64,000 bases of DNA from Tremella fuciformis. Taxonomy: Eukaryota > Basidiomycota > Tremellomycetes > Tremellales > Tremellaceae. Location: the NCBI GenBank assembly GCA_032768795.1, contig CP136500.1:310001-374000 (forward strand), read 5' to 3'. A program made the position numbers and the translations under genes. Under the pieces are notes generated by a model, which was not told the origin of the DNA, made no database searches, and worked only from the letters and a program-made list of their open reading frames with translations. Every line of letters starts with the position of its first letter. The first letter of the stretch is position 1. Below are positions 1-64,000 of this stretch, piece by piece.

Positions 1-3000
1 TAAGCTTCCCTCGAGCCTGATCGACTTCGAGAATCCTCAACCGAAGGGGCTTTACGATCATCTGATCACCACATATGGGGCCGACAATGGATCTCGCCTG
101 ACCGAACTATGGTCATCAATCTTCGACGAGACCATCCCAGAGAATGAGGACCCCGAACCTCTTTATCTCACAGCTATCCGGTCACAGCTGGCCGAAATCA
201 CCTCCTCCGCCATCACTTCCAAGCTCACCCTTGAGCAATTCGCCAACCAGATCGGCGCATACGCCGCCATCCGTCGCCTACCGTCCTCATACGGCCTCCT
301 CGCATTGACCTTCTACTCAGGGACCTCGTCGAACAAGATCCACCTCGACGAGGTTATCGATAGGGTCGCCGATGAACATCGCAGACGTCAACAAAAGGGC
401 GAGAGCGTAAACGAGATGGGGATGCTCAGCAAATCTCTGCAGAAACCGGCAGGCAAGAGATGCATCCACCACCCGGATCAGGGGAGGCACTCCACAGATG
501 AGTGCTGGAAAGTGATTGGAGTGCCGAAGCACATCCAGGAGCAGAGGTCGGCTAAGGAAGCAGACAGGAGGAAGAAGCAAGGAGGACAAGCGAAGAAGGG
601 AATGAAGGCAAGAGAGCAGAGCGAGTCAGGAGATGACTCATCGAGTGAGAACAGGGGAGGCTCGTCGAGGGAGACAAAGGAGGAAGGCTACTATGCGACG
701 GAGATTGCGCTGCACGCCAACGACAACCTTCCCTCCTCTTCCATCATCATCGATAGCGGTGCGACAAGTCCATTCATCAAGGACAAGCACCTCCTCTCGC
801 ATCTCACCAAACTCGACAAGGCCGTCAAGATCCAAATTTGAGACGGATCGATTGTCGAGGCCACACACTCCGGCCGCCTCACCTTCAACAACGTATGGTA
901 CAAGAACGCCCTCTACGTTCCATCATTCTCGCACAACCTCCTCTCAACACAGCGCCTCGGTCCGTACACTGGGACACACTGGCGCTTCTCAAGGACTCGG
1001 CTACATTGGTCGAGAAAGGAAAGGTCATCCTCCGGGGCAAAAAAGTCGGAAACCTATGGGTTGTGGACGACACACCGGTACGCACCACCTCGCGCATTCA
1101 CCGAGCACTTCAGGCAAGAGAAAACACTGAAGCCAAACACAACCGCCTCCTCACCTGGCACAAACGCCTAGGTCACTCAAACATGAGGAAGGTGTGGGAG
1201 CTCGGGAAGGAGGGGAAGCTAGGCGCAAAGTGGACGGGATTGTTTCGGAGAGTCGAATGCATGGAGTGCCTGAAAGGAAAGGCAACACGCTCGGCATCTC
1301 TACCTAATCCTCGTCGAGCCAGCAAACCCCTCGTCGAGGTATCAGTCGATCTATGGGGACCAGCAACCGCCCAGTCAAGAGAAGGCTAATACTTCCTCAC
1401 CTGCTATGACGACCATAGCAAATACGTGCAGGCCATACCACTCAAGAAGAAGTCGGATGCAGCCGAAGCACTACAAGACTACATCAAGTTGGCAGAGAAT
1501 CAGCTTGATCGAACGGTCAAAACCATCCGCTCAGACCAAGGAGGCGAATTCACGAGCAAGGAATTCAGCCACTGGTGTAAAAGCAAGGGAATTGAGCACA
1601 CCCTCACGCCGACGGACGCACACAATCAGAACAGTCGGGTCGAGCGCGTCCATCTCACCATCCTCAACGACATCCGGACATGTCTCTCGGACTCGAACCT
1701 GCCAAGCCAATTCTGGGTCGACGCATTACGATATGTAGTCTTCACCAGAAATAGGCTACCAGACTCCCACGGAAAAATCCCGATAACGCTCTTCCGACCA
1801 AACCACGACATCGACCTGCAGTACCAAGGGATGCAGCCATTCGGCCACCACTGCATTTATCGAGTCGTGAGCCCCGCATCAAAGCTCGATGAGCGAGGGC
1901 AATGCGGTCAACTACTGGGATACACAGAAGGGAGCTGGGGCTACAAGGTGTTGACCCAATCCAACAGGGTCATCGCAAGCCGAGACGTTACATTCATCAC
2001 GGGCAAGAAGACAACGCCCAGTTCAGATGAACCGCAACGGACCCTGGAGCCGCCTCAACCTGAACCTCGACAAGCGTCGACGAGCCTCGACGAGGATGAC
2101 GATACATCCATCGAGCTGAACGAGATAGTCGAGGCAGGGGAGGCACCAGAAGAAGAGGAACAAGGGGAAGAGATGGATGACGTACCTCCTCAAGCCGTGC
2201 CAAGGCAAGGGAGAGGCTGGGCCAACGAATACATCCGAGAAGATGCACCGAGCCCGGAACCAAACCCCGACGACGGACCAGAGGATCCAGATCGTCGACT
2301 AAACCAGCCCACAGAGGCCAATGCCGATGAACCAAGACGGTCGGGGAGACTAGCAGGCCAAGAGCCCAGTCATCACCCTCTGCACGACATCGACATGGAC
2401 TATAACCGACTAGCCATAGAGCACGCGTTATCAGCCCAGTCACTCAACAACCCCCAGTCATACACCGAAGCTTGTCGAGCCGCAGACTGGGAGGATTGGA
2501 AATCGGCCATGGATGAGGAGATGGCAAAGATGGAGAAGTACGGAGTGTGGGAGAGAGTTCCCAAAGAGAACCACCGCACTCTTACGGGCAAATGGGTCTT
2601 CACCCGCAAGATCGACGGGGACACGGGCAAAGCAAGCCAACACAAGGCCAGATTCGTCGTAAGGGGATTCCAACAGGTCTCAGGACGAGACTTCGACGAA
2701 CTCTTTGCCTCAGACACCCACAAGTCATCATTCCGGTTATTTCTCACCATCGTCAACTACCTCGACTGGGAATGCGACCAAATAGACATCATTGGAGCAT
2801 TCCTTAAGGCCAACATCGACAAGGACATCTTCATCGAGCCACCAGAAGGTAGCGACATCGCCGCCGGTCACGTCCTGCACCTCCGGAAATCACTATACGG
2901 TCTCTGACAATCACCTCACCTGTTCAACAAGCGCCTCGACGAGTTCCTACGGGAGCTAGGCTTCAAACCGACCCTAGCAGATCCATGTATCTACTTGCTG

Positions 3001-3031
3001 CAACAAGGACACAAGCGGTGCATGATCTCAG
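1..3031 (+). pseudogene. Ty1/copia polyprotein fragment (copia1a): gag, protease, integrase, start of RT
   Basis: Reading left to right: the middle of a copia Gag, a protease signature (IIIDSGATSPF, about 748-780), the GAG-pre-integrase/zinc part (HKRLGHSNM, about 1161), integrase (VDLWGP about 1350; IRSDQGGEF about 1527; NSRVERVHL about 1631) and the RT opening (WKSAMDEEM, GKWVFTRKI, AFLKANIDKDIFIEPPEG, LRKSLYGL). The frame is broken by TGA at about 839-841, a frameshift near 960-1000, TAA at about 1387 and TGA at about 2905. RT stops before its catalytic YxDD region and there is no RNase H. The left end continues outside the window. Another copy of the same family starts at 57298 and is almost identical over the Gag part shared with positions 1-200. 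It is a dead fragment. At least the first stop is consistent with CGA to TGA decay. Confidence 0.93.
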
Positions 3032-3333
3032 CGACGGAATCTTAGCTCTGAGGCAATGGGATTCCGGTCACCTGTTGCCCGCTCAGCACTTGCTATGAGT
3101 GATGAGGAGGGCAACAGGCGGCGGCATTCTACAAAGTCGTCGAGGGTGTCGGCGTTATGAGCGGAGTTATTGATGGTGGCAGCTTCCCTGCCTCGTCGAG
3201 GTTCATCCTCGACGAGGTTGTCCCTCGTCGAGGATGTGTGTGCCTCGACGAGACTACTCGAGGATGTGTGTGCCTCGACAAGACTACTCGAGGATGAGTC
3301 AAGCTCATGTGAGCGTACCACCTATTTCCGTTG
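3032..3333 (-). repeat. Solo copia1-type LTR
   Basis: A 302-bp copy of the repeat that runs CGACGGAATC...ATTTCCGTTG in this orientation. The same sequence directly precedes the copia1 leader at 56931-57200, so I take it as the copia1 LTR. It sits exactly where copia1a breaks off and gypsy1 begins. The 5 bases on either side (CTCAG and CTCGA) agree at only 3 of 5 positions, so this junction may be recombinant rather than a clean insertion. It carries several CCTCGWCGAGG palindromes. Confidence 0.75.
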
Positions 3334-3845
3334 CTCGACTGGTTCCCAGGTCATCTCATCATCTGTACCTTTGCTACCCACTTGACGAGGTACTCAACCT
3401 TTCTGCCCCTCTTCCTTGAGTCGACAACATTCTCCACCTCATAGCTGGGTCCCTTGTTATCTACCTCCACCGGTGCCGGAGGCTCGTAGGTCTGTCCAGG
3501 GATTGTTGTTGGGTGATACGGCTTGAGGCGAGTTATATTGAAGATCGGGCTCACCCTCATTGTAGCAGGTAGCTCCAGCTTGTACGTTGATGGTCCAGGC
3601 TTAGCAAGGATCTTGTATGGCCTCCCCCATTTGATGTCGAGCTTCTTCGAGGTTCGACAAGTCTTGATGTTCTCCATTGACAGCTTGACCATATCTCCCA
3701 CTTTCAACACCGGCGCCTCCCTTCTCTTTGCATTGTAGTACTTGGCATACCGGTTATTTTGGTTTTTCACGAACCTATGATCCGTGGTAAACTCCACATA
3801 GTTCTGAACATTGTCCGTAGAATACACCTTCTCGTTGGATTAGCA
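3334..3845 (-). pseudogene. gypsy1 integrase C-terminus and chromodomain (fragment)
   Basis: The minus strand encodes the integrase tail (YAKYYNAKRREAPVLKVGD...KLDIKWGRPYKIL...YKLELPATMRVSPIFNITRLKPY) and then a chromodomain (GRKVEYLVKW...). A one-base shift near 3360 throws the ORF out of frame. In the other frame the expected TWEP motif of the chromodomain follows (DDEMTWEPVE). Chromodomains of this clade are thought to steer integration to modified chromatin. The upstream part of the same protein lies beyond the mitochondrial insertion. Confidence 0.85.
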
Positions 3846-4840
3846 CAGATGTTTGGTTAAGCCGTCCTGGGCAACAGTCAATTTTCACACCGAGAGCAGG
3901 AATAGCGAAATCGTGGTCATTCACTTTTTAAGACATCCTTTACCCTTCATCTGGGGTATCATCAATGCTTGGAGGTATGAATATTATCACAACAATTCTA
4001 AACATGCGAGCTCCTGGTATGACACTACACAAAATGCCACTGTTTGTATGGGGGGCAGGTAACCTCAAAAAAGAGGATCCTCAGAGACTACATGTGGTAT
4101 GCTAAGCTAGTGTCCATATATCACTATTTGTCTGCCTTAAGAAGGACCAACACTAGAATAGCAATGATATAGTCCACGCTTACCCTAAAGGGATGTGAGT
4201 TGTACCTAAACGCATAAGACGAAGAAGTAGTTTAGGTAGATTCCGAGTGTTGAAATCCTTGATTCAACTAGCCAACCTTTGTATTGAAATGGGAGAGGTC
4301 GTCTGAATAGTTTGACATCGATAACTTGTCCAACACTAGCAGTATATTTAGATGCTTGTGTTTAAAAACAAAGGCGTGAGACACTGTATCCTAAGTACAG
4401 CTCAAGAGGGGGAAGAGCTTTATGGGCTCTTCCCATAACTCCGCCGCACTCATATGTTTAGAAATGATTCTAAATATCTCTTCTGTTTTACAGATTCCCA
4501 CCATAGGAACCCAAAAGGTTCCTCTTTTTAGACGCTAGGGATAACAGGGTGATAGCGCGCGAGACTTCACATTGTCCGCGCTGTTTGCCACCTTAACACA
4601 TCCGGGAATATTAACAGTAATGTTAATATAGCATCCAACTATATGCTGGGACTTAGATCTGTGTTCCTCTGGTGTACCAATTGTTGGATTACAATCTGGC
4701 ATTGTTGGGTAGCTTACAAACATCAAGGATAAACGCTGAAAGCATCTAAGCAATCCGGTGGTTTGGTATGGAACGGCCATCGCTCAAGAAATAAAAGTTA
4801 TAACTTCTCCCCTTCCCGAGGGAGGAGGCTGGATATCACA
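3846..4840. other. NUMT: nuclear copy of mitochondrial cox1 exon, group I intron pieces and rnl (LSU rRNA) segments, scrambled
   Basis: About 3948-4051 translates as cytochrome oxidase subunit 1 ([16 protein letters not shown]). Flanking sequence resembles group I introns (CCTGGGCAACAGTC near 3870, GATATAGTCC near 4170, AACTATATGCTGGGA near 4640). 4530-4590 is peptidyl-transferase-centre LSU rRNA (GGGATAACAGGGTGATAGCG then GTTTGCCACC). About 4665-4750 is the LSU 3' region (CCTCTGGTGTACCA, GGGTAGCTTA, ACGCTGAAAGCATCTAAG). About 4755-4800 is LSU sequence (ATCCGGTGGTTTGG, GGCCATCGCTCA, ATAAAAGTTA) that normally lies just upstream of GGGATAACAGG. The pieces are therefore out of natural order. It interrupts the gypsy1 integrase. 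Both borders are approximate. Confidence 0.88.
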
Positions 4841-5640
4841 CGGGGGCAGGCTTGCTTTATGGCTTGCTGGCACAATCGGTGCACCTCGTCGAGGGACCCA
4901 AGCTTCTCCCTGACCGACGGTATCTCAGCGCTCTCGGCCTCAGTCCTCAGGTCATCTGTCCATCTTGGAGAGTACCCAAAGTTTGACTCAAACGGACTCA
5001 TCTTGATTGCGGAGTGCTGGGTGTTGTTGTAGGCGAAGGCCGCCCTTTGCAGGAGACTCAACAAGTTATCCTGTCTATGGTCGCAAAACACCCGTAGGTA
5101 CTGCTCTAGCACCTGATTGACTTGCTCCGTCTGCCTGTCCATCTGAGGGCGGAACGCCGTCGACAAGGTTATCTTGATGCCCAGGGCTCCACACCGCGCT
5201 CCCCACACCCGACTAGTGAACTTGCTTCCCCAATCAGACACAATGGACCACGGCAACCCGTGCTGTGCAACGACATTATCAATGATGAGGTCGACGAGTC
5301 CCGCCGTCGTAAGGTGCGTTGTTGTGGGCACAAAGATGGCCCACTTTGTCAGGCGGTCCACCACAACAAGGATTGAGTTGAACCGGGAAGCTCCTCGATG
5401 AAGTCCATGGAGATCGCTTGCCATGGTCCCTCTGGAGCCTCGAGGCTCTGGAGGAGCCCTTGGGGACGCTGCCTGCTTGTTTTTGTCCTCTGGCTGATAG
5501 CGCAGCCCCGTATGTAGGCTTTGACATCCCGTCTTAGCCCCAGCCAGCACACGTCCCTCCTGAGCAGGTCCAGCATCTTGGTGACTCCCGGGTGTCCTGC
5601 TAGAATCCCCTCGTGTTGATCCCGCATTGCCTGAAGTCAT
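4841..5640 (-). pseudogene. gypsy1 integrase
   Basis: The minus strand holds the H2C2 zinc region (HEGILAGHPGVTK...CAISQRTK, about 5450-5620, in a frame different from the downstream core) and the catalytic core: MDFIEELP, ILVVVDRLTKWAIFVPTTTH, GLPWSIVSDWGSKFTSRVWG, then STAFRPQMDRQTEQVNQV and the C-terminal AYNNTQHSAIKMSPFESNFGY. The usual SDRGSKF reads SDWGSKF, and HPQTDGQTER reads RPQMDRQTEQ; the first is what CpG-to-TpG decay of an Arg codon would give. The sequence runs into mitochondrial DNA near 4840. Confidence 0.88.
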
Positions 5641-5915
5641 CTGTCGCCTTCACTTGTGAGGTATAGCCGTCCGTTGAGCCTCAGAGCCCCACCAGCCTCT
5701 ACCCAAGCCCTCATGGGCTCATTGAGACCCATCCTCTGGGCCAACCCAAACAACTTGGGAAATCCTGATGCGCCAATTACCACTCCGTTCTCCTCTTTCT
5801 TGACCTTCTCCAACTCTTCCGTGACCTGTTCGAGCTCTTGATCCTCCTCCCAGCTGCGTTGCGTACCCGGTTGCCAATCCCCACTTGTCTCCTGGAAGAA
5901 GCTCGACGAGGCTTG

Positions 5916-7396
5916 TCAAGGCTCGAGAGCAAGGGCCCGGAGCATGTAACCCAGGGACGTTTCAACGCTGCTATCTTGATCAAAGCCTGGTAAAGCCTGC
6001 ACCCGCTGTTCTTCCAAGTCCAAACCATCAGGCTTATAGTCAGGTCTCCTCAAGAGGGCGTCTGGGTAGGCTGCCTTGCGGCCAGGGCGATACACAATTT
6101 GGGAGAACCCTGCCAAGGCGTCGACCCATCGTGCAACTTGCCCACTCAACTTCCTTGGCTCCATCCAGTAGCTGAGGTTGTGGTGATCTGTGAGGACCGT
6201 ACAGCTTACTTGCAGCAGGAGGTGCCTTTTTCGCTTGAACACCATCACTATTGCCAGGAACTCCTTCTCCGTAGTTGTCCAGTTCAGCTCTGCCCCCAAG
6301 AACGACCCCAATTTGATAGCCACCGGGTGTTTGAGGCCCGTCGAGGGGTTGATCTGAGATATCATGAATCCCCACCCATAGAGCGAGGCATCCGTCTGTA
6401 CAATGGTCTCAAACGAAGGGTTGAAGTGAGCCAGCACCGGTGGCTCGCTCATTTGCCACTTGATTTCTTTGAAGGCTCTCGCCTGCGCGTCTCCCCAGCC
6501 AAATGGAACTCCCTTCTTCGTTAGCACCACCAAAGGCAACGCTACCTTAGCAAAGTTTGGCACAAAGCGACGGTAATAATTTGCCAGCCCAAGGAACCGG
6601 GGTACTTCGAGCAGGTTGCTCGGTGCTGAAAAGTTGACGAGGCCCTTCACGTACCCCAGGTTTGCCTCCACGCCTTGTCTGGAGATGACAAACCCCAGGA
6701 ATCGAGTTTTCTTTTCTCAAACTCGGACTTCAACGCCTTCACATACAATCCCGCCTTCCAAAGCACCTCGAGCACTGCCTTTGTAAGGGCATGCAGCTCG
6801 TTGAGGCTCTTGGCGTGCACCAGGATGTTGTCGATGTAGATGACCACTCCTTGCCCAACAAATTCCCTCAGTACCTCGTTTAGGAAGTGATGAAAGACGG
6901 CCGGCGCGTCCTTCAAGCCGTCCCGCGCCACTAGGGACTCGAACATCCCCAATGGCGTTCTAAAGGCGGTGTAGGCTTCATGCTCCGGTGCCATGCCAAG
7001 GAGCTGGTAGGCTCCCGGTAGGTTGAACTTGGTGTAGCACTCCGACTTTGCCAGATCGGCCGTGACTTGAGAAATGAGCGGTAGTGGGTGTGCATCCAAC
7101 ACAGTTGCTTCGCTGAGTTTCTGGTAGTCAACCACCATACGCAACTCTCCTGGGTTCTTCTTTGGGACAAAGAAGCTTGGCGACCCGTATGCCGCATTCG
7201 ATGGCCTGATTCTACCCGCCGCCTGTTCCTTGGCAAGAAGCTCTCGGAGCGCCTTCATCTCAGGCGGTGACAGCTGAGACAGAGGTGCCACTCGTAACTC
7301 CGCTCCTTCCTTGAGCTTGATGCGCAGGTCGTACTCCCTACTTGGCGGAAGAGTTTTGGCGGGTCGACGAGAGTGGAACACCTCGAGGTACTCATG
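5916..7396 (-). pseudogene. gypsy1 reverse transcriptase and RNase H
   Basis: RT occupies 7381-6700 on the minus strand (YDLRIKLKEGAELRVAPL, SPSFFVPKK, LRMVVDYQKLSEATV, AFRTPLGMFESLV, VVIYIDNILVHAK). A frameshift in a T-rich run near 6710 moves it into the frame that carries LGLANYYRRFVPNFAKVALPL and the RNase H block (IVQTDASLYGWGFMIS...NWTTTEKEFLAIV...TDHHNLSYWM, 6671-5916). The catalytic YxDD reads YIDN, so one of the two metal-binding aspartates is gone. A stop at about 7394-7396 separates it from upstream pol sequence. It is inactive. Confidence 0.9.
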
Positions 7397-7470
7397 TTAG
7401 TGTTTGGGGACGACTGTCCGCACAGCTAGAGACTCCTCCTCCGACAGGGTGTACTCGTTGAATCCGAGGT

Positions 7471-7941
7471 TGTCACGACGGACGTAGGGAGAGCACATGG
7501 AAGCCACGTGGGGAGACGGAGCTCGGACTTGTTGATTCAACGCATCACTTGCCAAGCTCACCGAAGGACGACGGATACTTAGGAAGACTGGACGCGCGAT
7601 ACGTTCCGTAGTCTTCTCCCAATTGTTGTTCTCTGCAGACACGTAGACTGCCTGCTCCGTCCCGTCGCTTGGCTTGCCAGTGACACCAAGTCCCCCGCCA
7701 AGTTCCCCATCCATCTCCCTCAACTCGCTCTCGCTTGTCAAGTTCACTTTCCTGCTTGCCGAGCTCAGCGAGTCCCTCGCCGCACCCCTTGCTCAACCCG
7801 TTCATCCGTTCGAGCTCAGCAAGTCCCTCGCCGAGCTCCTCGCCCAACTCGCTCATACCCACCAACGCCAACGGACCCCGCGCCAACCGTTCGGAGTACG
7901 TGCCCGCCGGGCCCTGGACAGAGAAGGCGGTCGTCGTGACA
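7471..7941 (+). repeat. Solo LTR, family D, inside gypsy1
   Basis: 471 bp beginning TGTCACGACGGACG and ending GTCGTCGTGACA. It is flanked on both sides by GAGGT (7466-7470 and 7942-7946), an exact 5-bp target duplication. It therefore inserted into gypsy1 between protease and RT, and its internal region was then lost by LTR-LTR recombination. The same family forms the LTRs of gypsy2. Compared with the copy at 42951 it shows many CG to TG/CA changes. Confidence 0.93.
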
Positions 7942-8028
7942 GAGGTGCCCGTCCAATCCCCCCACTACCTCTTCTAACTCTCCAGTGACAGTCGCTCGCA
8001 GCCGCTCAGCGTTAAGTCGGTTTTGCTC

Positions 8029-8655
8029 CTATCTATTGATTCGCAGGGGGATGTGGTTTGGGGACCTCCTACAAGATCCCACACTCCGTCCCCCCTTTTC
8101 CATCCTCAAACTGCCCGCAAGGATGGCCAGCTTGCTTGTAGCAGCCTCGATGACCATTGACAAGGCTACTCCACTTTCTCCACGGGTGACGAACATGGTC
8201 CCCATGTCCATCACCACGTTCTTTTCTTGCATCCAGCCGTACCCGAGTACAACATCTGCGCCAGCAAGTCGCGTCACCGCTAGTTGCTCTTGACTTGTTT
8301 CTCCAAGCGCCTCCACTGGTGCCACCACTTTGTGGGTGACCTCCCCAGCGGAAGACGGTTCCCCGTCAAACAAGAGAACATTACGGGGCTGCTCCACCCT
8401 CTGCTGGCTCAAGCCCTGGTCTCGTGCGTAGTCCTGATCGATGAAGACCCCGCTGGCGCCTGTATCTAGCAGTATGCTGGCGGAAGTCCCGTTCACTTTT
8501 CCTGCTACAACAGCTTGGCGCCTCCCCAACCTGCAGGCCTCACCAATCATGCATTCCTTAGCATCACTAGCACTGTGTACGGACTCCTTTTTGGACTCCA
8601 GGTCCTCTGCTTTCTCTTCATGTTGGTCTTCCTTGAAGAGGGAAGCGGACCCCAT
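8029..8655 (-). pseudogene. gypsy1 aspartic protease region
   Basis: A 208-codon minus-strand ORF with the retropepsin active-site signature SASILLDTGASGVFID, then hydrophobic strands and LAGADVVLGYGWMQ, the second conserved block of gypsy proteases. It is cut off from RT by the LTR-D insertion about 90 bp downstream, and from gag by stops between 8656 and 8778. Confidence 0.85.
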
Positions 8656-8777
8656 TGATGGGTGGATGTGAGATGGATTAGAGGATGCGAGAGGTGAAGT
8701 CGGATGCTCAGTGGGTGTGAGGGCGGAGAGTGTGTATGAAGCGGGGCCTCAAGTTTCTCCTTGTAGCTTGGGACCCC

Positions 8778-9651
8778 TCAGGCTTCTCCCTGTGATTCTT
8801 GTTTGACGCGCGGGCCAGGGTTGAATGAACCAGGACAATTGCGCGCAAGATGCCCAGCGTTCCCGCACCGAAAGCAAAGCCCCTGGCTGCCTTGCCTCTT
8901 GTGTTTGTCCGGGTTGAGCCTAGGTGGGGGGGGGGGGGGGTAGGCTTGTCGAGGAGCTGTCACGGGAAGAAGGCCTGTCAAGGTTGTTGGGCCAGGAGAT
9001 GATCTGGAGTTTGCCATTGCTGCCGCAGGCTCTGACATAACCGCGGAGGGGCCGCCGGTGTTGGAGAGGCCTTCCTTGGCACGAGCTGTCGCCTGCTTGT
9101 CAAGCTCCCACGAGAGGACCGACGTGTACTCTCGGATCTTTGGCAAAGTATTTGGCTGCCAACCCAGTTTGTCGCAGCGAGAAGTACTTGCGCCTAGCGG
9201 TGCCCTTTGCGTCTGGATCCCCAAAGTTCTTGCGGAGGTACCGGCGAAGCCCAGCATAGGTTTGAATTTTGTCGTCAAGGTAGTCGCCTGCCTCGACATG
9301 CTCCCCGTTCTCGTTCAAATTGCTGTCTCGCCCTGGCGCGAAAGGCTGGATCGCATTGAGCACAAATCCTCGGAGGAACAAGATCACATACATGACCTTG
9401 TGCGTGTTGCCGGAAAACTTTGACGGCTGCAGCTTGAAGACCAGCTCGCATTGCATGATGAACCGGCCAAGGGCGGCCGGATCCTTGCCGTTGAACGTAT
9501 TGGGCGGGTTCGCCTTTGGCTCCGATGAGTTCCCCACTGCTGGCGAGCCTTGTTGTTGCTGCGCCTGCTGCTCAACGAGGGTCGTCTGGCGCTGCACGAT
9601 CTGCTCAAGCAACTGCTGCATTGTTGGCTGGTTGCCCTGTGCTTGGGCCAT
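8778..9651 (-). pseudogene. gypsy1 Gag (frameshifted)
   Basis: It starts at the ATG at 9651 with a Q-rich N-terminus (MAQAQGNQPTMQQLLEQ), then the capsid-like part (FNGKDPAALGRFIMQCELVFKL, AGLRRYLRKNFGDPDAKG). The ORF shifts frame between about 9100 and 9299; the second half ends in a CCHC zinc knuckle (CFRCGNAGHLARNCPG). A run of 14 G at about 8928-8941 precedes the knuckle region. The 154 bases upstream, to 9805, form a leader next to the probable 5' LTR. Confidence 0.88.
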
Positions 9652-9805
9652 GTTGTTCCCCGCGGCTCTCAGTCATGAGTCCACAGGTAGTCGTAGGGTT
9701 GTGGGCAGAGCAATATGCTGATGCTCTGGATCTGTCGACGTGGTTTGTCGAGTCAATGGTGCCATGAACTAATCTCGTGTGAGAGGTAAGAGCACCATGG
9801 TATAC

Positions 9806-10218
9806 TGTCACGGGGCCAGGCCGGTCGTCGACAGATAGGCCCTCTCACACGTGCTCTCTGTCGATCTATCACTGTTCTCCAGAAGAAGGTGTATCCTACC
9901 GCCTCTCGTGCATTGACGACACGGCTGAGCCGTCAATCTATATCCATGGACTCAATACCATGGTGCTAAGGATGGTCTATGGGCGTGGCCTTGTATATAT
10001 ATTGCCCTCTGACCTCCTCTGCACTGCCTCAGGCTTTCTCCTTGAAACACTGTTGATGAGGCTTGAGCTCTAGAGTTGTCGAGGCTACTCAAGACTTGTC
10101 AAAGGTACTCAAGCATCGATGATGTCGTCACGTGTCTGGCAGGCGTGCGAGGCTGGGGGCGTGGTCGTAGGTGTTGTAGGCGTGCGTTGGTGATCACAGA
10201 GGCGTGGCTGACGTGACA
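9806..10218 (-). repeat. LTR family C, probable 5' LTR of gypsy1
   Basis: 413 bp from TGTCACGGGGCCAGG to GGCTGACGTGACA. It lies immediately upstream of the gypsy1 gag leader (gag starts 155 bases away on the minus strand), as a 5' LTR should. A TATATATA stretch lies at about 9992-10001. The flanks do not form a target duplication. The assignment to gypsy1 rests on position only: a related chromodomain fragment at 18544-19679 carries an LTR-C in the other orientation, but that one is a clean independent insertion. Confidence 0.7.
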
Positions 10219-10239
10219 GAGTCATAGAAACGATGGGTG

Positions 10240-10576
10240 CGCCCTAGGATACTTACATCTTGCTGAGCCCTTGTAGAACTCCAGTTCTCTTGCAATTGAG
10301 TTGCATGGGACTTATTCCCTTCACTTACTCTCTCTCGCTCCATCCCAGCAACAGCTGCAAAGGTCTACCACTTGTCAGCTCACCTTCCCTTGTCTTGCCT
10401 TGTCTTGCCTTGCCTAGCCAACCTTGCCAACCCTCGTCAACACAGGTTGAGACTCTACAAGTCCTTCAACCGCTTGCCCTTGCTACTTCTCCTAGCCTCG
10501 CCCAGCCTTGCCAAAGTCAAAGAGTCTTGGTCACCCAGTGATGGGCACTGGACAGAGACAGAGAGGTATCATGACA
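10240..10576 (+). repeat. LTR family F, truncated (3' part)
   Basis: It matches the last half of the full-length family F LTR at 42038-42704 in opposite orientation, ending GAGAGGTATCATGACA. It includes the shared stretch around GTAGAACTCCAG and the runs of CTTGCCTTGCC that in the better-preserved copy read as CG-containing words. Confidence 0.75.
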
Positions 10577-10959
10577 CATTTGAAGCTGAAATTTTGTTGT
10601 CGCCCATTCTTTCAGTCCTGATGACTCTCATAACTGCAGATATATTCAAAAGGCCAAGTTGGTCATGAATGTGTCAAATGGATAAGAAGTGCATAAGATA
10701 AGTTCCCTGCTCCCAGAGCAGGAAAAGCAATGCTACAAGAGTTTCTTACATGATAGGAAGGCAGGAAGCAAGTGTGGCAATGTGGCAGTGTGGCAGTGTG
10801 GCACAGATCAGTATTGCTCACAATTCCAACATAATGTCTTGGATATCAGCTGTAGAAGCAATTTTGTCTGACTGGTGTCTGCACCTGCAAGACTTGCGGC
10901 TTGAGGGAACGGACAGTCCACCCATGCATTATCAGCGGAACTTTGCCTTTGGGCATTGC
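10577..10959. other. Non-coding stretch with LTR-like sequence shared with 14897-15410
   Basis: It contains a block (GAAGTGCATAAG, GAGCAGGAAAAGCAATGCTACAAGAG, GGCAGTGTGGCACAGATCAG) that recurs in diverged form at about 14920-15050 and 15220-15400. Those copies lie beside copia2 pieces, so this may be the end of copia2 or its LTR. I see no coding sequence. Confidence 0.4.
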
Positions 10960-11807
10960 TGTCACGTCGGACGTGACACCGCCACCTTGCAAGCCTATAT
11001 GTACCACAAACCGCGAGTCTCGGTCAGACTCGGGTTATCGTGACCCTTTTGGTGCAGTGGTATTAGCTGGACAGTGCAATAGCTATGTGGTAGGTTATTG
11101 GCATTGTTACATAATAACCCGAGTCTAAGGACACTTAGGTTCGATTCCCAGAGTGGGATGAGACGGTGTTTTGAAAAGACCTGGCGCTGGGCCTTCGTGT
11201 AGGACACGTTGCGGCTGCTAGGGGATCCTTTTCGGGTTCCAGATAGGCTTGCACCTCGGGGGAGGGGCAATAGGCGCGAGGGCGCGCCTATGGGAGGTGG
11301 GGCAGAGTGTCACGTCGGACGTGACACCGCCACCTTGCAAGCCTATATGTACCACAAACCGCGAGTCTCGGTCAGACTCGGGTTATCGTGACCCTTTTGG
11401 TGCAGTGGTATTAGCTGGACAGTGCAATAGCTATGTGGTAGGTTATTGGCATTGTTACATAATAACCCGAGTCTAAGGACACTTAGGTTCGATTCCCAGA
11501 GTGGGATGAGACGGTGTTTTGAAAAGACCTGGCGCTGGGCCTTCGTGTAGGACACGTTGCGGCTGCTAGGGGATCCTTTTCGGGTTCCAGATAGGCTTGC
11601 ACCTCGGGGGAGGGGCAATAGGCGCGAGGGCGCGCCTATGGGAGGTGGGGCAGAGTGTCACGTCGGACGTGACACCGCCACCTTGCAAGCCTATATGTAC
11701 CACAAACCGCGAGTCTCGGTCAGACTCGGGTTATCGTGACCCTTTTGGTGCAGTGGTATTAGCTGGACAGTGCAATAGCTATGTGGTAGGTTATTGGCAT
11801 TGTTACA
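10960..11807 (+). repeat. Tandem array: 2.4 copies of a 348-bp unit with tRNA-like A and B boxes
   Basis: Units start at 10960, 11308 and 11656, each with the near-palindrome TGTCACGTCGGACGTGACA; the third stops at about 11807. The copies appear identical. Inside each full unit are TGGTGCAGTGG (fits the Pol III A box TRGYNNARNGG; 11050 and 11398) and GGTTCGATTCC (fits the B box; 11138 and 11486). Just before the B box is the hairpin CTAAG/CTTAG, like a long tRNA variable arm. GACTCGGGTTAT and ATAACCCGAGTC form a 12-bp inverted repeat around the A box. Each unit ends in the purine tract GGGAGGTGGGGCAGAG. It could be a tRNA-derived SINE, a tRNA pseudogene, or a tiny LTR element whose LTR has shrunk to its two ends. 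Confidence 0.8.
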
Positions 11808-12047
11808 ATTGCCCTCCGGCCACAACTACAGACCAAGTTTCTCACGGGAACCTGTGAGCCACGTGGTTTGTCTCATCGTGTTCTTTGCGGGCTTTGGGGT
11901 CAAAGGTAATGCTATTAGCGAAGGTGTCTAATGGGGATCCCCAAGATAAGGTAATGTAATTAGTGTACGCCACATGGTTGCCACACGGTTTATCTCGGAG
12001 TGTTCATCCTTTATTATAGTAGATGCGCTTGCCTCTTGATAAATATA
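11808..12047. other. Unassigned sequence between tandem array and copia2a
   Basis: No ORF, no terminal repeats and no similarity to other parts of the window that I can see. Confidence 0.4.
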
Positions 12048-13581
12048 CAGGCCGTATTGCTTTGGTGCTGCAAGGTTATGTTTGGCGGTCTCAATTTTGC
12101 ATAATTTGGCATTTCCGGCCGCAAATTTCTATTCCAGGCCTTGTGGTGTTGCAGAGACCGAGATGAGGTTCCAATCTAGCCCAGGAATATATAGTCAGCC
12201 TGGAAAAGCAATTCTGGCAAGGTAGAGAGTGCCAGTCATGTTGCAGGGCAAGTGTCCTGAATTCCCAAATGGGACTTGCATTTTCTGAGCCCTTTTGAGT
12301 ATCATTGCACATGTGGTGTGTGGCACCAGAGTCAAAAATGAATTCATTGCGGTTACAATTTGCATGGTAGGCTGATGCGGTTGCTGTGGTAGACGTTGGT
12401 ATCGACATGACGGCTGGCAGAGGCAATCTCGGCCTTGGGTGGAATTCTTTGTATCTGCTTGTTCCGATTCTGCAGGTTGTGACGTTCTGCATTGCTGTGG
12501 CCATGGATCCGGTGATGACCGCAATATTTGGACATATCTCTGGCCGATTTGGCCGGTCTCCTTGCTGCAGCTAAAGCTGAGGCTGAATTTGAGTTTTTCC
12601 GCCTCTCATACTCAGCCTGCACTGCCAATTTGACCTCTGCAAAGCTGAGGGGCTGTTGCATCCCTAGATTCTGCTTTGTGGTTGCATATGATTCAGGCAG
12701 GGCAAGTAACATTGTCACGATGCGGCGCTCTCCCGTTGGCAGAGGCCCTCTCGCACAATACCAGAGTCGATAATAGAGGATAAAGGGTAAAAGGAGGATC
12801 TCGAGGTCAGAATCTCGTCGAGGGTACAAGGTTGTCAAGGTAACAAGGTTGTCAAAGATGCAGCGCGAGTGCAACTCAGCCACGCTGCGTGCAAACGGAG
12901 AGAGTGAGATTGTCAATGGTAATCCATGGGACTCAATCAAAGAGTGCTGAAGAACTAACTACCATGGGAACCCTGGGCATCCTATATATCTTTGACCCTG
13001 CAACCAGCCACCCTGCCTCATCGAGGTTCTCCAACCTGAGGTTGGTCACGTGTGGGCCACGTGGGAGGTGTCAGCCACGTGTATATGGTCATTGAGGGCG
13101 TGGCCGTTGTGACAAACATGCAAAATGCAAGGATTATATCGGAAGAAATTCTGCCAGAGCTGTTTAGCTGGGTGTGAGCACTCTGCTGTGCAGCCAAAGC
13201 TGGCACTGGGTCCTCCCCATTGATAATTGAGGCCCTAGCAAGCAATGGGAACAAAGCGGGTTGCCTGGCACCTGTAGAAGCAGAAAGCTGCCGCTTTAAT
13301 TCCTCTCAAAGCAATTTTGGTGAGGGCAATGTCCAATCTTTCCAGAGGCCTAGCAAGCAGGACAGCCTGGACGGTCTCAGTGAGGCTCTGGATGTTGTTG
13401 CAAACAATTCATCAAATTTGAGCTGGTCTGCAGCCGTGATTGGCAAAATTGGTTTGGTTCTGATACAGGCATGCAAGCCCTTGCCCATGAGAGTGGTGGC
13501 AATATGCAATTCCCAGTGTGTATAATTATTGCTGTCTTTGAAAGTCACAAGTTTGATTTTTGGAATTTTGATATCCTTCAT
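12048..13581 (-). pseudogene. copia2a: Gag and protease fragment of a second copia family, split by LTR-B
   Basis: The minus strand starts at about 13581 (MKDIKIPKIKLVTFKDSNNYTHWELHI, a copia Gag opening) and continues beyond an LTR-B insertion (12713-13114) with LLALPESYATTKQNL, VQAEYERRKN and a zinc-knuckle-like YCGHHRIHGHS, then the protease signature FDSGATHHM (about 12330). It decays by frameshifts after that and stops near 12048. It is homologous to copia2b at 15429-17816 over the protease part, but clearly different from copia1. Confidence 0.82.
12713..13114. repeat. Solo LTR, family B, inside copia2a
   Basis: 402 bp, TGTCACGATGCGG...GGCCGTTGTGACA, with an exact duplication AACAT on both sides (12708-12712, 13115-13119). 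It is the shortest and most decayed family B copy here. Confidence 0.93.
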
Positions 13582-13928
13582 CTCTTATGATAATGTCACG
13601 AGAACGGCTCGGTCAAATTTGGGTGATGTTGATAGGTATGATAGAAGCCAATGCAAGCAAGATTTATCATGGGCAAAGGAGCAATTTTAAATATGCAAGT
13701 GTCAGCTGCAGTTGCAAAAGTTTGAATGAGACTCTCAAAGAGACTCACTCAGCTGGAAGCGAGAGCGTCTTGAATTGCCTATGAGGCTCAGAGGCTGCCC
13801 ACCAGGTTTTACTGGATTCTGCGGCCGCCGGAACGGTGTACAACCTCCTGGGTGCTCCAGCAATGCTAGGGATCCGCCTAAGATTGATTTCTGCAGAGCC
13901 CAGTCCGGATTTGCTCAAAGTCCCTCAA
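13582..13928. other. Probable copia2a leader and flank, no gene seen
   Basis: AT-rich sequence immediately upstream (on the minus strand) of the copia2a Gag start. I could not define an LTR boundary. Confidence 0.35.
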
Positions 13929-13930
13929 TA

Positions 13931-14078
13931 GGGGTTGTCAATTTTGTTTTCGGGCGATTATAGATCTATCACAGGCTCATTGTGTGAGGTAGTTTTTGGT
14001 GGTAGATCTATCAATTATTTCCGAGTCGGGAAAACAATTGACACGACTATCAATCGATTGCCCAAAATTGACAACCCC
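13931..14078. mobile_element. MITE with 16-bp terminal inverted repeats and TA duplication
   Basis: 148 bp with ends GGGGTTGTCAATTTTG and CAAAATTGACAACCCC, perfect inverted repeats, flanked by TA on both sides (13929-13930, 14079-14080). This is the footprint of a Tc1/mariner/pogo-type non-autonomous element. Its ends differ from those of the pogo element at 26307-28413, so it was mobilised by another transposase. Confidence 0.9.
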
Positions 14079-14192
14079 TAATGTAACCTAGTGTAGGGAC
14101 TAGGGCGGTTTGCCTTCTCCTGCCAAGCCCAGCACGCCGCGATTTCACCCAGCAATAGAGCAGAAGCGATGTATGGAGTAATTGTTGTAAAA

Positions 14193-14329
14193 TGTTCCGT
14201 AGGTGATTACATAAAACAAGGATCCTTCTGGTATATACTAAATCAAAAGGAAATCTGTGGCCAAGCTTGGGTTAATCACGGACTTGACTCATTATATAGG
14301 GCTACCTTGGCGATGTGTCATTCATGACA
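14193..14329. repeat. Small LTR-like element, family E (decayed copy)
   Basis: 137 bp homologous to 25373-25503 and 51519-51659. It begins TGTTCCGTAGGTGATTACA and ends GTCATTCATGACA. Flanks TAAAA/TAGAA are nearly alike. Confidence 0.75.
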
Positions 14330-15428
14330 TAGAATCGGAAAGCCGATTGCAGTGATAAGGCAAAAACCCAAGAACGAGTGCGCCGGTATTGATCTGCCGG
14401 AGCCTGTATATAGCCTGTAGTTGCTGCTACTCTGTGTAAAAATAGCAGGCGGATCGGTGCAGCAATGGACAAGAAATCGGATATCCGGTGTTGTAAGACT
14501 CAACTCCAAATTTTGAGTCTACCGGAAATGAAAAATTCGATATCTCGGGAACGGTGAGTGATCCTGGGCTATGCTCAATTGTGGTCGTGAACGCAATCAC
14601 AGACACTGGTGTGTAATATGGAGAGGTTCGTCGGATCGGTAATTCGCGAGAAGTTGCCAAAGTCGTGATGGACCGTTATTCCGGCCTTGATTGGGTGCTA
14701 GACCGCTGCAAGACCATGTTTGCACTGTGTAGATAGTGCTGTGTTGTTCCGGCGCTTGTAGGTGGAGCGACAGAGGTGTTAGGTGGGTAGGTAGGTAGCC
14801 GGAAACCGTGTGATTGGCGAAGGCGATTGCGGGTGAACCGCTGAAGCTAACGGAGAACCGAGGATACCTCGTGAAAAAGCACATTGAGCACCATATATAT
14901 GGTCACTTTGTTGGATGAATAAGAAGTGCATAGAGATATCTGCACTGCTCAGAGAGCAGGAAAGCAAATTTATGACTGTGAATCAGGAGAAGAGGCAAAG
15001 TTGATGTGGCAGTGTGGCTGCTTGGCACAGATCAGTATTGCTGAGAGTTCAAAGACAGTTTGTTGACAGAAAACCAAGTTTGTTGATGAAAAACCAAGTT
15101 TGTTGATGAAAAACCAAGTTTGTGCATCATTAGTTGACTTTGCAAGCCCGATATTTTTGTGCATGGATGACTAGCAGAGTTTTGATTTGGATGAAGAGGT
15201 TCATGATTAAATTGTCAGATGAATAGGAAGTGCATACACAGCGTTCCTGCTCACAGAGCAGGAAAAGCGATGCTACAAGAGTCTCCTTACATAACAGGAA
15301 AGGCAGGAAGCGATGTGGCAGTGTGACAGTGTGGCACAGATCAGTATTGCTCACAATTCCGACAAAGTTAAGGCGCAGGTGATAATTGCAGCTTGAATTT
15401 CGTTTTCAATTTCTTCATCATGTCTCAT
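14330..15428. other. Non-coding region with short tandem repeats
   Basis: No convincing gene. 15055-15125 holds three near-copies of a 20-bp unit (AAAACCAAGTTTGTTGATGA). About 14920-15050 and 15220-15400 carry two diverged copies of the block also found at about 10680-10830, which suggests remnants of LTRs next to copia2b. Confidence 0.5.
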
Positions 15429-17816
15429 TCAAGTTGAGCTCATCTTAGCTTCCTGAGCTTGATTCAGAGTCGGTATAATTATCGCCATTACGCCCTCCTT
15501 GCTGCGTTTTAGCTGGAGCAGAAGAAGCACAGCCTTCTGCGGCAATTTGGCGATGATGATCTCTTTCAAACAAATTTGTAAATTTTGATTGGCAACCCTC
15601 TGCTCATTTGCCAGATTTTGGAAGAACCGCTCGACTTCCTGCATCCCCTGTCTTGGAGGTGATAGGGGCACGTGCAAATTATTGTCCTGCAAAAGGACAG
15701 ATTGATCAACCTCGATTTGAAGCTGTGAACCTCTAAGTTCTGATTGCGGGATTGTAAATTGCTCAGAATTGAATTCTGTGTTTGCAAAAATAACAACCCT
15801 GCTGATTGTGATGCTGCCGGCCGCTTTCAAATATATCTGGTGCTGTTGGTAGCCTCCTAAGACCACATAAGGATTCCCTCTTGATTTCTTTGTACAAGCT
15901 TATTTTTCTCCGTGTGATTTCGGAAAAATGCTTTGCAGCCAAATGGTTGAAGATGTATAATAGTGCAAATTTGATTCTGCCATTTATTTATCTCCAGGTA
16001 TTTCCTGCTTTGGACCACAGGGTGTGCGATTCCGAGTGTAGGCTATATATAATTTGCGGCTTCAGCCCACAGACCTTGAGGCAATCCGTTGTGAACAAGG
16101 ACTATTCTGACCCCATTGAGAATTGTAAGGTGTGACCGCTCAACTCGGCCATTCTGAGCGTGCGCATCTGATGCGACTTCATCATGCTGAATGCAGTGAT
16201 TCCTCATAAATTGTTTCCACTCATTTGAAGAAAATTTACCAGCATTGTCAGATCTGACGATTTTAACTTGGGTTGGGATGAGCACACCCAGGTCAATCTT
16301 TAACCGAATCCGTATGAATAATTGCCGCCCAATAACTTGACTCCAAGGCATTGTTGACATATCAAACTGGCACTGTCTTGAGATATACCCTGCATCCCTA
16401 TGCATGTTCTCTAGCTGCATGCATACACAAGTTGTTGGGCGCTGTAGGAAACGGCCCAAAAATGCGGAGATTGACATGATACCCGGAGCTCCCGCGCAAC
16501 CCAAAATGCCACAAATCCACTTTTTCACCCTCTACCTGTTGGAGCACGCAATATTAAAGGTGTGCATGTATCAAGAGCAGCTGCAGAGCATGCTGCAGCT
16601 CTTTTTTGAGGCAAAAAGCATGCATGGGACTTAGGAAATGAGTTGCCGGCGTTTCTCGGTGGGTGCGGTTAAAGATTGGACTGGGTGCGGTAATTTGCAC
16701 CCTTGACTTTGGTAGATAGCTGTCTTTCAACCAATGTGATATATTATTGCTGGATCGCTATAAATGCGCCAGACTTCTGCTTCAGAAAACAGCAACGGGC
16801 TGTTCTGGTGAAATTGTCATAACAAGTGAGGAAATCACGAGCTCCATTGACAGAGGGAACTCTTGCTGGACCCCACAAGTCAATATGGACAATCTCAAGC
16901 GGTGCAGATGCTCTGATATTGCTTGGTAATGATGGGACGCAGCCGGCTTTACCCAAAATGCAGCTCTGTGTCACAATACCTCTCTGTTTCTGTCCAAGTG
17001 CCCGTCACTGGGTGACCGAGACTCTTTGACTTTGGCGAGGCTGGGCAAGGCTAGGAGAAGTGGCAAGGGCAAGGGCTCAGAGGACTCGTAGAGTCTCAAC
17101 AAGTGTTGACGAGGGTAGTTGAGATTGGCTAGACAAGGCGAGGCAAGGCAAGGTGAGCCGATAAGTGCTAGGCCTTAGCAGCTGTTGGCGGGACAGAGCG
17201 ATAGAGAGTTGGTGAAGAAGAGAATAAGTCCCATGCAACTCAATTGCGAGAGTACTGGAGTTCTACAAGGGCTCTGCGAGTCTTATGTAGCCTACAGCGC
17301 GTCTCATCGCTTCTGCAACTTGCCTCTGCTCGCTTGGCAAGCCCTTGGCTCATCCATGTCGTGCCCATTGTTCTCTTGTTTCCCTTTCTCCGAGTTTGCC
17401 GCATCCGGCAAACTCGCTGAGTAGGCATCAAGGAGCCCTATTGTCCTTCAACGGCAAGCATGGCAAGCGCGCCAAGCGTCAAAGAGCTTGTCTCCAAATT
17501 CAGCAGTGGAAGCGATATTGGCTGATGCGCTTGCCTGCTGATATTGATAGAGACCGGATCGTTTTGGAGCTTTGAGGAGATGATTTCCGGTCTTGATTCT
17601 GCAGAGTTGGGCATTTCCGGCCGCAAATTTCCATCCAAGGCCTTGTGGTGTTGCACAGACTGAGATGAGGTTCCGATCTAGCCCAGGAATGAATATATAC
17701 GCAGCCTGGAAAGGCAATACCGGCCTTGTAGAGAGTGCCAGTTGTAGTGCAAGGTGAATGTGCTCGGAGTTGCATTTTCTGAGCCGGTTTGCAATCTGAC
17801 AGCATTTGAGCATCAT
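15429..17816 (-). pseudogene. copia2b: protease to integrase remnant, split by LTR-F
   Basis: Read on the minus strand: protease-linker sequence (17816-17491, homologous to 12090-12300), then after an LTR-F insertion the GAG-pre-integrase block (ILGKAGCVPSLPSNIRASAPLEIVHIDLWGPARVPS, about 16970-16860), integrase core (VKIVRSDNAGKFSSNEWKQF, QNGRVERSHLTILNGVRIVL, about 16290-16060) and the region leading to RT (15866-15429). Frames change repeatedly and RT is absent. It is an old, dead copy. Confidence 0.82.
16979..17490 (-). repeat. LTR family F, truncated, inside copia2b
   Basis: It begins TGTCACAATACCTCTCTG like the full copy at 42038 and follows it for about 510 bp, losing the far end. CG words of the full copy (for example TTCGACTTCGGCG) appear here with TG/CA (TTTGACTTTGGCG). 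Confidence 0.82.
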
Positions 17817-18126
17817 GTTATGACCCTACAACTTGGCTGATAGCAACAGTCAACACTTATACTGGCAATCACCAGCATAACACTATACTTAGTCCACCGA
17901 CACAAGCCACAGTCAATACTTATTCCGCTGATCACCAACAAAACACTACACTATTTCCGACAACTCAGCCACAGCCACTACTTTTATTGGTGATCTCAGT
18001 ACTTTTACCGGTGAGCTTCCCTGGGTTCAGTACTTTGACTGGTTATCTTCACTGGAGTCAGTACTTTTATTGGTGACCTGGCACACTGACCTCAAGCCCC
18101 CTTACCATTCCGAGTCATTCAGTATC
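17817..18126. repeat. Degenerate tandem repeat around CAGTACTTTTATTGGTGA
   Basis: About 17965-18080 contains four imperfect copies of a roughly 30-bp unit with the core AGTACTTTTATTGGTGA. The same unit occurs at about 20990-21100 and 41020-41045. The upstream part (17820-17965) has a looser repeat of ACACTATACT/CACTACACT. No coding sequence. Confidence 0.6.
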
Positions 18127-18543
18127 TGTCACGTTGCCCACGCCTCTGTGATCACCGACGCACGCCTACAACGGAGTACAACCTTGTTCCAGCCCTGCAC
18201 GCCTGCCATACACGTGACAACATTGTTGATGCTTGAGTGCCTTCAACAAGTCTCGAGTAGCCTCACCGACTCTAGAGCTTGAGCCTTGTTGACAGTGTTT
18301 CAAGGAGAAAAGCCCGAGGCGGTGCTGAGGAGGTCAGAGGGCGATATATATATACAAGGCCACGCCCATAGACCGGTATTAGCACCATGGTATTGAGTTC
18401 CATGGATAGAAAGTAATGGTGCAGCCGTGTTGTCAACGCACAAGAGGCTGTAGGGAACACCTTCTTGTGGAGAACATTGATAGATTGACAGAGAGCATGT
18501 GTGAGAGCGCCTATCAGTCGACGACCGGCCTGGCTCTGTGACA
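18127..18543 (+). repeat. LTR family C
   Basis: 417 bp, TGTCACGTTGCCCACGCC...GGCTCTGTGACA, with an internal TATATATATA at about 18343-18354. No target duplication (GTATC against GTTCC); it abuts the end of a chromodomain fragment. Confidence 0.85.
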
Positions 18544-18581
18544 GTTCCTCCCGTGGAACTTCTTGACAATCTCAAGGGCGC

Positions 18582-19425
18582 TGTCACGTCGGCCACGCCT
18601 CCATGATCACCAACGCACGCCTACAAGTCTCGTTCCAGCCCAGCACGCCTGTCAGACACGTGAGCCTATTGTCGATCCACGAGTAGCCTCGACGACGCTC
18701 GAGTAGCCTTGACGACTCTAGAGCTCGAGCCTCGTCGGTTGTGTTTCAAGGAGAAAGCCCGAGGCGGTGCAGAGGAGGGCACGGGTGATATATATACAAG
18801 TCCTCACCCGTAGACCGTCCTTAGCACCGTGGTATTGAGTCCCATGCATAGAAAGTAACGGCACAGCCGTGTTGTCGACGCACGAGAGGCTGTATGTCAC
18901 GACGGCCACGCCCTCGACAACCTACGCACGTGACCGACACCTCTCACGTGGCCGACACGTGACCTACCTCGGGCTGGAGAACCTCGACGAGGGAGTAGAC
19001 GTTGGATGAACGCGCGACGACGGGAAGCAGGCGCAGAGTCATATAGGATGCCCCGGGCGCCCGTCGTAGTTCTTCAGCACTCTCTGATTGAGTCTCATGG
19101 ATCACCATTGACGATCTCACTCTCTCCGTGGCACGCAGCGTGGCTGAGTCGCACTCACGCTGTATCCTCGACGACCTTGTTACCTCGACGACCTTGTAAC
19201 CTCGACGAGGATCCAACCTCGACGAGGATCCTACCTCGACATCCTCGTTTCTACCCCTTTATCCTTTATTCTTGACTCTGATATTGTGCGAGAGGGCCTC
19301 TGCCAACGGGAGAGCGCAGCATCGTGACACTGTAGGACACACCTTCTCGTGGAGGAGAGAGATAGATCGACAGAGAGCACGTGTGAGAGGGCATATCAGT
19401 CGACGACCGGCCTGGCCCCGTGACA
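18582..19425 (+). repeat. Solo LTR, family C, carrying a nested LTR-B
   Basis: TGTCACGTCGGCCACG...GGCCCCGTGACA, about 409 bp once the nested element (18895-19329 plus one CTGTA) is removed. The duplication GGCGC is exact on both sides (18577-18581, 19426-19430), inside the chromodomain sequence. Confidence 0.92.
18895..19329. repeat. Solo LTR, family B, nested in LTR-C
   Basis: 435 bp, TGTCACGACGGCC...CAGCATCGTGACA, exact duplication CTGTA on both sides (18890-18894, 19330-19334). Contains repeated CCTCGACGAGG words. Confidence 0.94.
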
Positions 19426-19679
19426 GGCGCCAGCAATATTTTTGACTGGCTCCCAGGTTGTCTCCACATCCGTTTCTTTGTACCCCACCCACTTGATGAG
19501 GTGCTTGACCTTCCTGCCCCTTTTTTTCTTTTTCTTTTTTTTTTGGAGTCAACATTGTTTTCATCTCATAGCAAGAACCCTCAGTGTCCACCTCCACAGG
19601 TGGTGGCGGCTTGAAGCTCTGCCCACAAACTATTGCTGGGTAGTACCGCTTGACGCAAAGGACATTGCAGATTGGGTGC

Positions 19680-19808
19680 TGTCAGACCTGTACCCGGTGA
19701 CCAATTTTTGAAGCTCAACAAACTCAAGCAATCGATTTAGGCTGCTAACCATCAACGATCACGAAACTACCACAAGGTGCCACAAGACTCTTTCCAATGG
19801 GAACTATC
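19680..19808 (-). repeat. LTR family A, short fragment
   Basis: About 129 bp matching the end of LTR-A in its + reading (TGTCAGACCTGTACCCGGTGACC, GCTGCTAACCATCAACGA), diverged and cut where a complete LTR-A begins. Confidence 0.7.
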
Positions 19809-20589
19809 TGTCAGACCTACACCAGGTGACCTGTTTTAGATCCAACTAAAGCTCACCAAAATCAATCTATCGATTCAAACTGCTAACTATCAACGACTAT
19901 TCGTAACAGATAGTAGCGAACAAGAGCAGAGTGGAAGCAAGCTGGGTGAGGAGCAACCAAGACTCGCTTCACTTATCTACCTCTTGTCACTGGTACGGTC
20001 GATTCTCTAAGTAGACGTTCTATCTAGAGGACTAGTTAACTAGATTGCTGAGGAGCTTCCTCTGCGATCTTTCCTTCCCAAGTATCCATCTGCTCTCGCT
20101 CGCTCTCTCCCTTGTTCCTCTAGCATCTTCTCTCATGGATTGTTCCATCGTTCTCCTAGTCGTTTCTACTCGTTCCCAATAGTTTCTAGTACTCTCTCCT
20201 CGTCTCTGTTCTCTTCTATCGTCTTCTCTCTGTGCTGGCTCGCATCTGATCTCCTTGCGTGCCCGTTGTCGTTGTTATTGTCCTCGGTCTCCGTCCCGTG
20301 GCCCTGACTGTGAGATAACTCTATCCTCCGTTATCGTGGACCTGACTCTTCTTCTTTGTGTGCGTTCCTGTCATGACTCGGCCGGTGGAAGACTGCGATG
20401 CAACCCTCCGTTGTTCTCCAGGTTGTTCTAGTGTCTTCAAGCGTAAGTTGTAGTTATCTGTGACTAATAGCAACGGTTCCGCCGTGCTCATATTCCTTGG
20501 CTTGTAGGATCCTTTGGATGTTTCCGTCGGAAGATTCCTTGTGGTAGTCTGTAGTCTCGTGTTCAGGAGGCCGTGTTGGTTTCCTGACA
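19809..20589 (-). repeat. Solo LTR, family A
   Basis: 781 bp, TGTCAGACC...TTTCCTGACA. It is the same family as the 3' LTR of gypsy3 (57771-58542). Flanks CTATC and CCATC differ at one base, an almost intact target duplication. Confidence 0.9.
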
Positions 20590-20644
20590 CCATCATAGGG
20601 TCCTACGGACCAATGAGCTTGAATTCAATGGGATTGCTACTATA

Positions 20645-21710
20645 ATTCACGACTAGCAATGACCTTGACCTGGAAGACACTGGAACAATCTACGCTGCCA
20701 AGAAGAACGATAGAATGATCCATCTCAGTCTTCATCGGCCAAACCAGGACAGGAATGCACAGAAGGAGGACAGCCAACTCCATGAAAACGGAGAATTGAG
20801 TTATCTCAAAGTCAGGGCTATACTGCAGAGACCGAGCACGATAATAAAGACGACGGGCATGCAAAGAGATTAGATGCAAGCCAACATGGAGAGAAGTGTC
20901 ATGAACGACATCATCTGAAACACAAGCCACTACTTTTTACGCCATTTTCCTACAAAAACAGTACTTTTTGCACCAAACTCCTCAAAGATTACCTCTTCTG
21001 GTACATTGCTAATTTAAGTCAGTACTTCTATTGGTGATCTTCCCTGGAGTCAATACTTTTATTGGTGATCTTTCCTGAAGCCAGTACTTTTTCCGGTGAT
21101 CCTACTTGGCAACCATCAGCCACCCGTCTGTTCCTAGTACTTATAGACAGACTCTGCAGTAAGGAGAATCGCTTGCAAGCGAGAAATATTGGCAGTAGGA
21201 AAACATTCACATGGAATGGGTGGCAAAACGGGAGGCAAATCCCTTTGGCGTACGTAGCTCTCATGCCTATATAAGGAGCCCCCTTTCTGGCCAAGAGAGT
21301 TTCTTCAGCAACGGATCCCTTGTGTCCCGTCACAAAAGTCACACAGTTGGTCTGAACCCGGTACTCTTGTCCTGTCCCCTCAACCCGTCAAGCATGACAA
21401 GAAGACAATAGAAGTAGAGAGAAGATACTAGAAACTATTGGGAACAAGTAGCAACGACAAGAAAGACGATGGATTGATCAATGAGAGATGGTGCCAGAAG
21501 AACAAGAACGAGAACGGATCACAGGAGAGGGATACCTATAGGAGAACAATTGCAGGAGAAGATCCTCAGTGATCTAGTCAACTAGTCATTTAGATAGAAA
21601 GTCTATGGAGAATCGACGATACCAGTGATGAGAGTTTGATCGCTTCTCACCCAACTTGGTTCCATTCTACTCTTGTTTGTTACTATCTGTTACAAATAGT
21701 CGTTGATAGT
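20645..21710 (+). repeat. LTR family A, old inverted copy split by inserted sequence
   Basis: About 20645-20930 and 21385-21710 match successive parts of LTR-A on the opposite strand, heavily diverged. The 450 bp between contain the CAGTACTTTTATTGGTGATC tandem unit (about 20990-21100) and unassigned sequence with a TATATAAGG box near 21270. Confidence 0.65.
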
Positions 21711-22096
21711 TGTCACGAATGACACCAAAGCAGCAGCAAGACTGAGCCAAAGGCATGTGAGTCGGCCACTTGCCGGCGCTTGACAAAGCTTGCCGCGACT
21801 TGCCAAGACCAACCCACCTGATAATTACCGCATCCCTCGGACAAAAGAGATACATCTTGCACATCTAGGTCTCGTCTTTGCCACAGCCCTTGTTCACAAC
21901 AAAGAGCTCCTTGACACTTGCCGTCCTTGCCATGCTGCCACCTTGCCAGCCCTCGTGAACACTTGTTGAGACTCTACAAGTCCCTCAAGCCCTTGCCCTT
22001 GCCACTTCTCCTATCCTTGCCCAGCCTTGCCAAAGTCAAAGAGTCTTGGTCACCTAGTGACGGGCACTTGGACAGAGACAGAGAGGTATTGTGACA
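21711..22096 (+). repeat. LTR family F with internal deletion
   Basis: It has both ends of the family (TGTCACGAATGACACC and GAGGTATTGTGACA) but is only 386 bp instead of 667, lacking the middle. Confidence 0.85.
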
Positions 22097-23488
22097 GCCA
22101 ACCCAACCTCCCCCTGACCCATGTAAGGGCCCAAGAGTGTTGCAACCCAAGCCGGCCTGAGCCCCAACCCAACCCGCGTAATGGCCAAAGACATGTCTTG
22201 GTCCAACCGGACATTTCCGAGCAGAGCCCCCAGCATGTCACCGTCCGCACCCAGATCCCGAGTCCCCACCACTGCTCAAGCCAACAGAGCAGAGCGCCCA
22301 GCCCGTAGACCGCGCAAAAATCATCTATGCCTGGAACTTCCGAGCCAACCATCCAGGCCACAAGAGTTCCAAGACCGGTCCCAAGCTCAGGTCATCCAGG
22401 GCTACTTCTTCAACCAGAAATGTTCTCCAACCAGAGCCCCCAGCACATTCCCATTTCTGAGCCAACCCATCCCACATAATGGCCCAAGACGCGTCCCAAT
22501 CCGACCTGACCCAAGCCCCAAACCCCTACAGGTCGTTTGGAAGCCCAAAGACCAAACTGCCAAAAACACCTACTTTGAACCAGACGTTTTGTTGATCAGA
22601 ATCCCCCAAAAATCCCATAGTTCAAGCATTCAACATGCATGTGCTGGGAGCTCCACTGAATCGTCTCACACTATGCCTACTGACAAATTTGCGACCTGCC
22701 ACTTGACCCGTGAAGTTCACGGGTTCAGACTCTAGTCATACATACTACAACATGGTTTGCAACTAGCAAGCTCCTCGCCAATGTCACTGCCATGACCGCA
22801 CCTCAGGCAGAACAGCTGCATGATGTCATAACTATGATCAGATCCTGGCCCGACCTATGACCTTGGGTCATCAACCTGACAACATCACTTCTTCAACCTA
22901 TGATGTCAGACATTGACCGATGTTGTCACTTCCTCGCTATCAGTGAAATTAAGCTCCAACTGTTACTGTGAGAAGCAATTGCAATATGAACAGTTCCAAT
23001 GTAGGTTTGATTCGATATGGAAAACAGTAGGATGAACTGGAGAAACATGGAAGCGTGAAAAAGATATAATCCCTGTACTTTCCTCCGTAGTTCTCTCTTC
23101 TTCAGCAATGGATCTCATTCTTTCTTTCCATCAACAATCATGCAGTTGGTTCTAACCCAACAGCCGGAGTTTCTTCAGGACCTCAGGAGGTCATCTTGCT
23201 TTACAAGCCAGAGACTAGCCCTATCAGTACTACTTCATCAGTACCATGGCCCTCGGCCCTCCGGTTGGTTTCAGCCAACCCCCCCCCCCCCCCCAAAGCA
23301 TGTGACAGCCACGCCCCTCACCTCCTTCAGTTACATATGCCTGCCTCTCCCGGCGGAATCAGCAATGGCTCCGCAGCGCAAGAAAGATTGATCAGCGAGG
23401 ACATATTTTGGGTAGCAAATTGGGGTTGCTGCAGGGGATATGAAACCCCTTTGTTGGGCCTGAAGAATCCCAAGGATCCAGATATTGA
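22097..23488. other. Unassigned region, no gene seen
   Basis: Pro-rich-looking ORFs here come from a loosely repeated CCAACCCAACC / AGAGCCCCCAGCA composition and have no recognisable domain. A run of about 18 C lies at 23279-23296. About 23080-23155 resembles 21290-21350 (TTCTTCAGCAAYGGATC, GCAGTTGGT), so some repeat family is shared. Confidence 0.4.
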
Positions 23489-24226
23489 TGTCACGACGGC
23501 CACGCCCTCGACAACCTACGCACGTGACCGACGCTTCTCACGTGGCCAACATGTGGCCTACCTCGGGCTGGAGAACCTCGATGAGGGAGTAGACATTGAA
23601 TGAATGCGACGACGGGAGGCAGGCGCAGAGTGATATAGGCGACGGAATCTTAGCTCTGAGGCAATGGGATTCCGGTCACCTGTTGCCCGCTCAGCACTTG
23701 CTATGAATGATGCATTCAGACTTACCTGTTGCCCGCTCAGCACTTGCTATGAGTGATGAGAAGGGCAACAGGCGGCAGCATTCTACAAGGTCGTCGAGGG
23801 TATCGGCGTTATAGTCGGAGTTATCGTTGGTGGCAGCTTGTCAACCTCGTCGAGGGTGAACCTCGACGAGGTTGTGTACCTCGACGAGGCTACTCGAGGA
23901 TGAGTCAAGCTCATGTGAGCGTATCACCTATTTCCGTTGATAGGATGCCCCGGGCGCCCGTCGTAGTTCTTCAGCACTCTCTGATTGAGTCTCATGGATG
24001 ACCATTGACGATCTCACTCTCTCCGTGGCATGCAGCGTGGCTGAGTCGCACTCACGCTGTATCATCGACAACCTTGTTCCCTCAACAACCTTGTAACCTC
24101 GACGAGTATCCAACCTCGACGAGGATCCTACCTCAACATGCTTGTTTCTACCCCTTCATCCTTTATTCTTGACTCTGATATTGTGCAAGAGGGCCTCTGC
24201 CGACGGGAAAGGGCAGCATCGTGACA
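23489..24226. repeat. Solo LTR, family B, carrying a nested copia1 LTR
   Basis: TGTCACGACGGCC...CAGCATCGTGACA, interrupted at 23640-23939. The outer flanks (ATTGA and CTGCC) do not match, so this copy is either recombinant or its flanks have changed. Confidence 0.88.
23640..23939 (-). repeat. Solo copia1 LTR nested in LTR-B
   Basis: 300 bp from CGACGGAATC to ATTTCCGTTG with exact duplication ATAGG on both sides (23635-23639, 23940-23944). The host LTR-B reads through correctly once it is removed, which fixes the element ends. It has a local duplication of CCTGTTGCCCGCTCAGCACT. Confidence 0.94.
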
Positions 24227-24866
24227 CTGCCAAACAACCCACCCAAATCAACGACTCTTGCCGAGTCTGATTGCGCTTCCGGCAGGGAGACGTCACCTTG
24301 TCTGAGTCTGCTAATCAGCAACTCTCGCCAAAGCTCAGCAAAACAAGCTCACCATCCTCCTCCTCCTCCCAACAAGAATGACTTCCTCGGCGGGTTTCCT
24401 CTTGGAGGGCCGCCACCTCCTTGCGCAGCTCGGCAACAATCGCCTTGTTGTCCTCGTCCTTGTCCCCAAACTTGCTCTCGTTGACCTCGTCGTCAACCTC
24501 GTTGTCGACCTCGCACGCCTCGTCCGTCTTGCTCTCCTTGTCCTCCTCCTTGTCAGCCTCGCTCGGCCCGGCCGCCTTGTCCAACATGGCAACGATTGCC
24601 GAAGTCGTGTCGCCGAGCTTGCCGCGGCCTGTCTTGCAACTGCATTGTCAGCCACCGCTCGGCAAGCCCCGCCGACTTTTGTCAACATGACTCACTGTCA
24701 CCCCATGTCCTCACCATGATCGGCTGCGCTGGTTATGAGATGGCAAGTTGAGCTAGAAGTGAGAGTGTGAGAGAAAGATGAGAATGATTCAAAGGATCGA
24801 TGGGGATCCTCGGCAAGTCACTCACTCTCTTATACACAGTTGTCATTACCCCGTTGCCAAGGAATG
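24227..24866 (-). pseudogene. Fragment of a gypsy-like Gag N-terminus
   Basis: The minus strand encodes an acidic, coiled-coil-like stretch (KAAGPSEADKEEDKESK, VAELRKEVAALQEE; about 24570-24380) after an ATG-rich start near 24590-24715. The acidic/heptad character and the retroelement context suggest a gag remnant. No zinc knuckle or pol part follows, so the assignment is weak. Confidence 0.4.
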
Positions 24867-25299
24867 TGTCACGACGGCCACACCCTCGACGACCTACGCA
24901 CATGACTGACATCTCTCACATGCCCAACACGAGGACTACCTCGGGCTGGAGAACCTCGACAAGGGAGTAGACATTGAATGAATGCGACAACGGGAGGCAG
25001 GCGCAGAGTGATATAGGATGCCCCGGGCGCCCGTCGTAGTTCTTCAGCACTCTCTGATTGAGTCTCATGGATCACCATTGACAATTCCACTCTCTCCGTG
25101 GCACGCAGCGTGGCTGAGTCGCACTCACGCTGTATCATCGACAACCTTGTTACCTTGACGACCCTATAACCTCGACAAGGACCCAACCCCAACGAGGATC
25201 CTGCCTTGACATCCTCATTTTCCTCCCTTTATCCTTTATTCTTGACTCTGATATTGTGCGAGAGGGCCTCTGCCAACGGGAGAGCGCAGCATGGTGACA
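24867..25299. repeat. Solo LTR, family B
   Basis: 433 bp, TGTCACGACGGCCACAC...CAGCATGGTGACA, exact duplication GAATG on both sides (24862-24866, 25300-25304). Confidence 0.94.
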
Positions 25300-25372
25300 G
25301 AATGTTTACCACCGCAACAATTTCACCACTGTCTCCCTGACGACCGTTGTCAGGCTGCATGGTGTCACGTAG

Positions 25373-25503
25373 GTGATTACATAACACAAGGATCCTTCTG
25401 ATTCATACTAAACCAAAAGGAAATCTGTGGCCAAGCTCAGGTTAATCACCTCCGGACTCAACTCATTATATAGGGCTACCTTGGTGACGTGTCATTCATG
25501 ACA
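25373..25503. repeat. Small LTR-like element, family E
   Basis: 131 bp, TGTCACGTAGGTGATTACA...GTCATTCATGACA, exact duplication CATGG on both sides (25368-25372, 25504-25508). LTR-type ends and 5-bp duplication, yet far shorter than any other LTR family here. Confidence 0.9.
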
Positions 25504-26125
25504 CATGGCTTGCCAAGACTCTTCAAGCCTCGACGAGCTCGCCGTGCTCGCCTTCCTCCTCAATTGTCACGTGGACAGTTCTGCATCCTATGCAATCTTG
25601 TAGGGGCTCAATACAAGGTTGGGCAGAGTGTCACAAATGACACAAAAGCACCAGCAAGACCTGGCCAAAGGAACGTGAGCCAAGCACTTGTTGGCGCTTG
25701 CCAAAGCTTGCCGCAACTTGCCAAGACCAACCCTTGCAATATCACCGCATCTGTCGAAAGGATACATCTCTTGCACAGTGAAGCCCCGTTGTCACCACAG
25801 CTCTCTTCAACAGCAAGGAGCTCTTTGACGCTTGCCGCGCGCGCCATGCTTGCCGTTGAAGGACAATTGAGCTCCTCATTGCTTACTCAGCAAGTCTGCC
25901 GGATGCGGCAAACTCAAGAAAGGGAACAGAGAAAACAATGGGCACAACGTGGATGAGCCAAGGGCTTGCCGAGCTCGCAGAGACAAGTCGCAGACCAATG
26001 AGACCCGCCGTAGGATACATAAGGCTTGCAGAGCCCTCGTAGAACTCCAGTACTCTCGCAATTGAGTTGCATGGGACTTATTCCCTTCACTAACTCTCTC
26101 TCGCTCCATCCCGCCAACAGCTGCA
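25504..26125 (+). repeat. 3' end of an LTR-F element: purine tract plus truncated LTR-F
   Basis: 25615-25628 is the purine tract AAGGTTGGGCAGAG, directly followed by LTR-F (TGTCACAAATGACAC from 25629). The same 14-mer precedes the 3' LTR of gypsy2. The LTR follows the full-length copy for about 497 bp and is cut at about 26125 where satellite sequence begins. Confidence 0.8.
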
Positions 26126-26306
26126 TTAGCAATCTCAAGCATTGGCCATAGCCTACGCGACTGAAAAGCGCTCTCCTGATGGCAATACACATGTGACGGA
26201 TGTTATCCTAGAATTCTAGGATACCTGTGTCACCACAAGGATTCTCACCTATTGGCTAAATTCCTGCCTGTTCTCTCAGCTTTGTTGGACCGGTGTGTCA
26301 ACACTA
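26126..26306 (-). repeat. Palindromic satellite unit (left of pogo insertion)
   Basis: An inverted copy of the satellite expanded at 53591-56887: GCGCTCTCCTGATGGCAATAC, a slightly decayed palindrome TTATCCTAGAATTCTAGGAT, and the CAAAGCTGAG...AGAACAGG linker in reverse. It ends at the TA where the pogo element is inserted. Confidence 0.88.
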
Positions 26307-26396
26307 CTTGGTGCCACGTGGCGCTCGGACGTGTCAGCGCTTCGGACTGTTTACTCTGAGAGTCTCATATCGTCTTTCTACCGTCATTTCTCAGTC

Positions 26397-28298
26397 ATGC
26401 ATGACGCTATCGAATTAGCAGTCCAGGAGCTGCACAAGCATCCCGAGAAGAGTGTCCGACAGGTTGCAAACGAGCAAAATGTTGCGAAATCGACTCTACA
26501 CGATTGCTGGTCCCGCAACCACCTCTCCCTCTCCGAATCTGTCGCTTGACACCTCTCACCGTTCCAGGAAGACGCTCTGGTGGACAAGATCAACGAGTAT
26601 GCCTCCCGAGGGACCCTCGTGACCCCCCGGCACGTCCACGACCTTGCAGAAGCTGTCTGTGGAGAGCAGATCGGGGAGAATTGGGTTGGGCGCTTTGTTG
26701 ATCGTCATTCAGACCAACTTTCCTCAAGATTTCACACCTACAGAGAGCTTGCGCGCCTGCAAGCGGACTGTCAGGAGGTCCGGAGGGCGTGGTTTACCCT
26801 TGTGAGTACTCTCAGAGATCCACTGCGGTGCCCCAAGTGTCTCTGCCGTTGCTGACACGTCTGCAGGTGTCAGATCTGTATGACAGCGGCCTATACGACC
26901 CCGCCGGCATCTACAACGTCGACGAATCCTTCTTCTCCCTCAACTATGGGCGCACAACACGCCGAATAGCCCCTCGGAACCATCCCCGTAACGGCCAGGC
27001 CGTCTCAGGATCGACTGAGCACATTACCGTCGTCGCTTGTATTGGGCTCGATTCAGCTCCCGTCCCCCCGCTCGTTATCTACCCAGGACAACACCTGTAC
27101 GATGCGTGTTTCACAGACAGCTTGCGAGACGTACCGCAGCGGGCCGCCGTATCTAATTCGGGGTGGACCAACAGCTATCTTATGCAGAAATGGCTCGAGG
27201 ACGATTTTGACCCATTCACCCGCAATCGCATTGCTCGAGGCCGCCGTCGACTGCTTTTCCTAGATGGACACGAGTCCCACGTCAAAGTCGAGTTTCTCGA
27301 GGCCTGCTGGGACCGCAACATTGTCGTCGTTGTCCTGCCAGCGAATGCGAGCAGTTTCCTGCAGCCTTTAGATGTGGGCTTCTTCAACCCGCTCAAGACA
27401 CGGTTCTTTGGGCGGCTGGACGATCATCGCAAGGCTCTCGGTCACGATGAGGCCCCAGCCAAGGGTGTGTTCTGGAGCTTCCATCAGCACGCCTGGAAGG
27501 AGACGGCTACAGCCCGTCAGATTAGGTCTGCATGGAAGAAGTCGGGACTTTGGCCTTTGAGTGCGGCGGAAATGGGTCTGCAGCACGTCTCTACGCCGCC
27601 ACGGGATCTGCAGCCCGCAGGAGAGGCTATCGTCAACGGAAATAGGTGATACGCTCACATGAGCTTGACTCATCCTCGAGTAGCCTTGTCGAGGCACACA
27701 CAACCTCGACGAGGGACAACCTCGTCGAGGTTCATCCTCGACGAGGCAGGGAAGCTGCCACCAACGATAACTCCGCATATAACGCCGACACCCTCGACGA
27801 CCTTGTAGAATGCCGCCGCCTGTTGCCCTCCTCATCACTCATAGCAAGTGCTGAGCGGGCAACAGGTGACCGGAATCCCATTGCCTCAGAGCTAAGATTC
27901 CGTCGATTGTTACTCCGCACACGCCTCAAACACTCAAGCATTACGATCGCATGTGTCGACGAGGCGCTATCAACAAGGACGGGTACATATTGAAGCTTCA
28001 AAAAGCTCTCGAGATCAAGATGTCTTCGGAGGCTATCGCACAGGCCAAGCATGAGCGAGAAGCAGCTGCCAAGGAGCTGCAGAAAGCAGCCAAGGGCAAG
28101 CGCAAGAGGGTCAGCTACCCTCACGGCCAGTTATTTGACCCCGAGCATCGTGAACAACACGCCACCGAGCTTGCAGAGCGGAAGGCAAGGGAGACAGAAG
28201 CCCGTCGAAGGAGATCCGAGAAATCAAGACAACCACGCATGCAAGAGCTTCAAGAGCCACGCCAAGCATGCACACCGGGTCCCTCTACATCTGTATAA
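26397..28298 (+). pseudogene. pogo-family DDE transposase, with a nonsense codon and an LTR insertion
   Basis: Starts at ATG 26397. The N-terminus has a psq-type helix-turn-helix (VRQVANEQNVAKSTLHDCW), then a CENP-B-type DNA-binding block (TPRHVHDLAEAVCGEQIGENW). TGA at 26547-26549 interrupts it in frame; CGA to TGA would explain it. A 65-bp phase-0 intron (26802-26866, GTGAGT...CTGCAG) follows. The DDE domain has NVDESFF (first Asp), LFLDGHESH (second Asp) and LQPLDVGFFNPLK (third acidic position). A copia1 LTR plus duplication (27634-27910) breaks codon flow after EAIV; beyond it the C-terminus resumes in the correct frame (MCRRGAINKDGY..., Lys/Glu-rich) to the stop at 28298. Family role: cut-and-paste transposition at TA. 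This copy is inactive, though its ends look usable by a related enzyme. Confidence 0.93.
27634..27905 (+). repeat. Solo copia1 LTR inside the pogo transposase
   Basis: 272 bp, CAACGGAAATAGG...GATTCCGTCG, flanks ATCGT and ATTGT (one mismatch). Its removal restores the transposase reading frame, independent proof of its ends. Confidence 0.94.
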
Positions 28299-28413
28299 AG
28301 TCTTGTAGCCATACGGTCCATGTAGCCCATGTACTCGCCCTCATCGTCATGGCCGTCGCTGTCGCGATCGCAGTCCGAAGCGCTGACACGTCCAAGCGCC
28401 ACGTGGCACCGAG

Positions 28414-28619
28414 TAGTAATCTCATGCATTGGCCAAAGCCTACATGACTGAAAAGCGCTCTCCTGATGGCAATACACATGTGACGCATGTTATCCTAGAA
28501 TTCTAGGATAACTGTGTCACCCCAAGGATTATCATGTGTTCTCGGATTTGTAGGACCACTGTGTCAACACTGGTAATCTCAAGCATTGGTCAAAGCCTAC
28601 ATGACTGAAAAGCGCTCTG
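28414..28619 (-). repeat. Palindromic satellite units (right of pogo insertion)
   Basis: Continues the satellite interrupted at 26306: GTAATCTCATGCATTGGCC, the perfect 24-bp palindrome at about 28488-28511, the TCGGATTTGTAGGACC linker and the start of another unit. Confidence 0.9.
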
Positions 28620-28887
28620 TTACGACTTGAACCCGGCGGCCTTGATGTCCGGCGACAAGTAGACGGCGGCCGTTGTACGTGGCGAGCTCGGGTGGTGCGT
28701 GGGGCGAAGTGAGTACAACCACTGAACCTCGTGACTTGGTCGACGGCAAAGGTAGGACTGCCCTCCCACGGAGATAGGCGTCGTGGAGGTTTGGTGGCGG
28801 TGCTCAAAGGATCCCACGGAGATAGGCGTTGTGGCGAGCGGAGGTGGCGGAGCGAGCAACGATGATAAAGTCAAGTGCAAGGCTTTA
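28620..28887. other. Unassigned repeat-like sequence
   Basis: Shares words with 41110-41250 (GGCGGCCTTGAGATCCGGCGACAAG) and with 52484-52560 (ACGCCTATCTCTGTGGGATCC in reverse). It is probably a fragment of another repeat family; no gene. Confidence 0.45.
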
Positions 28888-29659
28888 TGTCAGACCTGTA
28901 CCCGGTGACCTGTTTTAGATCCAACTAAAGCTCACCTAAATCAACCTATCGATTCAAGCTGCTAACTATCAACGACTATTCGTAACAGATAGTAACGAAC
29001 AAGAGTAGAGTGGAACCAAGCTGGGTGAGGAGCGATCAAGACTCACTTCACTTATCTATCTCTCGTCACTGGTACGGTCGATTCTCTAAGTAGACGTTCT
29101 ATCTAGAGGACTAGTTAACTAGATCGCTGAGGAACTTCCTCTGCGATCTTCCTTCTTAAGTATCTGCTGACTCTCGCCCGCTCTCTCTCTGATCCTTCTA
29201 GCATCGTCCTTCGTGGATCATTCCATCGTGCTCCTAGTCGCTTCTACTCGTCCCCAATACTCTCTAGTATTCTCTCGTCGTCTCTCTTCTCTTCCATCGT
29301 CTTCTCTCCGCGCTGGCTTGCATCTAATCTCCTTGCGTGCCCGTCGTCGTCCTTATCGTCCTCGGTCTCCGTCCCGTGGCCCTGACTGTGAGATAACTCT
29401 ATCCTCCGTTATCGTGGACCTGACTCTTGTCCTTGCGTGCGTTCCTATCTCAACCCGGCCGATGGAAGACTGAGACGTATCCTTCTATCGTTCTCCAGGT
29501 TGTTCCAGCGCTTTCAAGAGCAAGTCGTAGTTATTCGTGACTAATAGTGACGGTTCTACCGTACTCACGTTCTTCGGTTCGTAGCATCCTTTGGATGTTT
29601 CCGTCGGAAATTACCTCGTGGTAGTCTCGTGGTCAGGATGCCGTGTCGGTTTCCTGACA
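28888..29659 (-). repeat. Solo LTR, family A
   Basis: 772 bp, TGTCAGACCTGTACC...GGTTTCCTGACA, exact duplication CTTTA on both sides (28883-28887, 29660-29664). Very close to the gypsy3 LTR at 57771-58542 over its whole length, so probably a recent insertion. Confidence 0.96.
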
Positions 29660-30125
29660 CTTTAGGACTAGCGTATAATGTATGACTGTCTAGATTGATA
29701 CTCGTTGTCGACATTGGTATGAATGTGGATTGGCGGTGATGTCCGCTTATAGGCACATTCATACCAATGTCGGCGATGAGTAGAATTGATCCTTGGGAAA
29801 AGGATCCTTGGGGCTGAATGCGCAGTCTTATATATGCCTCTGACCCGCTCAGGTGAACGCTTGGGCATTCACATGAATTGTCCTTCCGTTCAAATGAATA
29901 CTTCCCCTTCCAGTAATAACTTCTCCTGTTCACTGGATGCTCAGGGTTCTCGTTTGAACAGTCTGATGTTCAGGTGAATGCTTGGGTGTTTCATCCAAGG
30001 GGTAGCCTGTGCTTGGGTGAACGGAGTTTGGTGATTGGTGTTGATTGAGTGAACATTTGGTGATTGTTGTTACGACCTGCAGTGGCAAAGGCTGGCGGTG
30101 TTGCAGGTGGGCGGAGTGCAGGGTT
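29660..30125. other. Non-coding stretch with an 18-bp inverted repeat and TTCAGGTGAA words
   Basis: 29710-29727 and 29754-29771 form an 18-bp inverted repeat (GACATTGGTATGAATGTG). 29840-30060 has repeated TCAGGTGAAYGCTTGGG and GTGAACATTTGGTGATTG words; a similar fragment is at 42810-42860. Probably the remains of an element; no ORF. Confidence 0.5.
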
Positions 30126-30271
30126 GTAACACGCTCTCCTGATGGCAATACACATGTGACGGATGTTATCCTAGAATTCTAGGATAACTGTGTCACCCCA
30201 AGGATTATCATGTATTCTCGGATTTGTAGGACCACTGTGTCAACACTGGTAATCTCAAGCATTGGTCAAAG

Positions 30272-30272
<1 letters not shown>
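30126..30272 (-). repeat. Palindromic satellite unit
   Basis: One inverted unit with the perfect palindrome at about 30165-30188 and the TCGGATTTGTAGGACC linker. It runs into a CT microsatellite. Confidence 0.88.

Positions 30273-30356
<84 letters not shown>
30273..30356 (+). repeat. (CT)n microsatellite
   Basis: About 84 bp of uninterrupted CT dinucleotide, followed by a short T-rich imperfect tail. Confidence 0.97.
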
Positions 30357-30363
<7 letters not shown>

Positions 30364-31130
30364 TCCCTCTGAGTGTCTTGACTCTGTCCTCTACTTTTCC
30401 TAACTGACTTACTTATAAGTGTTGCTCTGTGTGACATTGACTATTGCAAAGGAACCCAACACAGCTATCAGTCTTACAGATAGAGGCTGGCATTATCATA
30501 TGTGAGGAGAAGGTAGGCTGGTTCTGTACACAGCTGACCTGAACCTTTACACGTGCAGGCTGGTGAGAGGCTTGTAGGCGTGCGTTGGTGATCACAGAGG
30601 CGTGGTCAATGTAACAATGCACCTCCTTGAGGTACAACCTTGACGAGGGTGTGTGCCTCAACAAGGCTACTCAAGGATAAGTCAAGCTCATGCGAGCGTA
30701 CCTTCCATTTCATCGCGTCTCTGTGACTCTGACTCTCAGTTCCCGCCCAATTCTTTGTCCTGGTATGTTGAGCGCATTGCTCTTCCATCTCCTATGATCA
30801 AACTTGCCGGATGCGGCAAGTCTTGCCAAGTAAGCGTCAAGGGCTCTATTGTTTTTCGGCGGCAAGGATGGTGGCAAGTATGGCAAGGATGGCAAGTACA
30901 GGAAGCGATGGCAAGCTCTTTGTTGTTGATGAGGTGCTACAACCAAAGTAACGGCTCTCTGGTAACAGCTGACCAAAGGTTACAAAACTTGCAGATCAAC
31001 TGGCTGAACTCAAGTCCCATTTTTTAACCTAATCGGCATAGCTCTGACCCAAGGCCTATTGTTGTATTGTTGAGAACATTGTCCTTTTGAGCTAGGAAAC
31101 AGCCCTTGACCAGTGATTGCACAAGTAGCC
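30357..31130. other. Mixed repeat fragments, no gene
   Basis: About 30568-30614 is the end of an LTR-C (GTAGGCGTGCGTTGGTGATCACAGAGGCGTGG). 30620-30712 is a decayed copia1 LTR piece (CAACAAGGCTACTCAAGGAT, AAGCTCATGCGAGCGTACC). 30797-30910 resembles the middle of LTR-F (GCCGGATGCGGCAAGTC). The rest is unassigned. Confidence 0.55.
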
Positions 31131-31566
31131 TGTCACGATGCTGCGCTCTCCCGTTGGCAGAGGCCCTCTCGCACAATATCAGAGACAAGAGTAAAGGATA
31201 AAGGGGGTAGAAACGAGGATGTCGAGGTAGGATCCTCGTCGAGGTTAGATCCTTGTCGAGGTTACAAGGTCGTCGAGGTAACAAGGTTGTCGAGGATACA
31301 GCGTGAGTGCGACTCAGCCACGCTGCGTGCCACGGAGAGAGTGAGATCGTCAATGGTGATCCATGAGACTCAATCAGAGAGTGCTGAAGAACTACGACGG
31401 GCGCCCGGGGCATCCTATATGACTCTGCGCCTGCTTCCCGTCGTCGCGCGTTCATTCAACGTCTACTCCCTCGTCGAGGTTCTCCAGCCCGAGGTAGGTC
31501 ACGTGTCGGCCACGTGAGAGGTGTCGGTCACGTGCGTCGGTCGTCGAGGGCGTGGCCGTCGTGACA
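31131..31566. repeat. Solo LTR, family B
   Basis: 436 bp, TGTCACGATGCTGCG...GGCCGTCGTGACA, exact duplication TAGCC on both sides (31126-31130, 31567-31571). ORFs of 70-140 codons across it recur in every family B copy and reflect LTR sequence, not a protein. Confidence 0.95.
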
Positions 31567-31933
31567 TAGCCCTTCTTGTCACATAATGATGAGGCGTATG
31601 GAATTGTCCATATCTGTGGCTCTGTACATACGTAGCATGGCCCTGGCGGCCTGTGCATGACTGCTCGCTCATGGCCTCATTGTTCTCTGCAGCATCCTGC
31701 CCAAAGAGCCAATTCTAACCCTATAAAGAGTCCTCGAAGCCTATCGTTCAACACACCTCGTCCAGTGAGACGAGGTCGCCAGTCAACTGAATGTCCCCTC
31801 CGCTCGTCGCCAGGACGAGGTCACGCTGTCCGATCTTATGAGTGCCCAATGAAAAGCCTGAATATGTCGCCCGACAAGCTCGCATCGGTTGCCGTCATGT
31901 CACGCCATGCTCTTCCTCGCCACTCCCGCACGG
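31567..31933. other. Boundary between repeats and the gene island
   Basis: I see no repeat family and no clear gene. It lies downstream of the gene ending at 31934 and may hold its 3' untranslated region. Confidence 0.4.
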
Positions 31934-33808
31934 CTAGCCGACAGTGACGATCTCGTCTGTAATAATGTCCCTTCCAGCCGGGTTCAACCTCTGAGGCACG
32001 AGTAACAACCTCCCTTGCCTCGCCAAGTTCCACATGTCCCTCGTACCCGTCCAAGCCGTTTGCAACAACTTCAGTTGGCAATATTTGTACTTGTCCACGG
32101 TGCTTTGGCCGATTAAGCAGTCCGGAGTGGAGTGAAGGGCGTCGACAATCGGGAGCGTAGGATCGAGACTTTCGACCAGGAGGCGTATCACCTGAATGCA
32201 GAACGCACTCTGGTCACCATCTCCATCGAAAGTGCGTTTCACACCTTGCTTGAGTGGTGTCAGCTGCCAAACATCTCGCCGTCCTGAGGACACTCACAAA
32301 GGTGATGGGCTCGAGATTCCAGCATGCCATTATGTCGTTCAATGCTTGGTCGCGAGCTTGGCCGCCGAGGGTTTCGCTGCGATCATCCAGGTCTTGGGCT
32401 TGGGGTATTGTCTCAAGCAACCACTGCAATAAGCGCACGCTCGCTCTTGCAGTGACGAATAGTCCTGTTGTGAACGGATTGGATCACCGCCACTCACCAC
32501 CAAAGCGGCCCGGACGGTTTCCGTGTCCTTTTGCTGCTCGTCATCGTCTTCTTCTCCCTCTGAGCCGACACCGCCCGACTCGCTGCCAGGCGATGATGGC
32601 GATGATGAAGCCTGTAGCCGATAGGCGAAAGCTTGGAAGGTCGGAATGGCTAATTGGAACGCGATGACACTGTTCAGCGATGTGTAAGCCCAAGAATCGC
32701 GCTACGTGCGGGTCCCAACCCACATGGAAGACGACACTCTGGCGATTCCCAGTACGACCGGTAAATCGTTCCCGTCAGCGCATTCCGACATCTGATTGGA
32801 TTCCGAATATGTCTGCCTGTGCTTGCTGAAGAGGCCGCGCAGTTCGATCCCGAGGTTGCTTTGCGAGGTGGAACGCAGGTCGAGCAGGTGCGTGATGATG
32901 ACCGTCCGAGGACGACCGGGCGGTGTCTGTGACGTGCGACTCGCTATTTCTCGAAGGAGAATCCGGCAGCCGTCAGGGCCGTATGGCCAGCTCCCGCAAG
33001 ACGGCGAGAAGGACTCGAGTGGGCGAGGTTGAGCCTGCGCAAAAGATTTCCACCAGGTGGCCAAGGCCGTGACATCATCTGGCGTCTGACCGGCTAACGC
33101 GAAGGGCGGCTGATGTGAATGGGTATCTAGTTATTCGATCAGCCATCTATCCCGACAGGCCGGGCCGGGCCGCGGGAGGAGAGACTCACTAGATACCATA
33201 CTCGATTCTCGGACGCCGCTGTTGTCAAGACGTTCTTCGGCGACTCTGGGCCTCTTGACACCCCTTGCTCTCGTCAGCTGCCCGCAGACAGACTGTTCCC
33301 TGTTACCGCGAATGTTGGACGGCACATTTGCGCTCGTCTGCTCCGACTCCCAACTGCTGTGCATCTCCCTGAGGATGGACTGATCGGTGCTTTGCCCGAA
33401 GTCTTGGGGCCAGTCGCCGGAGAGCAGAAGATCCAACATTGACGGATTACCGGAACCTGGATGCCGAGCGAGGGAGGTCGACGAGGGGAGGTGAATATGT
33501 GTTCTCAGTCGTTCCCAAGCATGCCATCGGTCCAGCGAGGCAGTGTCGTCCGAGATGGCTAGCACATCAAGCGCGTTCTCCAGTTGCCGCCGAAGAACGC
33601 CGGCATGATCAAGGTCACGTCGGTCCTCGTCGACTTGAGCAACCCCACTTGATGAGGGGGGTATCGATCCGTCATGTCTGCTGGATCTGGAAGTGGAAGC
33701 TCTTTCAATGGCTGTTTGCATCGCCTTGATCTGTCGATCCAGAGCCAGTGACTCGGCATCCAAGAGATGACACGACTCGCGAATGCCATCGAGATCGGTC
33801 TTGGACAT
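31934..33808 (-). CDS. Spliced gene of unknown function (island gene 1)
   Basis: Start ATG at 33808 (MSKTDLDGIRESCHLLDAE). Exon 1 ends at 33190 before GTGAGT; exon 2 resumes at 33126 in phase (THSHQPPFALAGQTPDDVTALATWW) and runs to about 32715; a third exon carries VIAFQLAIPTFQAFAYRLQ followed by an acidic stretch; a fourth RLLQWLLETIPQAQDLDD; the last QGVKRTFDGDGDQSAFC, with the stop at 31934. Donors are GTGAGT or GTAGCG type. The N-terminal part looks helical (IKAMQTAIERAS). I recognise no domain. The start is only 221 bp from the start of the divergent gene at 34030, so they may share a promoter. Exon borders after exon 2 are approximate. Confidence 0.62.
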
Positions 33809-34029
33809 TGGAGAGGGTTCAACAGAGAGAAGTGCGAGTTGCAAAGTGGAAATAAAGGTGTTTCAGCTCGACGGTACTCGTGTTGGGTGCTGGACAAGTT
33901 TAGGCTTGCGGATAAAGTACATACCATTGGTCACGTTAGGCGCCCAACGGTCACACGAGTACGAGTACTCGTTTGCTGTACTTGTGCTCTCTTTCTACCG
34001 TTCTATCATTCTAGTGTGAGAGATCAAAG
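33809..34029. promoter_or_regulatory. Shared divergent promoter region
   Basis: 221 bp between two divergent start codons. Contains GTACTCG and ACGAGTACGAGTACTCG (about 33955-33971), a short palindromic cluster, and pyrimidine-rich stretches. No clear TATA box. Inferred from geometry only. Confidence 0.45.
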
Positions 34030-35861
34030 ATGCCGAGCAAGAAGCCAAAGACTGCCGAACCCGCTTCGTCCAAGACCTGGACAAAGTCAGAGATACAAGA
34101 GGACTGGCAGGACGGGCAACATGGCGACGGTCACGTTTACGTTGGGTGAGCCGACTCGGACTGATCGACTGCCCGGCCACACCCATCTCTTGCCCCATTC
34201 GCATGGGTTCATGTGTCCTGGATGGCTGCTCCCCGCCCTGTTCCCTTGACCTCTGCGACATTCCATCTTCCGCTCGAATCGCTAGCTGACGTCGTCAGGA
34301 GGGCGACGGTCACCATCAACTTGGCGGCCGACAGGTATATGGTCGCTGGACTACTCCTACCATTGAAGGAGGGCTCACCCGCTATCAATGAAAAGGGGGA
34401 AAAGAGGGAACGGGATGAAGACGAGGCAGAGCAAGAGTGGGTTTGGCGGGACGCTTTTTGGTGTGTGACCGAGTTTCTCATTCCCTTTGGTACACTCAAC
34501 TGAGAACACATAGGGTACCTTCGGCCACGTTCACTGTCAAGCAGACTGGTAAAAACGTCCCAACGGAGAAGACAACCGTGTTCAACTTGTCCCCGATGGA
34601 CAATTTTCCCTTTTCCACCCAGGAGACATACTGGGAGGCCGAGTCCATGTTCCTCGGTACAAACGACACTGAATCGTGGCAATTATCGTCAACAGATTCA
34701 AAGAACAAGTCGTTTGTCGCCCTCGCCGATGTGACTATCAACAACTTCCTCATCACGGACGACGACCAGAGCGATGTAGTCTTTGTGGAACATTTCCGCT
34801 CCGTGTTAAAGACGAGGCTCGAGCTGCTGACACGAACCTTTCGAGTCAAGCAGGGCTGGCAGGCTCAGCCGAAAACAGTCAAGTTGTCACGGCACCTCAT
34901 TTCGGCGTGGAGGCAAGACCAGACCGAACTTGAACAGAGTGAGCCAGTGATTCCGTCGTCAGCGTCTTCCATGAACGGGAAAATCATCTTAAGGCTTTCA
35001 GGGTGAGTCTCGTCCTCGGGCGCGTAGGGTGTGTTTGTCGGTAGGGCTGACAGACGAATAGCAAATGCTACGCATACGTCCGGGGCGCATGGAATGTGTA
35101 TTATCTGGACTCGAACAGATGGTACGCCCCAATGTCGACGACTCGGAGCTGATGAATTCAGGATACGGGAAACAAAGCCAAAGATGGCAGAGCACATCTG
35201 GGCATTCGACTTTGCGGTCACTCATTGGAAATACTGTGATCTCAGCAAGACAGAGTCGAGCGGCAACAACCTCCTTTTCGTCTTTGACTCTTTGTCCTAC
35301 ACAACAATTCACAAAGCCGTGGCGGACATGACAGAGATTCTTCAGTGGCCGGTTGTTGAGAAATCTGCCCCAGCCGCATCATCGGCTGTTGGCGATGCAA
35401 CCTCTGCGGAACCCGACGCGAAAAGTCCCCCTGCTGTCGAGCTCTCGGCCGGCACCGGTACGTCTTGACCCTCCTACTCTCTCCTCCTCCCGTTCTTCTT
35501 GCCCTCAACCTCACCCCGGTCATCTTCCGTCCGGCAAGATGCCCATCATCCCCACGAACTGCCTTGATCAGAGACTGACACAACCGTAGAAGACGCATCC
35601 CGCGAGATCACCAGTGCCGACGTTGCATCCGAGAAGCCTGGTGCAGACGCTTCATCGGGGACGGTCGAATCGGAAAAAGACGACAGTTCCAGGAGCGGTT
35701 CTCAAGCGGACGAGGAGGACGCGAACAAGGATGGACAGGGCGATCGCCACGGTGACGAGTCTGAAGAATCGGGTCCACGGGACGAGGCGAACGAAGGGGA
35801 AAAAGAAGAGGACAGCGGGAACCAGTCTCGATCATCGCCTCCATCACAGTCTCAATCCTAG
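34030..35861 (+). CDS. Spliced gene of unknown function, 468 aa (island gene 2)
   Basis: Six exons join in one frame: 34030-34145, 34299-34472, 34514-35002, 35062-35121, 35162-35457, 35590-35861. Introns are GT...AG, three with GTGAGY or GTACGY donors and CTGAC-like branch sites; the second donor is GTTTCT, less usual. The protein starts MPSKKPKTAEPASSKTWTK, has a mixed central region (VTINLAADRYMVAGLLLPL, FVALADVTINNFLI, GKCYAYVRGAWNVYYLDSN, HIWAFDFAVTHW) and a very acidic, Ser/Glu-rich tail from about residue 380. I recognise no family. Exact frame retention across five introns argues for a live gene. Confidence 0.75.
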
Positions 35862-36425
35862 CCGACACAAGAGATGGACGAAGCATTCTACCTCTCACCC
35901 TAGCAGGGGTCTTGATGTGTACGTGTGCGGCCATGGTATTTGTAGTATAGGTACACGTTTATGCCTCGTGTGCGCATGCACCGACCCATTCCATGCATCA
36001 AGAATATCTGGGTAGAGCAGCAGCGCGGTTCAGAGAGCTCGATCCTCATGATGATCGTGTCCGTCCCTCTCGAAGAAAGTTCCAGAGCCTTGTCTCCTTC
36101 TGCCGGAGTGTGATCAACCTCGCCAAGTGTCCCAAGCCCAAGAGTTCGACCTTGGCGAGCAAATCGTCGGGTTTTGATGGCAGCGACGCCGACGAGCCTG
36201 TGGTGACTGCCAAGCCCAAGTCTGCCGTGTGCGCAACCGAGGAGCCCCTGCCAGACATGGATCGGATCAACGACTTTATGACAGGTACCGCCCGAGGTGA
36301 CCGACCGTCCGGTCTAGAATGGAGAGCGCCAAGAACCTCTAGCATCAACGTACCACCGGCGTGAGGTGGAAGCACGGAAAACTGCTCGTCAGCGTCAGCA
36401 TCTCACTATCGTCCGGCGTCCAGCG
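35862..36425. other. Convergent intergenic region with a doubtful small ORF
   Basis: Lies between the ends of two convergent genes. A 123-codon plus-strand ORF (35993-36364, MHQEYLGRAAARF...) and an overlapping antisense ORF are both open; neither shows a domain. I would treat it as untranslated sequence unless transcripts say otherwise. Confidence 0.35.
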
Positions 36426-37855
36426 TCAGCGCCAGGACATGCCATGACATACCAAACAATCGTTTACGAGCCTCCACCTGTCGTGACTGACACTGGCTGC
36501 GCGATGGCGTTGATTCGCAGCATGGCCCCCGAAGTCGATCGGATCGTCGGTCAGACGTTTGACCAGGGTGGCGGCAATCTGATGTAGCCGTCAGCTCGGG
36601 CGCAGGGGAGTCAAGGGAGACTCACCTCCTTGCCCTTTGCCGTCATACAGGGACCGATGGCATAGACAAAGACCTGTTTATGCCCCGGCCAGATGTCGAT
36701 CACAGCATAAAGTGCCTCTGTCGCCTGACGACTCATCAGCACGCACGTGCTGTCAACCCGGACCAGGGATACGATCGTGAATGACGACCAGGGTCGAGTA
36801 CTCACGTCCGATTGATTGGGGACTTGGATACGAATCCCACTCAGCACTCTGGAGACTCCCCCTTGCTTATCGCGGCCCTCCAGCCCTGATAGCGATTCAT
36901 ACAAGCTTTCCGGCGACAACAACGGGAGAAGGACTGTTCCATGACCTTCAGCCATTACAGAGCAAGCGGACGGGGTTTGCCAAGACTGGGAAGATGTAGA
37001 TGTATGCAGGCCTGACACGTCCACTGCCAACGTTGGCGGCGATGTAACCGAGACATGAAAGGTCAAAGTCGAAAGTAGTAGGATGTCCGTGTCGATCAGT
37101 TCCAGCAATGCGGATCTAACAGGCTTTGGATCTGGTCCCGGTGATGACGATGAAGCGATGGGGTCCGGATTCGGGATGTGGGAGGAGGAGGAGGGGAAAG
37201 GGAAGGGGGAGAGGGATAGGGATAGGGACAGGGCTGAGAGCAACGACTGCATCCAGGATATCGTCTTGAGCGCGGCATCTTGCGTGTCAGGATCAGGATC
37301 AGGAGGCTGATAATCCGATCGTATCTGGGTGAGTTGATGATGATTTGCCGGGGCGTATGACGAGGGGATGGGCCAAGGGTGACCGAAAAGCCAGAGGTGT
37401 ACGCCAGGATTTGACAGAATGAGTAGTATCCACTCGTCAAGCACCGTTCTGATGGTCCCGATAGCTTGAACTCGCCCCGTCCCGTCAATCGCGATCCTAT
37501 CATCCTCGTATTCCAGGGCGACTCTCCGGTGGACTGCCCGTTGCCAGCACAAACGCCCTCGAGTCTCCCTCTGCAATCGTATCCAAGCCATGACCAAATG
37601 GCGACTGTTCTCCCCCAAATCCGACTCGACAATGCGTACAAGCCCCAGAGGACCCTCTCGTGAGAATAAAAAGGGATCCTTGGCGGTGGCCATCTCGAAA
37701 AGTTGTCGGTCCAGCTTGTGAACCTGCCGTCGTTGCTCTTCTAGTCTCTTGAGGCGGGGATGGTGGAAGTCTTGAACCACTTTTTCCAACAAGGAGAGGT
37801 AGGCCGAGTCGAGTTGCTCCACCGGCGGTACCTCGGACTCGCGGTCTCTTCCCAT
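36426..37855 (-). CDS. Gene of unknown function, about 460 aa (island gene 3)
   Basis: Start ATG at 37855. Exon 1 runs to 36626 (410 codons), then a 47-bp intron with GTGAGT donor, and exon 2 from 36578 continues in frame (IAATLVKRLTDDPIDFGG) to TGA at 36426-36428. The N-terminus is helical and charged (VEQLDSAYLSLLEKVVQDFHH, LKRLEEQRRQVHKLDRQLF), followed by EWILLILSNPGVHLWLFGHPW, a Ser/Pro-rich low-complexity middle (SLSLSLSLSPFPFPSSSS) and a C-terminal part (LYAVIDIWPGHKQVFVYAIG). No domain recognised. Its start is 264 bp from the start of the divergent JmjC gene. Confidence 0.65.
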
Positions 37856-38119
37856 GATTGCTACCGATGACTAGATGAGATACAACATGACAAGACAAGA
37901 CGGAAAGCAAAGCAAACGGGTATGGTATGTACACTGAACGGGTGCCTATTTCCCTGATGGAACCTACCTACAGGGGATATATGGGACGCCTATCTGCCAC
38001 GTGGGTTCTCTCTTCAAACGACCACGACACGGTGTGGTGTATTGTATTTGCATCTCATCTCTCAATGAGCAACGCAGACGTAGAAGCAGAAGCAGAAGCA
38101 GAAGCAGAAGCAGAAGCAG
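37856..38119. promoter_or_regulatory. Divergent promoter region with a GAAGCA microsatellite
   Basis: 264 bp between divergent starts. 38081-38117 holds about six GAAGCA hexamers just before the ATG chosen for the JmjC gene. An upstream ATG at 38065 reads through the hexamers in another frame, so the repeats may instead encode a Glu-Ala tract if there is an unseen intron. Confidence 0.45.
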
Positions 38120-40717
38120 ATGGAAGCGACAGCCGACGCGGACGATGGTGGTGCAAGTCTGTCATCCATTCTGGGAAGATGCTTCTTCCCTCTGATTCGC
38201 CCTCGTTTTCGTCCCTACCTCTCTTTCGTTTCAAGTCCGGCCATGCTCGACTTGGCGAGATTACACGCTCAAGACTTCGCCGCCAGACCTCGAGGCCGAG
38301 AGCAGGACCAACCCTTTCCAGTACGATCACGACCGTCTGATCAAATTCCCAGCTGCTCTGTCGTCGGCAACCAAGCTGTGACAACGTTTGCGGCGATCCA
38401 TCCGTGTCAAGCATTGTGGCTAATGTTGCACGGCAAACCTCTTGATGCAGGCGACCGCGGCACTTGGACCTACGCGGAGCATTCGATGGCCGCCAAAGGC
38501 TCCAAGCGTGCCAGAGTTAGAGGCAGGGATGGGAATGTGGACGGAGACGATTGGGTACTCATACCTCTACCCGTCCTTATTCTGCGACGGGGGGAAAGAG
38601 TTGGCGACCCGAATGCAGACGACCGCGGGCTGCCCGACCTCACTCTGCTCAAGAATAGCAAGCAGCTGCTCGCCTTGATCATCGACCAGGCGTCAATACC
38701 CACCACGCGTCCTGGAAGCCTCATTCGAGATTTGTGGGATGATCTCGAATGGTCGATAGCATCTCACCAACCGGTCGACCATCTCGTCGCGCACCTGTCG
38801 ACCAGAACCGTATCGACCGAGCAACAACCATTCCACACCTTCACGATTCTCCCCACACCCTCTAACCAATCTGCGGTTCGACACCCGGCGTTCCCGCATG
38901 TCCCTAATATCTGTGCGGATTTGGATATGCCAGACCGTCGACTACTGGCGGGGAACTTGGACCGGGGTCGGGATGTCAAGCGAGCTCGCAGGCTTGGTTC
39001 AAGAACGGACCAGATCCCCATATCAGTCACGCAGAGTCTTGCACGGCTTGGCCGCCATGAAACTCGGATCGGTGAGTCTCAAACGAGAGCAGTCGATCCT
39101 GGCTCAAGTGAACACAGCCGATTTCCCCGTCGTCTCAGGCGACGATTTATCCGATCCGCGGTTCCTCATTGAGCACTTCTTGCGGTCCAGACAAACGAAC
39201 AGTACCCCGCAAATGCCAAACGAATCTCCTCCAGTCCCTGAACCTATCGTCATTCGATCTCGCAACATTCCGACCGATACTCGGCCCACAAAGGCAGAAA
39301 CAGGTCTCCGAAACTTCCGAGCCATGGGAGGGACCATGACGAACCGTACGTTCAACAAGCTGAGCAAGCTCGGTACATGGGCCGCGGACGAGGAACTTGA
39401 TCTCTGCGACACTCTCAGAAATAACGCCGAGGTCAAAATGACGGGCAAAGAAGCTGAGGCCCACTTTGCGGGTTTGACCAAGACTTCACTACCGAGTTGC
39501 ATGAACCTCATATCCTTTCAATTCGATCATCTGACCGACATGAGTTCGAAGATAGGTCTGCCTCGGGTTGTTGAGGCTTTGAGCTGGGAACGTAGATTCT
39601 GGGAGAAGCCGATGGGGTCCTTCTTTTATACCGTGAGCAGATACCTCTTCTCGCCTTGATTAGGTTGGAATGGCGCGGTGTCCATGTCTGTCAGCCCAGC
39701 TGATCACATCAGCAATCGGACAAAGGCGCGGCCACATCCTGGCACGTCGACTTCGCGGGCACGTCGGTGTGTATGGTAGTACTGGAAGGTCACAAGGTAC
39801 GACCGGCTCATGGACTTCTTTATCGACCTGGCGCGCATGCTGATGTAAAAGCGTGTGAGGTTTGTGCAACCGACCTTGGAGAACATACGAAGGTGCGAAA
39901 AAGGTGACTCGCCCTACCGGCCACAGCATCAAAACGAAAATACTTGCGTAGAATCGTAGCTGATCATCGTAGCGTTGGACGGCGCGTCGATCCCGTGCGA
40001 GTTTACTGCGTCTGACATGGTGGCGGTTGATCTGATGGCCGGGGACATGCTGTGAGTCACCGAAGACTCGCTCATCGTCATATCTTGTCCCGTGTCGGTG
40101 TTGATGGTCTTAGCATCATCCCCGGTGGCTGGCCCCATGCAGTCCATACGCTCGCACCCACGCGGATGTTCTCGAGCAACTTCTTGACCGAGTACAATAT
40201 CCCAATGCGTAAGCTAGACCTGAATCCAGAGGCCGTCACGAGAAAGAGTGGCCAGCCAATGTAACAGAGATCCAGGCGTGGACAATTCAGGCCAATGCTG
40301 GATTCCGGAATATGTTGAATCTGAGGTGAGCGTTCTGTTTGCTGGCCCTTTGATCTCTCCCGAGAGTTGCCAGAGGAGTCCGCTCATATGCATCGCGTAG
40401 TTTGAACTACAAGGCGATGACTGACTTTCTCCAACATATGGAGCGATTCGCATATTTACGAGAGACGGTGAGTCTACAGAAGGAGAAGCCTTCTGAAGAT
40501 GCAAAGTGTTGGACTGACGCCGTTCCAGGTAAAGGACCATGTGTTCCATCCGCACTTGCTTTGCGATGCTGTACTCCTCGCCGACTTTGTCGCTTCGCAC
40601 GCTCAGGCTCTATCTCTCGAAGAGTCGCACACGGATCTGTCCGCGTCTAGTATTCTTGCTCAGTGTCGACGTCTCCAGACGCTCGCCGCGATTCTGGTCA
40701 ACCGTCAGAGGACATGA
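38120..40717 (+). CDS. JmjC-domain protein (2-oxoglutarate/Fe(II) dioxygenase, KDM2/JHDM1-like)
   Basis: Nine exons join in one frame: 38120-39071, 39118-39632, 39713-39796, 39852-39903, 39973-40051, 40114-40208, 40268-40325, 40401-40467, 40529-40717; 696 aa. The C-terminal half is a JmjC domain: MNLISFQFDHLTDMSSKIGLP, ATSWHVDFAGTSVCMVVLEGHK with the iron-binding H-x-D, then KVRFVQPTLENIRRCEK, VDLMAGDMLIIPGGWPHAVHT with the distal His, and NIPMQIQAW. Family role: oxidative demethylation of histone lysines in the nucleus. No PHD or CXXC finger is visible, and the N-terminal 400 residues are unrecognised. The start is uncertain (38065 and 38120 are candidates). All six iron/fold motifs are intact, so it is probably functional. 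Confidence 0.88.
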
Positions 40718-41402
40718 CGGATCATACTTCTCACGACGTGGATAGGCTGTTTATAATGACCCGTCAATGCGCGGCAAAGATGCTACATGGCCAGATAGAC
40801 CATGTGAACGTGACAAGCCATCTCTTTGTCATCCGCTGAACTTTGCACCCATCACATTTATAGGTCAAATGGCCGTCATACATATGGGCACGACGTGTGG
40901 TGGCCGTTCCATCAGTTTCTGTCATGATCGACCACATCTCAAACACAAGTCAAAACTTGTACAGAACACTTTACTGTTTCCACCTGTTCTGGTAAATTTG
41001 CCAATTTCATTGCAGTGTCAGTACAGTACTTTTTCCAGTGATCTTTGTTTCATTAAGAGTTGCCAAAAACTAGAACCCCCTGTGCCCTTCCATCTCGGGC
41101 TATCTTGTTGCATGAGTGTTCCGACCCGAACCTGGCGGCCTTGAGATCCGGCGACAAGAAGAGGGCGGTAGTCGTATTGTGGCAAGCCCAGGCTGCACCA
41201 AAGGCAAAGGGGTACGAATTCTGAACCTGTGGCTTGGTCAGAGGGCATAGTAGAGTCGACAATTCAAAAAGGACACAGTGTGGATGTTGTCACAATGCTA
41301 TCTTCTCCCGTTGGTAGAGGCCCTCTTGCATAACATAAGAGCCAGGATTACAGAATAAGGGTAGGAACAAGCATGTCAAGGTAGGACCCTTGTCAAGGTA
41401 AG
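40718..41402. other. Unassigned sequence with repeat fragments
   Basis: About 41010-41045 has the CAGTACTTTTTCCAGTGATC unit seen at 17965 and 20990. About 41110-41250 resembles 28625-28760. No gene seen. Confidence 0.45.
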
Positions 41403-41437
41403 TGTCACGGGGCCAGGCCGGTTTTTGACTGCTAGGC
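41403..41437 (-). repeat. LTR-C end fragment hosting an LTR-B
   Basis: TGTCACGGGGCCAGGCCGG and following bases, the first 35 bp of LTR-C, continued after the LTR-B insertion by TAGGCCCTCTTGTCACG. Confidence 0.7.
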
Positions 41438-41874
41438 TGTCACGACGGCCACGCCTTCGACGACCTACGCACGTGACCGACACCTCTCACGTGGCCGACA
41501 CGTGACCTACCTCGGGCTGGAGAACCTCGACGAGGGAGTAGACGTTGAATGAACGCGCGACGACGGGAAGCAGGCGCAGAGTCATATAGGATGCGCCGGG
41601 CGCCCGTCGTAGTTCTTCAGCACTCTCTGATTGAGTCTCATGGATCACCATTGATGATCTCACTCTCCCCGTGGCACGCAGCGTGGCTGAGTCGCACTCA
41701 CGCTGTATCATCGACGACCTTGTTACCTTGACGACCTTGTAACCTCGACCAGGATCCAACCTCGACGAGGATCCTGCCTCGAAATCCCCGTTCTACCCCC
41801 CTTTTATCCTTTATTCCTGACTCTGATATTGTGCGAGAGGGCCTCTGCCAACGGGAGAGCGCAGCATCGTGACA
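41438..41874. repeat. Solo LTR, family B
   Basis: 437 bp, TGTCACGACGGCCACGCC...CAGCATCGTGACA, exact duplication TAGGC on both sides (41433-41437, 41875-41879). Confidence 0.95.
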
Positions 41875-42037
41875 TAGGCCCTCTTGTCACGCCTAGGCTC
41901 CCATGGGTAGTGACAAAGGAGGAACGGAGCAAGAAGGTTGGGGTTGTAACCCAATGAAGTCGTCAGTGGCTTGTTGAGCAAGGACACGGACTAGGAGGTT
42001 TGACGCCGACAAAGTCAAACTTGACCAAATAGGTCGG

Positions 42038-42704
42038 TGTCACGATACCTCTCTGTCTCTGTCCAAAGGCCCGTCACTGGGTGACCGAGACTCTTCGACT
42101 TCGGCGAGGCTGGGCGAGACTAGGAGAGAAGGGCGAGGGCAAGGGCTCGGAGGGCTCGTAGAGCCTCAACGAGTGTCGACGAGGGTAGCCGAGGTTGGCT
42201 AGACAAGACGAGGCAAGGCAAGGCGGACCGACAAGTGCTAAGCCGTAGCAGCTGTCGGCGGGACGGAGCGAGAGAGAGTAAGTGAGGGAGTAGTCCCATG
42301 CAACTCAATTGCGAGAGTACTGGAGTTCTACGAGGGCTCTGCGAGCCTTATGTATCCTACAGCCCATCCGTCGATTCAGCGACTTCATCTCTGCGAGCTC
42401 GACAAGGTTTTGGCCAATGTTCGTCGAGCTCATCGTTTTCTCGTTTCCCTTAATCGAGTTCGCCGCATCCGGCGAGCTCGCTGAGTAAGCATCGAGGATT
42501 CCTTGCTGTCGACGAGAGCCGCGGTGACGACGGGACTTAGCTGTGCGAGAGATGCATCCTATTGTCCGACGAATGCGGTAATTTCGCGTGGGTCGATCTC
42601 GACGAGTCGCGGCGAGCTTCGGCGAGCGCCGACGAGGGCTCGACTCACGTTCCTTTGGCTCGGTCGTGCTCGGTCTTGGTGCTGCTTCGGTGTCATTCGT
42701 GACA
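42038..42704 (-). repeat. Solo LTR, family F, full length
   Basis: 667 bp, TGTCACGATACCTCTC...GGTGTCATTCGTGACA, exact duplication GTCGG on both sides (42033-42037, 42705-42709). It is the best-preserved family F copy and keeps CG words that other copies have lost. Confidence 0.95.
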
Positions 42705-42869
42705 GTCGGACTGGGAAGGGGGACTGGGAACTGGGGGGAAGTCACTGGGAGATTTGAAATGGATCCATTGCTGGGGCATCTACAAGAATGTTGCGGGTTT
42801 ATGTATACAATAGGCGTTCAGGTGAACGCCACAAGTATTTGGGTGATTGTTTGTATGAACAGTCAAATA

Positions 42870-43845
42870 TGTCACAACGACCGCCTTCTCTGTCCAGGGC
42901 CCGACGGCCACGTACACCAAACGGTTGGCGCGGGGCTCGTTGTCACGACGGACGTAGGAAGAGCACATGGAAGCCACGTGGGGAGACGGAGCTCGGACTC
43001 GTTGATTCAACGCGCCACTCGCCGAGCTTGCCGAGGGACGACGGATACTTAGGAAGACTGGGCGCGCGATACGTTCCGTAGTCTTCTCCCAATTGTTGTT
43101 CTCTGCAGACACGTAGACTGCCTGCTCCGTCCCGTCGCTTGGCTTGCCAGCGATACAGAGTCCCCCGCCGAGTACCTCGCCCATCTCCCTCAACTCGCTC
43201 CTGCTCGTCGAGTTCACCTTCCTGCTCGCCGAGTTCAACGAGTCCCTCGCCGCACCCCTCGCTCAACCCGTTCATCTCCTCGAGCTCAGCGAGTCCCTCG
43301 CCGAGCTCTTCGCCCAACTCGCTCATTCCCACCTACGTCAACGACCCCCCACGCCGACCGTTCGGAGTATGTGCCCGCCGGGCCCTGGACAGAGAAGGCG
43401 GTCGTCGTGACACTCGTCAAAGTCGACAGGTATGAGCGAGTTGGGCGAGGAGCTCGGCGAGGAACTTGCTGAGCTTAGAGAGGTGAATCAGGTGGGCGAG
43501 AAGCTTGGCGAGGGACTCGCTGAGCTTGAGGAGGTGAGCAGGTTGAGCAAGGGATGCATCAAGGGGCTTGTTGAATTTGACGAGCAAGAGCAAGTTGAGA
43601 GAGGTAGTTGGGGAACTTGGCAAAGGACTCAGTGTTGCTGGCAAGCCAAGCGACGAACGGAGCAGGCAGTCTATGGGTCTGCAGGACACAACAATTGGGA
43701 GAAGACTACAGAATGTATCGCGCGCCCAATTCCCTAAGTACCCGTCGTCCCTCATCGAGCTCGGGGAGTGATGCGTTGAGTGAACAAGTCCGAGCTCAGT
43801 CTCTGTCACGTGACTTCCACGTGCTCCTCTACGTCCGTTGTGACA
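42870..43845 (-). repeat. 3' LTR of gypsy2 (family D), with a nested LTR-D
   Basis: TGTCACAACGACCGCC...CTACGTCCGTTGTGACA. Interrupted at 42951-43412 by a copy of its own family in the opposite orientation. Confidence 0.9.
42951..43412 (+). repeat. Solo LTR-D nested inside the gypsy2 3' LTR
   Basis: 462 bp, TGTCACGACGGACG...GGTCGTCGTGACA, exact duplication CTCGT on both sides (42946-42950, 43413-43417). It keeps more CG words than its host. Confidence 0.95.
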
Positions 43846-43859
43846 CTCTGCCCAACCTT
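43846..43859 (-). promoter_or_regulatory. Polypurine tract of gypsy2
   Basis: On the minus strand AAGGTTGGGCAGAG immediately precedes the TGTCAC of the 3' LTR, the expected place for plus-strand priming. The same 14-mer precedes LTR-F at 25629 and occurs inside gypsy2 at 49392-49405. Confidence 0.8.
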
Positions 43860-44107
43860 ACAATCGAGCTCCTGCGAGATGGCCATGAAGATGAACGTCA
43901 AGGGCGTAGTCGGCGAGGTCAAGGAGTGACTCGGCAAGTGGGTTGGCAAGCGGCTCGGCGAGACGGTCAGCAAGGTCCTTTCAGGTACCATGCGGATTGC
44001 AGCAAGGCGCGCTAGTTGTCAAGCAACCAAACACACCGCAAAGGACGGCTGGGGAGAACAACTCAGCTTTTCATTCTCAACCACAACATCACCTGGACAT
44101 CAACATC

Positions 44108-45639
44108 ATGGCCCCAACAACTCCAGCGGCAAATCAAAAGGTGAGCGCTGCGCAACAACACGCACAGGCGGAGGGGCAGACGAGTGATTTGGCGCAACAC
44201 GCCGGGCAAACACAACGGTGGCTATCGCAAAGGATTGGGCGGCCGGTTCATCCTGCCGTTGCGGGTAGCATTGGTAGCGCAGGAGCAGAGACCGGAGCAG
44301 GGGGAGGGAGGGCGGCAAGGGGAGAGGGAAGAGCCCCAACCTCATGAGTAACCGCAGAGCAGGCCAAAGAGGGGCTGAGGTGAAGGATTTGACGGTACCC
44401 AGCGGACGTTTGGTCGCAGGCGCAGCGCGCGCCGAGAAGACTTGGTACCCACGAGATTGTCGAGCTGGGCGAGGGGGCCGTTGAGGGCAAGGTGCTGCAA
44501 AGGGAGGAAGGGTTGGAGGTGGACAAGGAGAGGGAGGCAGGGGGGCTCAGGCTTGAGCCGGCTCTCCCGGTGAACATAGGGGCATGCGTGTGGGTGCAGA
44601 AACGCTGGCATAAGCCACCGCAACACGACTGAGAAGAGACAATACTGATGGGCAGGGGTGTAACGGACCGACAGCATCATTGACCCAAGGCGCGCTGGCG
44701 CGCCGGGGTGACTGACTACCTCGCCCCGTTCGAGCGGGCCATGTTGACGACACTGAGCATGTGCGACGTCCACTACGCCATTGCCCATGACCTACCTCTG
44801 GGCGAGGGGCTCCTCTTGCCACCTTGCACAGGGCGCAGTTGTTGACAGCACGGCAAGGCGAGCAACTTGTGCGTCAAAATCAGCGAGGCGAGCGATTTAC
44901 TTGCCAAGATGAACGAGGCGGGCGCGTTACAAGCTGAGGCGGATGGGTCTGGCAACGCGGATATGGAAGGGAGAACGCAGCGGAGGCCGCACTGCGGGAG
45001 TCAGGGGAGAGGCTGGAGAGGAGCACGGCCGCGCTGCGGGCCGCGCTGGGGGGCAAGGGGAAGGGGCAAGCGGAAGGGGAACACGGGGCGGCGACGCCCG
45101 CGCCGCTACCACGCAGCTCACCGCGTGCCCCGGCAACACCAAGTCGGGCAGGGCGACATGCGAACCGGACCCCAGCAAAGCTTCTTGTAAGTGATGACCC
45201 ATGACAGAGGCAAGGGACTTATCAACAGGGCGACCACGACAATGCCGTCGACGCAGAACGGCTGTGCCTGCCGTGCAGGCGAGAAGGAAGCAGGTGTCTC
45301 GTCCCCCGGGGTACCATCGGCCAACAGTGCTATACGTGCACAACCGGCCGCTGCAGCTTCAAGGATGGCAAGCCCGCGTCCAGCTCACCTGTTGCCGGGC
45401 GGACGCCACAACGCGACGCACTGCCCGCGACACCTCAGCGGTCCGCTGACCGCCACATTGGCCCCAGCAACTATGCCGTGACGCAGGGGCTTGCCGCGCT
45501 GGCGTGCAGCCCAGGGGACCCCAGGGTGCGCCGGTATGCCGTGAACGAGCTAAGACGGATGCTGGGGGAGGGTTTGAGCCAGTGGGGCCTCGACGACCTC
45601 GACAAGGGACCGGCCCCCGGCAGGTCGGGAGGCAATTAG
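44108..45639 (+). CDS. Antisense gene of gypsy2: Cys-cluster protein, exon structure partly unresolved
   Basis: Lies on the strand opposite pol, between pol and the 3' LTR. Exon 1 is 11 codons (MAPTTPAANQK) followed by GTGAGC, matching exon 1 of the gypsy3 counterpart in length and donor. The last exon, 45229-45639, follows a 42-bp intron (45187-45228, GTAAGT...CAACAG) and encodes a cysteine cluster, CX2CX6CX11CX2CX4C, from LCLPCRREGSRC to GRCSF (45265-45354), then a C-terminus ending SGGN. Upstream of the intron an open frame carries a helical stretch (EAALRESGERLERSTAALRAAL). The middle (44141-44960) is not continuously open in any one frame and may hold more introns or decay. Its stop is 27 bases from the pol stop, tail to tail. 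Function unknown; the cluster resembles a fungal Zn2Cys6-like finger, but the last spacing is short. Confidence 0.6.
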
Positions 45640-45666
45640 GGGAGGGGGAATGTCCACAGCCATAGA

Positions 45667-46062
45667 TCATAGAGCACTCTGTGCAGCATCTTCATGATCG
45701 CGCCATTGGAGTGGAAAAACGCAGAACTCATGTGGCCCGGCGAGCGCCTCGCCGAGGCTGCTTGAGGGCTTCTCTGGATGGACGGCGTGGAGCTTGGCGA
45801 CGAGCTTGGCTGCTGAATCGATCACATGCGCCAAGGGCTCCCAGGTCGCGTGTTCATCTGTGAGCTCAAAGCCCAACCACTCGACGAGATACTCAAGCCG
45901 CCCACGCCGCACCCGAGAGTCCAGGATTGCCGCAACTTCCCAACTTTCTCCAAGCTCGCTGTCCACTTCCACCGGGTCGGGCGGCTTGTACGACTGGCCG
46001 GGCAAGGTAGGCTGCTGGAAAGGCTTCAGGAGGTTGACATGGAAAACGTCATGGCACTTCAT
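45667..46062 (-). CDS. gypsy2 pol C-terminus with chromodomain
   Basis: 131 codons: DVFHVNLLKPFQQPTLPGQSYKPP, then a chromodomain (SWEVAAILDSRVRRGRLEYLVEWLGF...HATWEPLAHVIDSAAKLVAKLHAVHP). It is out of frame with the main pol ORF because of a run of about 23 G at 46064-46086. This could be an assembly or replication-slippage difference rather than a true break. Confidence 0.88.
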   Translation of the reverse strand: MKCHDVFHVNLLKPFQQPTLPGQSYKPPDPVEVDSELGESWEVAAILDSRVRRGRLEYLVEWLGFELTDEHATWEPLAHVIDSAAKLVAKLHAVHPEKPSSSLGEALAGPHEFCVFPLQWRDHEDAAQSAL

Positions 46063-49000
46063 GGGGGGGGGGGGGGGGGGGGGGGGAGAGCAAGGCGATA
46101 GGTTACCGGGTTGACCTGTTTGATGATCTCGAACGGCCCACCGAACTTGAGATCCAACTTCTTCATTGGTTGCCGAGTCTCAATGTTCTTCAGCAAGAGG
46201 AGCACCAAGTCGCAGACCTTGAAGCTGGGCGGCGGCAAGTGCTTAGCATTGTAGTGCCTCGCATAATTGCGGTTTGCCGCCTCAATGTTAGCCCGACAGA
46301 GCTCATGCAGGTCACTCAGCTCTGCTGCCTTCCGCAGTCCCAGCCGTTCACCGGCATCCGCACCCTCCTTCTCCGGGTTCTCCGAGTTCTCCAAGTCCTC
46401 GGTCCATCTTGGCAAGTACCCAAAGTTTGCTATGAACGGGGACATCTTGATAGCCGAGTGCTTCCAGTTGTTGTACGAGAACGACGCGCATGGCAAGAGT
46501 TTAGCCCAGTTATCTTGCTGATAAGTCAAAAAGACCCGAAGATACTGCCTGAGTACCTGGTTCACCCGCTCAGTTTGCCCATCAGTCTGCGGATGGAAGG
46601 CCGTGGATAAGGACAGCTTAATACCCAAGGCCTTACACAAGTTGCCCCAAAGCTTACTGGTGAACTTGGAACATCGATCGGAGACGATGGATTGCGGGAG
46701 CCCATGTTGACAGACCACGTGATCAATGATTAACTCGGCAAGTCCCGCCGAGTTGAGCCGAGTGGTCGTCGGAATGAGAATTGCCCACTTGGTCAGTCTG
46801 TCAACAACCACCAGAATCAAGTCAAAACCAATAGAGACCGGCAAGGGCTTGATAAAGTCCATGGAGATGGACGCCCAAGGCCTCTCGGCTATCTCCAGCG
46901 GCTGGAGAAAGCCGTGAGCTCGGTGATGGTCGGTTTTGGTCCGCTGACATACTGCGCATGCGCGAACGAAAGCCTCCACGTCGCGCCAAAGGCCAAGCCA
47001 CGCGTAGTTGCGCTTTACCAGCTCGAGTGTCTTTGTGACGCCCGGGTGCCCTGCAAGGATAGCTTCATGCCGCCTCTTCAGGATCCGCACCCGTTCTGGC
47101 CCTGGTTCCACGTAGAGTCGTCCGTCGACCCGCAGCCTTCCCTCGGGGTCACGCTGCAAGAGCGCTTCCCCAGAGAGGCGGAGCCTCCGGCAGAATCCCA
47201 ACAGGGTGGGGTGAGTTGAGGCGAGAGTAGGCGATTCAGGAGTTAACTCAGCCAGGACCGGGGATAACTTGGCGGCCTCAACGCGCTCCTTGCCGACCTC
47301 CTCTTCCTCCTCCTCCTCGACACCAATCTTGCCGAGTGTTGCCGCACGGAGGAGATAGCCAAGGGAGGATGAGACCAAGGAGGAGGAGTCGGCAGTGGGG
47401 AGCGCCTGGATGAAGTTCTGCGGCTGCTGCATCAATGGGCCCGGGAGATACGCCGAGTCACAGGAGAGCCCATTGGGAAGTTCGCCCACCTTACCGGGGC
47501 GATACACAATCTTGTAATCAAACCCAGCCAGGATCTCAACCCATCTGGCCTGGCGCGGGTTCAGTTGCCGCGGCTCCATCCAGTAAGTAAGATTCAAGTG
47601 ATCAGTGATGACCGTGGAATGGACCTGAGACAACAGATGCCGCTTGCGTCGGAAAGCGTGGACGATGGCCAGAAACTCTTTCTCAGTCACCGTGTAGTTC
47701 AATTCGGCGCCCTTGAACGAGCCCGACTCAATGGCCACCGGGTGCTCCTCGTTTGCCGAGTTCACTTGCGAGATCACGAAACCCCAGCCATAGGCCGACG
47801 CGTCAGTCTGCACAATTGTCGGCAACTCTGGGTTGAAGAAGGCAAGCACCAGAGCCTGACTCAGTTTTTCCTTCAGCGTCTGGAACGCCTGTTCCTGCCC
47901 CTCATCCCAATGGAAACCCACCGAGGCTTTGGTCAGGTGGTGTAGCGGCCCGGCGACTTTAGCAAAGTGAGGGAGGAATTGCCGATAGTACCTCGCCATC
48001 CCCAGAAAGCGTCGCACCTCATGGAGATCCTTGGGCCTTGAGGCTTCTTGGACCCCTTGGATGTAGCCCAGGTCAGCCGTCACGCCGTCCTTGGAGATCG
48101 TGAAGCCAAGAAACTTCACAGATCTCTGCTCAAACCGACACTTACTCGCCTTTACGAACAGAGATCTTCCTCGCACCCGCTCCAGAACTTGCCAAGTAAC
48201 CCGGCGAAGCTCTTCGAGCGTTTTGGCGTGAACGATGATGTCGTTGATGTATACCGTGACCCACTGCCTGAGATCACTGAACAGCTCATTCAGGAAGTGC
48301 TGAAAGACAGCAGGCACATTGCGCAGCCCATCACGCACGACTAGCGACTCGTACATGCCGAACGGCGTGCGGAAGACGGTGAGGCTCTCAAACCCTTCGG
48401 CGATCAATTGGTACGCCCAGACCAGGTCAAAGCAGGAGAACCACTCGGAACCGCCAAGGTCAGAGATGACTTGAGAGATCAGCGGAACAGGGTAAGCATC
48501 AGGAACGGTGGCGCTGTTCAGGTGTCGGTAGTCCACCACCATTTGCCATTTCACTCCGTCAGTCCTACGCACGCAGAAGGTCGGCGAGCCATACGGCGAG
48601 TTGCTAGGGCAAATGCGGCCCGCGGCTTCTTCTCTCTTGAGGATTTGCCTCATAGCTTCCTTCTGGTCTTGGGCAACCTCGTAGAGCGGGGCGAGCTTGA
48701 GCAAGCTGCCTGCCTTCAACTCGATTTTCATGTCATACGCTCGGTGTGGTGCAAGAGTCTCGACGCCTTTCCTGGGGTGGGAGATGTCGAGGAACTCCAG
48801 GTACTGGTCAGGGACGCTGGCGGCAATCAGCTGAATCTCCGCCTCAGAGAGTTCAGCGGGCGGCTCGAAGGAAGGCCATGAGCTGAGCTCGTCCAGCTGG
48901 TCAAACCTCAGCGAACTCGGCGAGTCTGTGGCGACCGCGCACAGTTTCAACTCTTCAGCAACGACGAATGGCTAGCAGCATGGATGGGTCACGGGGATAG

Positions 49001-49754
49001 AGTTTGAGCGAGAGAAAGCGCGTTTCTTTGTTCCCATCCGCCTCTTCCTGACTCGCTTCTTCCCCGGCTGCTGCTTCCTCAGCGAGGGCTCGGCGCTCGG
49101 CGACCGTCCTGCTTGATCATCCTTGGTCGTCAAGCAGGGGGGAGGCAAGGTTGGGGACGGCTCAGGATCAACGGACTTGGTAGGGGCAGCGGAGCAAGGA
49201 GGGACGCAGGGAACAGGATCAACGGGCAGAGGGGACTTGGTGGGCACATTGGATAGAGGAAACGGGGTGGACTCAGCGACTTCAGGGAACTCGGTGGGCT
49301 TGGTGACTTCAGGGGACTTGGACTCGGTGGAGCTCGGGGAGAGAGAGAGAGATAAAGAAGATGACTCGGCGACATGGGAAGAGGGGACGGGCTCTGCCCA
49401 ACCTTGCATCGATGCTCCTGTGACAGTCCCCTTGCTGAAGTCAATCACAACTTGGCGAGTTTGTAGCCACAGGTAGCCCAACACTGCATCAGCTCCATTC
49501 AGGCGCATGAGCTCGAATCTCGCTGTACCAGCATACTGTCCCACCTCGACTCGCTCGCAAGAGAAGTGAGTCAGGGGGCCATCAGAAGACACTACCCCGT
49601 CGAACAGGGTGAGTCCGACCGGTTTGTCGTTCGCATTGAGAGCAATGCGGTGTCGCTTGGCAAACAACTTGGCGAGGAAGTTTGCAGAGGCTCCTGAATC
49701 CAGGAGGACCTTTGCGGGGTGCCCGCTGATGCGACCTGCAACAACAGCATGCAT
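46059..49754 (-). CDS. gypsy2 protease, RT, RNase H, integrase
   Basis: The protease part (49754-48975) has VLLDSGASANFLA and AVLGYLWLQ. A single TAG (48972-48974) in the same frame then separates it from the 960-codon RT-RNaseH-integrase ORF. RT: YGSPTFCVRRTDG, MVVDYRHLNSATV, YINDIIVHAK (the first Asp of YxDD is Asn). RNase H: TIVQTDASAYGWGF, YTVTEKEFLAIV, TDHLNLTYWM. Integrase: HEAILAGHPGVTK...CAVCQRTK zinc site, ISMDFIKPLP, SIVSDRCSKF, HPQTDGQTERVNQ, with D, D and E present. Lost RT aspartate suggests it cannot reverse transcribe by itself. The stop could be readthrough or a mutation. Confidence 0.92.
49392..49405 (-). promoter_or_regulatory. Internal copy of the polypurine tract (possible second priming site)
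   Basis: AAGGTTGGGCAGAG on the minus strand inside the protease coding region, identical over 14 bases to the 3' tract of gypsy2. Central tracts exist in some LTR elements; here the role is a guess. Confidence 0.35.
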
Positions 49755-49930
49755 GGGATTGTGTAGGAGCCTCTCAGAGGCTGCCCAACCTTGTGGGGAA
49801 TCAGCGATAAGCTTGGGTATCTGGGAATCATCAGTCTGGGGTGAAGGGGAACGAGAACGATCAGAGATTACGGTTGCGGCAAGTCTGTGTGGAGAGGGAT
49901 GATGGTCGCCGAGCTGTTGTTCACCATCCC

Positions 49931-51193
49931 TCAGGCTTTTGGGGCCTGTCCCTGGGTGGGAATCGGGGGCAGCGGTCTCAGCTTAGCGGTGGGACAGTTG
50001 ATCAGCTGGTGGCCGTCCTGCGCGCACCGCAAGCAGAGCCCGCCGTGCAATAGGCGCTCCTTCTCGGCCTCCGTCGGAGACTTGTTGGGGTTGCGCGTTG
50101 ACTTCAGCAAGTCTGGCCCGGAAGGGCCCGAACTTGCCAAGGACTCGCCGCGCTGCTCGCTGACACGAGCAGGCGGGAGCGCTGCGCCCAAGCGCTCGGC
50201 CCATGGGCGTCGTGCTGGCGCTTCAGCCTTGGTATACTTGGGCTTGTGCCTTTTGGCCTTTGCCGCCACAGCCTCCTCCAGCTTCCTCTCCTCTTCACGA
50301 TGGCGGAGACGGTTGTCCAGAGGCACGATGAATTTGACGATCTCGATCACCAAGTCGAACTCGCCGCGCTTAGCGATCTCATCCTTGAGGTGAGGCTTGA
50401 GACCGTGAATGGCCCAATCCACAATCGCGACCTGATCAGTGAAACCAGCAACCGCGACAAGCTCCCTGACCTTTGCAAAGTGCTCGGCAGCTGACTTGGT
50501 CTGCTGCAGCGCTCGGAGTTGTTGCTTTGTCGTCCCCCTTTTGTCCGGGTCGCCAAAAGCAGACTTGAGGTACGTCTTGAACGCTTCCACCGTGGCCAAC
50601 TCGGCGGGTTGCGGCTGCATGCCTACCATTGGCTCGACAGGCTGGAGAGCCGGTACACGCAGGTACAAGATCATGAACAAGACCATGACCTCCTCTGACT
50701 GGTACCGGCTCGCATGCAAACTAAACATCAGCTTGCACTGCAGCAGGAATCCCTTCAGCTTGGCAGGGTTTTCCCCCGAGAAAGTGTCCGGCTCCTTGAC
50801 CCTCGGCTCGTTCAGCGTGCCACTCGTCAAGCTCGCCGGGTTGAACAAGGGAGCTTGACCTCGTGCTTGGAGGAACTCCTCTTCCTCCTCGCGCTCTTGA
50901 CGGAACTCCCCAAAGGCCTCGCGACGGATGTTCCACCGCTCAAGCTCCTTTACAAAGAGCGCCATGTTTGCCGCCTCACTGAGGTCGGCGGGAGGAGTGG
51001 GCATTGGGCCCAAGCCTTGGCGAGCTTGCCGAGGCTCTTGGGCCCTGGGAGTGTCCGGCGGAGTGGCTCCGCCGTCATTGTCCCTGGTCTTGGTCACAGC
51101 AGGGGGAATGTGAGGTCCAGGAGGCTCCTCCTCAGGTGCACCAAACCTGGGGGACCTTCTACGGGTGGAGGATTTGGGGACAGAGGGAAACAT
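49931..51193 (-). CDS. gypsy2 Gag
   Basis: 420 aa, ATG at 51193, 90 bp from the 5' LTR. Basic/Pro-rich N-terminus, capsid-like region (PDTFSGENPAKLKGFLLQCKLMF, AFGDPDKRGTTKQQLRAL), then a CCHC knuckle (CLRCAQDGHQLINC) and a Pro-rich end. It packages element RNA in cytoplasmic particles by family analogy. The frame differs from protease, so a frameshift at the end of gag would be needed for fusion. Intact. Confidence 0.9.
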   Translation of the reverse strand: MFPSVPKSSTRRRSPRFGAPEEEPPGPHIPPAVTKTRDNDGGATPPDTPRAQEPRQARQGLGPMPTPPADLSEAANMALFVKELERWNIRREAFGEFRQEREEEEEFLQARGQAPLFNPASLTSGTLNEPRVKEPDTFSGENPAKLKGFLLQCKLMFSLHASRYQSEEVMVLFMILYLRVPALQPVEPMVGMQPQPAELATVEAFKTYLKSAFGDPDKRGTTKQQLRALQQTKSAAEHFAKVRELVAVAGFTDQVAIVDWAIHGLKPHLKDEIAKRGEFDLVIEIVKFIVPLDNRLRHREEERKLEEAVAAKAKRHKPKYTKAEAPARRPWAERLGAALPPARVSEQRGESLASSGPSGPDLLKSTRNPNKSPTEAEKERLLHGGLCLRCAQDGHQLINCPTAKLRPLPPIPTQGQAPKA

Positions 51194-51518
51194 GATGGAG
51201 AGACCTTGACAAGATGAACAAGGAGAAACAGGACTCAGCGGGTTGGGGTACGTATCTGACAGTAATAGTCTTCTTCCTATACTGTCACGGCGACCGCCTT
51301 CACTGTCCAGGGCCCTGCACGCAAGTACACTGAAGGGTCAGCAAGGGGCTCGTTGACGTTGACAGGTGTGAGGGAGTAGCTCGGCAAGGAAGGAGCTTGG
51401 CAAGGGACTTGCGGAGCTTGAAGAGGTGAACGAGGTGGGCGAGGAGCTTGGCAAGGGACTTGCTGAGCTCAAAGAGATGAACAGGTAGAGTGGGGGATGC
51501 GGCGAGGGACTCGTTGTA

Positions 51519-51659
51519 TGTCAAGTAGGTCATTACATAACACAAGGATCCTTCTGATTCATACTAAACCAAAAGGAAATCTGTGGCCAAGCTCGGGTTA
51601 ATCACCTCCGGACTCGACTCATTTTGTAGGGCTACCTTGGCGATGTGTCATTCATGACT
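51519..51659. repeat. Small LTR-like element, family E, in the gypsy2 LTR
   Basis: 141 bp, TGTCAAGTAGGTCATTACA...GTCATTCATGACT, exact duplication TTGTA on both sides (51514-51518, 51660-51664). Removing it restores LTR-D sequence. Confidence 0.9.
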
Positions 51660-51678
51660 TTGTACTCGGTGAGCGGGA

Positions 51679-52209
51679 CAACAGAATCTTCGACGGAATC
51701 TTAGCTCTGAGGCAATGGGATTCCGGTCACCTGTTGCCCGCTCAGCACTTGCTATGAGTGATGAGAAGGGCAACAGGCGGCAGCATTCTACAAGGTCGTC
51801 GAGGGTATCGGCGTTATAGTTGGAGTTATTGATGGTGGCAGCTTCCCTGCCTCGTCGAGGATGAACCTCGACGAGGTTGTCCCTCGTCGAGGATGTGTGT
51901 GCCTCGACAAGGCTACTCGAGGATGAGTCAAGCTCATGTGAGCGTATCACCTATTTCCGTTGATCTTAGCTCTGAGGCAATGGGATTCCGGTCACCTGTT
52001 GCCCGCTCAGCACTTGCCATGAGTGATGAGGAGGGCAACAGGCGGCAGCATTCTACAAGGCCGTCGAGGGTGTCGGCGTTATAAGCGGAGTTATAGTTGG
52101 TGCCAGCCTGTCAACCTTGTCAAAGTTCATCCTCGACGAGGTTGTGTGCGTCGACGAGGCTACTCGAGGATGAGTCAAGCTCATGTGAGCGTAACACCTA
52201 TTTCCGTTG
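51679..52209 (-). repeat. Older solo copia1 LTR, interrupted by a younger one
   Basis: Starts CAACAGAATCTT (decayed CGACGGAATCTT), ends ATTTCCGTTG, exact duplication CGGGA on both sides (51674-51678, 52210-52214). Its 12th base is where the younger copy inserted. Confidence 0.92.
51691..51962 (-). repeat. Younger solo copia1 LTR nested in a copia1 LTR
   Basis: 272 bp, CGACGGAATC...ATTTCCGTTG, exact duplication ATCTT on both sides (51686-51690, 51963-51967), the target being the start of another LTR of the same family. Confidence 0.94.
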
Positions 52210-52483
52210 CGGGAGAGTGAACTCGACAAGCGTTAACGAGTTGGTAGGGGGAACTCGGCGGGGGACTTGGTGTTGCTGGCTGACCAAGTGACGGGACGGA
52301 GCAGGCAGTCTACGTGTCTTCAGAGAACAACAATTGGGAGAAGACTATGGAACGTATTGCGCGCCCAATCCTCTAAGTATCCGTTGTCCCTTGGTGAGCT
52401 TGGCGAGTGGTGCGTTGAGTCAATGAGTCCGAGCTCCGTCTCCCATGTGGCCTCCATCTGCTTCCACTACGTCCGTCGTGACA

Positions 52484-53292
52484 CTTGATTTGTCTTCACC
52501 TTCACTTGGGCCAACGCCTATCTCTGTGGGATCCTTTGAGCACTGTGACTGTTGACATCCACCCACTGTGGCCCCCAGGACTGTCGACCCTACTATGCTG
52601 TCCGACCATGCCACAAGTTCAGTGGTAGTGCCTCCTTTGCCTTCGGTGCAACCCAAGCTGGCCACATTACAATTACCGCCGTCTAATTGTTGCCAGTCCT
52701 CAAGGCCGCCGAGTTTGAGTTGTGACAGCATGAAACTCATTAGCACGGTGCTAAGGACAGTTGACGGGCGTGAGCTTATATATATATATATATATATATA
52801 TCCCCTGTATCCTCCTCTGCACCACCTTAAGCTGTCTCTCCTTGAAACACCATTGACAAGGCTCAAGCTCTAGAGCCATTGAGACTACTTGAGGCTTGTC
52901 AAAGGTACTTGAACATCAATGATGATCTCACGTGTCTGACATGTGTGCTGGGCAGTGGCAAGGGTTGTAGGTGTGCATTGATTATCACAAGGTTGTGGCC
53001 ATCATGACAACAATGATGCCGTCTATGTTCCATCACAATGAAGTCTACAGTGTTGTCTGTGTAGTTCTGTCAACCTGTTGCCCCCTCAGCACTTGCAATA
53101 AGTGATGAGGAACAACAGGAGGCGACATTCTACAAGGCCGTCAAGAGACGGCGTTATGAACGGAGTTTTATCGAGTTGAGCTTGTGGCACACTGTTGCCT
53201 TGTTCAAGCTTGGTAAATTCATCAAGGCTCATCAATCCCCGTCAATGCTGCTCAGAGATGTGAGGGTATCCTCCCAATTCCAACGGTCTCAT
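52484..53292. other. Decayed LTR-C and copia1 LTR fragments with a TA microsatellite
   Basis: 52484-52560 shares words with 28770-28850. About 52735-53007 is a decayed LTR-C (ATTAGCACGGTGCTAAGGAC ... AGGTTGTGGCCATCATGACA) with (TA)n at 52778-52801 where intact copies have TATATATATA. About 53070-53170 is a decayed copia1 LTR piece (CACTTGCAATAAGTGATGAGG, GCGACATTCTACAAGGCCG). No gene. Confidence 0.65.
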
Positions 53293-53590
53293 TGTCACAA
53301 TAGCCCTCACCAACAAGAAAGAGCTTGTCAATGCTCCCCGCTCCGTCCCGCCAACAGCTGCTAAGGTCTAGTACTTGTCGGCCCACCTCGTCTTGCCTTC
53401 CCTTGCCTTCCTTTGTCTTGTTTGTCTTGCCTAGCTTTACCACCCCTTGTCAACACTTGTTAAGACTCTACAAGTCCTTCAAGCCCTTGCCCACCGCCAC
53501 TTCTCCTTGCCTTGCCAGCCTTGCCAGAGTGAAAGAGTCTCAGTCACCCAGTGACGGGGACTTGAACAGAGACAGAGAGGTATTGTGACA
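53293..53590 (+). repeat. LTR family F with internal deletion
   Basis: TGTCACAATAGCC...GAGGTATTGTGACA, 298 bp against 667 in the full copy. The satellite array begins directly at its end, and the satellite linker at 54338-54412 has copied the last 75 bp of this LTR. Confidence 0.85.
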
Positions 53591-53688
53591 CAAGAACACT
53601 ATGCAATACATGATAATCCTTGTGGTGACACAGTTATCCTAGAATTCTAGGATAACATCCGTCACATGTGTATTGCCATCAGGAGAGC

Positions 53689-54123
53689 TGTCACGATGCT
53701 GCGCTCTCCCGTTGGCAGAGGCCCTCTCGCACAATATCAGAGTCAAGAATAAAGGATAAAGGGGTAGAAACGAGGATGTCGAGGTAGGATCCTCGTCGAG
53801 GTTGGATCCTCGTCGAGGTTACAAGGTCGTCGAGGTAACAAGGTCGTCGAGAATGCAGCGTGAGTGCGACTCAGCCACGCTGCGTGCCACGGAGAGAGTG
53901 AGATCGTCAAGGATGATCCATGAGACTCAATCAGAGAGTGCTGAAGAACTACGACGGGCGCCCGGGGCATCCTATATGACTCTGCGCCTGCTTCCCGTCG
54001 TCGCGCGTTCATTCAACGTCTACTCCCTCGTCGAGGTTCTCCAGCCCGAGGTAGGTCACGTGTCGGCCACGTGAGAGGTGTCGGTCACATGTATAGGTCG
54101 TCGAGGGCGTGGCCGTCGTGACA
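53689..54123. repeat. Solo LTR, family B, in the satellite
   Basis: 435 bp, TGTCACGATGCTGCG...GGCCGTCGTGACA, exact duplication AGAGC on both sides (53684-53688, 54124-54128). Confidence 0.95.
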
Positions 54124-54916
54124 AGAGCGCTTTTCAGTTGCGTAGGCTTTGGCCAATGCATGAGATTACTAGTGTTGACACACTGGTCCAACAAAGCTGA
54201 GCTGAGAGAACAGGCAGGAATTTAGCCAATAGGTGAGAATCCTTGTGGTGACACAGTTATCCTAGAATTCTAGGATAACATCCGTCACATGTGTATTGCC
54301 ATCAGGAGAGCGCTTTTCAGTCGCGTAGGCTTGCCTTGCCAGCCTTGCCAGAGTGAAAGAGTCTCAGTCACCCAGTGACGGGGACTTGAACAGAAACAGA
54401 GAGGTATTGTGACACAAGAACACTTTGCAATACATGATAATCCTTGTGGTGACACAGTTATCCTAGAATTCTAGGATAACATCCGTCACATGTGCATTGC
54501 CATCAGGACAGCGCTTTTCAGTCATGTAGGCTTTGGCCAATGCATGAGATTACTAGTGTTGACACACTGGTCCAACAAAGCTGAGCTGAGAGAACAGGCA
54601 GGAATTTAGCCAATAGGTGAGAATCCTTGTGGTGACACAGTTATCCTAGAATTCTAGGATAACATCCGTCACATGTGTATTGCCGTCAGGAGAGCGCTTG
54701 TCAGTCATGTCGGCTTTGGCTAATGCATGAGATTACTAGTGTTGACACACTGGTCCTACAAATCCGAGAATACATGATAATCCTTGTGGTGACACAGTTA
54801 TCCTAGAATTCTAGGATAACATCCGTCACATGTGTATTGCCATCAGGAGAGCGCTTTTCAGTCATGTAGGCTTTGGCCAATGCATGAGATTACTAGTATT
54901 GACACACTGGTCCAAC

Positions 54917-55320
54917 TGTCACGTCGGCCACGCCTCCATGATCACCAACGCACGCCTACGATCTTCATCCCAGCCCAGCACGTCTGTCAGACACGTGACA
55001 ATACCGTCGAGCCTCGAGTACCTTCAACGAGCCTCGAGTAGCCTCGAGGACTCTAGAGCTCGAGCCTCATCGATGGTGTTACAAGGAGAAAGCCTCAGGC
55101 GGTGCAGAGGAGGGCACGGGTGATATATATACAGGTCCTCAGCTGTAGACCATCCTTAGCACCGTGGCATTGAGTCCCATGGATAGAAGATAACGGTGCA
55201 GCCTTGTTGTTGACGCACAAGAGGCTGTAGGACACACCTTCTTGTGGAGGACACAGACAGATTGACTGAGAGTACATGTGAGAGGGCCTATAAGTCGACG
55301 ACCGGCCTGGCCCCGTGACA
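54917..55320 (+). repeat. Solo LTR, family C, in the satellite
   Basis: 404 bp, TGTCACGTCGGCC...GGCCCCGTGACA, exact duplication CCAAC on both sides (54912-54916, 55321-55325). TATATATACA near 55123. Confidence 0.95.
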
Positions 55321-55803
55321 CCAACAAAGCTGAGAGAACAGGCAGGAATTCAGCCAATAGGTGAGAATCCTTGTGGTGACACAGTTATCCTAGAATTCTA
55401 GGATAACATCCGTCACATGTGTATTGCCATCAGGAGAGCGCTTTTCAGTCGCGTAGGCTTTGACCAATGCTTGTGATTACCAGTGTTGACACAGTGGTCC
55501 TACAAATCCGAGAATACATGATAATCCTTGTGGTGACACAGTTATCCTAGAATTCTAGGATAACATCCGTCACATGTGTATTGCCATCAGGACAGCGCTT
55601 TTCAGTCCAATGCATGAGATTACTAGTGTTGACACACTGGTCCTACAAATCCGAGAATACATGATAATCCTTGTGGTGACACAGTTATCCTAGAATTCTA
55701 GGATAACATCCGTCACATGTGTATTGCCATCAGGAGAGCGCTTTTCAGTCATGTAGGCTTTGGCCAATGCATGAGATTACTAGTATTGACGCACTGGTCC
55801 AAC

Positions 55804-56207
55804 TGTCACGTCGGCCACGCCTCCATGATCACCAACGCACGCCTACGATCTTCATCCCAGCCCAGCACGTCTGTCAGACACGTGACAATACCGTCGAGCC
55901 TCGAGTACCTTCAACGAGCCTCGAGTAGCCTCGAGGACTCTAGAGCTCGAGCCTCATCGATGGTGTTACAAGGAGAAAGCCTCAGGCGGTGCAGAGGAGG
56001 GCACGGGTGATATATATACAGGTCCTCAGCTGTAGACCATCCTTAGCACCGTGGCATTGAGTCCCATGGATAGAAGATAACGGTGCAGCCTTGTTGTTGA
56101 CGCACAAGAGGCTGTAGGACACACCTTCTTGTGGAGGACACAGACAGATTGACTGAGAGTACATGTGAGAGGGCCTATAAGTCGACGACCGGCCTGGCCC
56201 CGTGACA
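55804..56207 (+). repeat. Solo LTR, family C, duplicated with the satellite
   Basis: Apparently identical to 54917-55320 at an offset of 887, including its CCAAC flanks. It arose by duplication of the satellite block, not by a second insertion. Confidence 0.95.
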
Positions 56208-56887
56208 CCAACAAAGCTGAGAGAACAGGCAGGAATTCAGCCAATAGGTGAGAATCCTTGTGGTGACACAGTTATCCTAGAATTCTAGGATAACATCCGT
56301 CACATGTGTATTGCCATCAGGAGAGCGCTTTTCAGTCACGTAGGCTTTGACCAATGCTTGTGATTACCAGTGTTGACACAGTGGTCCTACAAATCCGAGA
56401 ATACATGATAATCCTTGTGGTGACACAGTTATCCTAGAATTCTAGGATAACATCCGTCACATGTGTATTGCCATCAGGAGAGCGCTTTTCAGTCATGTAG
56501 GCTTTGGCCAATGCATGAGATTACTAGTGTTGACACACTGGTCCAACAAAGCTGAGCTGAGAGAACAGGCAGGAATTTAGCCAATAGGTGAGAATCCTTG
56601 TGGTGACACAGTTATCCTAGAATTCTAGGATAACATCCGTCACATGTGTATTGCCGTCAGGAGAGCGCTTGTCAGTCATGTCGGCTTTGGCTAATGCATG
56701 AGATTACTAGTGTTGACACACTGGTCCTACAAATCCGAGAATACATGATAATCCTTGTGGTGACACAGTTATCCTAGAATTCTAGGATAACATCCGTCAC
56801 ATGTGTATTGCCATCAGGAGAGCGCTTTTCAGTCATGTAGGCTTTGGCCAATGCATGAGATTACTAGTATTGACACACTGGTCCAAC

Positions 56888-56930
56888 TGTCACGTCGGCC
56901 ACGCCTCCATGATCACCAACGCACGCCTAC
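56888..56930 (+). repeat. LTR-C start, cut by the copia1b insertion
   Basis: The first 43 bp of an LTR-C (TGTCACGTCGGCCACGCC...CGCCTAC), then copia1 LTR. It sits at the same satellite position as the two complete LTR-C copies. Confidence 0.9.
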
Positions 56931-57200
56931 CAACGGAAATAGGTGGTACGCTCACATGAGCTTGACTCATCCTCGAGTAGACTCGTCGAGACACACATCC
57001 TCGACGAGGTTGTCCCTCGTCGAGGATGAACCTCGACGAGGCAGGAAAGCTGCCACCAACAATAACTCCACTTATAACGCCGACACCCTCGACGACCTTA
57101 TAGAATGTCGCCGCCTGTTGCCCTCCTCATCACTCATAGCAAGTGCTGAGCGGGCAACAGGTGACCGGAATCCCATTGCCTCAGAGCTAAGATTCCGTCG
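56931..57200 (+). repeat. 5' LTR of copia1b
   Basis: 270 bp, CAACGGAAATAGGTGG...GATTCCGTCG, followed directly by TGGTAACG and a leader of about 97 bases to the Gag ATG. This adjacency is the reason for assigning the whole repeat family to copia1. Confidence 0.8.
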
Positions 57201-57770
57201 TGGTAACGTCTCATTCGACAAGTCGCGGTAGATAGAACGCGTCAACAAACTCGTCGACCTTGCCTACGCACCGCCAGCCTCGAAGTGGTCCTCCGTCATG
57301 CCATCTCTGCAGACGGTGAAAGAAGAGCGTAAGCTCAACGGGCGCGACAACTACGCCCAGTGGGTGCGCGAGATTCGAGTCGTCCTGGGATCCGCCGGCC
57401 TTGTCCCACACATCACCAAAGACGCGTCAGCGATTCGGGCACTCGTCGAGGCTCGATATCCAGTGTCAAGTCCGGCCACAGCAGCCGAGACATCAAAGAG
57501 AGCAGTTGCTCTATACGAGCATGAGAAGGAGCAGTCCACCGCCCTCTCCACTCTATACGGCAGTCTGACAGAGACTGTCCAAAATAAGCTTCCCTCGAGC
57601 CTGATCGACTTCGAGAATCCTCAACCGAAGGGGCTTTACGATCACCTGATCACCACATACGGGGCCGACAACGGATCTCGCCTAGCCGAACTATGGTCAT
57701 CAATCTTCGGCGAGACCATCCCAGAGAATGAGGACCCCGAACCTCATCTCACAGCTATCCGGTCGCAACT
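57201..57770 (+). pseudogene. copia1b leader and Gag N-terminus, truncated by gypsy3
   Basis: ATG at 57298 opens MPSLQTVKEERKLNGRDNYA, then YAQWVREIRVVLGSAGLVPHI and a helical region; from about residue 99 it matches the beginning of the window (1-200) almost exactly. It is cut at 57770 by the end of an LTR-A. The TGG right after the LTR could be a primer-binding site, but the following bases do not fit a tRNA end well. Confidence 0.9.
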
Positions 57771-58542
57771 TGTCAGACCTGTACCCGGTGACCTGTACTA
57801 GATCCAACTAAAGCTCACCTAAATCAATCTATCGGTTCAAGCTGCTAACTATTAACGACTATTCGTAACAGATAGTAACGAACAAGAGTAGAGTGGAACC
57901 AAGCTGGGTGAGGAGCGATCAAGACTCACTTCACTTATCTATCTCTCGTCACTGGTACGGTCGATTCTCTAAGTAGACGTTCTATCTAGAGGACTAGTTA
58001 ACTAGATCGCTGAGGAACTTCCTCTGCGATCTTCCTTCTTAAGTATCTGCTGACTCTCGCCCGCTCTCACTCTGATCCTTCTAGCATCGTCCTTCGTGGA
58101 TCGTTCCATCGTTCTCCTAGTCGCTTCTACTCGTTCCCAATACTCTCTAGTATTCTCTCGTCGTCTCTCTTCTCTTCTATCGTCTTCTCTCCGCGCTGGC
58201 TTGCATCTAATCTCCTTGTGTGCCCGTCGTCGTCCTTATCGTCCTCGGTCTCCGCCCCGTGGCCCTGACTGTGAGATAACTCTATCCTCCGTTATCGTGG
58301 ACCTGACTCTTGTCCTTGCGTGCGTTCCTATCTCAACTCGGCCGATGGAAGACTGAGACGTATCCTTCTATCGTTCTCCAGGTTGTTCCAGCGCTTTCAA
58401 GAGCAAGTCGTAGTTATTCGTGACTAATAGTGACGGTTCTATCGTACTCACGTTCTTCGGTTCGTAGGATCCTTTGGATGTTTCCGTCGGAAGTTGCCTC
58501 GTGGTAGTCTCGTGGTCAGGATGCCGTGTCGGTTTCCTGACA
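57771..58542 (-). repeat. 3' LTR of gypsy3 (family A)
   Basis: 772 bp. On the minus strand it reads TGTCAGGAAACC...GGTCTGACA and is preceded by the purine tract GGAGGGAGGAG. The left flank is CAACT; the partner duplication should lie beyond the right edge of the window next to the 5' LTR. Confidence 0.95.
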
Positions 58543-58552
58543 CTCCTCCCTC
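58543..58552 (-). promoter_or_regulatory. Polypurine tract of gypsy3
   Basis: GGAGGGAGGAG on the minus strand, abutting the TGTCAGG of the 3' LTR. Confidence 0.85.
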
Positions 58553-58851
58553 CTTTACATCATGAGTCCCTTCATGATAAGATTAGTCGCGACTGATTTT
58601 TATTTGTTCTTGATACCGCCTATCGGTTGTCGCTTATCGTCCCGTTGCCTAGCAACGACTTTCTACATGTCGAGCATCTGCGAGTTGTCACCCTAGTTGC
58701 CTAGCAACCGCTCGCTCTTGCGACTGCCTCATACTCGTTTTACTCGTAACGCCGTTTTGCCGATAGACGCCCGCAGGATACATAAGGGCGTGACTGCGCC
58801 CTCTCGTTGTTCGTTCGTACATCTACTTTTCTTGACCTTTGGCGTACCCCT

Positions 58852-60211
58852 ATGGCCCGCTCTCGCGCATCCGCCCAACGACGTGTGAGTACTCGATCAT
58901 GTTCGTGGCTATTACTGACCAAGAGCATAAGGGACGCTTCACGCGCAAGTCCACCTCGCCCGCTATGACGCCCCTGCCTGAGTTGGACGAGTTGGCTCCG
59001 TCAAACGAAACCCGACAAGATCTCACCCAGATGGATGCGGACCCGAGTGAGTTACTACTACTCGCTCGTATTTGTCACTAATAGCAGATGAGACACCTGC
59101 CCTCCCCACTCTCTCGGATGGAGAAGGCGTCACCCAGCCTCTCGCCCCCGCCGACACCGTCTCAGCTCCCGCTGCTCTCGAACGTGCCCCCACTGCCCCT
59201 CTGAACACCGCCCAAGACAAGACTTCGTCGCCTGCCCCGGAGGCTGACAACAAATCCGAAGGTGTGTTTGTTTTCTTGTATTCGTGTGTATTCGTTCCTA
59301 ATAGTTTCCAGATGGATCCGAGACTACTGATCCCGAGGGTAACGTCGATGAAGACCCTAGTAAGTCGTTCCTATTCGATTTTATCCGCAACTAATAGCAG
59401 CCTTCCTTCTTTCCTCCGATCCCCCCGCCATCGAAGACGAGCTGGACTCGTCGGAGACAGAGTCCGAACCCCCTCGCAAGAAGGGTTCCAAGGGGAAAGG
59501 GAAACAACGCGCCATTGTCGATACTCCTATTCGCGAGCTCGACGAGACCAAGCCCATTCCGTCCACTCCGGAATCAGTTGATCCCGACGAGATCCTGGCC
59601 ATTGTGAGTAGTTTCTATTCGTTACGAATAGTAACTAATTGTAGGACTATGCCACGTTCATGTCAGCCGCCCACGCGAGTCAGACCCCGTCTAAGTTTGT
59701 TCCGAAGGCAAGTGATCTCGTACTGTTTGGGGTTAATAGTAACGAATAGTCCCACACTGTCGATGTCCCCCCGCCCTACAAACGGCCGTCCGAACTTAAG
59801 GCCGGTGAGGCGCCGCCCAAGCGTGCTGCTCGCGGCACGCGCCCACTTTCAAATGAGAAGTTCGCCGAACAGCAAAAATATCCGGTCTCGGTTCCACCGT
59901 GCCGAGGCTGTCTCAAGGCCAAGCTTGTTTGTCGAGTCAAGCCAGGCTCAATTCGCTGTGCTGTGTGCACTTCGGCATGTTCTTTCTCAGACCCCGCGCC
60001 TTATCTTCAGGTTTTACGAGAGCATTTCCTTTCCCTCAAGGAAGGTCTGAAGGGACTCGAACGCGCTCGATTGAATTCGTCTACCTCCGGGACAGTCACT
60101 ATCCCTGCGGGCACTTTTGCGGACATACATTCGCGCATTTCCCAGATAGGTGAAGCCGAGGCAGCTGTTCGTACTTTGGAGTCGCTGAAGAGGAAGAATA
60201 GGGAAATGTAG
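58852..60211 (+). CDS. Antisense spliced gene of gypsy3: Cys-cluster protein, 367 aa
   Basis: Opposite strand to pol, between pol and the 3' LTR. Seven exons join in one frame: 58852-58884, 58926-59046, 59088-59261, 59312-59359, 59401-59603, 59645-59707, 59750-60211. Introns are 41-50 bp, mostly with CTAAT just before the AG; the last has a GC donor. Exon 1 is 11 codons (MARSRASAQRR). The middle is acidic and Pro/Ser-rich (TPLPELDELAPSNET, AIEDELDSSETESEPP, KKGSKGKGKQRA). The last exon holds PCRGCLKAKLVC...RCAVCTSACSFS (CX2CX6CX9CX2CX3C, 59900-59980), a possible zinc cluster, then a helical tail (FLSLKEGLKGLERARLN, ISQIGEAEAAVRTLESLKRK). A TATA-like GATACATAAG lies at about 58776. Its stop is 67 bases from the pol stop, tail to tail. 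Function unknown; DNA binding is a guess. Confidence 0.85.
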
Positions 60212-60278
60212 CATATAGTCATCTATCGTTGTACCTATGAAGTCCTCAATCGCACTGGGTGCTATTTGGGACTAATAG

Positions 60279-63200
60279 TTACTGACGACTTCTTAGATTA
60301 TGCCTGTGCCCGGTCTCTTGCCTGACTGACTCTTGAGTTCGTTGTCGTTTGTTAGGTCGTATAGGCTCTTCTTTGTCGCTATTTGTCTTTATTCGTTTTG
60401 AATAGCTCCTATCTTTCTTGATTCCTCCGAATGTGTGACCAATGGGCTTGTCGGGGTGTCGCTCGTGGAATGTTCTTACAACCTCTGCCGCGTTTCTGAC
60501 GTTCACCTCCGGCTCCCAGCCCACTTCATCGTCCCCGTAGCCTCTCCACTCCACTAGGTACTCGACTTTCCCATTCCTTGTTCTTCTTGAGTCCAGAATC
60601 CTCTCGACTTCAAATTCAGCATCAGGCTCCACTATAGTTGGTAGTCCTTGTGGTTGCCCTTTTGGTCGTATTCGTTTGTCTTCGACGCTAATAACGTCCA
60701 CAGGATGCAGTCTGGACACATGAAAAACATTGTGGATCTTGAGCGTCGCTGGTAACTTCAATTTCTTCGCGTGTGTTCCTATTGATTCTTCCACCTGGAA
60801 GGGTCCATCTCGCCTGTAGTCGAGTTTCTTGCTGGGTCGTTTCGTGTTAAGGCCCTCGAGGTCCAACATGACATAGTCTCCGTCCTTGATTTCGACCTGC
60901 GGCTGGTGCTTCCTGTTGTAGTACTTCTCCATTTCCTTTCCTGCTCGTACATAGTTCTCCCTGCAGATTGAGTGAACTTCGTTCATTGAGTTCGCACGTT
61001 GTCTTGCTTGCTGATTGTCGACTTTATTCGGTTCTAATATTTCCTGAACCCATCTAGGATGAAATCCGTGTAGCGCATAGAACGGGGTCATTCCTATCGT
61101 ATCGTGATGGGCGTTGTTGATGGCGAACTGGGCGAATGCCAACAACGGTGCCCAGTTGTCCTGGTCGAAGTTGGTGAAGATCCTCATGAATCCCTCTACT
61201 TTCTGGTTATGTCGCTCGGTTTGACCATCAGTCTGCGGCCTTCTTGCCGTACTGAGTGCCAATCGAATGTCGAATTGCTCCGTTAGACTCCTCCAGAAGT
61301 CTGATACAAATTTACTTCCCCTGTCAGATACAATCGTGCTCGGCAGTCCGTATCTGGAGAATACCGTATCGAATAGTAACGAACACATTTCGGGTGCGTT
61401 CAACTTTGTTACCGTGGGTATGAGCACTGTGTACTTTGTCAAGCGGTCGACCACTACTAGTATTGAATTGAAGTTGTTTGAGACTGGCAGCTCTTCGATG
61501 AAGTCCATCGTGATGTCCTCGAACGGTAGGCGTGGAACTTCCAAGGTTCGTAGCTGACCTCTTGGTCTCTGGTTGAAAGGCTTGGTGCGCAGACAGGCTG
61601 TGCAGCTCGACACGTACTTGGTGACGTGCGCAGTGAGCCCAGGCCAGTAATAGTCCCGTTGAACCGCCTTCATAGTCCTTTTAACTCCTGGATGTCCTGC
61701 CAACGGAGTGTCGTGTCTTGAGTTTATGATCTTGAACCTCAAATCATCGTAGTCTGGGATATAGATTTTGCCGTCGATGCGGATGAATCCTTGTTGGTCT
61801 ATTTCGACTCTAGTATCGCTTGATAGTCGCAATTCGTTCCTAATATCTTCGAGCGGTTTCTGTGCGGCAATCCCTTCGATGACTTGCCTGCACTGCTCGT
61901 CCTTCATATACCCTTCCCTTACTCTGCTTCCATCGATGATCCAATCATACGTGTTCGGGTCTGCTGTACTGGGTGATTCGGTCGTTGTAACCCCATACAT
62001 TTCAAGGGGTTCCTGGTCTTCGACGATTGAAGCTGTCTTCTTTGACTCTTCTAAGTTCGTCACTATTTGGTCCAATTCGTTCTCAGCATCGATTGTCTCG
62101 ATCACCTGTCGAACCTTCGAGTCCGTTTGGTAACTGTCACCGCCTCTTGTCCCTGCCAGGTCAGGTCGTCTCGACAGGGCGTCTGGTACCACGTTGCCCT
62201 TACCTGGGGTGTACACTATTCGTAGATCGAAGCGAGCCAGGATCTCTGCCCATCTGGCCTCCCTGTTTGATACCTGCTTCGGCATGGTATACCCTATCAA
62301 GGGCTGATGGTCGGTAACAAAGATTATTGGCCATTTGCTGCCCTCGAAATATGCTCGATGATGTTGTAAGCAATAAATAATTGCGAATAGTTCTTTCTCG
62401 GTGACAGTCCAGTTCTCCTCATTCGGTTTGAGCCTTGCTGAACCATAATGGATTGCCGTTCGCTTCATGGTGTTGCGATCCACATGGTAGATCACATACC
62501 CAATGGCGAAGTCCGAGGCATCCGTGTGTACCTCTATCGGGAGCTCTGGATCGAAGTGCCCGAGAATAGGCGGTGATGATAGGGCACCTTTCAGCGACTG
62601 AAATGCCTTGTCAGCCTCTTCGTTCCAAATAAACCTTGCTTTCTTCGACATCAACTTGTTGAGAGGTCTCGCAATTCCCGAGAAGTTGGGTACAAATCTT
62701 CGGTAGTAACTGAAAAGACCCACCGCAGATCGTAGTTCCTTCTGTGTAGTCGGGATAGGGAAGTTCCTAATAGTTTCTGTTAGTCCTTCGTCGGTTGCTA
62801 TCCCCTCCGCAGACACCCTGTGTCCTAAGAATGTAATGCTGTCTTTCTCGAACTCGCATTTTGCTGCTTTTAGTCGAAGCTCCCATTGTCGTAGTATATC
62901 GAAGACTGTCTTGGTAAGAGCTCGAAGTTCTTCAACCGTTTTCGCGTAAATGAGAATGTCGTCGATATATACGTAGACACCTTTCCCTATTAGTTCCGAA
63001 AATATATCGTTCATAAAATGTTGGAACGTTGCGGGAGCCCCTTTTAGGCCATCCCTCATCACAGTGGACTCGAACATACCAAAGATAGTCCTGAACGCTG
63101 TCAGGTGTTCGTGTCCTTCAGCCATCCGCACCAGCTGATAGGCCCCTGCCAAATCCAGCTTCGTGTAGAACCGTGCGTCACGTAGATCTGCCAAGATCTG

Positions 63201-63872
63201 CGAGATTAATGGTAACGGATAGGCGCTATTTACTGTGGCTTCATTTAGCTTGCGATAGTCCACGACTAGTCGTAAGCGTCCGTCTTTCTTCGGGACAAAG
63301 AACGCCGGCGATCCATAAGGTGATAACGAATGGTATATCTTTCCTTCCGCCTTCTCCTTTTCCAAGTATTCGTGTAAGGCGTTCTTTTCTTTCGGAGATA
63401 GTTGATAGAGAGGAGCAAGAGGCAGCTTACCTCCCTCCTTTAGTTCTATCCTGTGGTCGTACGGTCGATGTGGCGGCAGCGCTGCCGACCCACTCGGTTC
63501 TTCAAACAAGTCTTCCCATCCTTGGTAGGCCTCTGGAATCTTGCTTTCCTTTGCCGAAGACTGTTCCTTCTCGTTCAAGGTCGTGTACGAGTCGCTCTCA
63601 CTGGCGGTTACTCCGTTCACCTCTACCCTTGTTTGGTCGTATTCTTTCTCCTCAAGTGCTATTCGTCCCCATTTGTTCCAAATAGTCACATCTTGCAAAT
63701 CTTCGATTGCCGTCCAATCCTCCGGATCGGTTCCGGCTTCATCCTTGCCGTATTTGTAGTCGTCGTAGATTCCACTAGAATCATCGCTTGACTCATCATC
63801 CCTCGTAGAAGGGTCACTGAGTACGGGAGTCCCGTCTTCCGTCCCAGCCCTTTCAAGAGGATCGTCCGCCAT
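60279..63872 (-). CDS. gypsy3 Pol: RT, RNase H, integrase, chromodomain
   Basis: One open frame of 1197 codons from ATG 63872. Residues 1-110 are acidic linker. RT spans about 135-365 (SPYGSPAFFVPKKDG, LVVDYRKLNEATV, YIDDILIYAK with both Asp at 304-305), RNase H about 435-560 (EVHTDASDFAIGYV, WTVTEKELFAI, TDHQPLIGY), the H2C2 zinc site at H720, H726, C757, C760, integrase core at D790, D850, E886 (HPQTDG reads RPQTDG), and a chromodomain at about 1080-1135 (FEVERILDSRRTRNGKVEYLVEWRGY...GWEP). No protease is visible in this ORF, so it should precede it beyond the edge or lie in an upstream ORF. The tail is basic (RPNKRQRTQES). Intact. Confidence 0.96.
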   Translation of the reverse strand: MADDPLERAGTEDGTPVLSDPSTRDDESSDDSSGIYDDYKYGKDEAGTDPEDWTAIEDLQDVTIWNKWGRIALEEKEYDQTRVEVNGVTASESDSYTTLNEKEQSSAKESKIPEAYQGWEDLFEEPSGSAALPPHRPYDHRIELKEGGKLPLAPLYQLSPKEKNALHEYLEKEKAEGKIYHSLSPYGSPAFFVPKKDGRLRLVVDYRKLNEATVNSAYPLPLISQILADLRDARFYTKLDLAGAYQLVRMAEGHEHLTAFRTIFGMFESTVMRDGLKGAPATFQHFMNDIFSELIGKGVYVYIDDILIYAKTVEELRALTKTVFDILRQWELRLKAAKCEFEKDSITFLGHRVSAEGIATDEGLTETIRNFPIPTTQKELRSAVGLFSYYRRFVPNFSGIARPLNKLMSKKARFIWNEEADKAFQSLKGALSSPPILGHFDPELPIEVHTDASDFAIGYVIYHVDRNTMKRTAIHYGSARLKPNEENWTVTEKELFAIIYCLQHHRAYFEGSKWPIIFVTDHQPLIGYTMPKQVSNREARWAEILARFDLRIVYTPGKGNVVPDALSRRPDLAGTRGGDSYQTDSKVRQVIETIDAENELDQIVTNLEESKKTASIVEDQEPLEMYGVTTTESPSTADPNTYDWIIDGSRVREGYMKDEQCRQVIEGIAAQKPLEDIRNELRLSSDTRVEIDQQGFIRIDGKIYIPDYDDLRFKIINSRHDTPLAGHPGVKRTMKAVQRDYYWPGLTAHVTKYVSSCTACLRTKPFNQRPRGQLRTLEVPRLPFEDITMDFIEELPVSNNFNSILVVVDRLTKYTVLIPTVTKLNAPEMCSLLFDTVFSRYGLPSTIVSDRGSKFVSDFWRSLTEQFDIRLALSTARRPQTDGQTERHNQKVEGFMRIFTNFDQDNWAPLLAFAQFAINNAHHDTIGMTPFYALHGFHPRWVQEILEPNKVDNQQARQRANSMNEVHSICRENYVRAGKEMEKYYNRKHQPQVEIKDGDYVMLDLEGLNTKRPSKKLDYRRDGPFQVEESIGTHAKKLKLPATLKIHNVFHVSRLHPVDVISVEDKRIRPKGQPQGLPTIVEPDAEFEVERILDSRRTRNGKVEYLVEWRGYGDDEVGWEPEVNVRNAAEVVRTFHERHPDKPIGHTFGGIKKDRSYSKRIKTNSDKEEPIRPNKRQRTQESVRQETGHRHNLRSRQ

Positions 63873-64000
63873 TGGCGCTTTTTCGCAGCTATTCGTTTCT
63901 GTTGCTCCTTCGCCATCGTTGCTTATTCCAGCCTCGCCAGATCCTTCCTGGGTTACTGAGATCGGTCTCCATCGATTGCCGCTTTCCGCGATCTCGATGT

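Follow-up and report, generated by a model that had tools for sequence, protein, structure and literature searches.

The chromodomain Ty3/gypsy element gypsy3 carries, antisense to pol, a gene of seven exons and six introns (58852-60211, + strand) in the interval that separates pol from the 3' LTR. We consider, with a probability of about 0.6, that this is a genuine coding accessory gene of a clade of such elements, spliced in antisense orientation and probably encoding a nuclear zinc-binding regulator. The spliced antisense frame, which goes beyond what chance would produce, is confirmed at the sequence level. The gene seems to be an ancient accessory gene of a single chromovirus clade, because it is present in five element families that share a set of cysteines, show low dN/dS ratios and fall on the same side of a single 100/100 branch of the RT tree. 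Introns are expected to vanish from genes passing through reverse transcription; here, a six-intron gene has been retained by a retrotransposon clade across deep divergence, which makes the idea of protection by antisense orientation concrete and testable from sequence alone.

The antisense gene of gypsy3

The window, that is, the whole stretch of DNA analysed, comprises 64 kb (C11:310001-374000) taken from a genome of 28.1 Mb (11 contigs), and the comparisons between copies were made within this one genome. Most of gypsy3 lies inside the window, on the minus strand; the element extends approximately over C11:367771-376675, its 5' LTR being located just beyond the window. The 3' LTR (57771-58542, - strand), with the ends TGTCAGG...CTGACA, has the same sequence as the 5' LTR at C11:375.9-376.7 kb (L031), with one difference in 754 compared positions, and gypsy3 is a young copy of a chromodomain Ty3/gypsy element. 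A polypurine tract, AAAGGAGGGAGGAG on the minus strand (58543-58556, read directly), adjoins the 3' LTR, and the 5-bp target-site duplication CAACT (57766-57770) is repeated immediately beyond the 5' LTR, near C11:376676, which the window does not reach. The pol gene (60282-64000, - strand; stop codon 60279-60281) is a 1508-aa open frame that runs past the window edge and is convergent with the antisense gene. Its Pfam domains are, in order, RVT_1, RT_RNaseH, Integrase_H2C2, rve and Chromo, the last of them scoring 52.4 bits versus a cut-off of 25.1. The element therefore shows the domains of a chromovirus (RT, RNase H, integrase and C-terminal chromodomain, in Ty3/gypsy order) as well as its ends (LTR pair, polypurine tract and CAACT on both sides).

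The single 367-codon frame of the original prediction, composed of seven exons separated by six introns, could be rebuilt from the sequence: the exons sum to 1104 nt, equivalent to 367 amino acids plus the stop codon. According to the gene model and the comparison of copies, the plus-strand exons are exon 1, which starts with the ATG (58852-58884), exon 2 (58926-59046), exon 3 (59088-59261), exon 4 (59312-59359), exon 5, which encodes an acidic stretch followed by KKGSKGKGKQR (59401-59603), the short penultimate exon 6 (59645-59707), and exon 7 (59750-60211), which contains a six-cysteine module (59900-59980), predicted C-terminal helices and the stop codon (60209-60211). Introns 1 to 6 (58885-58925, 59047-59087, 59262-59311, 59360-59400, 59604-59644 and 59708-59749) are 41, 41, 50, 41, 41 and 42 nt long, the first five being GT-AG and the sixth GC-AG. 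CTAAT is found near the acceptor in introns 2-5, with CTGAC in intron 1 and TTAAT in intron 6, so that the CTAAT or CTAAC motif previously attributed to five of the six introns is present in only four.

An alternative end of intron 1 at 58931 would give a protein of 365 aa. However, the AG at 58931 is replaced by AC in the diverged copies L019 and L053, whereas both of them, like all 18 full copies, retain the AG at 58925; 58925 is therefore the likelier acceptor. The antisense stop codon faces that of pol at a distance of 67 bp. At the other end of the gene, some 310 nt separate the ATG from the edge of the 3' LTR, and a TATA-like sequence, ATACATAAGG (58778-58787, + strand, read directly), is a putative promoter element 65-74 nt upstream of the ATG. 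In family B, described below, TATAAGGG precedes the antisense ATG by about 120 nt (also read directly).

Constraint on the gene and its distribution

A DNA search of the genome recovered 18 copies (that of the window included) spanning the whole 2.6-kb query with 98-100% identity, together with broken copies and one copy of 84% identity (L053). All six splice-site pairs are intact in the 18 full copies and the gene contains no indels in any of them; the 367-codon frame is uninterrupted in 16, L009 and L015 having one premature stop each. Indels are present at five sites in the 310-nt stretch just upstream of the gene, but the LTRs of these copies are also free of indels and, for this reason, their absence from the gene is weak evidence on its own.

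The 18 full copies and the two parts of one interrupted copy together provide 74 distinct exonic changes, and the expected counts were obtained by placing the same base changes at random. Thirty-five of these changes are synonymous versus 22.5 expected, and 39 are not versus 51.5 (P=0.001). L053 gives way to other sequence at intron 1, and its exon 1 was therefore excluded; in the remainder, 105 changes are synonymous (52.9 expected) and 78 are not (130.1 expected), the non-synonymous/synonymous ratio being 0.30 of expectation, and the only indels of exons 2-7 are one insertion of 3 nt and one deletion of 6 nt. Nonsense changes are not depleted among the 74 (2 versus 2.1 expected) and selection against stops is thus not visible among young gypsy3 copies, but they are depleted in L053 (1 versus 5.4 expected, P=0.025). 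The other two frames of the antisense-gene strand show no synonymous excess. One frame of the pol strand, whose third position coincides with that of the predicted frame, is also in excess (32 versus 22.3, P=0.014; L053, 78 versus 52.1), although more weakly than the predicted frame (35 and 105). These frame controls and the census of 18 copies placed the acceptor of exon 2 at 58925, and the synonymous test and nonsense counts used the acceptor at 58931. Since these tests compare copies of mobile elements, the constraint refers to the lineage of active copies.

A tblastn search with the last exon detected 22 gypsy3 copies and two weak matches antisense to the end of another chromovirus pol. 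Searches outward from the weak matches brought the total to 99 places with a related last exon, distributed over five element families: A, which is gypsy3 itself (22 places), B (6), C (15, including a diverged copy in the window at 44108-45639), E (25; pol frames of 1388-1400 aa) and F (31; pol frames of 1369 aa). The pols of gypsy3 and family F are 44-45% identical. No internal stop is present in 92 of the 99 last-exon pieces. Orientation could be judged at the 71 places with a chromodomain within 1.5 kb among the matches listed (150 of 213 candidates), and in all 71 the gene is convergent with pol and situated just past its end; the remaining 28 places have no chromodomain among the matches listed. 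The count of 99 excludes degraded or partial pieces (for instance, C5:327722-328450, C10:193285, C10:735325 and C10:707291), second pieces of copies already counted, and the unpaired weak matches C1:2593478, C2:2733339 and C3:1336426.

Constraint extends to all five families. Between diverged copies, the NG86 dN/dS of the last exon is 0.08 and 0.15 in family A (exon 7), 0.10 in family B, 0.15 and 0.47 in family C (where an upstream exon gives 0.12), 0.29 and 0.18 in family E, and 0.25 in family F. The nine comparisons span 0.08-0.47, the weak ratio of 0.47 corresponding to the last exons of L056 and L058. Outside gypsy3 the gene models are partial and were read by eye: an intron precedes the cysteine exon at a short distance in all five families, its donor in family C being the unusual GTCAGT, and families E and F have in common a short penultimate exon of similar sequence. 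The family C copy of the window is a second antisense gene (44108-45639, + strand), with its ATG at about 44108, frames broken in places, a six-cysteine exon at 45229-45636 and a stop codon at 45637-45639. It is convergent with the frames of a second gypsy element (46059-51337, - strand), namely a pol in two frames (46059-49982) and a gag-like frame (49931-51337), as recognized by eye and by its row in the RT tree. The earlier proposal that a coding gene with introns, placed opposite pol and between pol and the 3' LTR, travels with the element and retains its introns is thus borne out by 18 copies and five families. Related elements could have lacked the region or an open frame; instead, five families carry the gene, with 92 of 99 pieces free of stops.

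A maximum-likelihood RT tree was built from 21 of 22 planned rows, P0053 being left out (RT motif unmatched). A 100/100 branch sets the five gene-carrying families apart, along with the pols from Kwoniella shandongensis and Tremella mesenterica, whose RT regions are 54-55% identical to that of gypsy3, and two environmental pols. On its other side there are one Rhizoctonia pol and eleven rows without a detected copy of the gene, some of them close relatives of each other. The cysteine motif is absent from the 2.2-2.3 kb past pol in 10 of these 11 families judged to lack the gene, one copy of each being searched; for L087 and L088 the RT position served to estimate the site past pol, and the sole match in L088 was a low-complexity cysteine stretch. 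The eleventh row is a 1234-aa frame that falls outside the motif search past pol. A single early gain of the gene fits this tree, in which Kwoniella and Tremella are placed by pol alone. To judge from the neighbouring pols and the small introns, the host is probably a basidiomycete and perhaps a Tremellomycete.

The predicted product and its possible functions

Six cysteines are common to six sequences from the five families (family C being represented twice), with the spacing C-x2-C-x6-C-x8..11-C-x2-C-x3..5-C; in L081 of family E (70%) the second of them is lost. Scanned in six frames, the 64-kb window gave two matches to this pattern, each in an antisense gene beside a gypsy pol. Fungal transcription factors of the Zn2Cys6 (GAL4) type have the spacing C-x2-C-x6-C-x5..12-C-x2-C-x6..8-C. 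The gypsy3 module resembles them in its six cysteines, arranged as C-x2-C-x6-C ... C-x2-C ... C and followed by low-confidence helices, and its first five cysteines fit that spacing; however, the last gap is of 3-5 residues rather than about 6-8, and Pfam Zn_clus (PF00172) has no match in any of the six sequences that represent the families. The predicted gypsy3 protein also contains an acidic stretch and the basic sequences KKGSKGKGKQR and PPKRAARGTR. The AlphaFold2 model of exon 7, built from two window sequences, is poor (mean pLDDT of 56), with C-terminal helices of low confidence.

Sequence searches of the PDB returned chance matches only, and neither the spliced protein nor an alignment of families A, B and C (A1) found a homologue among the candidates scored from 5.8 billion database proteins. 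Scans of viral contigs gave no relative either, the 55 pattern matches in one of them yielding no confirmed case. A pol search showed that the same protein database contains Tremellomycete and environmental pols of the gypsy3 clade, and the blank may therefore reflect divergence and spliced genes that are uncalled in metagenomes. Genes of this kind would resemble orphan host genes and could escape both prokaryote-style gene calling and TE libraries, which is a warning for annotation. The Pfam zinc-cluster, PDB and homologue searches being empty, it is from the cysteine spacing and composition that a nuclear DNA-binding regulator is predicted as the likeliest role of the product. The self-limiting or host-targeting role suggested in the original prediction is a conjecture.

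The author of the original prediction was not aware of a described fungal element of this architecture, but antisense accessory genes in the same place are known. One of them, brtn in the element Boty of Botrytis cinerea, was reportedly described by Zhao et al. in 2011. Boty is a fungal chromodomain gypsy element with brtn as an extra antisense gene (PMC7264820; PMC8365987; PMC4227169); it is an ascomycete element and is likened here to gypsy3 by description alone, not by sequence. In plants, the so-called aORF-3R is a lineage-wide coding region antisense to gag-pol and placed between pol and the 3' LTR, with examples in maize Grande (gene23), rice RIRE2, and Silene and other Retand elements (PMC7264820; PMC11963269). 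Grande gene23 is described as having its own promoter and a nuclear product (PMC7264820), and TRP28, which is probably DNA-binding, is reported in 97% of the Retand clusters studied (PMC11963269). Since these genes were already described, the architecture as such is not new. The gypsy3 gene shares with aORF-3R its position and its being common to a lineage. However, Retand is a non-chromovirus plant lineage with TRP28 or other domains, whereas gypsy3 is a chromovirus; Transposase 28 (PF04195, TRP28) is not among the Pfam matches listed with E up to 1 and 10. The main texts of PMC7264820 and PMC11963269 contain no word beginning with 'intron', and no mention of a six-cysteine module was found for the plant antisense ORFs. 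A literature search consisting mostly of papers available without subscription found no description of a multi-intron, six-cysteine antisense gene in fungal elements.

Retroviruses offer a second comparison. The HTLV-1 antisense gene HBZ has spliced and unspliced forms, with a promoter in the 3' LTR; its product is nuclear and acts as a downregulator of the virus, and APH-3/4 suppress LTR transcription (PMC10186651). The gypsy3 gene is similar in architecture to HBZ and APH (HTLV-1, HTLV-2/3/4), all of them being spliced antisense genes at the 3' end of a retroelement. It differs from them in its six introns and in the distance of about 310 nt between its ATG and the LTR, the first coding exon being outside the LTR, whereas the HBZ/APH promoter is inside the 3' LTR; moreover, HBZ has a bZIP domain (other members having none), and no bZIP is among the Pfam matches listed for the antisense protein sequences. 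The antisense accessory genes scattered among plants and retroviruses would thus gain an intron-rich fungal form, pointing to a common solution, namely a regulator gene placed in opposite orientation at the 3' end.

In the proposed reading, RNA polymerase II would start at an internal promoter located between the 3' LTR and the antisense ATG, the host spliceosome would remove the introns of the transcript, and the mRNA would terminate within or close to the 67 bp that separate the gene from the pol stop codon. Reverse transcription copies the sense-strand genomic RNA, in which the introns of the antisense gene are not in splicing orientation, and they would for this reason survive copying; a sense gene could not retain its introns in this way. 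With less certainty, the product would be nuclear and its cysteines would bind zinc, the basic stretches could help nuclear import or contact with nucleic acids, and the acidic stretch and C-terminal helices could serve for interaction or dimerisation. The protein might bind DNA, most simply the LTR or flank of its own element, and in this way control how the family is transcribed or silenced. Where a fungal host depends on introns, a gene rich in them would be expressed and exported efficiently, favouring retention of this design. In Cryptococcus, introns are described as being required for expression, and poorly spliced transposon RNAs are targeted by SCANR and feed RNAi (PMC5851062). If the host resembles Cryptococcus, antisense placement would give the retroelement a well-expressed gene; the feeding of RNAi would be the main alternative use of these introns.

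A more ambitious version of the regulator reading, to which we would give slightly less than even odds, is that a host-style multi-intron gene older than the split of the families exists throughout the clade and has been retained only since it is antisense. The element would then possess two genetic compartments, and a dedicated six-cysteine DNA-binding protein would control its transcription or its silencing by the host, as a fungal counterpart of HBZ that exploits the intron dependence of the host. If this were true, the sense genes would pass through RNA and the spliced antisense gene would be expressed only from integrated copies.

Other explanations have to be weighed against a regulator. 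The cysteine cluster and basic stretches could bind RNA, and the gene is detected only in the RT clade of these pols, which would also suit a structural or life-cycle helper of the element, such as a nucleocapsid-like chaperone or a factor for nuclear import or integration targeting. We regard such a helper as unlikely, since the six-cysteine spacing differs from that of the CCHC zinc knuckle and a separate spliced antisense mRNA would suit a regulator better than a particle component. It is somewhat less probable still that the antisense RNA itself is the functional product, by forming dsRNA with the sense RNA or by feeding nuclear RNAi through stalled splicing, the protein being secondary. 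The geometry of the locus would allow the antisense transcript to pair with the 3' portion of genomic RNA, the targeting of poorly spliced transposon RNAs by SCANR provides a precedent (PMC5851062), and dsRNA silencing was raised for plant antisense ORFs by Vicient & Casacuberta (PMC7264820); however, codon-level constraint in five families and cysteines conserved across them argue for a translated product. The RNA and protein roles could coexist.

The host-like, intron-rich structure might also suggest a passenger, that is, a host gene acquired by a single transduction or nested insertion and without function for the element. This is very improbable given its presence in five families, two of them with pols only 44-45% identical, at the same place and in the same orientation wherever these could be judged, given the purifying selection seen both among copies and within families, and given that no cellular homologue appears among the scored candidates. 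Least credible of all is an artefact, in which chance frames were stitched together or the constraint was imposed by the pol strand. Short introns ease the stitching of frames in principle, and the pol-strand frame with the coinciding wobble position is itself in synonymous excess; this excess is smaller, though, pol has already stopped at 60279-60281, and related exons recur in five families. Along with the passenger reading, chance stitching and pol-strand constraint were rejected, the latter two being, in our view, refuted at the level of the sequence.

Additional observations on elements and repeats

At least 10 near-identical family F pols (e.g. C1:4099335-4102508) share the same internal stops (two TGA and one TAA) relative to the gypsy3 pol, although frames of about 1369 aa are listed as open for them; possible reasons are sense-strand introns, a shift of frame or an effect of how the matches are reported. 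L055 (C10:751.8-754.9 kb) is a rearranged fragment in which a family B antisense exon and a chromodomain end lie amid other repeats, with the convergent arrangement still kept. A weak match to the six-cysteine exon (35%, E 0.007) occurs at C1:2593478-2593651 inside a 1763-aa open frame, with no chromodomain paired among the matches listed, and could be a relative in the host or in another element, or due to chance.

Rfam gave no match at the gathering threshold within the 64-kb window. The pol frame of the family C element contains a run of about 24 G (46064-46087) that reads as a proline run. A plus-strand gag-like frame of another element (57232-57801, named by eye) is interrupted by the insertion of gypsy3 and continues into its LTR. 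Positions 53506-56990 hold related repeats of 140-300 nt in a tandem-like arrangement; they contain the palindrome TTATCCTAGAATTCTAGGATAA, and some pairs are identical across 280-300 nt. This array is enclosed by a 210-nt inverted repeat (51691-51900 and 56991-57200) whose arms are 92% complementary.
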